In this document: positions 1-64,000 of the stretch, in pieces | Layout of the letters: each line of letters starts with the position of its first letter | How positions within the stretch are numbered: the stretch's first letter is position 1 | NCBI RefSeq assembly: GCF_000787575.1 | Contig: NW_012236531.1 | Coordinates: 891,396-955,395, forward strand | Length of the DNA: 64,000 bases | Direction: 5' to 3' | From: Acytostelium subglobosum LB1 | Lineage: Eukaryota > Evosea > Eumycetozoa > Acytosteliales > Acytosteliaceae | Program-made: the position numbers and the translations under genes | Notes under the pieces: model-generated | The model's input: only the letters and a program-made list of their open reading frames with translations | Database searches by the model: none | Told to the model about the DNA's origin: nothing

Positions 1-2
1 AG

Positions 3-1130
3 CTCGAGTCCAGAGTCAAGGCCTGCGCCGTCCTGGGCAGAATGGTCGTGGACAAGGTGCACGGACCCAAGGTATCGCTGCTATTGAGCAAGTTCATGCC
101 ACCGGTGTTCACATCGACTATGGGCGAGGACCCACAGCAGACCGTAATGGTGTTTGACGCCGACCACGAGAACCCCGAGCTCATCTGGAACAACAACACC
201 AGAGCACAGTTCCGCGACGTGATCCAGAACCTCGAGAAGCAGTACTTCAGTCTGCTGGTCAGCACTGGCACGTTCAACAACCAATGGAAGATCTCAGACG
301 ACTTCTCGATCAGTTACGAGATGGGCGAACAGGAGCTGTTCATTGGAGGTGTATACATAACTCTGTTCCTCAAACAACCCGGATGGTCGCTCCGCAACCC
401 AAGGAAGTTCCTGCTAGAGGTGTTCGACCTGCTGATCAAGCTGGCAGGCAGCGGCAATGGCAACGACCCCAAGATCCAGAGTCTGTCACTGGCCATCATC
501 TCGCTGTTCCAGCATCACAACGTCATCTCTGATCAGTTGCCCTCGACCGGATACATTGAGAAGATCCTCCCACTTCTTGGCCATCCAACAGCCCAGATTC
601 GTTCGTTAATGATCAACATCATCCACTCGATGGGCGACAGCCAGGTGTGTGTGGACCATCTGTCTAAGGTAGGCTCGCTCTGGAGCAACATGTCTCGCAT
701 CATCACTCTGCCCAACGACAACCTGGCCCTGACAGCCGAGTGCATTGGCAAGCTGCTCAAGCTGAACCGCTGTGAGAAGACATGTCTCGTCGAGCAGGCC
801 ACCCGCAGCGACTTTATCAACAGCTCACTCAAGCTTTTGGAGAGAGGCAAGGGCATCTCGCCAGCCACCCAGGCCATCGTTGTAAACTATCTCAAGGTGT
901 TCGAGGGAGATATGGTCCACGGACCAATGATCACCGCCATTCTAGAAAAGTCAGACCTGTGGTCGTCGTACGCGCTGCAGAGCCACGACCTCTTTATCAC
1001 CGGTCCAGCATCTGGTCCGGCTGGACTACTCACCGCTGGCACCAGTACCTCTGTTGGCCTGCTCACTGCCACCGCCTACAACTCAGCCAGTACCACTGGA
1101 AAGAGAGATGAACCACCTCCTCTTTTGTAA
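3..1130 (+). CDS. dnajc13: RME-8 / DNAJC13 homologue, C-terminal part (5' truncated by window)
   Basis: The frame is open from the first bases of the window, so the true start lies upstream; 375 residues are seen. Family: RME-8 (DNAJC13), a very large endosomal J-domain protein that works with Hsc70 in clathrin uncoating and in sorting from early endosomes to the retromer route. The visible part is the conserved C-terminal region: a segment reading FDADHENPELIWNNNTR, then GGVYITLFLKQPGW followed by RNPRKFLLEVFDLL, all close to recalled animal RME-8, then armadillo-like helices (GHPTAQIRSLMINIIHSMG). The J domain would lie upstream and is not seen. The last ~40 residues are a low-complexity Ser/Thr/Ala/Gly tail ending at TAA (1128-1130). 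The gene is convergent with the FNIP gene. Identity is recognised from motifs, not searched. Confidence 0.86.
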   Translation, partial: LESRVKACAVLGRMVVDKVHGPKVSLLLSKFMPPVFTSTMGEDPQQTVMVFDADHENPELIWNNNTRAQFRDVIQNLEKQYFSLLVSTGTFNNQWKISDDFSISYEMGEQELFIGGVYITLFLKQPGWSLRNPRKFLLEVFDLLIKLAGSGNGNDPKIQSLSLAIISLFQHHNVISDQLPSTGYIEKILPLLGHPTAQIRSLMINIIHSMGDSQVCVDHLSKVGSLWSNMSRIITLPNDNLALTAECIGKLLKLNRCEKTCLVEQATRSDFINSSLKLLERGKGISPATQAIVVNYLKVFEGDMVHGPMITAILEKSDLWSSYALQSHDLFITGPASGPAGLLTAGTSTSVGLLTATAYNSASTTGKRDEPPPLL

Positions 1131-1281
1131 TAGCATCATCAACAGCCAGCCCCGACGCACAGTATTGTTTTCCAACTCTATACATATATATCAATAACAA
1201 GAATACTCCTCTCACTCATTCCCAATGGATACTTCTGTCCACATATGTTTGGACTGGTCTACTTGCTTACTTTATGATCAT

Positions 1282-2871
1282 TTAGTCTACGAATACTGTT
1301 GTGTTCTTAACAATCCTGCCTTCAAAGTTGTCAGACAATATTAATGAGTAGTCGTCATCCATGACTCGCAGGTACATAATATGATCTTCGAGCCAACTAC
1401 AAAGGAAGGCATAGTGTTGGACTTGTGGATGTCTACCAACATGCTCTTTGATGGTTGCCGATGTGGCCCTTGTTAAATACATTACTATATGGATGTTGAC
1501 ATTACTAAAGTCCAACAGATCATGACAGTATGGAGCGTCGCTCTGGGACTTGATGTTCTTTCTAGAGTTCACGAATTTAAACTTCAATGTCTGTAGACTG
1601 GCTGGGAACATATTTCTTGCCAATGGCTGTACATAATTGCAGGACAATGTCAAGCAAGTGAGTGATGGTAATAGATTGGCCAAAGACAAGGGTTGGTTGA
1701 ATTGGCCAGTGAAGATGAGGTCGCTTAGGGAGGGTAGCAAGCCTGGGTTGAATGTAGATATGAATTGATTGCCAAATGATAGTTTCGTAAGAGACCTTGG
1801 CAGTATGCCTGGCTCCACAGGATGATTGAAATCTGATCCAAAGGTCAGTCTTTGGAGCGAAGATGGCAGTGTATCAATTGTCAATGGCCTGGCGAAACCT
1901 CCAAAGGACAATCTGGTGATGCTGGATGGGAGTGGCACCTCGATGTCACATTTGAAATCACGTCCAAGTATTAAATGATCAAGTGTACTTGGTAGTATAC
2001 GAGATGCGAATGGATGATTGTAGGATGAACCAGATAAGTTGAGTTTTCTGAGTGCTGGAGGCAGTGGATGATCAAACTTCTTTGAATAGACGCGTCCAAA
2101 TTTGAGCTCCAACAGACCAAGTGGCAGAGATTGTTTGTACAAAGAGGTGTTGAACATCTCACCAAACCTCAACCTTATAAGTGAGGCAGGAAGAGCACCT
2201 GGATCGATGGGTTGATTAAAGTCTTCGCCCACATCCAGCTCAATAAGTGTCTCTGGAAGTGATCCAACAAGAAAGGCTCTGTTGAACATACGGCTTAGCC
2301 TTAAACTGGTCAATGACGCAGGGAGGGAACCGACTGGAATCTCCTGATTGAAGAGTCTGTCAAATGTGATCGTAATGATTGAATTCGGAAGACCTCCAGG
2401 CAACAACTGTTGGTCAAAGGTATGTCCAAAATGTAGCTTTCTTAGTGCCGGTGGCAAAGTGTTTGGTTGGATGGGACGGTCGAATGAGTCCCCAACAGTC
2501 AGACTGGTCACATTGTCTGGTAGTGAACCAGATATTAATAGTTGATTGAAATAGTATCCAAACACTACATTACTGTGATTGAGCAACCTCTTTCTCAAGA
2601 GGTCTGGTGGCGCATTGAAGTGAGTGTCAAAGCGGAATGTATCCGGATCGTCATGTTTATCCATTATATGTTTCTTGAACCATGGTAGTATTCTTGAACC
2701 ATCACTCTTTGTCAATGACATTGACGATCTTGTATTATCGTGAACATAGTAATCAAGTGCACACTTCTTCAATCTTTTACATGTAAGTGATAAACAAACA
2801 ACATCAATAGGTTCCCCATATCCAAGATATTGTACTATTCTCTGTATTATTATATTTGGTATACTATCCAT
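1282..2871 (-). CDS. F-box-like/FNIP-repeat protein
   Basis: Single-exon gene, 529 aa. The N-terminus (about residues 1-45, PNIIIQRIVQYLGYG then CLSLTCKRLKKCALDYYV) resembles the short F-box-like start found on many dictyostelid FNIP proteins. From about residue 110 to 430 there are roughly 14 tandem units of about 22 residues with the FNIP consensus, alternating LPxSLxxLxFGxxFNxPI and LPxSLTxLxLG. FNIP repeats are leucine-rich-repeat relatives strongly expanded in dictyostelids; the array is a presumed binding solenoid, and with the F-box it could be a ubiquitin-ligase adaptor, but partners are unknown. The C-terminal ~90 residues lack repeats. The start is the only ATG before the F-box-like segment. 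The gene is divergent from the CoA kinase, with 142 bp between the two start codons. Confidence 0.85.
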   Translation of the reverse strand: MDSIPNIIIQRIVQYLGYGEPIDVVCLSLTCKRLKKCALDYYVHDNTRSSMSLTKSDGSRILPWFKKHIMDKHDDPDTFRFDTHFNAPPDLLRKRLLNHSNVVFGYYFNQLLISGSLPDNVTSLTVGDSFDRPIQPNTLPPALRKLHFGHTFDQQLLPGGLPNSIITITFDRLFNQEIPVGSLPASLTSLRLSRMFNRAFLVGSLPETLIELDVGEDFNQPIDPGALPASLIRLRFGEMFNTSLYKQSLPLGLLELKFGRVYSKKFDHPLPPALRKLNLSGSSYNHPFASRILPSTLDHLILGRDFKCDIEVPLPSSITRLSFGGFARPLTIDTLPSSLQRLTFGSDFNHPVEPGILPRSLTKLSFGNQFISTFNPGLLPSLSDLIFTGQFNQPLSLANLLPSLTCLTLSCNYVQPLARNMFPASLQTLKFKFVNSRKNIKSQSDAPYCHDLLDFSNVNIHIVMYLTRATSATIKEHVGRHPQVQHYAFLCSWLEDHIMYLRVMDDDYSLILSDNFEGRIVKNTTVFVD

Positions 2872-3013
2872 ACTTTATCTTTATCTTTATCTGTCTTCTT
2901 CCAACAATGTGATTGATTGAATAAATGAAAATATCTCGACTTTATTTCAACTTCATTCAATCTTACCTTTGCAATATATAATCAATCAAGATAATAGAGA
3001 TAGATAGATTAGG

Positions 3014-3613
3014 ATGATAAAGATTGGATTGACAGGAGGTATTGCATCTGGAAAGTCTACAGTACTAAAGTACTTGACAGAGTTGGGAGTTAGATGTATT
3101 GATGCAGACAAGTTAGGTCATGCAGTCTATCGAAAGGGAGAACCAGCATACTTGCGCATCATTGATACGTTTGGCAAAGATATAGTGGCCGATGATGGAG
3201 AGATTGATCGACGCAAGGTTGGCTCCATAGTCTTTGGCGATGCACAACAAATGAACAAGTTATGCTCGATTGTGTGGCCCGCGATGCAAGTTCTGATCGA
3301 GCAGGAGTTCACCGAGTCGCTCAATCGCAAGGAGAAGGTCGTTGTGCTGGAGGCTGCCGTACTGATCGAGGCTGGCTTTGTAGATATAGTCGATCAGGTC
3401 TGGGTGACACGTATCGACAAGTCTGTGGCAGTGGAGCGACTAAAGACGAGAAACAACCTCAGCGAGGAGGATGCATTGAAGCGCATCAATTCACAACTTA
3501 GCAACGAGGAGCGAGAGAAGCATGCCGACGTTATCTTTGACACCACTGGCGACTATGAAGTAACCAAGAGGCGTGTCATTGAGGAGTACAACAAGCTGAC
3601 AGCTCAATCATAG
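3014..3613 (+). CDS. coaE: dephospho-CoA kinase (CoaE family)
   Basis: Single exon, 199 aa, the usual length of a stand-alone CoaE. It phosphorylates the 3'-OH of dephospho-CoA with ATP, the last step of coenzyme A synthesis. The P-loop GLTGGIASGKST lies at residues 5-16, followed by CIDADKLGHAVY, which matches the substrate-binding region after the P-loop in CoaE, and VVVLEAAVLIEAGF, VWVTRIDK and RLKTRNNLSEEDALKRINSQ, the typical lid and core motifs. It contains only the kinase and is not fused to phosphopantetheine adenylyltransferase as in animal CoA synthase. No N-terminal targeting sequence is evident, so it is probably cytosolic. It shares a short divergent promoter with the FNIP gene. 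Confidence 0.93.
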   Translation: MIKIGLTGGIASGKSTVLKYLTELGVRCIDADKLGHAVYRKGEPAYLRIIDTFGKDIVADDGEIDRRKVGSIVFGDAQQMNKLCSIVWPAMQVLIEQEFTESLNRKEKVVVLEAAVLIEAGFVDIVDQVWVTRIDKSVAVERLKTRNNLSEEDALKRINSQLSNEEREKHADVIFDTTGDYEVTKRRVIEEYNKLTAQS

Positions 3614-3614
3614 C

Positions 3615-3720
3615 CGTTCGCGAACTTCAAAGTGCACCACACGAAGTTCGATTTGCAAAATAGATTGTTCGAGGAAACAGGTGTTTCCAGGAGACCTGCC
3701 TCACTAGTCCGCCAACTTGT
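3615..3720 (+). other. cluster of three short hairpins between CoaE and the CHFR-like gene
   Basis: Directly after the CoaE stop the sequence is GC-richer than its surroundings and can form three consecutive hairpins: CGAACTTC (3621-3628) with GAAGTTCG (3643-3650); GGAAAC with GTTTCC around a 4-nt loop (3673-3688); and CAGG with CCTG around AGA (3688-3698). The last two share one base and so are alternatives or stacked. It may be 3'-UTR structure of CoaE, 5'-UTR structure of the next gene, or a small RNA. Strand is not determined. Confidence 0.35.
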
Positions 3721-3829
3721 ATTATTTACTAAAGTCATAATTATAACCTTCATACATGATACCTTTGCTAATATAACTAATAATAATAATATCTCTACTT
3801 TAATATATATACACATGTTAACTATAATA

Positions 3830-5640
3830 ATGGATCAAAATATGGACTCAATGAGTGATGATGAGAGTATGACATTGTCTGAGGATATCAGTTTGTCAGA
3901 GTCTCTCCATCAACAACAATGTAATGTGATTGCTCGCTTGGTTACTTTGAATCCATCTTGCCAACATATACCACATATGATTGAGATGAAGGATGGTGTA
4001 CAATACATTGTTGGAAGACGTCCACAATCAGACATTGTTCTCCAAGACAAACGTATCAGTTCCCTTCATTGCAAGTTGAGCCAAAACATCTTGGACTCAA
4101 AGTTCTACATAGATGACTATAGGTAAGTAATGTTTGAACTAATGATCACTTCATCATCACATACTAACTGATAACTCAATCAATATTATATTATACAGCA
4201 AGAATGGTATATTTGTAAATGGAAAGCGTGTTGGCAAAGGAACAACTGTTCAATTGGAACATGGATGCATTGTTGGATTCATTCCTCAAGGTGCCATGGA
4301 CTTTATCTTCCAAGACTTGTCCATCAATTCAAGCATCATTCAATCATCTCCACAACCTGCTGTCACTATCGATGATGTTTTTCAATCGTCGTCGTCATCA
4401 TCTGCAATTGATTCAAGTTTTGTTGTCATTGACAGTGTATTTGCTAATGTCTCCTCTTCTCCATCAATCGTATTGCCATCTCTCCAAGAGCTATTCCCAT
4501 ACCCATCTATATCAACTACATCAACATCAAGTACTACCAACAACAACTCTGGTGCCGACACCTCCTCTGACTCAATAGTCGCTCAATCATTGAATGAACT
4601 TGGTGCACTTGAGGAGAACCTCATGTGTGGCATCTGTCAGGACATCCTTCACAAGTGCATCACTCTTGTACCATGCATGCACAACTTTTGTGTATCTTGC
4701 TATGGAGACTGGAATGAGAAGTCTGACGTATGTCCACAATGTCGCTGTGATGTCCAGATGGCCCAGAAGAACCATGCCATCAACAACGTAGTAGAGTCCT
4801 ATCTGAGCATGTATCCAGAGAAGAAGAGGGACCCAGAAGAGCTGGCCAACATGGATGCCAAGTGCAAGATCACTGAGGATATGGTATGTTCACATCACTC
4901 AATCATTCATCACGCTCGTTCACAATCACTAACAATGACTCCCACAGTTAAAGAATGGACAACTTGTAAAGAAGAAGGCAAAGCATTATCATCACTCAAT
5001 ATTCAATGTTCAACCAATGATCGTTCAATGTCAGAACTGCACGACACCAATGCCAGATGGATTCACTTGCCCTGAAGGAAGCAGACACCACGTCTGTGGC
5101 AGTTGCCACCAACTCTTCCCCTTCAGAGTGCCCTCGCCCGTCAAGGACAAGTGTGACCTGTGTGCCAGACCATTCTGTGGCAACTACCGCAACTGCTCGG
5201 CCAACGTGATGATCAAGGTCGACCTGCTCAAGAATCAAACCTTGGTCAACATCCCACACAATGCATTCTCTGGCAATCAGTTTGAGGTCAAGGTGATGAA
5301 CGACTATGTCGTCAAGAGTCAGAAGAATGTCAATCAGATCTATCACGAGGTGCTGGCCGACATTGAGTCTGGCAAGATACCCAAGGAGTCGATCGTCACG
5401 ACCACTGGCGCAACAGTCTCATCCGATTCCTGGGCATGCTATCATTGCACCAGCTCTGTGTTTGGCCAAGCACTGTTCACCTTCCGCAAGAACCTTGCCA
5501 AGGATCAACTTCCAGACTATGCACAGACACGTGAAGACTGCTACTATGGCAAGAACTGCAGGACTCAGTTCAACAAGTTTGATCATGCCAAGCGTCTGAA
5601 CCATGTTTGTGAGCAAAGCAAATTCTCAGCAGACAACTAG
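3830..5640 (+). CDS. CHFR-like E3 ligase: FHA + RING + Cys-rich + PBZ zinc finger
   Basis: Three exons, 3830-4122, 4199-4883 and 4948-5640, giving 556 aa. An FHA phosphopeptide-binding domain (GRRPQSDIVLQDKRISSLHC, then DDYSKNGIFVNGKRVGKG) is rebuilt across intron 1. A Ser-rich linker leads to a C3HC4 RING (CGICQDIL, CMHNFCVSC, CPQCRCDV). The third exon carries a Cys-rich region (CGSCHQLFPF, CDLCARPFCGNYRNC) and a C-terminal PBZ finger (CYYGKNCRTQFNKFDHAKRLNHVC), which binds poly(ADP-ribose). This FHA-RING-PBZ order is that of CHFR, the mitotic-stress checkpoint ubiquitin ligase. Both introns contain CTAAC branch-like sites. The ATG at 3830 is chosen; another ATG lies 15 bp upstream and the frame stays open further upstream without homology. 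Expected in the nucleus. Confidence 0.88.
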
Positions 5641-8002
5641 TTAACCATGTAGTTGTTTAGTTCGTTCGACAACAATGTACATCACGGTTGGATCGTCATA
5701 GTCATTGATTAATTTGATTGAACAATGTAATAAACTTGTTTATAATAATAAGATTATATATCTTTGTATGATTGAACATCTTTGTAAGATTATCTGTAAG
5801 TTTTTTTTGGCGGGTCTTATTAGTTTGGCTGAACGAGAACCATAAACAAAATATGACTCGTCTTAAATGATATGCTCATCAGACAACATTAGTAAAAATT
5901 ACAGTTGAACCGGCTCTTTACCACAAATCCAATATCGTTTATCGAGGATTTGATCATTAAGAGCGAGGGAGAGAATGATCTTTGGGCAATGAAGAATAAT
6001 CACCAACTATTACTTCTAAATCAAGGAACGCACATCTCGATTATTACTTTCCAAAACATAAAGACAAACAAATCTACAAACATAATATCAATTCCATTAT
6101 TACTTTATCTTTGATCACTTTAAAAATCTATTTATTATTTTTCAAAGTGGTCTCCCCTTTGTTTTGGATTCCTTTGGACATGTGCCCGCCCGACACTTTC
6201 CTTGGCCACTCTTTGGAGTCTGATAATGCCTTGTACAACGATGACAACATCTTCTTTTCAAACTCAATCAATTATGTGCACATCAAAGGGTATCCGAATG
6301 ATTCCCTCTCTCAGAGACGAACAAACAAACTAACTGATCAACAACATCATCAACGACAACAAACATGCACATGTTTAAAATTCCTAAATGAGGAACGTTC
6401 CAAATCAAATACATACAAACAAACATTGGCACCATCACCAGTCGATGGCAATTGCGATGTTGTACATAGTAAGTTGGTTGAGTGATGGGCTCGTATTGGC
6501 GAAGTGTTGTGCAGTAACACCTGGATAGTTGTGTATGTGTATGTGTGTGGTTGATGGGTTGGCTGGATATGTGTTTCCTTTGAATTGAAATCGATGGATG
6601 CGATCCACACCATCAATAGTAAAGAATGAGTGTGCATGGGAGCACTCCTTTGCTGGTAGGGAGCGAAACACATTGTCGGAGGCATTCATGCGACGAATGT
6701 TAAAACATCGTCATGTGCTAGGGGTTGAACAGGGTGTTTTTTGCGCCGCTGTATCAGGCAAAGTACCTGATACACCCACCATTGATCAATGACAGATGGG
6801 GTCGTTGTTGGGGGGTCCAGCGGGATCTTAACAGGTTGTACAGCCTGGGGGGGCACATCCCAAAGTGTGGGGGAGGGATAGGTCCTGTGACCCTTCCATC
6901 ATGCTCTCCACCTCGCCAAAACTTAATCCCTGTCACTCCCATGTGGCCTTGTATCATTCAATTCATTCATTCTTTCAAAATAATAAGTTAAACACACACT
7001 GTATTGTACTCTCTATCATCTCCAATCACCATTAAATCATTCACAACAAACAAACAATCAATATTCATCCAACACATACATAAACACACTTTAGTTACAA
7101 TCAATAATAAGAAGTATTATTATTACACATTTAGGGTAGGTCATCATCTTCATCTCCATAAAAACCAAGTACTCTAGCATATTCAACCGATGTACATGCT
7201 CATGGGACCTGATGGGGGGACACACAGACCCATCTTAAGGTTCACACATCATCACATCATCACCCTATCTTGTTATTTATATCAATTAGGCTTATCCCAC
7301 ACACATACACATCCAATTAAATTCAATCCATCATCCATCCATACATCCATACATCCATCCAACCTACCTGCCCTGCCTGCCTGACTATATGTTCATTGGA
7401 TCTACTCCATGCGCATCAGTCACCTTGCTCACAATGGCGGTACGACCTATACAAATTCGTCAACAACCAAACACATGGCAGCTCATGATTTCACCACCAA
7501 CTTGCTTGGATGGATGTGCTTCTTCCTCAATCAACTGTCGCTCACACACCACCACCACCACCTACTGCGCAGTGTACCCTTTCACTCATCAGCCATGTAC
7601 ACACACTACACACACACAGCAGTCCAGTCACTCCACTCCAGGTCAAGGTCTCCACCTTGTGTTTTGTTTGTTCTCTCTCTTTCTCTCCCTCTCTATTTCA
7701 TTTCATCTTCATTCAAATACACAACTTATCTGTCTATATCAATCTGATCAATTACAACATCTACAACATCTACAACATTATATATATATATATAATCAAT
7801 CACTAACTCTCAAACTCATTCAATCACTCATTCAATCAATCAATCAATCAATCAAAAGACAAGAAGCACTCTCAATCAATACAAAGATAGAAGAAGGCTT
7901 TAGTTTGTCTTAATATTTTGTTTGTTGTTTTAATTTTATATATGTTCAAATACATATACAAGTAATAATAATATCATACTGCCAGTAAACGGTCATCTCA
8001 GT
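5641..8002. other. 2.36-kb gene-poor intergenic region
   Basis: No open frame here has coding-like composition or a recognisable domain. A poly(A) signal AATAAA at 5729-5734 suits the CHFR-like gene. A perfect 9-bp inverted repeat, TGTATCAGG (6750-6758) and CCTGATACA (6766-6774), lies in a GC-rich patch (about 6730-6910) with several runs of five or more G. The right third is pyrimidine- and CA-rich, with CATC/TACA microsatellites near 7320-7365, a TATATA run near 7778-7793 and an AATC repeat near 7830-7856, and is probably promoter and 5' UTR of the gene starting at 8003. Confidence 0.5.
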
Positions 8003-9466
8003 ATGATTGCTCTTATGGATCCACCAAAATTGACCGCCACAGGGAAGACTCCCATGCCCAGGACCATCCTGGACGACTTCCTTCCCGATTCATCCTGGCG
8101 AAAAGACGGCCCGCCCAGCAACATCATCCCCATCATAGGCGGCGCACCTCCCGGCAGCAGCAGCCCAACCCACTCTGATGGCGGCAGTGGTGGCAGCGGT
8201 GCCTTTGTCTATCGCAGGTCAAACAGCGGCTCATCAACATCATCTTCCTCCTCCTCATCCATACCATCTTCAACATCTACCTCATCAAAGAATCAGATAT
8301 ATCATCGACAGCAGACACCATTACAGCAACAAGCACAGCTTCAGCAACAACTTCAACAACAGATGCATCAACAACAAATACAGCAGCAACAGTTCATCAT
8401 CCAGCAGCAACAGAGGAAGCAGCCACTCCTCATTGAGATGGACGAAATCGACGACGCCGACTCCATCTCGGGCGGCACAATGTCCTCGATCAATCTACGT
8501 CTGCAAGAACTGACGGCTAGGACCACCATCCTGCAGTCTCGCTTGGACCTCGTCGAGCACGAGAATGGCATGCTGCGCACCAACGTCAAGGAGCTCAAGC
8601 AGGAGAACCACAAGCTCCATCGACGAATCTCAGAGCTCACCGCAACCTTTGTGTTGCGCAACAATGAGTACCCAGAGCTGGACGACCGCGACGACTCCCC
8701 CATCTCGCTCCAGTCGTCGTCCTCCTCCAAGTCCAAGGGCACGCCATCGTTTGGCAACCCGTCCTCCAACCTCATGCTACTGCCCCAGCCAACATCGACG
8801 GCAGCGGGTGGCAGCATCGCCCTGGCTCATCCAGTCTCAGCGCCGGCCATCTGGCCACTGTTGGACTCGATCAGTGACTATCCCGAGAAGTTCACTCGCA
8901 AGCGCTACCCGTGCGAGTACTCCTACTGCTATCGTGACGACAAGAGAACGACCACAGTCTGTCACTGTTGCATGATCATCCTACATCATGACTGCAATAT
9001 ACTCTACCACAACCAACAACACTTTAGTGGTCAGCCCAACATTGTCAATCCAGTCAAGACTGCCAAGTTGTTGGGCGGAGGTGGAAGCTCAGCCTCCAAT
9101 CCAAAGAGTCCAAACAACAACGTGAACAACAACGTTAATAACAACAACAACAACATGAGCATTAACAACATGACCAACAACAATAACCAACTGCCACAGC
9201 AACAACAGCAACAACAACAACATGCTAGAGAACAATCCCAACAACCACAACTGCAACAACAACAACAGCAACAACAGCAACTGCAGCAGCAACAACAACT
9301 GCAGCAGCAGCAGCAACAGCAGCAACAACAGCAACAGCAACAACATGCTAGAGAACAACATATTAGAGATTTGACCCTCCCACCTCCAAGACTCTCTCCA
9401 TCGCCACCTCCATCAACACAATTGCCACCTCCACCACCACCAACAACATCGTCCGTTTCCAATTAG
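8003..9466 (+). CDS. unrecognised coiled-coil / Cys-His protein with poly-Gln and poly-Asn
   Basis: Single exon, 487 aa, not recognised. In order: a conserved-looking N-terminus (MDPPKLTATGKTPMPRTIL); Ser-rich and Gln-rich stretches; a strong coiled coil at about residues 162-213 with leucine heptads (LQELTARTTILQSRLDLVEH, then ENHKLHRRISEL); a second ordered segment at about 285-335 with clustered Cys and His (YPCEYSYCYRDD, VCHCCMIILHHDC), which could bind zinc; then Asn repeats, about 90 residues of Gln repeats, and a Pro-rich tail. The layout of coiled coil plus possible zinc site inside homopolymers resembles a nuclear regulator, but that is inference. The start may be the second ATG (8015). 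The long 5' flank is gene-free. Confidence 0.72.
   Translation: MIALMDPPKLTATGKTPMPRTILDDFLPDSSWRKDGPPSNIIPIIGGAPPGSSSPTHSDGGSGGSGAFVYRRSNSGSSTSSSSSSSIPSSTSTSSKNQIYHRQQTPLQQQAQLQQQLQQQMHQQQIQQQQFIIQQQQRKQPLLIEMDEIDDADSISGGTMSSINLRLQELTARTTILQSRLDLVEHENGMLRTNVKELKQENHKLHRRISELTATFVLRNNEYPELDDRDDSPISLQSSSSSKSKGTPSFGNPSSNLMLLPQPTSTAAGGSIALAHPVSAPAIWPLLDSISDYPEKFTRKRYPCEYSYCYRDDKRTTTVCHCCMIILHHDCNILYHNQQHFSGQPNIVNPVKTAKLLGGGGSSASNPKSPNNNVNNNVNNNNNNMSINNMTNNNNQLPQQQQQQQQHAREQSQQPQLQQQQQQQQQLQQQQQLQQQQQQQQQQQQQQHAREQHIRDLTLPPPRLSPSPPPSTQLPPPPPPTTSSVSN
9197..9355 (+). repeat. CAG/CAA repeat coding for poly-Gln
   Basis: Mixed CAA/CAG codons encode long Gln runs, broken twice by the same HAREQ segment, which shows that the tract grew by duplication of a larger unit and not only by codon slippage. 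Confidence 0.85.
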
Positions 9467-9865
9467 TTACAATCTAGACGCACTTGAGATGTCTGATTTC
9501 TGATTTAACCGACGACCAATCCATCCAACGAGGTGTTGCCATCCCCATTCCATTTCATTCCAGTTCAGTCAGCCAGCGACTATCGTCTTCTCTGTTCACA
9601 CTTGACAATAAACTCTATCATCGCCTCATACATCTGTCTCACTCGTCTTGTCTTCGTCTTCGTACTCCAATCACATTAACATCAAAGTTGAGTGTAACGA
9701 GACCTTTACAAGTTTGAATTTTTTTGATTTTTTAAAATGTTTCTAGGGTGTGAGGTTGTTGCTCCACTTGTCTGGCGAGTCGTGCATCCTCGTGAGAGGA
9801 GCACTATCAAGCGCACATTGTCATCTCCAGAACGTCAATCTCTCTATTGGGAACATTATATAGAA
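9467..9865 (+). promoter_or_regulatory. intergenic region: 3' UTR and eL18 promoter / 5' UTR
   Basis: No gene is seen. The right half (about 9745-9865) is the probable transcribed leader of eL18. It includes TGCTCC near 9760 and GGAGCA near 9800, which can pair as the base of a hairpin, and ends in the initiator ATG at 9866. Confidence 0.4.
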
Positions 9866-10711
9866 ATGGTATGAGTGTCAATGAATCAATCTATCGATCA
9901 ATCATATCCCCTATCTATCTAACACACCAGATCAATCAATCATCGCTCAATGAATGATACTTATAGGCAGTTGATAGATCAAACAGATTCGCCCGCAAGA
10001 CCGGCAGAAAGCACCTCGTCAGCAAGAACCCATACCTCTCGCTCTTGGTCAAGGTAAGACTTAATAGGATCAGCAACTCACATCATCGATCAATCGAAAC
10101 AGACACACAGGGTAGCGATTAGACAGCATCGCGAAACACAGGTGTTGGATATTGGATACTCGTGCGATGTCTTGGACTATGTGATACACATACATAATAC
10201 AACAACAAGATACAGATGATTAACATTGGACTATATCACATACACGATAATACAGTTGTACACTTTCCTTGCCCGCAGAACTGGCTCCAAGTTCAACAAG
10301 ATCGTCTTGAAGCGCCTGGTTCAGACCAGAACCAACAAGGTCGCTGTTTCGATCTCTAGAATCGCCAACGCCATGAAGGACAGAAAGGCTGGCAAGATCG
10401 CCGTCATTGTTGGACCAGTCGTCAACGACGAGAGACTGTTGGACGTTCCAAACATGACCATTGTCGCCCTCAAATTCTCAGAGTCTGTTCGTGCCCGCAT
10501 CGTCAAGGCTGGCGGCAGAGCTCTCACTTTCGATCAGTTCGCCCTCATTCGCCCAAGAGGCAACAACACCTTCCTCCTCAAGGGTGTCACCAAGGCCAGA
10601 ACCGTCTACAAGCACTTCGGTCGTGCTCCAGGTCTCCCAGGCAGCACTGCTCGCCCATACGTTCGCTCTGCAGGCAACAAGTTCGAGAGAGCCCGCACCT
10701 TCTCCAACTAA
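9866..10711 (+). CDS. rpl18: large-subunit ribosomal protein eL18
   Basis: Three coding exons: 9866-9868, 9967-10053 and 10256-10711, giving 181 aa; the family is about 185-190. The first coding exon is only the ATG, followed at once by GTATGAG. Exon 2 supplies the conserved eL18 N-terminus (AVDRSNRFARKTGRKHLVSK, then NPYLSLLVK) and joins in frame to LYTFLARRTGSKFNKIVLKR. Later motifs match eL18: VVGPVVNDERLLDVP, KAGGRALTFDQFAL, YKHFGRAPGLPG and RPYVRSAGNKFERAR. It is a structural protein of the 60S subunit. Codon choice is strongly C-ending, as expected for a highly expressed gene. AATAAA lies 23 nt after the stop. Intron 2 is 202 bp, long for this window. Confidence 0.95.
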
Positions 10712-10733
10712 GATGTTTGAGCTGCTGTTCAAT

Positions 10734-10739
10734 AATAAA
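10734..10739 (+). terminator. poly(A) signal of eL18
   Basis: AATAAA located 23 nt after the eL18 stop codon; a short 3' UTR fits the gene's ribosomal-protein nature. Confidence 0.6.
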
Positions 10740-11258
10740 GCCATTTCTCCACAAATCCTCCTCTCAGTTCCATTCATTCAAACAATCAACATCCATTCAT
10801 TCCAAGAGGTGGATACAAACTCAACAAGTTGTGGCGGACATTGTTCCAATATCTCGGGTTGGCGAGTCCACGACCCAATGACTTGTGTTGGGGTGAATGG
10901 GGTAACATTGGATGGTCAAAGGTCAAGGTTCCGGAACACACACTGATGGTGCGTGTTTGTGATCTTCGACGAGGCAAAGGTAGTCTCACCCCCAGCACGC
11001 TGCGAAATATTTGATGGAATACACCGGAAGCTTTGGGAAACAATCTCTTTGCCCTGATGACACCCCACCAGACAGTTGCCTTAAGCCAGTAAATAACCTT
11101 GTTTATAAATAGGTTGTTTATCATGTAGACTGATTATCATCATCACCATCACAGTTCGATCAATCAGTTCGATCAATCAATCAATCATCAGAATACTACA
11201 TTACCCTACCCTCAAACAAATAATAATATTCAATTCAAACTTATAAATATATATTAAA
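10740..11258. other. intergenic region with GC-rich fold-back
   Basis: No supported coding frame. The stretch about 10810-11100 is GC-rich compared with normal gaps here. It contains a perfect 10-bp palindrome (GTTCCGGAAC, near 10928-10937), immediately followed by a 9-bp stem with one mismatch (AACACACAC against GTGCGTGTT, near 10936-10958). AT-rich sequence with AATC repeats precedes the next ATG at 11259. It could be a small non-coding RNA locus or a remnant. Confidence 0.35.
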
Positions 11259-12314
11259 ATGATCGAGACAAACAATAATATTTCAATCCAAACTAATACG
11301 TAAGTACAACTATCAATGATGTTTCATCCATCATCCATCCATTCATCAATCAACATGATCCTAACTTCCACCACAAAGATTGGAGATCGAAGTAGGCTCA
11401 ACAAGTTATAAACACTCCATGGTCTACTACCAATGGCAGAGCAAATCATTGGATGCTAGTAAGCCATCCAAGTTTGTTTATTGCTATCATGGTCTTGTTG
11501 GCAATGCCCGCGAGTATGATACTTTGGCCCAGGATCTTATTCTTGCCGATCCACAACGTGTTGTGATCTGTCCTGATGTACCAGGCAGAGGTGCCTCAGC
11601 ACCACTACTCAACTCTGATGATTATGACCTCCCTGTCTACGCCCAAGATGCTCTTAAATTGATTGCTGCCACCGCCACACCAGGAGCAAAGGTGGACTTC
11701 CTCGGAACATCGATGGGTGCACTGATTGGCATGACGATTGCAATGATTGCCAAGGGTGACTCACCCATCCAGAGGTTTGTTTTCAACGACACTGGTCCCT
11801 ACATCCCATTTGAGAGCATCACAATGATTGGTCGCTATCTTGGACATGAGGTCAGGTTCAACTCCTTTGAAGAGGGTCTTCAAATGTTGAAGCAGGTGCA
11901 TGCTGGCTTTGGAAATTTGTCTGAGGCTCAATGGAACACATTTGCATCCCATGCACTCTTGGCCTTCAACGACGAGATTGGCAAACAACTCTACAAGTTC
12001 CACTATGACACCAAGGTTGCACTCAACTTTGCCAAGATGACTGGACCTTATGACCTTTGGGAGCACTGGCCTTTGATTGCCTCATCAGCCAAGTTCCTAG
12101 TGATTAGAGGTATGTGTTACTTGGCTCTACTTTAATCAATCATCAAGCTAACATTAATATTATAGGAGAGAAATCCCCATCATTCACTACTGATGTCTAC
12201 GAGAGAATGATACAGCATGAGAACGGCAAGGGTGTTATTATCAGCGGTGTTGGACATGCTCCACCTTTGCTCAGCGAGGACCAAACAGGTATTGTAAGCC
12301 AGTTCTTCAATTAA
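11259..12314 (+). CDS. alpha/beta-hydrolase, proteobacterial-like subfamily
   Basis: Three exons, 11259-11299, 11379-12109 and 12166-12314, giving 306 aa. The fold is complete: oxyanion strand YCYHGLVGNAREYD, PDVPGRGAS, nucleophile elbow FLGTSMGALIGM with the catalytic Ser in GxSxG, the cap, and catalytic His in GVGHAPPLLSEDQ. An acidic residue should lie in the segment carried across intron 2. Motifs such as GTSMGALIGM, NDTGPYIP and DLWEHW recall a family of alpha/beta hydrolases common in proteobacteria, so a bacterial origin followed by intron gain is possible. Substrate unknown. No targeting signal. Both introns carry CTAAC and short acceptors. AATAAA lies at 12354-12359. Confidence 0.88.
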
Positions 12315-12417
12315 TTCATTGAACGAATGAGTGTGAAGTATGATAAAGGCGGAAATAAAGTGAACATGGTTTATTAATCTATTTGGGAATGAATGATTGA
12401 ATAGTTAGTACTTAATG

Positions 12418-12531
12418 GTCCCAGTTGGGACGGATGCCCAGTCCATTCTACAATATGAGTACCTGCCCTCGGTAGGGGATATATAACTTGGTACACATTA
12501 AAATAGGATTGTGGAATGGGCTGGGCATCCG
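12418..12531. ncRNA. candidate structured RNA: 24-bp fold-back with internal hairpins
   Basis: 12431-12454 pairs with 12508-12531: GGATGCCCAGTCCATTCTACAAT against its reverse complement with only two T/C differences, both allowing G-U pairs in the + strand transcript, plus one closing C-G pair. Inside, GTACC (12459-12463) pairs with GGTAC (12490-12494), and CCCT/AGGG (12466-12477) closes a 4-nt loop. A GTCCCA/TGGGAC hairpin (12418-12431) abuts the 5' arm. It is not coding and lies about 100 nt beyond the hydrolase stop. It could be a microRNA-like precursor, a fold-back transposon remnant or a 3' processing structure. Strand is inferred only from the G-U argument. Confidence 0.45.
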
Positions 12532-13265
12532 GGGAAGCCTATAATGTTTATGATTGTAAAAGGATAATTAATAGTATTTGTTTAAATTAATTATGACAAC
12601 GTTGCTGACATCTTTCAATAAATACCACAAACTAGATGGCGAGTGTTGGTGGAATGATTCCAAAATCCAATCCAAAATTCCATTACACCGGTAAATTCCA
12701 AAGAGCATAGACTATAAATGTAGGTAGTGTTGAATATATAAATAAATAAATAAATAAATATAATAAGTATATCAATAATAATATGTAGCCATTCAATTAT
12801 TTATTTAAATAATTATACCTTTACAGATGTGATCATTCTTCATTCCTTTTTTGCAAACTCGTGTAAGCCAAAAATGATCGTACACTTTCGACCGAATGAC
12901 ATGTGAACAGGACTAAAGGACAAAGTTGCAAGTTGCTAAACAGGTAAGTAAGTGTTGCAAGTACTACCCATTACTACCCTGCCCGCTAACCAACCCCCCT
13001 GAACAGGGGAGCAATGGTGTATAGTCGTTGGGATATTTATGGCTCCCCCATCATACCTATCAGTTCCCTTTCTTTATTGTTGACTTGAATGATTGTGATT
13101 GAATCATGTGACCCCATCCATCCAACCATCCATCTATCCGTTGTAAGCCTTAGCTTGACCTGACATAACAGATCCTTTTGAATCAATCACCCATTACAAT
13201 ACAATGAAGGAAGGAAGGAAGGAAGGAAGGAAGGAGGGTTGGGTTGGTGTACGAGTTACTTTACT
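12532..13265. other. intergenic region before the DHX15 3' end
   Basis: No coding frame. It holds an AAATA microsatellite near 12738-12760; a perfect CCCCTG/CAGGGG hairpin with a 2-nt loop near 12997-13010, whose GGGGAGC can instead pair with GCTCCCC about 40 nt downstream; and an AAGG tetranucleotide tract near 13205-13237. Confidence 0.45.
13205..13237. repeat. AAGG tetranucleotide microsatellite
   Basis: About eight copies of GGAA/AAGG in a row, 30 bp from the 3' end of the DHX15 gene. Confidence 0.8.
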
Positions 13266-15542
<2,277 letters not shown>

Positions 15543-16031
15543 GATATAGTTGTTGGTTGTTTTATAGTCGTGAGGTAGGATATCCTATGTTCTACTCAAC
15601 GCTAGAGAGAGAGCGTGTTGTTGTTATTGTTGTTGAATGTATTACAAAGAGATTGAATGAATGCATTGACACAACTCGTTCAACTATTCAAGAAAACGAA
15701 TCAAACGAAGAAACTTTTGAAAACACGACAAATTAATTTTAATTTGATAAGTTGCATTGTTTGAACATAGATAATATAACAATTGGATGTTGTATCTATT
15801 GAATAGAGTATAAGACATCCATCTCAATCCATCAATCACACCTTAGTTATTTAATTAATATAATTAAACTATTAAAAATTAATTAGTTAATTTGGTGTCC
15901 GTTGAAGTGAAGTTATAAAGTGAAGTAGTTCTGGACAAACCATGTCATTGTTGAATGTTCACTCTTTGTTCGATTGAAATAAATACAAACAACAACAACC
16001 ACAACAACATATTATTATTATCTTTATAAAT
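15543..16031. promoter_or_regulatory. divergent promoter region DHX15 / Iwr1-like
   Basis: About 490 bp between two divergent start codons. AT-rich, with AATTAAT-type stretches around 15850-15895. No coding frame or structured element is seen. Confidence 0.4.
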
Positions 16032-17495
16032 ATGTCCAATATAGTTGAGATCACTAATACTGAACAACAACAACAAGATAATAATAATGATAATATAACA
16101 TCACCTAATAATAGTAATAAACAAAAGAAGGTGTTCACTCCTAATGTAGTCAAGCATAAGTTTAAGAATGATTCAATCTTATCACCTACTGCATCATCAA
16201 TCAAGTCACAACAACATCAACAACAACGAAAGAGACAACACAATGATGACAATGACAATGATGATGAATTGGATCAAGATGACATTGATCAATTGGACCA
16301 ACAGATACATCAACACATTGCCAATAACACTGTAAAGACTACACCAGATACACGCAACAACAATGGCAAGGCAACAGAGGCATTTGGTAACAACAAGAAG
16401 ATCTTTCTAAAGATCAAGAGAAAGATTGATGAAGAACCTGTTGCAGAAATCATCATTGAGAGACCAAAGAAGAGGGCATTCCTCGATTCATTCAAGGAGT
16501 TCTCTTTGAACTGCAGCGCACCACCAACAACACTCGATGCCAATGGCAACATTAAGTTTGAGAAGGAGAAGGAGAAACCAGTGGTCGTCGAGAAGAATCT
16601 ATTCACATTGTTCTCATCAGTTGATGAGGCTACTCTTTCAAAAGATGACACTCGCAAGACAAAGATAGAGGTAAGAATAGTTGTGGTCATAGTTGTGGTC
16701 AATGTCAATGTCAATGCCATTCATGTTCTGACACGACTCCCTCTCAATGTAACAGCAACGCTTTGAAGACTTTAGGGAGAAGGGCAAAATATCATCACCA
16801 AAGATACTAAAGGCAAAGCAAGAGAATACTATTGTATGTTATTGCCATTATTCATTCATTCATTGTTGGTACCCTTTGGCAACTACTGACATCCATTCAT
16901 CATTGGCGACACGTCATAACAGAAAAAGAGGAATGAAACAAGATACAAACAGATCAAGTCCAATAGAGAGTTGTTAGGAAAGGAGGACGCGAATGTCATT
17001 GAGCTGGAAAGGACAGATGAGTAAGCATTGTCTGGAAAGGGACTGGATTGTCGTCCAATCAATCATACTCACATTCATTCAATCATTGTTAGATCATCAA
17101 TATCAGTGGACATGTTCTCTGGATTGACAGCAGAGGAAGAGAAGCTGATATGTAACTTCAGACCAATGCTCAAGGAACATCTGAACACTGTTGAGAAACA
17201 ACCGAAATATGTCTATGACTACTATTATCTCAACACTGAACAGCATGCGGATGACATGGACACATCGGCTATTGAGACAGTACAACTCCCAGCGGACGAC
17301 GAGGAGTATGGATTCGACGACGTGTCTGACAAGGACGAGAGTGTAGACTCGGAGAACTGGTACACAGACTATCCAGAGGACGAGGAGGAAGAGGCCTCGG
17401 ACAGCAGCGATAGAGACGAAGACAATGACGACTACGACAACCAGGAATACTACTACGATGAAGAGGATGACTATGAGTATTATGATGATGACTAA
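16032..17495 (+). CDS. Iwr1 / SLC7A6OS-like RNA polymerase II nuclear import factor
   Basis: Four exons, 16032-16670, 16756-16833, 16923-17020 and 17093-17495, giving 405 aa. Iwr1 binds assembled RNA polymerase II and guides its import into the nucleus. Two family landmarks are seen: an N-terminal block LKIKRKIDEEPVAEIIIERP, matching the VKRKR...EP..AL motif, and a C-terminal block YVYDYYYLN followed by acidic sequence with NWYTDYPEDEEEE, matching the YDLYYLE...NW...YPDE region. Between them lie charged, low-complexity sequence and a basic helix (KAKQENTIKKRNETRYKQIK). The tail is highly acidic (Asp/Glu/Tyr). All four exons keep frame. Assignment rests on the two blocks. The 3' end converges on the CK2-like gene, 137 bp away. 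Confidence 0.75.
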
Positions 17496-17632
17496 AGTTA
17501 ACTTCTTCTATTAGACTACAGCTCCTCCTCCACCTCGTTCATTATTATACAACCCAACATGATTCATTGATTGATTGATTGCAGTAAGCTTACACGCCAT
17601 CCATCATAAGATGACAGGCGTGCAAGTAATGT

Positions 17633-19377
17633 TTATTGTGGATGCTGCTTGTCATCCACATCGGCAGTGACGGCAGATGATGCCACAACTCCGCTTCCAT
17701 TATACATTGAAAAGTAAGGATGGCTCATGGCCTCTTTGGCTGTCAGTCTCTCCTCAGGGTCGTAACGCAGTAGCTTGCTTAATAAGTCGATGGCCAGTGG
17801 ATGAGCAATGTCATCGTTCTCGAATGGTATATAGTTCTCAAATGGTCTTCTCTCGTAACTATTGTTGTTGTTAGGGTAGGATGGATGTTAGTCACTTGTT
17901 CTACATCTGGCTTGTGATCATTATGATGATACATACTGTTTAACTTTGTTTACAATGTCCGAACTGACTTGCAGGCCGTACCTATCAATATATCTAAAGA
18001 AGTCATCGCTTCCCAACACCTTCACTATCTTTACAAGTTGATCGTCATTGTTGCTTCCATCAAAGAACGGATCCTTATTCAATATCTATTTGTTTGGTGA
18101 TTGGATGTTAGTGACTGATGTCGACACAGCATGATGATCCAATCAGATACATACTAATCCAGCGAATACACAACCAACACTCCACATATCTAAACTGTAA
18201 TCGTAATCGTGCATGTTGACCAACAGTTCGGGTGGCTTGTAGTGACGGGATGCCACCTTGACGTTGTACTGCTTGTGTGGATGGTAGAACTCGGCCAGAC
18301 CCCAGTCCAGCAGATAGAGCTTCTTGCGTGAATGATCGATGGCGATGTTGTGTGGCTTGATGTCTCGGTGCATGATGCCCTTGGAGTGTGTATAGTCGAT
18401 GGCCCGCAGCAGCTCAAACATGTAGAATCTAAGGTCGGTGTCGTTGAGATAGTTGACCAGCTCTCTAATGTCTATGTTCTGGCAGTATGGGAACACCAAA
18501 CTCATTGTGCCCGACTCGGCGTCCTTTACAGTGTCCAGCAGTGGGATGATGTTTGGGCCATCCCGCAGCACTTCCAGAATCTTGATCTCACGCTGTATCT
18601 TCTGATGTTGAACTGGCTTTAGGATCTTTACAACAATGTTCTCCTCATTCTCCGAGTTGACGCCATAGTACACGTCACTATATTTGCCTCTTCCAACCTT
18701 ATGTACAATCTCGTATTTATCTGGTGTGCTGTTGGAGGACGGAATGTTAGACATCATCCACTGATCATCACGTGTCATGTCAATTATACTTACTTCCATG
18801 TAATCTGATGGTTCTCGTAATCATAGTACGAGATTGGTTGTTGTGCACACACGTCACGGTAGGTACGTGCGACATACATTTGCATTCTTGTGGCATTGAC
18901 ATACTCTTGGTCGTCATGCAGCTGAGCTGGGAAGTACTGCTTGGTGCGTACGGTGTTGGAAAAGGTGACGTCGTTGTCGTCAGCAATGATGCCGACACCA
19001 CTGCTGTCTACGCAGTTGTCACTAAACAGCTGTGAAGCAAAGTCTGTGTTGTTGACGCTGGAGGCCACGTCGGACAGATCGTCGGCAGCACTCCAACAGT
19101 TGTCCAGATATGAGTTGAGTCGGTGTGTGGAGTTGGCCACCGAGGTGGTCAGTGAGCGAGTGGAGCGCACGGCCACACCGCCAATATAACCAATGAATGG
19201 TGAGAGTGCGATCAGGTAGGGTGATGCCAGGACGTTGCTATAACTAATGATGAGCCACAGGCCCACCACGTACAAGCAGAACATCTTTGAGAAGCCTGTA
19301 ACAACAAACATTGCGTTGCTTATATATGCCAATGGACTATATGTTGTATAGTTGTTGTTGGCTAGTGATGATGACAT
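17633..19377 (-). CDS. CK2-alpha-type kinase with hydrophobic N-terminal extension
   Basis: Four exons (19377-18794, 18728-18155, 18085-17937, 17858-17633) encode 510 aa against about 335-390 for normal CK2 alpha. From residue ~165 it is plainly CK2: VARTYRDV...[11 protein letters not shown], Gly loop GRGKYSDV, lysine in [25 protein letters not shown] (CK2's DWG in place of DFG), [26 protein letters not shown] and [15 protein letters not shown]. It is thus an acidophilic Ser/Thr kinase with all key residues. The first ~160 residues are unlike CK2 and hold two hydrophobic segments, about 18-47 and 49-70 ([36 protein letters not shown]), which suggest membrane attachment. The frame is open throughout exon 1. 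An internal ATG at residue ~165 could make a soluble form. Confidence 0.85.
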
Positions 19378-20776
19378 TGATCAAGTTTTATCATAAGTCT
19401 GATGTGTGTGTGTGTTTGTAATAATAAATAAATAATCTAAAGATATATAAATATATATAATGTTACTGATCTGATCTTCTGTTCTATTTGAATGGAGTGG
19501 CAAGAAAGTAAGTAAGTATATATGTTCTTGTTCTAATCTAAGCGATGGCAATGGCGATAACGAATGAGGTGAAGGGAGGGGAGGAGGCGTGAGATAATAA
19601 GAAAGAGAGAGAATTGAAGTGAGAAAGAGAATGAAAGAGAGAGAGAGAGAGGTACAACAATGCTTGCAATGCTAGGCAAGGCATTGCCAATGGGAGTGTG
19701 GCATTGGCATTGAATATTAACTGTAGTGTGACTGCATGACTGCCTGACTGCTGTTTGTTGTGTTGTTGTTGGCGAGTGTGTGTTGTGTGTGTGTTTGGTG
19801 TGGTTAATGGATAGATTGATGGATAGTAGTTGTTGTTGGAAAGATTGAGTTGGGTGTGGTGAATTGGAATGTGTGACATAACACACCACATTCATTCATA
19901 CAATACATCCATCCACATCACATTCGATCCTGACAGCCGTTACATCTCTCGCTACACCAGGACTGTAAATGAATACAGTGATGGCGCCGAAATTTACATT
20001 CTGTTGTCAGATTGTTGTTGTTGGTTGTTATGCTGCTGATGATGTTGCTGTAGCTGCTGCTGTTGTTGTTGTTGATGTTGTTGCTGTTTCTGTTGCTTTT
20101 GCTGTTGAACATCTGTCTCCAACAAAATAAGAAAAGACATTGTACAACACATAAAGGTTTATTTGTTTTTTTAAATATTTTTGATTGTGTCACTGAGCTG
20201 AGAGAGATAGAGAGATAGATAGATGAGAGATTATAGAGAAGGAGATAAAAGAGAGAAGAGAAGAGAGAGTGGAGAGTAGAGAGTAGAGAGAGAATAGAGG
20301 GTGCAAAAAAAGTAGATTGTAATAAGAAGTTTACCTTTTACTATGAAATTATAAATAGAGAATTAAATATCTGTCTCTGTTTATGTATTTGTTATAATGT
20401 TTGTGTATGTGTGTGAGTTTGATCGTGAAGTGGAATGAATGTAAAATTTCAAAATGCGTTGACTTACTGTCACCTGATTCAATTCAAACCACCCACACAA
20501 CCAGAGTCCAGCAAATGAACGTGTGGGTTGGTGCTTCACATCTTCCCAATTTTTATTGAATTTTTATGGATTTATTGTTCTCATCACCACCATGATGTGA
20601 CCCAGGTTCCTGCAAAGTTTTCAAAACAACAGGCAACTCATTCATTGCCCAACACAACCTAATTCCGATGAACTACACAAGGAAAATTCCAAATTGATTA
20701 GATTGTTGGGTCAAACAAAAAGTCAAAATAACATTCTGCTGAAGAAGTAGAATAACAAATAACAAATATCAACAAT
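19378..20776. promoter_or_regulatory. 1.4-kb divergent intergenic region with polypurine tracts
   Basis: No supported gene. It contains two long GA-rich tracts on the + strand (about 19590-19655 and 20195-20300), TG-rich and TTG-repeat sequence (19750-19850, 20010-20105), and ACCCACAC/GTGTGGGT arms near 20490 and 20520. It lies between the divergent CK2-like and ankyrin genes. Confidence 0.45.
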
Positions 20777-22105
20777 ATGAACAGTTGTACAACAACTACA
20801 AATATATTCAAACAGATAATAAATAATAGATGGCTATCAAGGAAGATATTCAATTATGTTGGTTTGATACATGATCAATTGAATGTGAAGAGACACTTAT
20901 GGAATTCATTGATTAAACATTGGCTCATGTTGATACAAGAACCATTGCGCGACAATATAGACCTGACCAGAATGACCATGTCAGTACATTTACCAATGTT
21001 TATTTATTACAAGGGACACCGCAACATTGTTGACTATGTACTGTTGTTAAGACAAGAGAGGTTATGTGATGATGGAACATATTACGACCCTGCATTCGTC
21101 ATTGACTTGGAGTACGTCACCGATTGGATGGCTGCCACTGGTGACCTTGCAATTGTCAAACGTCTGGTCGCTCTTGGACTTGACCCTACGCCTCTTGCAT
21201 TGGACTGTGCCGGCTCACTACAAATGGTTCAATACCTGTGCGCCAATCAAAGACAACAATGCACCAATCAGGCGATGGACAGAGCTGCGGGTCTCGGAAA
21301 GTTGGACATTGTACAGTACTTGCATCAACACAGGTCAGAAGGTTGTACCGCCAGGGCATTGGACAGTGCAGCTGCTAATGGGCATCTCGAAGTGGTAGAG
21401 TTCCTTCATATGAACCGGACTGAGGGGTGCACGACAGATGCAATGGATAGGGCTGCGACCAATGGACACATTAACGTCGTGGAGTACTTGCATCTCAATC
21501 GGACAGAGGGCTGCACAACCAATGCAATGGACAAGGCAGCGGCGAATGGACACGTCAAAGTCTTGGAGTACCTGCATCTCAATCGAAGAGAAGGCTGTAC
21601 TGAAGAGGCAATGGATCAGGCGGCAATGAATGGTTGGTTGGACTGTGTTCAGTACCTCCATCAAAACAGAACTGAAGGCTGTAATGATGATTTATTGGAC
21701 CAAGTTGCTGGCACTGGAAACCTTGCAATGATTGAGTATCTTCATTCAAACATGTTGTTTGAGGGATGTACAACTGATGCCATGAACAGTGCAGCTCAAG
21801 ATGGACAACTACAAGTTGTGGAGTACTTACATCACAATCGAACAGAGGGTTGTACAACTGATGCCATGGACAATGCAGCACGAAACAATCATCTGGATGT
21901 AGTCGAGTACCTACATAACAATCGAACAGAGGGTTGTACACCAATGGCCATCATGTGTGCAATTGGCAATGGTTCAATACCTATGATCCATTATCTCCAC
22001 GAGCATCGAACCGAGTGTCGTATCAATCTCAATGATGCACTTGAGATCACCAAGAATGATGAGATAATTCAGTACATCCAATGTCTCCATATCGGTTCCA
22101 ATTAA
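20777..22105 (+). CDS. ankyrin-like repeat protein (dictyostelid family)
   Basis: Single exon, 442 aa. After an N-terminal region of ~110 residues with a helical start (IFKQIINNRWLSRKIFNYVG) come about nine units of 33-35 residues with consensus EGCTTDAMDxAAxNGHLxVV then EYLHxNRT, the dictyostelid variant of ankyrin repeats. The repeats are also similar as DNA (unit near 102 bp), which points to recent duplication inside the array. Such proteins are multigene families in dictyostelids and are presumed protein-binding scaffolds; no function is known. Two further genes here (29518-31977, 42105-44484) have related but more divergent architecture. Confidence 0.85.
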   Translation: MNSCTTTTNIFKQIINNRWLSRKIFNYVGLIHDQLNVKRHLWNSLIKHWLMLIQEPLRDNIDLTRMTMSVHLPMFIYYKGHRNIVDYVLLLRQERLCDDGTYYDPAFVIDLEYVTDWMAATGDLAIVKRLVALGLDPTPLALDCAGSLQMVQYLCANQRQQCTNQAMDRAAGLGKLDIVQYLHQHRSEGCTARALDSAAANGHLEVVEFLHMNRTEGCTTDAMDRAATNGHINVVEYLHLNRTEGCTTNAMDKAAANGHVKVLEYLHLNRREGCTEEAMDQAAMNGWLDCVQYLHQNRTEGCNDDLLDQVAGTGNLAMIEYLHSNMLFEGCTTDAMNSAAQDGQLQVVEYLHHNRTEGCTTDAMDNAARNNHLDVVEYLHNNRTEGCTPMAIMCAIGNGSIPMIHYLHEHRTECRINLNDALEITKNDEIIQYIQCLHIGSN

Positions 22106-22129
22106 ATCTAAACAATGGTCATCATTTAT

Positions 22130-24289
22130 TTACTTCATGAGGCCCTGTTGTTCAACATCTAGTCTGTCTAATGCATTACCAACAGTGATTGGATTGGTGT
22201 TGGTCTGAACAATTGGTGATGTTGGATTGCTGTTGCTACTAATGTTCTCAATGGCCAGTGGTGAACGTACTCCTTCTCCATTGGCATTGGCATTTGCATC
22301 ATCAAGCTCTTGGATCTTGTTTGGTGATGTTGGTGAACCCTTCAGTTTGGTCATCAACTTCTCCCAGTATTCACCGACCACCGTATTGATCTTTCCAGTC
22401 AACGTATTCAAATGTGTACTGATCGTATTCTTGATCTTTGTCTCCACCGTATTCTTGATGGACTCTGAGAACTTTGATATCAAGTAGTTGTACAACCATT
22501 TAGCCTTTCCCTTGCCAACTACAATCTCTATTGATTGATTGATTGAATGAATGGTCAGTTGACAGGTCCATGACTGAATGAACGATTGACTTACCCAAAT
22601 GCTCAAGGATAAACTTGATCTCAGTGATCTTGATCTCTGGTGTATTGGTATCAGGACGAGTATCAATCTCGAATGAGAGTGAACAACATCCTTTCTGTAC
22701 ATCTGCAGATGCCAATCCAGTATCCTTCAAGAATGGGAATCCATCCTGTTTGTAACTCCAAGAGAAGTTCTTGAGTTGCGCTGTAAAGTCATTACTGTTG
22801 TTGGGTTGGCAGTAGTAGTGTTAAGTTAATGTGTCGACATGAGGGTTGTCAATGCACTGTATCCATCAACTTACACTGCCACTGTTATACTCTTGTTCAC
22901 TTCATCAAAGTCAACGTTTACATTCTCTGGTAGGATACGCAGGCCAGCGAATATCAGGTCTGACAACTCATAATTGAATCCTTTGTTGATGCCAGTGACC
23001 ACAGGCATCTGAACCTTGAGTAATTGGTCTGTTATAAATGGTACAATAGTGTTCTTAATCTCCTTGATGAAGCTGGATGAATGGTTGGATGTTAGAGACT
23101 GGCTCTCTGATTGGTCGTGAGAATGAACAAACATACTCTTTGTTCTGTTTGAGGAAGTCCAATAACTGCTGCTTGGACTTGACTTCAGAGACAAACTTGT
23201 TGCCTTTGGCTAGGATGTTCTTAAAGTCCTCCTTCTCTGTCAGTTCGCCAACCAGTTTGTTGGACTTGAGTGTCTCTTGAACATTGGATGCAAGTTTACC
23301 ACCACGCTGCAACAAACTCAACAACTCTGGAGAGTCACGCGAGAAGTGTTTGTTCTCGTCTGTCAAGAAGTCCATCAATACATTCTTGCCATCACCAATC
23401 AATGAGTTGAACTCCTCACTATTCTTCAACTGTAAGAATATCTGTTCACCTTCCTGATTTGATTGATTGATTGAGTTAGTGGAGTTTGATTTGGTTGATT
23501 GATTGAATGATGCTTACATCTACAATTGACTTGATATAGGGATCATTGGCTTTGAGGTTCTCGACCCATTTCTTGCCTTCCTCAAGTCCTGCCATGAGCT
23601 TGATTCTTGTAGACTCCTCCTCTTTGAGGTCAAAGAACATCTTCTTCATCTTCTCCAAGTATAATGAGCTCTGTTCATTATCCTTAAAGTCCTTTAACAA
23701 TGTACTGCCTTGTTTGAACAATGACTCTACCTGTTCCCTGGTGACTGTTGCATCCTTTGATTTCTGTATCGGCGGGGACAATGTGTCAATAGTCATTCAA
23801 TCAAACGATCAATCAATCACAACATACAATGTTCTCAAGTAGTTGCTTGCCCTCATGAAGCAGACTCTTGACCTTCTCTTCGTTGGTGAAGAATGTAACC
23901 ATCTCTTTGGACTCTGCTATTATCTTCTTGGCGTCGTCATTTTCTTTGACCTGTGTGAGCAGTGCCATGCCCTTTTCCATCAACTGTTTGGCTTCCTCTC
24001 GCTTGACTATTGCCTCTACGATGGCGTTGCCCTCTTTGAACAGATCCTTTCCACTCTCCATCTCCTTGATTTGATCCAGCAGTGTCTTTGATTGCTGTAC
24101 CAACTCTTTGCCCTGCAGGTAGACCTCAGAGTCTGCTTCAGAAACCTTTACTGGTTCAGTTGTTTTATCAACATCATCATCATGTTGTTGTTCATTAGAC
24201 TCTTTATCTATAATATCATCAACATCTTCTTTTTCAACTGTATCAACCTCTTCTTTAAGAACTGTATTACTATTATTATTATTGTCCAT
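22130..24289 (-). CDS. helical-repeat protein with TULIP-like (HAM1/DUF4449-like) C-terminal domain
   Basis: Six exons (24289-23828, 23763-23518, 23453-23137, 23072-22875, 22794-22595, 22527-22130) encode 606 aa. The N-terminal ~55 residues are acidic. Residues ~55-340 are amphipathic helices spaced about 21-25 residues apart with the pattern GKxLLxxIKExExxKxL (GKELVQQSKTLLDQIKEMES, GMALLTQVKENDDAKKI, GKQLLENI). The next ~200 residues (IKNTIVPFITDQLLKVQMPV, FNYELSDLIFAGLRI, then SWSYKQDGFPFLKDTGLASA, ITEIKFILEHLG) resemble the HAM1/DUF4449 group related to TULIP lipid-binding proteins of fungi and plants; this is recall, not a search. A basic, helical and then Asn/Ser-rich tail follows. No signal peptide, so probably cytosolic, perhaps in lipid transfer. 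Every junction keeps frame. Confidence 0.7.
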
Positions 24290-24577
24290 TATTATTTGTG
24301 TGATCTATAACTGATTGACCATTAATTTAAAATTGGTGTAATGATGGAGGTTAAGGGTTACCCACTATTTTAATCTAAATGTTTACCAGTAATAAACCTA
24401 GATATGTTGGGTAGATTAGCTTTGATCATTTGTAGGTGTCCATGAAATAGAATATATAGATATTGTTTATATTAGTTTCGCATGCGAAACAAACAAAGTA
24501 GTTGTTTTTTAGTCTTAATATCAAAAGCCCCAAATTTTACACATAAAACAATTGAAACATCTTATTCTTTCACAGTT
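24290..24577. other. AT-rich gap upstream of tRNA-Lys
   Basis: No gene. The last ~22 nt before the first tRNA half (ending TTCACAGTT) are a diverged copy of the spacer that precedes the second and third copies. Confidence 0.4.
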
Positions 24578-24711
24578 GCCCGGATAGCTCAGTCGGTAGA
24601 GCGCACGGCTCTTAACCGATGAAAAATGTATTCCCTTCACAGTTGCCCGGATAGCTCAGTCGGTAGAGCGCACGGCTCTTAACCGATGAAAAATGTATTC
24701 CCTTCACAGTT
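24578..24711 (+). repeat. two tandem 67-bp units, each with a 5' half of tRNA-Lys(CUU)
   Basis: Units 24578-24644 and 24645-24711 are identical. Each starts with the first 41 nt of the adjacent tRNA (acceptor 5' strand, D arm, anticodon loop and most of the anticodon 3' strand, ending AACCG) and continues with a 26-nt spacer ending TTCACAGTT, the same leader that precedes the full tRNA. The halves keep the A box (TAGCTCAGTCGG) but lack the T arm and B box. They are therefore tRNA 5'-half pseudogenes made by tandem duplication. Confidence 0.93.
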
Positions 24712-24784
24712 GCCCGGATAGCTCAGTCGGTAGAGCGCACGGCTCTTAACCGTGTGGTCGGGGGTTCGAGCCCCCCTTTGGGCG
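24712..24784 (+). tRNA. tRNA-Lys(CUU)
   Basis: 73 nt without intron. Acceptor stem GCCCGGA pairs with TTTGGGC (two G-U pairs), with discriminator G. D arm GCTC...GAGC. Anticodon stem CACGG/CCGTG with loop CTCTTAA, so anticodon CTT at 24745-24747, decoding AAG. T arm GGGGG TTCGAGC CCCCC contains the B box. AT-rich sequence follows, with a T run about 25 nt downstream as possible Pol III stop. It is preceded by two truncated copies of its own 5' half. Confidence 0.96.
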
Positions 24785-25522
24785 TAACTTTTATTTATTT
24801 CAGTCGAAGATTTTTTTATGTACTTTTGATCAACTTGTATGTACCGTTTACTGTGATAACTTGATTTTTTTTCTACTTTAATAATACATTCTTAAAGTAT
24901 TGAGCCCAATCTATCTTTTAATATTAATTCTATCTCTCTATCTATTAATTAGTTTACATAAACTATAGGTACAAATTGATAGTTTATTGAAAATCCTTAC
25001 CATCCCCAATTGCACCTGCAAAGACCAATAATAGACTCAAATTATCTATAGAGATGCTGACCTTTAAGTTGTGTACTAAAACTACCAAAGTACATCATCA
25101 AAGTAGATTGCCAAGAATACATTGGTGACAAAGTAAGACCAACTTGGTAGGACACAGAGTAAGTAATGTCCATAGGTGGTGCCAAAGGAATAACCAAAGT
25201 ACATGTTATTTGCCAAAGTAATGGACCCTTCAAGGTTTTGTTCGGAGATTACTTGGATCTTACCATAGTGTACCTTAGTAATTGAAACAAAGGGTGATCA
25301 TACCATTGATCGTACCAATACAAAAAAACAAGTTACATCATCACACACAATCAATTTCAAACACATCATCATCTTCATCTGATCAACCAATCAACCCATC
25401 AATCAATCAATCAACACCCAACAGTAACAAAACAACTACAACAACAATAAGCGACAACAACTAGTTACACATAATAACGTTAACACTACCTACAACTACA
25501 ACAACACAACTACAACAACAAT
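24785..25522. promoter_or_regulatory. gap with five CAAAGTA motifs before the histidine phosphatase gene
   Basis: No gene. The heptamer CAAAGTA occurs at 25086, 25099, 25129, 25195 and 25214 (start positions), all on the + strand within 135 bp, plus the near-copy CCAAAGGAA near 25182. The final 200 bp are CA/AAC-rich leader sequence before the ATG at 25523. Confidence 0.45.
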
Positions 25523-26428
25523 ATGTCAATATACCTTACAAGACATGGCCTAAGAGAGGATTGGACTAACCGCGAGTGGAAAAAGACAGCACCAAGACCA
25601 TCAGACGCACCGTTGTCTGCCGATGGCTTCCTGGTCGCCGCCGAGCTGGGCGAGGCCTGCAAGAACAAGTATTCAGACATCCAGCACATCATCGCATCCC
25701 CAATGGAGAGATGCATACAGACGGCCACAGAGATTGCCAAGCAACTTAACCTCCCAATCAAAGTTGACTATGGTGTCATCGAGTATCTCGGTCACTATCC
25801 TGAGGAGGAGTTACAGCCACTAACCAATGGTCAGTAGCATTGTCACAGCTAGCTAACAGTGTTGTGATTGATGGTTATACTTACATCTATCTCATTCATT
25901 CAATTGATCAATCAAACAGCCGAGTTGTCTAAGACATACCCAATCGACATGACATATCAACCAACAACAAGTAAGTTAAGTTGATCTCAGCCAATCGATC
26001 ATGGTGATCTAACTCATGCACTACATATAGCTTCATTTCCAGGCGCAGAGTCAGAGCAGGACTTGATGAATAGAACAAAGTAAGTGTCTTCTTCAATGGG
26101 ATCAATGCAATGACATCACGATCCATCGATGTCTGACACACCTATCAATCATCATCATAATAGGATTGCTATGACTCGTCTACAAGAGAAGTTCAAGGGG
26201 GAGACGTTTATCATTGTGACACACGCTGCCACATTGATTGCACTGGGCAGAGCAGTGATTGATGACAATAACTATCCCTTCCGATCGGGTGTATGTAGTC
26301 TTACCAAGTTTGTCGAGTCAAAGCTTTCGACTGAGGACAATAAGTGGACTGTTGAGTTCACAGGCGAAGTGTCCCATCTGAAGAATGGCGAGCAGTTCCA
26401 CTGGACCTTCCCAAGACCAAAGAAATAA
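25523..26428 (+). CDS. histidine phosphatase (phosphoglycerate-mutase-like) protein
   Basis: Four exons, 25523-25829, 25920-25970, 26031-26079 and 26164-26428, giving 223 aa. Histidine phosphatase superfamily: the N-terminal YLTRHGLRED holds the phospho-acceptor His in the RHG motif, IIASPMERCIQTA carries the second Arg, YGVIEYLG the acidic residue, and FIIVTHAATLIALG the second catalytic His. The short form with TSFPGAESEQDLMNRT recalls the UBASH3/TFIIIC-tau55-type eukaryotic branch more than glycolytic mutase, so a phosphatase on an unknown substrate is likeliest. Exons 2 and 3 are only about 50 bp each; all junctions keep frame with GT-AG ends. Likely cytosolic. Confidence 0.87.
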
Positions 26429-26595
26429 CAACAGCAGAGTATCATTCACTCTGTCTAACGTTCGATCAATCAATCAATCAATCAATCTTCGTTATTTATA
26501 TATATATATTTATTACATCATGGAACATATAGTCAACAACATGGCACCTCGATGGGCCATTGACAATGTGTGAAAGCAAGGCACCAAGCTACCTG

Positions 26596-27435
26596 TTAGT
26601 TGCCACTGGCGGCAGCATTTGACTCCTGCAATGCCGCCTGCTCATCGTTGACGACAATGTTGTGCTGCTTGCGAAGTCGGGCGAGATTGCGTCGACGCGA
26701 GTTGATGAACCAGTTGGACACTTGATGCACAGACAGACCGGACAGGTTGGACAGCTGCTCCTTCACGGCCTGCGTCGGATAGGGATTCTCCAGGTTGCTG
26801 ATGAACCAGTCGCGCAGCACCTTGGTCGAGTCCTTGGCCAGATTGTTGTTCTTCTTGGACTTGCATCGCATTGAGTTTAGAGTGCATGGCTCGAATGAGC
26901 TGTTCTTCAGGACAGAGACATAGCGTTTGTAGTACAGGTCGATGGACTTGAAGTGCTCCTTGGTCAGTGAGTTGAGGTCGCCCATCACATCGATGTAGTC
27001 CTCCAGATATTGAACGAGGCCAGGCTGGTCGATGGGTCCGACGTTCTCCAGGAAGAGCTGGACGAATGCGTCCAGGTTGGGCTCACCGTCGCATTCAAAG
27101 TAGTTCTTGTCCACTTGAATCGACTGCCATATTACACCACATAGCTCTTTTATTAGTTGATAGGCTTCATTGGCCTCAGTTGGCAACTCTACAATGGCTG
27201 CTTCTTGTTTGACCGGTATTATACTTGAAGCCGTGGGAGAGTTGTATGCAGAGCCTCCAGTAGATGTAGTGGTAGTAGTTGTAGTTGATGTAGTAGTTGG
27301 GTTGTTGTTGTTGTTGTTGGTATATTGATGATGGTGATTATTATAAAGAGTAGTATTCATGCTTGATTGGTAACAGGCCAAGTTTAGGTATTGAGTTATA
27401 TTAGGGTGATTGGAAGTTTGAATTGAATGATCCAA
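26596..27435 (-). CDS. TALE-class homeodomain transcription factor
   Basis: Single exon, 279 aa. A TALE homeodomain lies at about residues 195-257: WFISNLENPYPTQAVKEQL contains the three-residue loop extension (NPYP) and the recognition helix reads VSNWFINSRRRNLARL, with Ile at the diagnostic position 50 followed by Asn51. Upstream, about 90-185, is a helical region (AYQLIKELCGVIWQSIQVDK, VGPIDQPGLVQYLEDYIDVM) possibly akin to the KNOX/MEIS-type dimerisation region, but divergent. The first ~75 residues are Asn/Thr-rich. It is a nuclear DNA-binding protein; targets unknown. AATC repeats separate its 3' side from the preceding gene. Confidence 0.9.
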   Translation of the reverse strand: MDHSIQTSNHPNITQYLNLACYQSSMNTTLYNNHHHQYTNNNNNNPTTTSTTTTTTTSTGGSAYNSPTASSIIPVKQEAAIVELPTEANEAYQLIKELCGVIWQSIQVDKNYFECDGEPNLDAFVQLFLENVGPIDQPGLVQYLEDYIDVMGDLNSLTKEHFKSIDLYYKRYVSVLKNSSFEPCTLNSMRCKSKKNNNLAKDSTKVLRDWFISNLENPYPTQAVKEQLSNLSGLSVHQVSNWFINSRRRNLARLRKQHNIVVNDEQAALQESNAAASGN

Positions 27436-28177
27436 TGTCTAATGTGCACTTCTATATATGTTTCCTCCACGTTCCAACCATTCGGTCAATCAATCAATCT
27501 ATCAATCAATCAATGATACACCCTTCTTATTTCATTAACCTGCAGGGTACTGTCGCCTTGTTTAGCACTGTTGTTGTTGTTGTCGGGGTGAGAGTTTGTT
27601 TGTGGTATTGGACGTCAACACCTCTATCACTCTCTATCTATCTTTCTATCTCTATCTGTCAATCTGTCTCAATGCGAGATCAGTCAATGGATATGAGTGA
27701 GATTTGGCGAATGTTGGTTGGAGGTGGTGTTTGGCCCGTTGGTTGACTCGCGGAAGGTATTCAATGACGGGTGGCACATCGTTGCATCTGTGAAGCCCCA
27801 CACCCTTTCCCAAACCTCGAATGGACCAATTCAGGTTGTTTTGGTCCAACTGCGAATGACGATCAATCAACACCACACTTGAAACATGGACCAACGAACA
27901 AATACACGGCTGTCAAGTGTAATTTGATTGGATGGACCCAATCATCATCATACATATATCAAGAGCAAAAAATAATTATTTTAATATAACTTGGTTGTTG
28001 AGTTTGTTGTTTGAGTTGTTGTTTGAGTTGATGAGATGAATACATGGATTGGATGTAGAGAGCTGTTTGGCTTAGTTCGATGAATGATGCTGGGATGAAA
28101 TGGAATGGTAAGGTATGGTATCTACACTATGATAATGATGATGGATGATGATGTGAGGCCAAGGCAAGCCAGACGGA
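27436..28177. other. intergenic region TALE homeobox / PSMB1
   Basis: No supported gene. TCTATC/TTG-rich low-complexity sequence near 27480-27680, then TTG-repeat and GATGAT-rich sequence near 27990-28170 that is probably 3' UTR of PSMB1. Confidence 0.4.
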
Positions 28178-29238
28178 TTAATCAAGCTTGAGCTCGAACT
28201 TCTCCCAGTGGACTCCTGTGCTGTTGACCACAACAATGTCGGCATAGTCACCAGTGTATATATCTCTCTCTCCAGCAGATGTAATGGCATCCTTGGACAA
28301 TGAAACAGCTTGTGTCTCAGTCAACTCTCTTGGACCATCAACGATCAATTGATTGTACTTTCCAACCTATCATGAATGAATATGTTTGAATATGATTGGT
28401 TGATTGATGATTAGTATATATGTTGTTGACAAGGAGATGTTTAGTGTATATATACTCACCTGGTTATCGAGCAATGGCTGGATCAATTGGTTACCAGAAC
28501 CTTGGGAGCTGAACTTGACACGCTCGTGAGAGCCTACGGCGTCGTAGGTCCAGACACAGCCAACACCTTCGTCGTCGACTCCACACACCAGGTTAAAGGT
28601 GTAGTATGGGAAGAATCGCTTGTAGTACAATGTATTGGAGAGGTATTGGGCGATCGCTGGTGTGGACATTGGCTTGCCGTGCTCCTTCTGGTAGCGGCTA
28701 AGCATTGTCTCCAAACGCTTTCTCAAAGCAATAGTATCGGCTTGCATTCCAGATGTAGCAAGTACACATTTCTGTGTCCTATATTGTTTGATTGAATCAA
28801 TCAAGTTCGAATATATTAATGTTTGTCCTTTGTAATTATACACCTGATCATCTAATCAATCAATTATATATCGCACAACTGTCTTGTCTTTGATTGATTG
28901 ATACTGTTTTGAACACTTACAACTGGAAGACCTTTGTGTATTTACGCGTCTGAATGCCATAACCACCATCACTCATACGAGTGTCAGCTGCAACGACACA
29001 ATAATCTTTACCTGCAACAGCCAAAACCGTTCTGTTTAATCGTTGTTGATGATGTCAGTATACTTTCTTCTATTCCTACAATCATTCATTCATTCATTCA
29101 TTCATTCTTTATGTTGTCGGTGTCCAATTATAATCATCATCAATCATACCCTCCATTATCAACGTATGGTTCGAAACGAGCCTGTCTCATTGGGACCTCC
29201 TTTGTGGGGAGCGCAGTCAACTTAAGAGCATCGATCAT
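28178..29238 (-). CDS. psmB1: 20S proteasome subunit beta-6 (PSMB1)
   Basis: Four exons (29238-29150, 29031-28921, 28778-28460, 28366-28178) encode 235 aa, the normal size. It is the structural beta-6 subunit of the 20S core: FEPYVDNGGTVLAVAGKDYC matches PSMB1's FSPYxxNGGTxLAIAGxDF, followed by AADTRMS, IQTRKYTKVFQL, RRFFPYYTFN-type KRFFPYYTFNLVCGVDDEG, YDAVGSHERV, QPLLDNQ and SAGERDIYTGDYADIVVV. The family is not among the three catalytic beta subunits. Introns are 65-142 bp apart from one rich in AATC repeats. A second in-frame ATG lies 7 bp inside the chosen start frame region; homology begins near residue 22, so the exact start is open. Confidence 0.94.
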
Positions 29239-29251
29239 TCTTTCTAGTATG

Positions 29252-29276
29252 TATATGTATATGTATATGTATTATA
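29252..29276. repeat. ATGTAT microsatellite
   Basis: Four copies of a TATGTA hexamer just upstream of PSMB1 on the + strand reading; simple sequence repeat. Confidence 0.7.
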
Positions 29277-29517
29277 TGTATAAAATATATATTAATTGTT
29301 TATGTTTATGTGAGATGAATAAAGTGAAGTGTTATTGATGTTGAAGTTGATCAAAGAGTGTGAACATCATCAACACAATTCATTCACAAAATTCAATTTA
29401 ATTTGAACTTCAAAGAGAGGTTCAACTTTCAACAAGGGCGAGGGCAAGGGTAGGGTAAGAATGTACAGTTTAATGGTTGAATGAGAGCATGTCAATGGTC
29501 GGTTCCATATTGATTGC

Positions 29518-31977
29518 TTATTGATTGTTGTTGTTGTTGTTGTTGCTGAAGCTGACTCGGTTGAATAGTGATTTGAAGGAACTGCTTATACTTCCTCTCT
29601 TTAGTGTACGAACACTTGAGATGATACTGTTACTACGACTGCTGGAACCTGTATTGTCACTGGTATTGCCATGTTCATTGTCAATAGTGACTGCGATACT
29701 GGCATTGACACTTGTTGATGATGACGATGACGATGATGATGATGATGAACGACCGATTTGATTGAGATATAGTAATGTCTGTAGAGTAGGATTCTCCATG
29801 AATGCTTTCATTCCAAAGGTCTTCTCATCAATCGTTAACTTGGCACCATAGTGTAGCAGTTGATATATCATTTGCATATTGTTCGACCGGATCATTGAGG
29901 CGGTGAGTGATGGCGCTACCTTTTCCAATACATGGCGCTGTTGTATATTGGTTAGATTGTTGAACACCAAGTCCAACACATCCATGTTTGAACAGTTGAC
30001 GGTATGTTCAATCATTTGGTAAAGTTTGGCATCGGGTAGGACCTTCCAAGGTTGATAATATCTTATTATGTCAGGGAATGCGTTGGAGCCAAGTTGTGGG
30101 GATAGTTCCAGTTTGCGTCCATGTCGCTCAACTATGTGGCGAACTAGTGACGTGTGGCCACCTGTCGTCGCCACCTGTACAATCACCATGTCAAAGCATA
30201 GCAACACGTCAGCTTTGATGTATGGTCTTATCAACTCGTAGTCATCAATGTTGCCCAGCTCGCCAAGGTTGAGCCAGTCTTGGAATGTGAGCTCGTAGTC
30301 ATTGGACAACAAGTAGTTGATTATCTGAAGGTGTCGTCCATACAGGGCATTGATCAGACAATCTTTGCACAGGACTCCCTTACGCTCCCATAGTACCTTT
30401 ACAATTTCCTGGTGTCCATTGCGTGCAGCGTGTAGACATGTGACCTTCCAGTCAAATTGATCGGTCAGCTCGGGTGTGTCCAGACAGAAGAGCACGAGGT
30501 CGAGGTCAACCATGCAGCACATATCATCCATGAACATCTTCTCCAATGTTGGACATAGTTTGTATAAACGTTTGAATTGATCATATTTCATTGGCTTCTT
30601 GATATATCTCCATGGCCTGATCTGTCCTCGCGCGCTCTCCTCATGTCCTTTGGTCGAGTGCCATGTGACCAGGAAGAGCAGGGCGTCCATGTCACCCCGT
30701 GCACAGACCTTGCTCAAGACATGCTCTTGCAAGGTGTACGTATGCTCGCCCTTTTGCTCGAGATACAAATGCGCCAGTCTAACTTGATCACATGTGCCAT
30801 TCATGCAAATGGCGTCCAGGGCTCGGCCCGATTGGCTCAAATCCATAATGTAGGGCACGACCAACAACTCTCCAGTCTCCAACAGACAATTGATAATCTG
30901 TTGGTACTGTTCCAGCAAGGGATCAATCTGTGCAGCGCGACTCTTGAACTGGCTGTGCAACAACTTCACAATCTCCACTAGCATCAGCCTCTTCTCCAAC
31001 AGCTTGCTATCAATGATCCTTGTCCTGTCCAATGTATATCCACACGCACGGCATTGTACCAAGAGTGTATCGATCAGATCATTGATGATCACTGGGAAGT
31101 CGCTGTAGTTGATGTCCAGACCATAGCAAGTTCGAGCGAGATGTATGAGTGTGCTGAGTTGGCGGTCTAGGTCCATGTTCATGAGGAATCGCATGGTGGC
31201 CGCTTCATGTATCACCATCGGTTTGTTGATTTGTACAGTTTGATCAATCAGTTTGGTATCGCCCATGGATAGGATGAGTTGATGATGTTCCAGTGCCGCC
31301 TCCTGCACGCCCTTGACCAGGCTGGGGTATCGACCACACTGTTCGAGCGCAGAGTGGTAGTGAGAGGCACTCCCACTCGCCATCAACTGACGCGCCATCA
31401 ATAAGTAATCACTAGATGTATATCCTTCGATGGTGTCTAGGCCTTCGTCCTGGAGTAGGTGGAGATAGATATCGATGGCGCCCACGGCCCAAGCGTGTCC
31501 CATGATTGTTTCGAGAGTAGTGTGGCCAGGCAACTTGCGTGAGCGTGCGAATCTGATTGGTGTCTCCTGGGCAGCCAACAACGATACGATTGGTAATGAT
31601 CGTCCACTGACTGCCTCAAACAATATATAGGGGTCGAGGAATAGTTGGCGATTGCGAACATATATCGTTTGGAATAGTGTAAAGTCATGGCATCGTCGAC
31701 AAAGACTCAATATCGATTGATTGTCAATCACAACATATTGTTGGAGATTGATTCTTGAGCGTAGCAAGTTCCAATGTGACGATGCAATGATGTCTTTGAG
31801 ATGTGTCCAGTGATGATACTTTGATCTCCAACTATGTCTATGATGTCTGGAACCATTCCTCCAGCTTGCAAACACCTCTCTAAGTAGTATCCTGTTACCC
31901 AGTACCTTTCGGATAACACTCTCTCCTTTATGTTGTTGTAGTTGATGTTGCAGTTGTAGTTGTTCATTCATCTTCAT
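29518..31977 (-). CDS. large divergent ankyrin-type protein (dictyostelid family)
   Basis: Single exon, 819 aa. After a Gln-rich start comes a basic helical region (RILLREVFASWRNGSRHHRH) typical of the heads of dictyostelid ankyrin proteins, then degenerate ankyrin helices through about residue 740, the clearest being THLHAARNGHQEIVKVLWER-like (CLHAARNGHQEIVKVLW), CLINALYGRHLQIINYLLS and VATTGGHTSLVRHIVERHG. The tail is Ser-rich and ends in Asn repeats. It is probably a scaffold of unknown role. It resembles the gene at 42105-44484 in length and layout. ATGs at 31977 and 31971 are both possible. Confidence 0.78.
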   Translation of the reverse strand: MKMNEQLQLQHQLQQHKGESVIRKVLGNRILLREVFASWRNGSRHHRHSWRSKYHHWTHLKDIIASSHWNLLRSRINLQQYVVIDNQSILSLCRRCHDFTLFQTIYVRNRQLFLDPYILFEAVSGRSLPIVSLLAAQETPIRFARSRKLPGHTTLETIMGHAWAVGAIDIYLHLLQDEGLDTIEGYTSSDYLLMARQLMASGSASHYHSALEQCGRYPSLVKGVQEAALEHHQLILSMGDTKLIDQTVQINKPMVIHEAATMRFLMNMDLDRQLSTLIHLARTCYGLDINYSDFPVIINDLIDTLLVQCRACGYTLDRTRIIDSKLLEKRLMLVEIVKLLHSQFKSRAAQIDPLLEQYQQIINCLLETGELLVVPYIMDLSQSGRALDAICMNGTCDQVRLAHLYLEQKGEHTYTLQEHVLSKVCARGDMDALLFLVTWHSTKGHEESARGQIRPWRYIKKPMKYDQFKRLYKLCPTLEKMFMDDMCCMVDLDLVLFCLDTPELTDQFDWKVTCLHAARNGHQEIVKVLWERKGVLCKDCLINALYGRHLQIINYLLSNDYELTFQDWLNLGELGNIDDYELIRPYIKADVLLCFDMVIVQVATTGGHTSLVRHIVERHGRKLELSPQLGSNAFPDIIRYYQPWKVLPDAKLYQMIEHTVNCSNMDVLDLVFNNLTNIQQRHVLEKVAPSLTASMIRSNNMQMIYQLLHYGAKLTIDEKTFGMKAFMENPTLQTLLYLNQIGRSSSSSSSSSSSTSVNASIAVTIDNEHGNTSDNTGSSSRSNSIISSVRTLKRGSISSSFKSLFNRVSFSNNNNNNNQ

Positions 31978-32522
31978 TCATTGAGTATATTATAAGTGTG
32001 ATCATACATGGGCTAGATGGAAGTAATGATTGAGAGAGGGCACCAGTCGCGACCTTGGACCTCAGCCCGGGCATGTATGATGGATGTTGTTGGGTAGGTA
32101 CCACTTTAACTGTTGCCATCCAGTCTAGCTCTCTCTTACATCATCATCTCGCTTGCAATGGGTGATGCAATGGAACAAAAAAAGGTGTGTTGAATGGGTG
32201 AAACAGCATCAACAACAACCAAACAAACACAATCTTGATCAAAACACACACAAGTTCAAAGAAAATGAATATTGTTGAGATGTTGATGATAATAATAGAG
32301 CAATTGGCGTGTGATTCTACGTGTAGAAATGAATAGGAACGATTGTAGTAATAATAATAATAATCGATTGACTATGTTGTTGTTTCCAATCAGCTGACTG
32401 ATACTCTATCTATCTATCTTTATTGGTATGAATGATTAGAGATAGATCGACTTTGATGGCTGTGTGTCGTATAGATAGTGTTGGCGAGTGTTAGTGATAC
32501 CTTTGTACACATTCATAACATG
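31978..32522. other. intergenic region with perfect 10-bp inverted repeat
   Basis: No gene. ATCATACATG (32001-32010) is matched by CATGTATGAT (32072-32081); GGGCT (32010-32014) and AGCCC (32064-32068) extend the stem past a short bulge. A competing pairing is GCTAGA (32012-32017) with TCTAGC about 110 nt downstream, plus GAGAGAG/CTCTCTC. The rest is AT-rich with TAA and TATC repeats. Confidence 0.45.
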
Positions 32523-34452
32523 TCATTCAAATAATATACATACATTAATTCTGATTCGATGAACAACATATCCAAAGTCTATCATATCCAGGTCAAACAC
32601 CAAGGCCACATTCATCTTTGTTGAGACAACCTCATTCTATTGTGATTGAGTGATTAAGTGATTTGTTAGTGTCCATGTCCATGTCCATGTCCCAGTCCAA
32701 TCCAATGATTGAATGAATGATACATACATCACCACCTTGTACAATCTCATATGCATAGTCTCTGATACAATGTGAATGATGGACCACCATTGAGAATGTG
32801 AAGAGGGTCTCTTCGGAGGTCTGTGAGAATCTGACACCAGTGAACTCAAAGTGATCGAAACTGATGAACTTGCCATCGAGCACCTTGTGGCCCGACTCTC
32901 TGGCCTCGACCAGACCCTTGACCAGTCTGTATCCCGACTCGCTGCAGTAGTCCTCCAGCTCCTCGAGGTTGCCCGACAGGAACAGATTCAGGAATTCGGG
33001 GAAGAAGTGGCTTCTGGCCATCTCTTGGAACTTGTGCATGTCAAAGCCTGGCATAATGTAGTCCTTGTGGTCCATGAACAGCTTGTTGAACTTCTTCTTG
33101 GTGAACATCCTCGAGATCTTGCCCATGTAGTAATAGAGGTAGTTGCCGCCGAATGATGGCAAATAGTTAAAGAACTTGGCCGTGCCCTCCAAGAACCTCT
33201 CGCGTCTATTCAACAGCTTCCACCAGTTATCTCTAACAATCGGTATGGGCAGCTTATAGCCCTCAATAATTTCCAGCTCCTTCTCATTTGGTTCAACTAT
33301 ATTTGATTGATTGATTGAGTGAGTGTAAGTGATTGGAATAGTTCCAGGTGATGGAGTTGATCGAGCGAACGAGTGATCGAGTGATTGAGTGAGTGGCCTC
33401 GAGTGATTGGAATAGTTCCAGGTGATTGAGTGATCGAGTTGATCGATCTCGAGTGATTGGAATAGTTCCATTGATTGATCAATCGATGATTGAGCGTGGA
33501 TGTACTTACAGCTGTCTTTATATATCTCTGGAATTTCGTCAAACTGATCGACTGATGTCATGGACTCCCAGTCGACGGGAGGTGGATCCAATCCTTGCTC
33601 GCGTAGTTCGATTTCGCGTTGCTTCATTAACATGATCAGATCGGGTAGATGCTCTTCGTCGGCAGCATCAATCGTCTCTTCGAGCATCTCGTCAAAGTCA
33701 ATGGGTATCGAGTCGACAAAGTACTCGATGGGCAACTCCATACGCTCGACGAATGCCATATCGCGCAGCTCCTCGCCAATCTTTGAGTAGTCATAACGTG
33801 TGCATGGGGGATAGGGCGGACGCACGCCCAATGTCTCCTGATAGGCCTTGTTCAGCTGCTCGGTCTGGGCCTCTGTCATCTGACCCATGAAGATCGACAT
33901 GATGTCAGCCTGAGCCTTGCGTGCCTCATAGTCCTTGTAGTACTCTTTGTATTTATCGCGCAGCTCCTCCTCCTTGGAGGCGTACACCTTCTCCTTTGGC
34001 TGCTCCTGTGTTGTCTGTCCATCCTGTCCCTGTTGCTGCTGTGTCTGATCCATGTCCTGTCCCTCCTGCTGCTGGCCTTCCTTTCCGAAGGGCATGCCGC
34101 CCGGACCTGTGTAGCCCTCGCCCGAGGTGTCCTCGATGGGGCCCTTCTTTGGCTTCCTCTTAAAGATTGGGAATCGCTGTCTGAACTCGTCAAAGGTCTG
34201 TTTGTACTCTGGAGTCTCGTCGATGAGGAGCTTGAAGTTGTTGATCACATCCTTGATGAAGTTGTAACGCACTTGAGTGACTTGTCCTTGTTGTTGATGT
34301 AGCAATCCACGTTGATCATTATATGAATGTATTGTCAACTGCTGAGCACTATGACTGTTGTTGAATAATGATGATGATGTAGGTGTAGAGAGCGATCGCA
34401 CACCATTTACCAATCTTCTATTGGCAATTGTACTGTAAAGACAACGATTCAT
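32523..34452 (-). CDS. Tim44-like-domain mitochondrial protein
   Basis: Three exons (34452-33510, 33296-32728, 32636-32523) encode 541 aa. The N-terminus is basic and Ser/Thr-rich with no early acidic residue (MNRCLYSTIANRRLVNGVR), a likely mitochondrial presequence. A Gln-rich stretch and a charged coiled helix (YASKEEELRDKYKEYYKD) follow. The C-terminal ~190 residues fit the Tim44-like fold: HKFQEMARSHFFPEFLNLFL, SGNLEELEDYCSESGYRLV, VRFSQTSEETLFTFSMVVHH and VVSTKMNVALVFDLDMIDF. Candidates are Tim44, the inner-membrane adaptor of the protein import motor, or the related ribosomal protein mL45; I cannot choose. Intron 1 (213 bp) is a multiple of 3 with no in-frame stop. A GTATGT inside the last codons could be another donor. 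Confidence 0.7.
33331..33467. repeat. three copies of GATTGGAATAGTTCCA inside Tim44-like intron 1
   Basis: The 16-mer GATTGGAATAGTTCCA occurs near 33331, 33397 and 33452, embedded in GAGTGATTGAGTGATC-type repeats. Each copy contains the inverted repeat TGGAA-TAG-TTCCA. Confidence 0.75.
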
Positions 34453-35169
34453 TCTCTACACACTCCTTCTTCTTCTTCTCTGTACAGTACTATGAATGAA
34501 TGATTGAATGAATTGGTATTATCGTCTACATCAAATGATCATGCGCAATTCACTTTCCTTTGTCGACACGTTCATCTCACGACTCAAAAAAAATAATATT
34601 GTAGTTGATTACACGATGCTTTTGCAATTCCAGTCCATCAGGTTACTATCTTGTAATTACACTTTATTAATATTTTCATCTAAGTTATGTTAGTTATAAT
34701 ACAGAACTTGCAGATATATCATTCATCTTAGATAATATCTTTTCCAAGAAGAAGTGTTTATCTGATCAATCATCAAGATATTATTGAAAAGTAGTTGAGT
34801 ATTCAATCAATCAATCAATCATTCAATCAATCAATCAATCAATCGATTCAACTATTATTTATTCAATCATACTTTGAATGTACTTAGATTGATATCTTTG
34901 TTCTCAACAATCAATCGGTTCCACTGATTGAATATGAAATTCAATTGAAATTTCATTGGATTATTTGAGAAGGTGAACATTGACAAAGTTTGAGACTTGA
35001 CTTTGTCAATCAGCCAATCAACACCAACAACATTGTTAGATAATCATTCATTCATACATAGAGACATTGAGTGTGTACTTTATACTATACTAGAACAAAG
35101 CAACTTGCAATTGCAATAACAATATTATTAATATCAACTCAACAAGATAGATAGATATATAGTATAGTG
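34453..35169. promoter_or_regulatory. divergent promoter region Tim44-like / BAG6-like
   Basis: No gene is supported. AT-rich, with an AATC repeat tract near 34804-34850 and a direct sequence near 34925-35000 rich in TTGAAATTTCA-type palindromic pieces. Probably two promoters. Confidence 0.4.
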
Positions 35170-37924
35170 ATGAGTGAGCTAAACATAAACGTAAAGAAGC
35201 TCGATGGACAAGTGTTCACTTTGAAGGTTTCACCTTCGATGAGTATCACAGACTTGAAACAAGCTTTGCAGACTCTGTCCACTATACCAACTGCTCAACA
35301 GAGACTGATATTCAAAGGAAAGGTCTTGAGGGATGACAAGGACATTCAATTCTATAGTATGTGTATTGTTGTATGAATGATTGATTGAATGATTGATTAT
35401 TAATATATAAGTACTTAGATATTGAAGAGGGTAACACTCTACACTTGGCAGAGAGACCACCCGATCAACAACAGAACCCTCAACAACCTGCTGGTGGTGC
35501 ACAGGGTCAGACACAGCAACAACAACAACAGCAACAATCTCCACAGGTCGGTAGAATACCAGGTATACCTGGTGATGTCAACATCACAATCCAGAATGTA
35601 CTTAGAGGTCTAACTGGAGCGAACCGTGTCGTTGTTGGTGGTGCTCCACAGAACCCTGAATCAATGCATCAGAACATTCGTACCATATTCAACTCTGTCG
35701 CAAACCCTCAACAACAACAACAGCCAGGTCAAGCAGCCCCAGCCCCAGCACCAGCTCAGGACAATGATAGACCAACAAGTGAGAGGATGGCAGAGTCATT
35801 GAGGTCGGCAAGAACAACACTACAGTGGCTCACAGAGAACACTGATGCTGCAATCACAGCGTTGGACAATGAGAGAAACCTTGATGATCAACAACAGAGA
35901 CAGCAATTGCAACAACAGATCAGAGACCTACAGGCTGCCTACCAGCGCACATCAATGGCCTCCTCATCAATGGCGCATTACCTGAGTGGATTCCATGCTG
36001 GCAGTGTTCCAGGCGAGGCCACCTTCACCCCACCACAACCCACTGCACAGATATCTCAGATCCATGTGCAGATCGATCCTCAAGGCCAGGCTCCCGGCCA
36101 GCCATTCCCTGGCGCCCCCTTTGCGAACGTCCAATTCCCAGCAGGCCAGCCATTCCCTGGCCAGGTATTCCCCGGTCAACCCAACCCAGCCCAAGCATTC
36201 CCCAATGTGTTTGCCAATCTCCAACAACAAGCTCAGCAAGCACAACAACAGCAAGCTCAGGGACAACAGCCCCAGCCTGGTCAACCAGGTGCTCTTCCAT
36301 TCGACTTTAACAATCTCTTGCAGAATGTTATGGGATCATTGATGGGTCAGCAAGGTCAACAAGCTCAAGGACAACAACCACAAGGTCAGCAAGGACAACC
36401 ACAACAAGCACAACAACAACAACAACAAGCACAAGGACAACAACCAGGCTTGCCTTTCGACCTAAATGGTCTAATTCAGAATGTTATGGGTTCAATGTTT
36501 GGTGGTGGAGTGCAGCCAGGACAACAACCAGGTCAGCCACAACAGCCTGGCCAAGCCAACCCAGCTCAGCCATTCATGGATATGATGGCCCAACTACTTA
36601 ACCCTCAAGCTGCCGCCGACCAGAACAACGCTGCTGCCAACAACAACAATGCCAACGGCAACTCATTCACCTCACAGTTGCCTCTGCTCTTTATGGACAT
36701 GCAAATGATCTTCTCTGACGTGCCGGCACAGAATGTGCAAGGTCACACCAATATCAGACGCGTACTCATGAACGACTTTGGCACGTCCTCACAAGGCTAC
36801 GACGCCGTCATCGACGATTTCATCGAGTCGGTCAGACCATACTTCACAACACTGCACAACATTCCACTCGAGGTCAGGAATCGTATTGTGCCCAATAGCA
36901 ACTTGGATCAAGTGGTGATCGCACTCATTAGGAAGTACATGACCCAGATCTTTAAGATTGTCATGTCGGAGCCATCAGAGAGCAACCCAATCAAGCAACT
37001 GACTTCGGAATGGTCCACTGCCTCCATCAACGAGATGGTCACAGAGATTGCCAATCGCTCAGGTGGTGTAGAGGATGCCTTTATCATTATCAATGGATTC
37101 ATTCAAGATCGTCTAAGTTCAGTCAATCCTGGATTGGCACCATTCTCTGGTGTTATAATGAGGAACATTAGAACTATCTATGTAGCTCAACCACAAACAA
37201 ACAACAACAACATCAATAACAACAACAATAATATACCAGCGACAACACCAACTACAACGACGACAACGACAACAACAACGGCACCAACAACCACTACATC
37301 AACATCGACTACATCGACAACCAACACAAGCAACGGAGTCATACCACAAGAATGGGTTGATACCATCGAGATTGATGTTGCACGACAAGAGTCTGCCCCA
37401 GAGCCAAGACCACTGAGTCAGAATTATAGAGACCCATCATCGAACAAGGTATGTTTGTTGTTGCAACAATCCAATCATTGCACGAGACTAACAAACAAGT
37501 CTTCATACAACAGAAACAAAAGACTTCAAACTCAAGTGCGTTTGCCCAGAGACTAGAGGAAGCTGTGCAACCCGTGGACAATGTTAATGGCGAAGGTAGG
37601 TGGACATTCCAACACTCATCATAATCATCACATTCCCTTAATCAACATCATCATAACCAACATGATGACGTTCTGTTGTTGTAAACACATCACCAATCAT
37701 TGATTGAATGTCATCTCCATCCCCATTCCCTTTCCATATAAGATATCAAGCACAACAAGACATCCGAAAAGAAGCGCTTGCGAGAGTAACCATAATGACC
37801 TCGAACCTCTCTCTCATTCCATTACACATTAGATCTCCTTAACAAGGCCAAGGAAGAAGGTTTGGCTGAGCTCTACAATAGTCTGATCGCCAAGATGAAG
37901 GATCAGCAACAAAACAATCAATAG
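35170..37924 (+). CDS. bag6: BAG6/Scythe-like ubiquitin-like-domain protein
   Basis: Exons 35170-35356, 35419-37448, 37514-37595 and 37833-37924, giving 796 aa. An N-terminal ubiquitin-like domain (INVKKLDGQVFTLKVSPSMS, then QQRLIFKGKVLRDDKDIQFY joined over intron 1 to NIEEGNTLHLAERP) closely fits BAG6. Next is a helical BAG6-type region (SERMAESLRSARTTLQWLTE), long Gln/Pro/Gly-rich sequence, a conserved helical block at about residues 480-640, and a Thr/Asn tract. BAG6 holds exposed hydrophobic segments for tail-anchored insertion or degradation. The last exon is ambiguous: exon 37743-37789 joins to the same donor in the same phase but ends after 15 residues (781-aa form). Both acceptors read AG followed by AT. 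Confidence 0.8.
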
Positions 37925-38142
37925 TCGACGTCCGTCCAATCTCCCAGAATGAACCGATCAATCCAATCACATGCTCCAAGCGCGAACACTCCAATTGTAC
38001 AACCTCCATCCATCCATTCATCCCAGCAATCGATCATATAGCCTCCAACGATCAACCAATCAACCAACCAATCAATCAATCAATAACTTATATATTCTTT
38101 CTATCTTGTCCTTGCCTTTATTCGTTGGTGTCACACAAGTTA

Positions 38143-40066
38143 TTATTTAGAACTCTTCTTCTTCTTGGCGGTCTTCTTTGTCTCTCTCTCTTCCTCTGAT
38201 TGTGACTCTTCCTCGCTTGATTCCTTCTTCTTGTTGTTTGACTTCTTGGTTGGCTTGGAGGCCTCCTCTTCCGATGAGGATTCCTCACTATCACCATTTT
38301 CCTCTCTATCTCTCTTGTTACTGCTGCTGTTGATTGGCAATGGTAGAGTTGACTCAGCGGCATCAGTTGCCATTGCTGATTGTATAGTTGATGTGTTCTC
38401 TGTTTGGTTGCTGTACAGCAATTCTAGAGCGCCAGCCACTCTGAGAACCGATCGCTGCTTATAAAGCTCCTTCTTGGCGACTGACTTGATCTTGAAGAAC
38501 AAGTTGGCGGTATCCTTCTCTTTCAGCAATGTCTCCTTGTAGAGATCCAACACTCTGTCCATGAGCATCACGCCACAGCTTGTATACTTGGTCGTTTGGA
38601 CCAACTTTAGGATCATCTCCAACAATGCTGTCAATCCCTCTGTGTCACGTCCCATCATCACGCCATCCAACGCCTCACGTCTACTCAACTCGCAAACAAC
38701 CTTGAAGAATACATCCTTGCTCTTCTCGATCTGATGTATGGGGAGGAGAGAGGTTAGTATTGGTCTGATCAAGATGATGTTTCCATGCCAGGACTTACGA
38801 GCAATACAGCATCAAAGGCAGCCTTGTGCTCGAACTTCTTGAGCAACTTGTCGACGTTTGAGCATTTGAAACGGTTGAGAGCGGCAACGTCTGTGAGGGT
38901 GGTCTTGCTGACGTTGTTCTTTGAGTCACGCTTGGCTACACGCTTGGTCTGGATCTTCTTCTTGGCGACTTGGATCGAGCCCAATGTCGTACCCACGTAC
39001 AGCTTCTTGTTATTCATTGTCATCGTTAGGATTGGCTCGCCAAACTTGATCGTGCTTATGATACCATAGTTGGTCGATGAGTAGACCTTTACGATCTGAT
39101 CGAGACCAGCTGAGAGGAACCTATAGTTGATGGATGAGTTAGTCACTCAACTAAACTTGATTGATTGATTGAATGGATAAACATACTTTGTTCCCTTGTC
39201 ATTGAGATAGAGTGATGTGATGGTCTTGGCATGGTTGGACGATTGGAATGCCATGGTGCCGGCAAGTAGGTCCCATACACGGATGTAGTTGCCTCCACAG
39301 CTGACTGCCATCGAGCCCGACTTGAGAATGATTAGATCCTCAACGGGCGCACCATGATCCAAGGTGTGTACGCATGTATTGTTATCAATGTCCCATAGCT
39401 TAACCTTGTGATCATATCCACCACTCAGCCACAAGTTATTATTGATTGGATGTCCGACCAACGCTCTGATCTGATCAGTGTGTCTACCAACCAACTGAGT
39501 CTCCTCGCCCGTATCTATATCCCAAATCCTAATGGTCTGATCGTTTGAACCAGAGATGATCCTGTCCTTTCCAATGAACCTTACAACGTGTACTGGTCTA
39601 AAGTGATTTGTTTGTTCAGTATGAGTGAGTGATTGATTGATTGAGTGATTGCATGATTGAATGATTGAGTGACCTACCCTGTATGACCCCTGAATGTACG
39701 GAGTATGTTGCGTGTCTCGACGTTGAATAACTTGATTAGTGGCTGCTCTCCACCGATAGCGGCCAGACGTCCATCACTACGAAGTGTTGCAGAGTATGGT
39801 GGACTGTCTTTGTAGTCGGCGACGATACGCTCGGTTGATGCGGCGATGATTGCCTTGGGGTCCTGATTCAGTACCATCACTCTCTTGTTAAAGGTGACCA
39901 ACATCTGATTGTTTGTGTCGAATTGAATACGATTGACAGCGCCATAGCCGAATGCCTTTGTCTTGGCCATCTTCATATCCCATTTGTTGAGTAAGTTGCC
40001 AGTTGGCTTGACGAATGGTAGAGGTACATCCGGTAGTTGATGTAAGAATGTATAGTCTTCTGCCAT
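38143..40066 (-). CDS. utp15: UTP15, U3 snoRNP (t-UTP) WD-repeat protein
   Basis: Four exons (40066-39678, 39597-39187, 39120-38799, 38730-38143) encode 569 aa. UTP15 belongs to the t-UTP/UTPA complex, which binds pre-rRNA early and is needed for 18S processing in the nucleolus. WD repeats run over about residues 60-300 (ATLRSDGRLAAIGGEQPLIK, IISGSNDQTIRIWDIDTGEE, LWLSGGYDHKVKLWDIDNNT, FLSAGLDQIVKVYSS). The UTP15 C-terminal helical domain follows (KKFEHKAAFDAVL, then ALDGVMMGRDTEGLTALLEM, VMLMDRVLDLYKE). The tail is a lysine/glutamate/serine nuclear-type sequence. The complement of WD repeats plus this C-terminal domain separates it from other WD proteins. Introns carry AATC repeats in sense orientation. 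Confidence 0.93.
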
Positions 40067-41166
40067 GATCGAGTGTCTTTCTTCTTTGTTTATTTATGTA
40101 TATATATATTATGATTCACCGTTTGATCATCTATCTGACTTCATTCATTCAAACAACATAGACTATGACTTTCGTTCGTTTTCAATCAATCTATTTTTTG
40201 CACAATTAATCAAAAACAAATCATTTTTATCGAACTTTCAAAATCAACAAATTTATGTTCTTGGACATGGACCAACATATAAATGTTGGTAAATAGATAG
40301 TAGGATCAACATAGTTTATTATTGTAGTTGTAATCTTATTGATAATTGTATCATTTGTATCCAATACTAAGTGATCTTGAAAGGTCAAAGTTTAAGAATA
40401 TGGTAATCATTTGACAAGATAATAGTGATGGGGTAGTCTATCTTAGTAGTTTGGCTTATTGAGTGTATCGGCCATATACCCTTCTTTTTGATCCATAAAT
40501 AATCTATTATAAATAAATAATACATAAAGTATTTATAATAATTATTATTATAAAATTGATAAATAAATATATTGTTTTTGTTGGATGGTTTGTTATAATA
40601 ATAGTCTTTGACTTCCCAACATGAGAGAAAGATCAATAAACACGTTGACTTTCGGTATCACTTTAACTCGGAAGCTAATACTAGAGACACTCCAATAATA
40701 TCATTGTACAATGATATGACGTAGCAGATTGATAAAATTGATTTGTCTGTCCAAGTGTGCAAAGATCCAATGACCAGAAAAATTGTAAAACAATGTTGCA
40801 ACGTAAACAGAAAACAGATGGTATGATCAATATCATATGCTTGCACAAGGTAATCAGTCTGAATCTAGCCATAGTGATCCTTTCAAAAATACCTTCTATC
40901 CATACCGCCGAAGAAGATATCTCCAATCCCTCCTTGGGATTCATTCTTCGGTGTTCATGGATGATGACGAATATGTTGAGCTGGCATTCATTAGGAGGGT
41001 GACAACTGATGGAATTAAGATCAACGAGATAGCTTGTGATGTTGATTATGATGATCTGGACTGGAATTGGTCCAAATTCGACTTGATCACTCTCTATAAA
41101 TAGTTTGTTTAGAAATAATATTTCCACTACCTCTTCTTAATAATAGTAATAATAATTATTTGAATA
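40067..41166. other. 1.1-kb AT-rich intergenic region
   Basis: Mostly AT-rich spacer between UTP15 and the secreted-protein gene, with one small open frame described separately. No repeat or structured element stands out. Confidence 0.4.
40837..41103 (+). CDS. hypothetical small protein, 88 aa (doubtful)
   Basis: An 88-codon frame in otherwise AT-rich spacer. Its second half (YVELAFIRRVTTDGIKINEI, ACDVDYDDLDW) has protein-like composition, but I recognise no family. An upstream in-frame TAA precedes the ATG. A longer open frame of 148 codons exists on the opposite strand, so either or neither may be real. It could be a decayed gene fragment. Confidence 0.22.
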   Translation: MLAQGNQSESSHSDPFKNTFYPYRRRRYLQSLLGIHSSVFMDDDEYVELAFIRRVTTDGIKINEIACDVDYDDLDWNWSKFDLITLYK

Positions 41167-41988
41167 ATGAATCAAAGATATATTTTCCAAATCTTGGCTT
41201 TAGTGATTGTGTTGTCCTCTGCCACCATGGCATTGAAAACCATCACTACCAATAGTTCCAATAATTCTACCACCACTGGTAATGCAACTACCACAGGCCA
41301 TTCCTCAACTGGTAATATTACCTCAACTTCTGGACACTCAACTACGTCTGGAAATTGGACCTCTACCGGAACTACTGGAAACTGGAATACCACAACCTCT
41401 GGTAATGATACCACATCCGGATGGGACTCGACCACAAGTGGAAACTGGACTTCTGGTTGGACCTCAACCACAGGAAACTGGAACAGTTCATCAGGTGATT
41501 CAACCACTACTGGTAACTGGACCTCGACATCTGGATCCACTGGCAACGAGACCTCTTCAGGATGGGATTCGACCACCAGCGGTACCTCAACTGGTAGTGG
41601 AAACTGGACTACCGGATGGACTTCAACAAGTGGAAACTGGTCAACTGGGAACTCTTCCACGTCCACAGGTAGTTCAGGAAACTTTACCACCAACGGAGCC
41701 ACTACTACTGGTACATCTGGTAATTCGACAACCTCTACCCCTTCGACCACTGGAGCATCAGGCAACTCTACTGATGGCAAAATTGTGAACACCAATTGCC
41801 ACATTGACGATCAAGCCTGTCTCTTGAACCAATTGAATAATGATCAATTGAAATGTATGTATTCAATCAATCAATCATTTGTTCCATTAATCATTCTAAC
41901 AATCACTTTTCAATACATAGCCACTGCAAGCCAAGTTATTGGATGTGCCTCAATGATCCTTGCTACGTTGATCATGTCTCTTCTTTAA
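41167..41988 (+). CDS. secreted Ser/Thr/Gly/Trp-rich glycoprotein, possibly GPI-anchored
   Basis: Two exons (41167-41854, 41921-41988) give 251 aa. A signal peptide (MNQRYIFQILALVIVLSSAT) is followed by ~180 residues of repeats built on SGNWTSTTG with many NxT/S sequons, so heavy N- and O-glycosylation is expected. A short Cys-containing segment (NTNCHIDDQACLLNQLNNDQ) follows, and the C-terminus is hydrophobic (SQVIGCASMILATLIMSLL), fitting a GPI signal or membrane anchor. The 66-bp intron is a multiple of three without a stop, so retention would add 22 mostly hydrophobic residues. It is probably a surface or extracellular-matrix protein; no specific family recognised. Confidence 0.78.
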   Translation: MNQRYIFQILALVIVLSSATMALKTITTNSSNNSTTTGNATTTGHSSTGNITSTSGHSTTSGNWTSTGTTGNWNTTTSGNDTTSGWDSTTSGNWTSGWTSTTGNWNSSSGDSTTTGNWTSTSGSTGNETSSGWDSTTSGTSTGSGNWTTGWTSTSGNWSTGNSSTSTGSSGNFTTNGATTTGTSGNSTTSTPSTTGASGNSTDGKIVNTNCHIDDQACLLNQLNNDQLKCMYSINQSFVPLIILTITFQYIATASQVIGCASMILATLIMSLL

Positions 41989-42104
41989 AAGTCCAACCAG
42001 CTTGCCTCAATAAACACACCATCTACATGATTGATTGCCACTCATGTTTGATCAAACAAATATAATAACAACAGATTGGTTGATGGTCAGCTCATTAATG
42101 ACAC

Positions 42105-44484
42105 TTAAGTCATCTTCTTTTTATTGGGCTTCTTGAAGGACTCGACAGTACAGTTGCCAGTGGTCTTGATCAACTTCTTGTCAATGGGTATCGAGTAGTG
42201 CTGATGATAGAGTCGTACGAGGTCAAAGTGTTTGTAATTGATGGCATGCTTCATCAATGATGCCTGCGTCTTCTTTGACACCTTGTAGTTATCCATCAAA
42301 TATTGTACAATGTCACTGTTGCCGTTGAATGTTGCCGATGACACCAAGTACTCGACCTGTTGTTGATCCATATCCACCTTGTGAGTCTGTATCAAGTACA
42401 CCAGCAACTCTAGTTGGCCCCAGATCGATGCGTCCACCGACAAACGTGTGGCCAGCGTCAGCAATGACAGCTCGCGAGTGCGGCCCTCTTTTGTCGTGCG
42501 ATGTAGTGCCACCATCGACTCAAACAGTCCAGGATCACCAATCTTGGCAATCGTTTGCCATAGTGGACGAGTGACACTGATGTCATCGAGACGCTTCTCA
42601 ATCATGTGTCGCAATGTGTCTGTATCGCCAGAGTGGAAGGCGCCAACAAAGATCTCTTGAAGGGTGTCCGAGTCCATGTAGCCAGGCGCAGCCAGGATGC
42701 GCAGCACTGGGTCGGTCACCTCGTCAAAGTGCAGCGCCGCCTCCAAGATCTCGATGGGGTAGGCGCCACGATATTCGAATGGCTTGCGACTGCTGTGCGA
42801 TGATTCAATCTTGATGGCCGCCACGTTGTTGCGGATATAGTTGATGACGTGTGTTGTGGCGACCAAAGTAGGCCAGCTGGATGGAGCGGTGCGTCATTGG
42901 CTCGATCTGGTTCTCGATGAGGTACTGGACAATGTTGTGTGCGCCTTGTGAGCAGGCCAGCTGCATGTGGCGACATGGATGGGCGTTGGGGAAGGTCTTG
43001 ACGGTGTAGGCGTAAAGCTCAGCGTCATCAAAGAACACGGCGGTCCTCAGGATTGAGTTGGACATTGTGCCCACGACCTGTGGGCGATTCAAATTGATCC
43101 AGCGGATAAACAGACTGTACATGGCCGCATCGCTCATTGTGGCTGAGATTGGCGGCAGTGTAGTGCGGCCATTGCCTCGCTCAATGTAGCTGATTATTTG
43201 AATGTGTTCGCGTGTCAATGGCGTCGTCTGGTAGTTGAGCAGGTCTGAGAGGTATGTCAAGTACTCCTTGAGCGCCGTCGACGCCAGCACCAGCTGCAGC
43301 GACTCGTACACCAGCTTGAAGAAGGCAAAGTCGCCCATGCAGCAGAGCAGGCGGAAGAATTGGTCGACAGGGCCGCTCAGGAAGAAGCCAATCTTGCCAA
43401 AAATGTGGCGCGCCATTGCCAGTCGATTGTGCTGCAGGGCGATCTTGAAGAGCGCGGGAACGGTGTTGGGCGGCAGTGGCTGGCGCCTGTGTATTAGGAA
43501 GTCCAGCACGTCGATGTGACCTGCGCGCGCCGCCAGCTCCAGGGCGGTGGGAGGCAGCAGCCAGTGCTGCTCATCCATCATATATTGTACAACGGTGAGG
43601 TTGCCGCCCTCAATGGCAGCCTCGACCAGCGCCGTATCATTGCAAAAGTACTCGCGCTTTGCCTGGAACACCAGGTGGAAGGTTTGCGCGCTCCGGCACT
43701 TGCCGGCCAACTGAATGAGTGCGCGTTGATTGAACACTGGCGGGCGCTGCGTCTTCATCTTGTCGAGCAGCAGTCCAAAGTGATCGTTGGCCATCATCCA
43801 TTCGGCCGAGTTTATCTGATTATAGCGCTGGCATTGCATCGGGCGATAAGACAGACGTTCAGAGAATATCGAGCGTCTGGTCAGCACGTGCTTTGTGATC
43901 GACTTCCAAATGTGGCTGTTGGCTATCATTGTGAAGAACAGCTGTGTTGGTCTATGTGTCTGTGCGGGCTGTCCTGGCTGTTGTGATGTGTGAATGGCAA
44001 CAGCAGTGGAAGCAGACTCATTGTAGTGCTGCGATGATGATGATGATATAATTGCAGTCATTGTTTGTTTGCTTGAACCAAATGATGACGAGGAGGAAGA
44101 GGATGAGGAGGACGATGCAGTCGAGTTCAATGGCGGTGGTAGAGTGCTATTTGTCGTGCACATTGTGTCTGGTGTATTCTGATTCTTCAGGCAACTAACA
44201 ACCATCATTGCCTCTTTATCATTATATGTTTCCAAATCTTGTTGTTGTTGTTGTAATAGTTGTTGTTGTTGTCTCTTTTGTTGTTGTTGTTGATAGTGAT
44301 CAGCTAGTGATATTGAAGTAACAAGTGCACTACTACGATTACTTCTATTTCCACTACTCTTGCTTGAGCTGCTGCTACTACTGCTCAGGTTATAACTAAC
44401 ACTCTTTGGTAATACACTACTGTCTGACTTATGTGATGAGGCCAATGCAGCCAAAGGTTTGGTTAGAATTACTTTATCCTTCAT
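42105..44484 (-). pseudogene. large ankyrin-type gene interrupted by a single frameshift
   Basis: Two overlapping frames, 44484-42805 and about 42866-42105, read as one ~790-aa protein broken once. The head is Ser/Gln-rich, then FFTMIANSHIWKSITKHVL, ankyrin helices (ALVEAAIEGGNLTVVQYMMD, ALELAARAGHIDVLDFLIHR) up to HRSIQLAYFGRHNT in the first frame; the second continues with HVINYIRNNVAAIKIE-like sequence, further ankyrin helices (SATFNGNSDIVQYLMDNYK) and a Lys-rich end. The shift falls in a GTGTGT/ACACAC dinucleotide run at 42847-42854, as if one CA unit (2 nt) were missing. Both sides have normal composition with no other lesion, so it is a very young pseudogene, a polymorphism or an assembly error. 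Confidence 0.72.
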
Positions 44485-45953
44485 CCTCTCTTAATCTAAT
44501 ATATCTGTTGAATGAATGAATGATAGTAGTGTTTGTGATTGGAGTATTGCTATGATTGATTGATTGATTGTGATTGAATGAATGACACTACTTGTTGTTG
44601 CTACTACTACTAATACAGATGCTGCTGCTGCTACCTTCTATTGCCAGTGAGGTTGTTTTAAAATAACAACAACGATCATCGATTGCAACAACGTGTAGTA
44701 GCAGTTTAAGATGAAGAAGCTGGAGTCACTCCCTCACTCTCCCTCCCTTCAGCTGACCTTTGATCTTCCAAGATGTGTTGACCACTAACACACACACACA
44801 CACATACATTGACTCCACCATCCACTACTACCACTAAACTGCCAATGAAATACACACACACATGATTTATAACACATCAATCAATCAATCAATCAATCGA
44901 TAGAGGTGGTGGTTGGGTGGTATTGTTGTTGATCGATCAACTAACTGTTGGCAACACTAAAGTGTGAATGAATATTATTTGTGTGTGGGGTTTGTGTTAT
45001 ATATGTATGTACCTGTTGGAATAGAGACACTATTCAATCAATCTTGTTTGTTCTGCAACGAACCAACTCAACTATGAATTTACTATAAGTGTTGTTGTTC
45101 TAAATATATAATATTTGTTTGAAGTTTATATATATATATATCTGTTTGTTCGATGTATGATGGTCGATCAATGATTGTTTGAACAAATCGATATCAGTCA
45201 TGTTTAATCGTTATTTAATCCTGCCGCTACTTTTGGGCAATGTGGTCCTATCCTGATACCAACAACATCAACAACAGGACTATCTTTCGCACCCCTATGC
45301 ATTCATAACTTTGTTTATGTGTAGGTACGCAGGGGCAAATAGGGCAGTGAGTGATCACTTGATCAATCGGAAAAACAACCCTGCACAACCATGCCTCAAT
45401 CTCTATCCCCCTTACACTTGTTTGTACAGGAGGATACCCCATTGTGCAAATCAGTCAATTGATATTTACTTCGGTATCCAGCTGCCGAATATTTGGTACT
45501 CTTTGTTTCGCCATTGCTCATGATCGATCCTCACACAACTTAAACACAACATCTGTTTAGGAATAATTATAATTCCTATTTCTCTCTTTATCTTTTTCCT
45601 CAACATTATATATATATGTACCATGTTGTGTATTTGTTTGGATTGGATTGGATTAGATTGACAAAGAGTGAGTGAGAAGAGTGTGGTGTGAAGTGAATTG
45701 AAGTGTAAAGTGTCAACGCTTCCAGTTCGAATGTCATTGGCAGTTCACACATTCACACCGTTCCAATCAAATATGTCTTGGTTTATAACTTTCATACTGT
45801 CATCCACATCATCACAGCCATCAACCATGTTTGTTTCCACAAGTGACAAGCGAGTAGTCTGAAGTGCCACTTCACTACATTATCAACATCATCAATATAA
45901 TCAATCACTCAATCATACAATCAATCAAACAAACAATCAAACAAATCTAAAAT
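44485..45953. other. 1.47-kb intergenic region
   Basis: No supported gene. It contains TTG-type and CA repeats (about 44580-44830), AATC repeats near 44878-44900, a TATATA run near 45128-45140 and a moderately GC-rich patch 45220-45540 without a convincing frame. The last 60 bp before 45954 are CAATCAAACAA-type leader of the next gene. Confidence 0.4.
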
Positions 45954-46853
45954 ATGTCTTCTTCAAGAATAGAAACTTTATCCATATTATTGTTGTTGTC
46001 TGTAGTTTGTACATTGGCAACAACTGGAGATGATGCACCAACAAATTACTGGAGACTCAATCAATGCAAGGATGTAAAACAGACTGAGGAGGACACATGC
46101 AACAACAAGTACACAATAAGTGAATTGAATGGAGATGTATCATTCTCACCAAATGCTGTTCGATTCAAAGATGGATTCAATGAGAGTATAGTAGACTCTG
46201 CACACAAGGACAATGTATTGGTTAAAGGAGTTTTGGCAACTAGAATGATGGTACGTGGTGCGCCAGTGGTGGACATGCAAGTCAACATAGTCTACAGATT
46301 ACTTCCAATGTTTATCCCATTTGGCAGCAATGTAGTACCGGAAGTGGATACCAAGAATCCAGTTTATATGATTGATTCATCATCAGTAGCCAACTGCCAA
46401 GATATACTACAATGCTCAACATTACGTCTGGACATGGTCAACACAGATCAACATGTAATGGCCAGTAGTCTATCACATCCTTATAGTTCAGTTCCAGGCT
46501 TTGATCATAAGTGGCTAAATGACCTTTTGACCAAGAGATCAAGTTATGCATTGATCAGTGGACGATTGAATGGAAAGAAGTTCATGGCCACGGGTATCTA
46601 TGTCAATGTGGAGGATCGTGAGATTGGTTGTCCAGAGGTGTTGCCAAAGAAGTGTGACAATCCCAAAGAGACCAATGCATTCATTCGCAACACAAACAGA
46701 TGTGTCGTGCCCAATGGATGTACACCAGTACATCGACAACTCTGTCCAGGCATTGTCCTCAAGTGCTCCAATGGATACAGATTACAAGCATTCACAACAG
46801 CTCCACATGGTTGTAACAGTTTCTATTGTGATGCATCATTCCTTCAAGTATGA
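45954..46853 (+). CDS. Cys-rich secreted protein, family not recognised
   Basis: Single exon, 299 aa. A clear signal peptide (SILLLLSVVCTLATT, about residues 10-24) is followed by a mature chain with about 15 Cys. The first ~190 residues have a beta-rich look (VNIVYRLLPMFIPFG); the last ~80 hold most cysteines in close spacing (CPEVLPKKCDNPKE, CVVPNGCTPVHRQLCPGIVL, APHGCNSFYCDASFLQV), suggesting a small disulfide domain. No transmembrane segment or GPI signal, so it is expected to be secreted. I do not recognise the family. AATAAA begins 5 nt after the stop, giving an unusually short 3' UTR. Confidence 0.8.
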   Translation: MSSSRIETLSILLLLSVVCTLATTGDDAPTNYWRLNQCKDVKQTEEDTCNNKYTISELNGDVSFSPNAVRFKDGFNESIVDSAHKDNVLVKGVLATRMMVRGAPVVDMQVNIVYRLLPMFIPFGSNVVPEVDTKNPVYMIDSSSVANCQDILQCSTLRLDMVNTDQHVMASSLSHPYSSVPGFDHKWLNDLLTKRSSYALISGRLNGKKFMATGIYVNVEDREIGCPEVLPKKCDNPKETNAFIRNTNRCVVPNGCTPVHRQLCPGIVLKCSNGYRLQAFTTAPHGCNSFYCDASFLQV

Positions 46854-46903
46854 TTTGAATAAATAACAATCATTGTTGGATGAATGGATGGGATTGAATG
46901 AGT

Positions 46904-49900
46904 TTATTTCTGTCTGGCTGAGGATGCCAATGGAGAGGTCAACGATGATGAGGCGTTATGTGATAGACTTGAGGCCACAATAAGTAGACGTCCATCCTCC
47001 ATTCCAACCATTAGATGTCTCTGATCAGATGCCAATGATGTGATCTGTGTATCCAATGTTAGCTTATGTGCGAATTTAAGACTGATTGATTGGAGAGTTA
47101 GATACATGGAACACCTTACTATAACAATACATTATACATACTTATACAATGTCCTCACTACAAGAGTTCCCTTCTCACCACCAGAGATCAAGTACTCAGA
47201 GTCCTTGCTGATGATAATACTTTGGAGTCGCTCATGAGTGTTGACTGTGGACAACAAATGTCCATTAATACTATACAAGTAGATGATCAGATCATCCTAT
47301 AATTGATTGATTGAGTTGGTTAGTATCATGTCATTATGTCCATGTCCACGTCCACACAACACTACTTACTTGTGAATAAATGACAATGTGTCCTTGATTG
47401 GATATACAACAGATGCTGACTGATGATTGAGTTGGTAGATAGATTGTACGAACGTACTCGCCCTTGCGCAGACTGTGGATGATGCATGAACCATCCTTGG
47501 AACCACTTACACATATGTCCAACTCAACGTTGAGGTCCACACAGGTGATCTCATCGTCGTGGCCATAAAGGATGTGAGTGGGCACGCTGTCAAACTTGGG
47601 AGTGGCGCCACTCTTGCGCAGATTCCAGACCATCAGAGTGGTGTCGCGCGAGCCAGTGATCAGCGTCTGGATCTCTGACGACCATGCCAGACATGTGACA
47701 ATGTCCTTGTGCTTAACGACGCTCTGGATCAGCTTGGCACTGTCTGTGAACGAGATCTTGAAACTGTTGTCCCAGTGGCCGCAGCTGATGACGAAGCGTC
47801 CGTCATTGGTGACGGCAAAGCAGTTCTGTGAGATGTTGACGTCGTTGGCGAATGGAAGACCGACGCGACGCTTGTTGCTGTTGGACGATGGGTCCAGCTC
47901 CAATGTGAATGGCGAACGTTCGTTCTGTGTGTTGGGGAACCACTTGTGACAGGTGACGACTCGCGAGCGATCCACGATGCTGACCTTGTCCGAGAGGATG
48001 TAGGACATGGGTTGGGCCTGCTCGGGGATGAACACATAGACCAGTGGCTTTGAGCCTATCTTGAGGTAGAATGCCTGTAAGTACTGTGGCGACTTGAAGA
48101 TTGATTGTTGGCTCTCTTGGAAGGCATCGCGAGAGGGATGCGCCTTCTTGGCAAACAATTGTGTTGGTGTCTGTCCAAAGTGATTGATCTGGGACTCAGT
48201 AGCCTTGCGCATCATCTCATCCTCGATTGCGTCAATGTCGACCGCACCCTCGTACGTGAGGTAGTAGAACACATTGAAGGCCTCGACTGCGAGACGGCCT
48301 CGCTGCTTGATGCCAAAGATCAGATCGATCCACTCGTGCAAGTGTGCTGAAACGAACTCGCTCTCAAGGGCCTCGCGATTGATACGAACAAAGTCGTGTG
48401 GGGTTGCCGCCCATGGGGGCAGTATCACGTCGCCAATGGCGCGGCCATCCTGCTTGACGCCAAAGCTAAAGTTGTTTTGGTTGGTGAACATCTCGGGCAG
48501 GTAGAAGAACTCGGGTATGAGCTCTTTGACGTCGGTCGTACTGCTCAGCGTGTTGCGATAGGCCTGCGCGATCGAATCAAACATACGGTCGGCGTGGTCG
48601 AAGCGACCGCCCTGCAGTTGCAGGAAGTGTGATGTGAATGGCTCCATCCTGATCATGTAGAACAGCACAATGCCCGCGCTAGAATAGTGAGATCCGTAGT
48701 AGAACTTGGGGATGACGGGGTCGTCAAAGGTGTCGTAACGCTCGCGGAACACCTTGAGACGGTCGGGGTCGAGCGCTCCCACTGGCTTGCTGAGGTCGCG
48801 GTACACGCCCGGGTTGGACAGGTCGAGTGTCGTTGACGTGTAGTCAGCCAACACCCAAGGCAACACGGGGTACTGGGTGAGGTCGTTGTAGGTACGACCG
48901 GCCAGGGTGTTCAGGGTCATGAGGTAGTCAAAGTTGGACATGCGTCGCTGTTGCCAGTCTGCCATTGCCTTCTTGAGAGTGTCCTGTGGCGACAATGAAT
49001 TGGCCATGCTCTCCTTGTAGTAGGTGCGACGTACAGAGTGGATCTTGGAGAACACCTTGTTGCGGTCATTCTTTGAGAAGTTCAGGAAGAATGTCGTCTG
49101 GTCGCGCATGAACACCTCGAGTGCACTGCCACGCAACAGGTAGCGTCGTAAATGCACGTCCTTGATCTCCTCGCATGCCCATGTCTTGATCTTTGGCATG
49201 CGTGGCGCACCAAGTTGGGCAGCTGAAGCTGCGGCAGCCTCATCAGTGAGCTCCTCAGTGAAGGTGATGTGAACGGATGTGATGTCCAGGCGACCCTTCT
49301 TGACGTTCATTGGCGTGACGTAGTCGCATTGAGTAGTGTACAGGATCTTCTTTGCGGCTGGCATTGAAGCAGCGCCAGCAAAGTTGGGCAGGGGACCGCC
49401 AGGTGAGAAAGGCGGTGATGCCTGGTCATCAAGAAGCATATCTGACTCCTCCACAAGTGCCCAGTCATCCAAGAGGTCGTTGTCCTTGTTGTTGAGCAAA
49501 GGCTTGACCTTGAGGTCCGAGATGGACGAGTCCTTACGGCTGCTGTCACTTGAAATAATGCTAGCCAGCGAGCCAGGGCTGTTGACATCCTCATCGATTG
49601 CGCAGTTGGCATGGTCGTTGAACTTGTAGTTTCGCTTCTGTTTGTAACGCATCCGGGAGTTGTTCTCAGTCTTGTCATGTTTCCAGTGAACGACAGTCTC
49701 GGTCGTGCCCCAAGGTCCACGTTCATTGCACAGTTCACGCATGATGCGACGCCACTGTGCAGCGATCTCATACGTGGACATCTGCATGTTGGTCAGCAGC
49801 GCCAGACGGCGGTCGCGCTCGGGGATCCAGAGCGTGCGGTCGACATGTTTGATGTCAGCGTCGGCCTTCTTCTCGGTGTTGGAGAAGGTGTCGGCTTCCT

Positions 49901-52900
49901 TGTCGTCCATTGCCTGCAAGTTCTTCTGGCGCTTCTTCTTGCGCTTGTCGACGCGATGCGAGATAGCCTTCTCCTCGTGGTAGAACTGCGCTGAGTGCTC
50001 CTCGACGTACTCGCATACGTGTGTCCAGCGCACGTGACACATGACGATCGTGCAGAAGTCGTCAGAGCGAGTGGAGTCCGACAACTCAGACACCCATCCT
50101 GCGATCTCGTGTTCAATATCGCTGACGCTGACACTGTGGCGGGATGTGTTGGTGTGGCGGTGTACGAGGTGGGCCGTGATGCCCGAACGCACCTTCCTGA
50201 TGATGTCCTTCATTGGCGGCACCAACAACTTTTGGTACGCCGTCAGATTGTTGTCGATCGTGTTGCGCATCGCCTTGATCAACTGTGAGAGCGCGTACAG
50301 GCAACGTATGTTGACTTCCTCGGACTTGCTGTGAAGGTCGCGATCCATTAACGTGCGTAGACGCGAGATGTGAAGATGAACGACTGAGATGGGCTCGCCT
50401 GTTCGCTTGCAAGCCTCCTTGATCGTCTCGAGCAGAATGCGATGGACAATACGCTGCTGATGCGTGGTGTACACTTGGATGGCCTTGCCAGTCTGCAGAC
50501 TGTTGCTGTAAGTGCCTTCGTAGGCTGTGTAGTTGCCAATCTTGAGTGTGTCCACCATGTCAAGTACTTCAGTCACCAACTGGTAGTCGATCCACTCATT
50601 GCGTTCGTTAAGATGGATGCGGCTGAAGTGGCTGGGTGCGTTGATCACTGGTGTGCCTGAGCCGCCTGATGGCGAGCTTCCAGGGCTGCCGCCATTGTTG
50701 TTGTTGTTATTATCATTCACGGTGAGGAAGCTGATGCTGCTGGCCAGACTTGCTCGCAAGTTGACACTCTGATGGCCGTTTCCACTGGGCTCGGGGATGG
50801 ACGCAGCACTATCCACGAGGACCAGTGAGTTGGACAGTGAGTTGACATCGTCCAGAGGCGAGTAGAACACAAACTCCTCAACGACCATCAGGAAATGGAT
50901 GATGTTGTCCGACAACTTCTTGGACTTATTGTTGAGTGGCGAGTCCTTATCACGCATGGCCTCGGACTTGACGGCCACAACGATGTTGGAGAGCAATGTA
51001 CGTGTGAGGAAGTGGTAGTTGAGCACTCCACGTTCGGCGTAGGGTCGCAGTGTGGCGAGGATCTGCTCGAGGATCTTGAAGCCCTTGACCTCGTTCATTG
51101 AGTGAATGGCCAGCACCTTCATGATGTCAATGATCAGATCCGTGACATTGGAGTACTGCGCGTCATTCTTGATCTCAGTGTCGTTGAGCACGGAGAACAG
51201 GTGCTCGGGCCACTTGTCAATCTGGAGGAATGCAGTGCGATTGGCTGAGTTGTTAGGCTGAACCAACAGCATCTTGATGTTGTGCAAGATCATCTGGCGA
51301 AGCACAATCGTGTCAGCGCTTGGCAGAAGCTTGATGATGACACTCATCACCTCGGGGAAGACGATGTCGCAGCTGGCCTCAGCCATCATGTTCTCGAGGC
51401 GCAACATGTGGAATGTTGAACCGACCTCACAAATTCCCAGAGCGAACGCCAGAAGGTTGCCATAGGTCAGCTCGGTCAGCGGGAAGAGGTGGAGAGAGCG
51501 AGCGATGATGATAGAGTCCTGGAAAATGGACTTGGTGCGACGCTTGATCGTTAGCTTGCTGGCACTAGAGCTCGTGTGCTGGTAGTGTGTTACATAGATC
51601 TTGGCGATGAGTTGCAGCGCCATGATGCGAACGCGCTCCTCCTTTCTCGAGAGTAGCGTGAGGAAGATGTCGGTGCTACCCAGCTTCTCCAACTCGTCAA
51701 AGAACGCTTGGTATTGGCCGGCTGCGCCTGGCTTTGCGATGAGCTCCATGATAAACTCGAGGGCTTCGATCGATGCTCGAGAGTCCAGTGTGTAGATGGC
51801 GTAGCGACACAATGATGAAACATCGTTCGTGGTGGGATTCTTGAGAAGGATCTGGATGATCTCAAGTGTGATCTGGCGCAGAGATAGAATGTTGTTGATG
51901 CTTGGACGCTTCTGAATGATGTCCTTGGCATTGAGTATCGAGCTAGTCTCGTGGAACTCGTACCAGAAGAAGTTGGCCATGATGTCCAGCAACACCTGAA
52001 CAGTGATAATATCGCGCACCTGATCCAGCTTGTCCTGGACAATCTGTTTGATCGTCAGCAAAAGGCTACGTTGGACTTCGTAACGTGTCTTGATCCAAAG
52101 ACGGAAGTCCAGAAGCAGGATCGAGTAGACCTCCTCGACGAGGTTGGGGTCGGTGATCTGGTTACGCATGTCCTTGAAGATGTTGAGCACGTACTGCGTC
52201 AGGTTGTCCGAGGGAATCTGCTGCAGAAGATACGAGAGTACTGAGAGGCCCTTGCAACGCAGCATCTCCTCTTGATTGGCCTCACTGCCACGGAGCATGT
52301 CTTTGAACAGTGCAAGGATCTGCATGGTGAGACGGGCGTTGTTGGAAGGGTCGATGACGCTGCTGCTGCTCAGTGAACTGCCGCCCAGACTGGACTGGTT
52401 GGCCTGTGGGATCAGCGGGAACAAAACCTTGATGCCTCCAAGACAGTAGATGATGTCCTTGATGTCACGTGAGATGCAAGGGTTGATGGATACTAGTGCA
52501 GCGTCGCAGTTGCGGTCGACACCAATGTTTGGTGTGTTGTCTAGACAGATGTCACCGTCAATCGCACGACAATTGTAACTGAGGAACAACCTGTTTGTGA
52601 GTGATTGGTCGGTGGCGTGGCTACTCTTGCCTCCACCTGAGCCCTCGACGTCTGTGAACGATGTGTTGAAGTTGGCACCCAGAGAGAAGATCGACTGGAT
52701 CTGCGATGGGGACAGAGACTCCTCAAAGATGTTGAACGCGCCGATCTGACCGTACAGCGGGTTGGTGCGTGACTCGAGCTCGATGCTGTTGCCAATCTTG
52801 AAGTTGTTCATGACGCCGCTCATTGTATTCATCTTGAGTGACGTCTTGGTGCGCAGAGCGCCATCAATATACACCTTGATCTCGCTGGCAGAGAACAGGT

Positions 52901-55900
52901 TGGTCGAGTAGACTATGCTGACGAAATACCATTTGTGCTCGTCAAAGGAGGGCGCTCCGGTGGTCAGCACAGGCTTGGAAGGAGTGTAGTTGTGCACGGT
53001 CTGGATCTGCAGCTGATGATAGATGAACAGAGCTTCGATGCCACTGCCGCTGTCGTTGAGGAAGCTGAACAGGCGAGGCTTGTAGTCGGGAGTGCCGGTC
53101 GGGTCGACAAAGGACTCGATACGCACCCACGTCGTGCATGTGAAGCCCTTGGCAAATGGCCACTTGTCTAGCGTGGGCAGGTTGATGCTGGAAACGCGGC
53201 CATCAAAGTCAAAGTATACTTGGGGGCCTGGATTGCGTGTAATGGCTATGTTCTGCAGGGTGGAGAGCAAAACTGAGGTGATTGGTGGGCGGTTGTCACC
53301 CGTGTCGCCACTCTTGAGCAAACGGAACATCTTCTTGAGCTCACGCACATTGACACTGTGGTAGCCGAGTGACTCTATCAGTCCAAGGATCTTGGTGATG
53401 ATGTCCATCTCGCTGGATGCATTGATGGCGTCCAGCAAGTGGTAGATCAGGTTGGAGTTACAGCACACCGATTGATTGGTTGTGCACTTTAGGACGATTG
53501 GTGTGATCGTGTCCAGGATGCGGTGCTGCAGTGCCAGGGGAAAGTTGCGCAGCAAGCTGAACAGCAGCAAGATGGCATCGCTGTTCTGGATCACATAGTT
53601 GTACTCGCGATCAAACTCGTCGTCGACGATCATGTCAAAGATCAGCTTCATCGTTGTCTCTGAGATAACAGTCTCGTACTTGACGATGATGTTCTTGAGC
53701 GAGTCGTAGCCAATGCGACGACGTACATGCTTCTTGATCTTAGGGCTGTTGGCCATCAGCACGATCACAGTCTTAATGACCGAGTGGCACAGGGCGGACA
53801 TGCGCTCCTTTGTTGCGCTGCTCACATCGATGTTGACCAGTGTGACGATCTTGATGAACACACCAAACTCCTTGAACAGCTGTTGCTTCTTGGGATTGGC
53901 TTTGATCACCTGGCGAATGCCATCCAGCAATGCCAAAGTAATCTCGAAGCCTCCATCCGGTGATGCATCCTCCTTTATCCTGTTTGATCGATTAATTGAT
54001 TGAGTGAGTGAGTGTGCGAGTGAGATAGGGTGGCGACTGGATTGTCGGATAGGTAACAACATACTTGGCCATGTGTCCAATGTAGACATTGAAGATCTCG
54101 TCGAGCGCGGTGATTGGTTCAGGGTTTAGCTTCATCAGGTGAATGATCTGGGTAAGGGCGTAAGTCTTGAGCTCAGGACGCCTCAGCATCTGGAACATGG
54201 TTTCAATGAGGTACTTGTCAGTCAGTGCATAGAGGGATAGCTCCTCATGGATGACAAGCTGACCCAAGAAGCTAAATATTGCATTGCGTGCACGCTTTGC
54301 TGCCTTGTCCTCCGTGTCACCCTGTTGCAACAGCAGCTGAATGATGTCGGCCAACTGCGAGAATATCTTCTGGGCAATCAATGCCTTGACAGTGCTTGGA
54401 TTGCTCTTGGTGATGATGACCAGCAGATGAGTGATCTCGAGCAAACGGGTGGGATTGTTCAGGTTCTCCTTCATGTAGTGCAGCAGCATCATGACCTCCT
54501 CGGTGTTCTCGATGTTGTTGTGTGTGGCAACGAAGCGCACGAATGACAGGGTGTTGGAGCGCACGCCCTTGAACATGTATTGTGCACGGCTGGTCTGAGC
54601 GGCATCCATGGACTCGGCACCCTCAATGCGCTCGTCAAACAGGCACTGGTAGAAGAATGGCGACTTCATGATGAGGCGCCACATGAAGTGCTTGCGCAGT
54701 ATGTCCAACATCTCGCCGCTCTCCATGATGATCTTTGTGAGATACTCCAACACGATGAGCTGTAACTCTGGATATCTCGTGCGTATCAGGTCCAGTGCTC
54801 GTGTCGACTTCTTGCTCGTCTTCTCCTTGAACAGATTCTCCAAGACCATCTCAATGATGTATGTATTTACAAACTTCCTCTCTTCACCATTGTTGTTGTT
54901 CATGTTGTTGTTCAAGCTGTTGCTCATATTGTTGTTGTTGTTGTTCTGGTGTCCAGACATTGAACTCATCAAGAATGAGTTGTTACCACTGTTCGATAGT
55001 GGATTGCTGGTGGATACACCAGAGTGAATGCTGGTTGTACTGCTATGTAGTGAGCTGTAGTTTGACCAACTGGTGCTGTTGCTTGTACCCATATTGCTTG
55101 TGCTGCTGCTATAGTTATAGTTGTTGTTGGTGTTGGTGTTGGGGTTGTTGTTGTTGGCTGATGATGATTCGGATTGATCGATTATCATTGATGAGGACAA
55201 CATTGTACTGCTATGACTGCCCGCGCCGCTTGGACTGTGGCCAGTGATTCCACCAACGCCACTACCTCCATTGTTGTTGTTGTTGGCGGCAAAGAATGAT
55301 CCACTGCTGCCTTTGGAAATGGCAATCTTGGAGATGGGTATGGCGGTGAAAGAGAGTGAATGAATGATGCCAAAGAGTTGAGTGAGCTGGTTGACTCTGC
55401 TGCGCTTGAGAACTGTTGGTGGCTTGACAGAGGTGCCCACCGAGAACGTTGTGTACTTGAGGCTGCTCAGCACCGTGTTCAAATTGTCATAGGCGTTGCA
55501 TTGGCAGTTGGAGAAGATGTCAGAGAATGATGAAGCTGAGCTGCTTGCCGACATGGACGTCGCGTCCGATGCATCCATGCCTAACAAGTTCTGTTGCTGG
55601 CATATATCGTCAGTGTAGTGGAAGCTCTCTGGCTGGAAGCACTCTGTCGTCCACTGTATGACATCCTTGATGGTCTTGAATCCATTGAGGTTGATGAATT
55701 GCTTGGCATTCTGTATGTTGTTATGTCTGTGATGTGTTGGGATAGGATAGTGAGTAAAGGGGCGCAGCAAGGTCGGGCATACAGAGGACATACGTTAACT
55801 CTCTGATCACACGAAGCATGTGTAGCTGGAAGAGGAACTCGGCTTGAAGTGCCGAATGCTTCTTGTTGGGCAATGTGTAGGGCTTGCGACCAATGGCGCC

Positions 55901-57258
55901 AATGATTGTCTTCATCTCGGAACCATTCTCTTTGAGCTTACAATGCATACTGTTGCCATTGGAGAAGATCAGCACGCCTAGAGTATCAGCGATCAGATAT
56001 CTGAATGTCTGCGAACTGTCCTTTGGCCGCTTGGCAGTGAAGTTATCGTTGAAGAACTGCAGCGAATCGATGAGAATGCCCACCACGCCAAGCTTGAGCA
56101 ACTGTTGTGTGGAGAACGGCAAGGCCGGTACCAGACTGTGTGGGTTAATACTGCTGTTGAGATTGATCATGCTGCCAGTGCTGTGGCTGAGGTTCATGCT
56201 GTCCTTGAGTCCAATCATGATGGGTGAAGTCGGCAGCGAGGCGGCCGAGGTCACTGGCGAGAAGGACATGTCGCTGCTCCTGTAAGGCAGCGTGGTGAAT
56301 GAGCTGAGCGGCGACGATGAAGTTGGCGACATGTCCTCGCCGATGCCCGGTGTGAAGACTGGTGAGTCGCCGCCCACCAGCGCGTTGGCCGACTGACGTA
56401 CCGACATCTGCCAGCCAATCCTGTCATGTGCGATATTGCTCACAATCTGGCAGAAGTTGCCGAGTAGCACCTTGAGGTACGGCCACCACTTGACAAAGAC
56501 TGGGGCCAGCGGGTCCTTGAACGATGACAACTTGAGTGTGGCTAGACGCGCCGCCTGGAATGGATGGGTGAGCGCGTTCTCCTGCAGGATGATCTGCAGG
56601 TTGTGTGGAGCGCGTGACAAGATGTTGATGAGCACGATCAGGTAGAGACCCTCGGGTATGGCCACGTTGTCATCTGTCAAGGCCACCGAGAGATTGAGCA
56701 CAAATGTACAGAGCTGAGTGGCTACAAACTGTAATGAAGGCAGATCTATCTGTGGAGTGGCCTTTATCTTTATGGCCACCAACTTCATATCATGACTGTC
56801 TGGTTGCAAGTCCTTGCTCCACTGATCGTAACAAGGGTTATAATGTGCAACGAACTTCTTTAAAGTGTTGGTCGCCTCCTAACATTTGATTGATTGAGTG
56901 AGTAAGTGAGCATGGAATCGACTCTGGATCAATCAAACAAGCATACCTCTGTCGAATCGAGTCTTGATCTGAATGCACTCCATAGCTCATCTGATCTTTG
57001 TTGACCTTGGGATGATCGCCATATCTGTGAGGACTCGTCTTGTATATTGGTGTCTTTGTGTAGATCTGGCTGTGATTTGAATCGTGCGGCACCAAACTGT
57101 ATCATACCAGGCAATGCCTTCTTTGAGAATGTTATCGTCCTATGTGTGCCAGTTGCCAAGTTCAACTTGGATCCACCACCATTACCAGATGATGTTGTGG
57201 ACGATGTCGTTCCAACTGCTTTAAACGTGTGTGATGTTGTCTTATCATCTTGATCCAT
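46904..57258 (-). CDS. Lvs-family BEACH-WD40 protein (neurobeachin/LvsA-like)
   Basis: Six exons (57258-56947, 56878-55794, 55726-54065, 53979-47370, 47296-47142, 47081-46904) encode about 3333 aa; all junctions keep frame. In order: Ser/Gly-rich start, long armadillo-like region with Asn/Ser insertions near residue 520-600, a concanavalin-A-like (LamG) domain near 1270 ([20 protein letters not shown]), a PH-like domain near 2560 ([20 protein letters not shown]), the BEACH domain about 2690-2960 ([47 protein letters not shown]) and C-terminal WD40 repeats ([26 protein letters not shown]). No FYVE domain follows, so it is nearer neurobeachin/LRBA and LvsA than WDFY3. These proteins scaffold membrane traffic; LvsA acts in contractile vacuole function and cytokinesis. 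Confidence 0.92.
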
Positions 57259-57744
57259 TCTTTTATCACACACTATCCTATTCTATCCTTATCCTATCCT
57301 ATCCTTATTGCTATTGTAGTTGGGTGACTGGAATCAACCTTGGTCCAATGTCATGTGTTGTGTGTGGCTGTTATCCTGTAATGTTGAGTATGTGTGTGAT
57401 TGTGTGATTGTGTGTGTGTCAAGATAGATAGAGAGAGATAAAGTAACAACAATGAAACCGAGAAGACATTCAACTTGAACGTGTTGAGAGGGATGCAAGG
57501 GTGCAAAGTGAGTACCCTCTAGGTAGACCTCCTGATCAAAAAAAAAACAAAACAAAACCCCAAAAACCTGGCCCAACAACAAAACAGATATTGGCAAATG
57601 GTGAGCTTTCGAATGAAAAATCAACAACATGGATGGTGGTATCAAGGCCCGACAACCAAGCTCGGTGAAAGGGCTTTCCCTTTAAAAAGGTTTGGAGAAG
57701 TATGTACATTATTGGAAGGATATTGGATGGATTGATGGATGGAT
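57259..57744. other. intergenic region upstream of the BEACH gene
   Basis: No gene. It contains TATCC repeats near 57275-57305, TG-repeat sequence, a poly-A run near 57538-57547 and a perfect AAAGGG-CTTT-CCCTTT hairpin near 57667-57682, close to the 3' end of the FbxB-like gene. Confidence 0.4.
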
Positions 57745-60320
57745 CTATCCCTCCTGGTCTTGAAGTTGCTCGGCTGTAGCAGGTAAAGACACGGTCGTGT
57801 CTTGGTTGTTGGGGGTGGTGGCTTGTGTTGGCGGCACAGGGACATGGTTGGTGACGGCAGGCGATGGAGACATGTGCTTGATGACTGAGTTCCTGATGCT
57901 CTCAAAGTGATTGGTAATGGTCTTGTTCAGATCACTCATTGCTATCTCTTTGAATCCACACATGATCGCATAGCCAAGATCATCTCGTGCCTTCATAATG
58001 TCGGCACAGGTGCTTCCAATCTCAATGGACTTCATCAGACGAGGTATATTGTAGTGCACTGACATCTTCTTTTGATACTCTTCACCAGTACCAGCTGTTG
58101 TTGTTGCCTGTTGCCTAGCAATAATCTTCTTCATCAACAACAGAGTGCTCTGACGATGTCCCTTGGCAATCGATATGTGTAGCGGTGTGTTGTTGCCTTT
58201 GGACACTACATCCGGGTCAGCACCATGATCAAACAACAACTCCACCACCTGATGCGAGTAGTAATGTCTGGAAGGCTTTCCAAATCTTGTCATGCCAAGC
58301 CAGTCTTGATTCTGTCATTCATTAGTTAGTAAGCGAGGTGAGTGCGCGGCCACGCATACACAACACATACCATTAGTACAGCGCGATGAAGTGGCGTCAT
58401 GACACTGTTGTCCAAGATGTTGACCTCGATGTTCTTGCACTCCAACATCTCCTTGACGAGTGGGTACATGCAACCATGTGCAGCCATATGAAGTGGTGTG
58501 TCTCCAATGTGATCCTTGAGATTGTTCACTGAACAAGGTGTCTCTGATATCCTGCAGTTGACATCGACGTTCTTGTTCTTCAACAATGCCTTGACCATTG
58601 CCAAGTTGTTCTCCTTTGTTGCAATATGCAGTGGATGCAAACCGTTACTCTGCCACATATTGATGTTGGCGCCATGCTCCAACAGCAACTCGACGATACG
58701 AACAAAGTCTGATTGATGTTGCTTGACCGCAATGTGCAGGGCAGTCCTGCCTCGATTGTCCACAATGTTGACCGCTGATCCAACGCCATTGGACAAGAGG
58801 TATGAGACAATCTGGAATCTCACGTCAGACAATGGTTCTCCATGAATGAAGCTCAACGCGTTGTGAAGAGGTGTTCGACCATTCTTTGGATTGACATGAT
58901 TGATATCGATGCCCAACTTATGATGTACAAGTTGCTCGACAAGGTCTAGGAAGCACCACTGATTGGATTGGATGATTGATTGAGTTAGGGTCTTTCAGTC
59001 CAAGACTCGAGGGATGGGCTTTCTTACCTTTGTTGCCTTGTGTAGCAAGCAGAGGTCGTTCAAAGACTTGCCCTCACGCATCTTTGGATCATTCATCATG
59101 GCTACGATGTAGTCGCGTTTGGCCTGCTGTTTGGTGGCGTACCTATTTCCATCAATATATGGTCGCTTCAAGAACTTCTGTTTCTCCCTCACCAGTGTCG
59201 ACAATGTCGGGAATATTGTTCCAATGTCATCATTGAGGAATACACCAGTATGAGGTCCCAAGTTACTGTTTAGAATGATTATAAGTTAATATTGATTGAT
59301 TGATTGATTGGATTTGGAATGATGATGTCTGGACATACTAGACCAAGAGATGTTGTGGTTGTCTTGTGTGGACATTGTAAGAGATGACCAAGTTGTTTGG
59401 CTTTGAACTCTTCCTTATCAAGAATGTACCCTTTGACATCTTCTGTAGAACATTGTTGGCAGACTCGCGAGTCATTGAGTATTGGTACCATCCAACCCAT
59501 TTCAAATACTAGACATAAGTCATGGAGGATTGATGAGTCAGTCTCGGAGAGTGAGATTGCGACGGAGTAATGACATACCTCAGTATCAAAGAATCGATAG
59601 AACTCTTTCCATGGACTGTTATTATGTGTATGCTTCTTGCGAGTTTGAATATCTTGACATATCCATGACCATTGTTGTATACATTGATCCTCCCCTAATG
59701 TTGTTTGTTAGACATGCCACTGAATGAATACGCACGTGCACGGACACATGACAACATGACAACATACATATTGCATCACTTGAGCAGAGCACAGACCAGA
59801 ACTTGCATACTGTTGCAGCATGTCTAATGTCAAAGGGCGAAAGGAATTGAAAGATATAGATGATGAGCTCCAGTGCCAAGTCATCAATCTCAAGCTCCAT
59901 CGATGATATTGTCGAGTAGAGGTTATCGATGCTTGCCGACGATGATGACAAGTGATAGAATGATCTTGACAATCGTATCTTATTGCTGTGTTTGATACTA
60001 TCTACTTCATCCTCTGCATCTATAACATTGCCCAGACTATTACCACTCTCTGTCATGAATGCTCTCATTGAGCTTGAGCTGGCATTCAAGAAATTGATGC
60101 CATGACCAGCTGCAGTAGGTTGTTGTTGTCCATGCTGTGCATGATGTTGTCCATGTTGTTGTTGGTGTAGTTGTTGATGTCTATTCATTGATGTATTCTC
60201 TTCCTTTGGTTGTTGTTGATCTTGTTGTTGTTGCTTTTCAATCTTTAGACTTGCCAAGCTTATACCTCCACCATGATCATTTGATTGTTTATCAAACATA
60301 AATGTATCCTCATCATTCAT
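57745..60320 (-). CDS. fbxB: FbxB-like protein: F-box + SH2 + ankyrin repeats
   Basis: Six exons (60320-59768, 59694-59579, 59508-59339, 59265-59028, 58958-58371, 58311-57745) encode 743 aa. A Gln/His-rich start is followed by an F-box at about 147-187 (LALELIIYIFQFLSPFDIRH, CKFWSVLCSSDAIW, the last Trp split by intron 1). An SH2 domain at about 228-305 is rebuilt over introns 2 and 3: WYQYSMTRESANNVL, GTFLIRKSS with the phosphotyrosine-binding Arg in FLIR, LVISYN and QHLLVYNLGPHTGVF. Ankyrin repeats span about 365-600 (GRTPLHNALS, GRTALHIAVKQHQ, GLHPLHIATKENN, GDTPLHMAAHG, NTPLHISIAKGH). D. discoideum FbxB is recalled to have this combination. It probably recruits Tyr-phosphorylated substrates to an SCF ubiquitin ligase. 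Confidence 0.88.
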
Positions 60321-60652
60321 TATTAATCTATCTATCTATCTAATATAACTATCTATTATAATTATAACAACACACAAGTAATAATGTTTGATTCTATTGT
60401 GTTGAGAACATTGATCGTGGAGCATTGTTCTTGTCTCAATCGCTTCTTCTCCAAACCCAAAGATTAAGTTGAACCCCAAAGCACCCCCAGTGTTAACTTC
60501 ACAAACAACCACGACGACTCAAAGTGGTGCCGAGATTCCCTATTCCGTAAACAATTGGTGTCCAGCCTGGCGTCAACTGGGTCTTTGAGGAATACTCTGA
60601 CCAAATGGAGGAAATGTCGCGGTGTTGATGAGTTCTCACTAACTCACTCACC
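60321..60652. promoter_or_regulatory. FbxB-like promoter / SMCR8 3' flank
   Basis: About 330 bp without a gene; the part near 60300-60380 is AT-rich with TATC repeats (promoter side), and 60470-60600 is GC-richer without a clear frame. Confidence 0.4.
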
Positions 60653-63600
60653 CTACCGTTTATTCTTTAGATGTACAACTGGAGAGAAGTCCAGCTTGAT
60701 GATGGGCGCAATGTCCTGACCCTTGGCAGTGTATAACTCAAAGTATTGTTGCTCTTTGATCACCTCGGCCAGGAACTCAATGATGGTCTGATCGTGTGCG
60801 CTTAGCTCCCATCGCTTGAACAAGGTCTTTGGACAACAGCTGAAGCTGTCCAATGAAGACCTCTTGCCATTTGCCACTATTGCCGGGACACCCAAAGATG
60901 ACTTGATCGCTGTCTGAGCGAGTGGACTGCTCATGCTATTGCTGTTGCTTGTATCGCTGGCACTGTTACTGTTGCTGTTCTGCGAGGACTTGAGTGTGGC
61001 TGACAGGCCATCAACAGCCTGCCCACACTCGGGCGGTGTGAGTTGCGACTCGGACATTGACCTGAACTTGATGGGCATGATTGGTGGCCTTTTGCGCAGA
61101 GTGAATGTAGAGGACTTCAGGTCGGAGGCCGGTCGGTCGGCGTCGGGCGGCGTCATTGAGATGCCCGAGTGTGTGAGCGATGGCAGCTCAGACGTGGAGT
61201 AGGACAGTGGTGCAATGGCTCCAATGAGCGATGAGATGAATGGATGGCAGTCGCTCCTGAGTGGATGAGAGTGGGCGCAGCACAGATGGTAGTATGAGAA
61301 ACTCTTGATGGAGAGCTCGAAGAAGGTGTTCAGTACATGACTGAGATAGACGCCCTCATTGTCGACCCACTGTCTCTTCAAGCCCAACATCTCATCAATA
61401 AGTCCAGGTGTCTGTTGATAAGATGGTCCAGTGTATTCCTCTGTGTCCAAGTCAATCTTGCTGATGTAGCACTGCAACAGATGGAGGAGACGAGTGTTAG
61501 GAGGTGCGAGACCTGTACAATCTGATTGGATCAACTTACATTGACATTGGTGGGTATCTTGAAGTGTGGAGTCTTGGGCACACCGGCAAGCTTGAGCCAT
61601 GAGAGGTCTGCCAGTGTGATTGGATTGTCTCGGTGAAGATCGATTGGATCGCGACTGTTGTTCTGGCGTGATCCAATGACAAAGATGCTCAGCGCTATGA
61701 CCATGTCGATCATAAGTTGATACTTGTCCTGTGAGGCCAAGACAAGTACAGGACGACCCTTGAGCAACGAGTAAATGGCATGTCTCATCCATATGTACTT
61801 TGTGGCCATCCTGAGCAGACCGTGGCCATAATGCGGTTTGATGCCCCATAGGTACTTGGAGAAGGTCTCAAGTTTGATCTCGTTAATTGGTACCATTGGT
61901 TGTGTTGTTGTTATTGTTGGGATCTGCTCGTTCGTTGAGGTCTGTGTGTTGTTGCCGTTGTTGTTGGTTGTAGTAGTAGTAGTAGTAGTCGTGGGAGAGT
62001 TTGAATGTTGTGACGCTGGTCCAACAACACCATTCTGATGTGCAGTTGGTGCTGCTGGCGACTGAGTTTGTGAGTTTGAAGTATAGTTGTTAATAAAGTT
62101 GTTGTTCGATAGCTTTAAATAGTCCGATGGTGATAGTGACAGCTCTTCAAGTGCGTCATTACTACATGATTGAGTGACTGAGTAAGTATGACTGATTGAC
62201 CTTTCATTATACTTCCTTGCCAGATGGGATATACTCACATTGATCCATAGGAGAAGACTGAGAGGTATGAGCTGGACTCTGATCCAGAGGATGAATCAAG
62301 TTGGATTTTGGATCGATGATTCTTGGGCTTGATATCTCTCCTCTGTGATCTTGGGTAGTGTTGCTTGTTGTTGCTACACAATCATTGATCCTTAGTTAGT
62401 TATTCGTCCGACATGCATGCACCTTGCTCGTCCATGTTACTTACACATCATCCTCTTTGAAATAGAAGTTGAGTATTGATGTCTGTCCAATTGATAGTAA
62501 TGTACTTGTTGGAACTAATGTTGGTTGGGCTAGGCAGTCAGCAACATGAAGTGGATGAACGAATGTATAAAGGTTACTTACATAATGACTGTGAATCAAT
62601 GTGATCAAACTCCAACTGGATTGATGACTTTGAGAAGTAGCTGTGACACTTCTCCAACTTGGAGATAAACTTGTCAAAGATGTCCTGACAACAGAGTTCG
62701 GGAATCTCGCGAAGTGGCTTGTCTAGATGTGATGTCTTGTTCAATGAGTCCAGTAACTTGGGCTCACTGCAAGTGGGCGCAATGTCATTGATGTAGACCA
62801 TGCCAAATGATGACTCGAGACAGTGTGGAAGTGCGCCATGTTTCTTGATCTTCAATCCAGAGTGTTGTTTCTTCCTCCTATACACCTGTCCACTGCTGCT
62901 CAGTGAGCTGTCTCTATCTCTGTCTCTATCCGGACCAGCACTACCGTCGACTCCATTGGTCGTAGACGATGCTACAATCACTCTACTGCTTCTCTCCCTC
63001 TCAAACAGTGCCTCGATGCCTCGCAGTTCATACTTTGAGTCCGAAACAATTGTGATCTATTATGTTGTTGTGGAGTTAGCAAGCTGCGTCGACGTCTTCG
63101 TCCATGATCAGTCCCATCCCTCCTCGCACATCACACTTACATTCATCTCCCTCTCTCTATCAGTGAGACCTGCTGCTTCATCAGACTTGTAGTACTTGAG
63201 ACTGTAGTCAAGGTCGCACATGCGCTGTCTAAACTCTGTTTCGAACATGACGTGGTTCTTGGACTTGAGGAAGTTAACGATCGATGTGAACTTGGCCAGG
63301 AAGCGATCGAATGACTTGATGATCTTGTTGGCGTCGCGTGTCACATAGCTAATGACTAGTGGACGCACGTATCCACGGGCATTGATGTCAAACAGTGAGA
63401 AGTGATGCACGTAGGCGTACAGCTCTTGGCTTGGCTCGATCGAAGTCAGTGTGAAGAACATCTGTGAGTCCTTGGTGTAGGTGCGCAGGTCGTTTGTCTT
63501 GTTCTGGAAGTCCACCGACATGATCTTGACGACGTACTTGGAAATGTCAAAGCCCTCGTACAGGGGCACATGCTCGGGGATGACGTTGAGCGCCACCGGT

Positions 63601-63995
63601 CCCGTCTGCTCGCTAAACTCTGAGAAGATGACAAAGTCGGTGCGATTGGACGCCGCCAGCAGGTTGGCATAGTTGTCGTTGTTGTATTTGGTGGAGGAGT
63701 GTGGCGATGATGATGATGCGTTGTTGGCCGAGGCATTGAAGCTGCCGCCGCGAGGTGAATGTGGCGCCTGTATATGACCAAAGCTAGAGTTTGGCGATGA
63801 CAATGGTGAGTGTGGCTGATGCTGCTGTGATGTATTTAGAGGTGGCACCAGATTATTATTCGATCTGAACAAGTTTGTCAATGAATCAATTGGTGAGAAT
63901 ATAGACGCTGATGTATTTGAATTGACTGCTGGTGATCTATGTGAGTCTCTAGAGCTCCTGCTACTGCCTCTAAGACTATCATATCCACTATTCAT
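60653..63995 (-). CDS. smcr8: SMCR8 homologue (longin-DENN)
   Basis: Six exons (63995-63141, 63056-62582, 62529-62445, 62373-62239, 62161-61540, 61471-60653) encode 996 aa. SMCR8 joins C9orf72 in a complex acting on small GTPases in autophagy and lysosome signalling. After a Ser/Asn-rich start of ~115 residues, the longin domain reads DFVIFSEFSEQTGPVALNVI, FDISKYVVKIMSVDFQ and RGYVRPLVISYVTRDANKI, diagnostic of the SMCR8/FLCN group. The DENN part follows over exons 2-6 with Ser/Thr/Asn insertions, containing GRPVLVLASQDKYQLMIDMV and ending HDQTIIEFLAEVIKEQQYFE. All junctions keep frame. The start codon is 6 bp from the window edge; an earlier in-frame start outside cannot be excluded. FLCN is the main alternative, but length and motifs favour SMCR8. 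Confidence 0.85.
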
Positions 63996-64000
63996 TATTT

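Follow-up and report, generated by a model that had tools for sequence, protein, structure and literature searches.

Tandem 5′ halves of tRNA-Lys(CUU) upstream of the intact gene in Acytostelium subglobosum: a likely DNA rearrangement within a gene family

Why should an intact tRNA gene be preceded by two copies of its own 5′ half? The question arises from a 64,000-nt stretch of the Acytostelium subglobosum LB1 genome (contig NW_012236531.1, positions 891,396 to 955,395; hereafter the window), where an intact 73-nt tRNA-Lys(CTT) with both A and B boxes occupies 24712-24784 on the forward strand (ARAGORN call, 24711-24785; Rfam tRNA match, 67.3 bits). Upstream of it on the same strand, as an earlier note on this DNA had reported, lie two identical 41-nt 5′ halves at 24578-24618 and 24645-24685, and these coordinates hold. 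The array has a period of exactly 67 bp (2.7 copies with 100% matches by TRF), and the first 25 nt of the tRNA occur three times in the window, compared with a mean of 0.00 in 100 shuffles. The locus thus consists of head-to-tail identical units beside an intact gene, that is, a partial tandem duplication of a tRNA gene. Reading of the window sequence also bore out that the halves keep the A box only, the B box being confined to the intact gene. The note had assigned each unit its 5′ leader; this is correct for the two 26-nt inner spacers (24619-24644 and 24686-24711, forward strand), which are identical, but not for the outer 26-nt leader (24552-24577, forward strand), which differs from them at 7 of 26 positions. 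Its observation that the copies show no difference, as expected of a recent or maintained event, extends to halves and spacers alike, and we read it as recent or homogenised. The first run of four T after the tRNA (24789-24792, forward strand) is the likely Pol III terminator. A palindrome around TTTCGCATGCGAAA is present at 24472-24493, ~85-105 bp upstream of the first half.

The half arrays are real and extend beyond the window to other members of the Lys(CUU) family, and some other tRNA families carry similar copies. Searching the genome (30.7 Mb in 56 contigs; counts from DNA searches are lower bounds) with the locus as query returned at least 11 matches, comprising nine tRNA-Lys(CUU) and two tRNA-Lys(UUU) genes. 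Halves were found at six of the nine tRNA-Lys(CUU) loci, with two at the window locus (L001) and at L002, one at each of L003-L006, and none at L007-L009. The intact 73-nt sequence is the same at all nine loci, and none of the eight halves departs from its first 41 nt. When TAGC-type A boxes in close tandem were searched for as a pattern, eight matches were listed, all of them pairs of a half and the next half or gene at Lys(CUU) loci; the equivalent TGGC-type search gave 17 matches (control, 3) that by eye were repetitive non-tRNA sequence and were set aside. Among the genome matches listed, the 67-bp unit was not found away from Lys(CUU) loci, and a mobile element or tRNA-derived SINE carrying the half was rejected on the same grounds, the halves in those matches being found at Lys(CUU) loci only. 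The upstream flanks of the half-bearing loci are unlike each other, with similarity fading past about -45 (by eye). On the 3′ side, a 241-nt flank query matched eight of nine loci (itself, six over 168-205 nt, and L003 over 70 nt), with no match at L005. The half-less locus L007 has, 261 bp downstream, an imperfect 25-nt repeat of the tRNA-Lys 3′ end and trailer (66-90 vs. 327-351 from the tRNA start), the only 3′-end copy in the self-repeat map.

To account for the position of the cut, we examined the ends of the unit. Each half ends with AACCG (tRNA positions 37-41; 24748-24752, forward strand, in the intact gene), and the same five nucleotides occur in the outer leaders of five of the nine loci (L002, L004, L007, L008, L009), where they adjoin the TATA-like box and where AAAACCG ends exactly 26 nt before +1. 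Since the half ends at this 5-nt microhomology, the junction reads as a DNA tandem duplication and not as tRNA cleavage; a duplication from the leader site to the tRNA site gives a 67-bp unit, which explains the cut in the anticodon stem without RNA cleavage. Specifically, an ancestral tRNA-Lys(CUU) with the leader ...CATAAAACCG-(26 nt)-tRNA would have undergone tandem duplication of -26 to +41, with breakpoints that, to judge by the junction, were sealed at the AACCG common to leader and anticodon stem. The window's own outer leader does not contain AACCG; this is in line with a unit that arrived from another locus, although simple change in the leader would look the same. We also considered that tRNA halves were inserted through RNA, which is unlikely, because the Lys cut follows DNA microhomology and copies at other tRNA genes (see below) include leader sequence, reaching -30 at L020 and -32 at L129 in an ungapped map and farther still at L129 by eye. 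We judge it likely, with some room for doubt, that the Lys(CUU) halves are a small DNA rearrangement and not an RNA-processing product, combining spread within the family with local copying of a tRNA 5′ boundary. The halves themselves are most likely by-products.

How the unit came to occupy six loci can be approached through its spacers. Inner spacers differ from the outer leader of their own locus at 5-11 of 26 positions but from the leader of half-less L007 at only 2-3 (3 for the window's spacers, whose nearest sequence this is); the spacer of L006 has 6 differences from the L007 leader and is nearest to the L005 leader, with 5. The spacers being nearer to the L007 leader than to their own outer leaders, the unit did not arise afresh locus by locus, and separate duplication at every Lys locus is ruled out by this comparison. 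Between loci, inner spacers differ at 0-5 of 26 positions and outer leaders at 3-9, and the first 75 nt of the 3′ flanks are 8-27% apart. Likeness of spacers and likeness of flanks disagree: L001 and L004 share an identical spacer with flanks 27% apart, and L001 and L003 show two spacer differences with flanks 8% apart. Because the spacers are nearly alike while the flanks have diverged, the unit has probably spread through the Lys(CUU) family by ectopic gene conversion. It would have moved to other dispersed Lys(CUU) loci through such conversion or through recombination, with the identical tRNA sequence on either side offering the homology for the transfer. L001 and L002 each have two identical spacers, of a variant that differs between the two loci, which suggests that the step from one half to two probably occurred separately at each.

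Common descent of the halves with loss at three loci, instead of conversion, is a possible alternative, given that the conversion route depends on 26-nt spacers and on trees with weak support. In favour of conversion, trees built from leader plus 75-nt flank joined the half-bearing loci into a single group in 0% of 200 bootstraps; a 230-nt flank tree of eight loci (L005 left out) did so in 13%, and no branch was strongly supported in these trees. The halves have accumulated no changes, compared with ~6 in the spacers by our own count (P of 6e-4 or 3e-3 under uniformity, for 17 or 26 spacer sites, respectively). Going by these sequence comparisons, the unchanged halves would fit conversion from the intact genes, or selection. 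The Lys(CUU) family offers a natural test of gene conversion acting on dispersed tRNA genes.

Is such copying particular to tRNA-Lys(CUU)? A first survey covered 85 tRNA genes, 84 with enough upstream sequence and 66 with usable downstream sequence, at a threshold score of at least 11; L003 and L004 were collapsed as duplicates from the 85-gene table and enter the Lys family counts alone. Of 31 stretches in the first B-box sample, 19 contained a confirmed tRNA gene, and the total surveyed came to 100 tRNA genes plus the two collapsed Lys loci. A direct upstream copy of the gene's own 5′ part was found at 12 of 84 genes (four Lys(CUU), three Met, two His, two Arg(ACG), and one Lys(UUU)), with scores that none of 100 shuffles each and no query from another family reached. 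Outside Lys(CUU), these copies comprise the first 14-36 nt of the His, Met, Arg, or Lys(UUU) gene that they precede. Inverted copies occur upstream at 4 of 84 genes (two Pro, one Lys(UUU), one Arg; L123, L109, L011, and L051) and downstream at 1 of 66 (Thr, L020). Copies that we counted score at least 16 except those at L010 (11.5) and L051 (15). In the ungapped map, copies outside Lys(CUU) take in 6-32 nt of the gene's own leader, with only 6 at L052 and none at L051; the inverted copies at L123, L109, L011, and L020 include 7-30 nt. Three weaker direct repeats of the 5′ boundary, upstream of Pro(AGG) L054 (ending at -69), Gly L064 (-127), and Val L116 (-126), scored 18, 16, and 15 in the self-map and 10, 9, and 9 in the survey; neither the 12 nor the eight direct copies outside Lys(CUU) include them.

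No direct downstream copy of a 5′ part was seen among the 66 genes, and no inverted copy of a 3′ part upstream (0/84) or downstream (0/66). Direct 3′-part matches at or above threshold upstream (5/84) were four overlaps of the 45-nt query with Lys halves and one neighbouring intact gene, and those downstream (2/66) were one neighbour and a match of 14 nt at L069, outscored by the query of another family. In the cross-family control the threshold was reached in 195 of 9238 pairs, so matches near a score of 11 are weak. A second sample of 26 stretches added 15 new tRNA genes, a third His gene among them, none of which has a copy (0/15); its sole match, at L134, was a neighbouring intact Val gene. 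The wider tendency is consequently restricted to certain families, or less strong than it seemed from the first sample. Taken with the Lys(CUU) loci, the survey suggests recurrent miscopying of DNA near tRNA promoters and not an assembly mistake. The Lys(CUU) unit would be part of a wider tendency for local copying of the tRNA 5′ boundary, i.e., leader plus the A-box end of the gene, for which the probable route is template switching, or repair by microhomology, where breaks or stalled forks arise just upstream of the Pol III complex. Transfer RNA genes are known fork barriers and retrotransposon targets, and small scars of local copying at their 5′ boundary would make this instability readable from one assembly.

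The positions of the copies raise the possibility of a more directed process. Right ends of the eight direct copies outside Lys(CUU), counted from the ARAGORN gene start, fall at -59, -61, -61, -63, -64, -65, -67, and -88. Seven of eight within a 9-nt window (chosen after seeing the data) was reached in 0 of 200,000 random draws, and four family representatives within 8 nt (hand-picked, leaving out the -88 Arg copy) in 50 of 200,000; both figures overstate the case, because paralogues are non-independent, the window is post hoc, and selection may remove insertions closer than -50. Tentatively, and with the odds against it, the region where Pol III initiates (leader plus A-box end) may be copied repeatedly by a site-directed process and placed immediately 5′ of the TATA/TFIIIB zone, which would give the -59 to -67 ends seen for four tRNA families (His, Met, Arg, Lys(UUU)); at Lys(CUU) loci with halves, the product would have moved the TATA-like box of the gene out of place, leaving the upstream half as the likely promoter. 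Such a process might begin with opening of the DNA by a retrotransposon endonuclease or by fork stalling. If true, tRNA genes would be a recurrent, position-specific source of templated insertions.

The same clustering of right ends at -59 to -67 for 7/8 direct copies could be the footprint of tRNA-targeting retrotransposons, whose endonuclease breaks would be repaired without insertion and leave copies or duplications of tRNA 5′ ends; we consider this rather unlikely. In its favour, of 18 reverse-transcriptase domain matches across the genome, 7 are no more than 5 kb away from a surveyed tRNA gene, with ~0.5 expected. However, five of these seven are downstream of the tRNA gene and two upstream (read from coordinates), and the Lys(CUU) unit joins at -26. 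Target duplications made by such elements are short, and the inverted copies misfit a simple target-site duplication. Nor does the Lys array resemble a duplication of the TRE5 type, as only a 26-nt leader-like spacer separates its units. No element end was seen at a copy, a check carried further upstream, by eye, at L052 (L158) only. The distances at which the D. discoideum element TRE5-A inserts upstream of tRNA genes (80.2% at 47+/-3 bp, range 23-181, in the passages we cite from PMC5391098) lend the idea further support.

Returning to the duplication that we favour, its main likely effect would be on the promoter. In 95 other tRNA genes, a TATA-like [TC]AAA motif peaks mostly at -34 to -32; it is present at -48 to -23 in 80 genes, at the adjoining -74 to -49 in 58, and in each of three windows between -152 and -75 in 31-36. 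The box before the outermost half in the window (ATAAAA; 24543-24548, forward strand) places its TAAA at -34, in agreement with this peak, and no such box precedes the intact gene, where the second half and the inner spacer at 24686-24711 occupy the place of the TATA-bearing leader of other genes. The same holds at the four half-bearing loci compared (L003 and L004 left out), and half-less L007-L009 retain their box. Since the halves put an extra 67 or 134 bp between the TATA-like box and the intact gene, initiation would weaken or shift to the outermost half. This disfavours equal use of the three leaders, at any of which the earlier note would let transcription begin. The note had also seen the halves as a possible source of 5′ tRNA fragments; at the six half-bearing loci there is no T-run longer than two between the outer half and the intact gene, so a simple 41-nt Pol III product is unsupported. 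The family is a natural setting in which to ask whether the TATA-like box of a tRNA gene is dispensable.

It follows that the outermost half might itself be a working promoter, its TATA and A box pairing with the B box 67 or 134 bp downstream, so that the locus would function as a tRNA gene carrying a long insert and the array would persist through its role in setting or regulating the output of tRNA-Lys(CUU). The box placement just described (with a box in the usual place in 80/95 other genes), the lack of a T-run that would block readthrough, and the unchanged halves beside variable spacers all agree with this, yet we hold it to be distinctly improbable. Three of nine family members manage without halves. 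Moreover, in predicted folds of the readthrough transcript (bare RNA; L001 and L006 only), the 5′ acceptor strand of the outermost half pairs with the 3′ strand of the intact gene, with an MFE of -80.5 at L001 and -58.3 at L006, compared with -75.1 and -50.5 when the cloverleaf is forced; such mispairing over the acceptor stem should hinder maturation.

We attach still less weight to the idea that the copies are what is left of earlier tRNA gene pairs, tandem or divergent, in which the 3′ part of the upstream gene was deleted. Intact neighbouring pairs do exist (Thr/Val in L025, Val/Val in L134/L135) and the copies carry leader sequence, but the Lys unit is an exact gapless repeat, and the only upstream tRNA 3′ sequences recovered were the neighbouring intact gene and the query overlap with Lys halves. 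Identical units invite mis-assembly, but an assembly artefact is extremely improbable here, as the 67-bp unit recurs at six loci in one or two copies, with unlike upstream flanks and different spacer variants.

The arrangement is a variant of partial tRNA gene duplication; in the literature searched, judged mostly by titles and opening lines, we found no report of 5′ half arrays in dictyostelids. We presume that the direct and inverted copies resemble the templated insertions made by polymerase theta. Small tandem duplications from break repair are, in the cited part of that work (PMC8355091), likewise short and local to break ends; by comparison, and from sequence alone, the copies here mostly span the tRNA 5′ boundary, recur across tRNA families, and include one unit that spread through a gene family. 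Partial tRNA gene pieces are also described in prokaryotes, whereas those reported here are eukaryotic, nuclear, and 5′ ends situated upstream of an intact copy of the same gene, as far as the comparison with the cited part of PMC9897764 extends. Dictyostelid TRE5, DGLT-A, and NLTR elements integrate at set distances upstream of tRNA genes, according to the passages cited (PMC5006619, PMC5391098), but the Lys units consist of leader and tRNA sequence only, with no element sequence between them. Entamoeba provides a second amoebozoan case of tandem repeats beside tRNA genes, and the cited sections of that study tie active tRNA genes to replication pauses and strand slippage; there, however, whole tRNA units are arrayed with short intergenic repeats (8 bases at one locus), not tRNA halves (PMC2652664). 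Split and permuted tRNA genes share with our loci the presence of coding units for part of a tRNA (PMC3978253, in the portion cited), but here an intact gene is present, and searches within ~250 nt of the surveyed genes revealed neither a matching gene for the 3′ half nor a permuted order. Trans-joined split tRNA genes were rejected as an explanation for this reason, the 3′-part matches being a neighbour pair, half overlaps, and one marginal 14-nt match.

Several other repeats were recorded near the surveyed genes. Downstream of L025, L026, L027, and L070 (Phe, Asn, Asn, and Arg) there is a 54-56-bp direct repeat pair, its members ~112 bp apart and lying at ~+130 to +330 from the tRNA start, which probably represents a tRNA-targeting mobile element. 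The tRNA-Leu(UAG) gene at L041 is flanked by a 66-nt inverted repeat at -201 and +308, and a core palindrome like that of L041 occurs upstream of tRNA-Ser(UGA) at L128. Elsewhere in the window, an ORF at 20777-22105 has tandem ankyrin-type repeats in 84-bp units that are alike at the DNA level, and an encoded helicase shows 83% identity to Heterostelium album PN500 and 71-75% to four other named dictyostelids.
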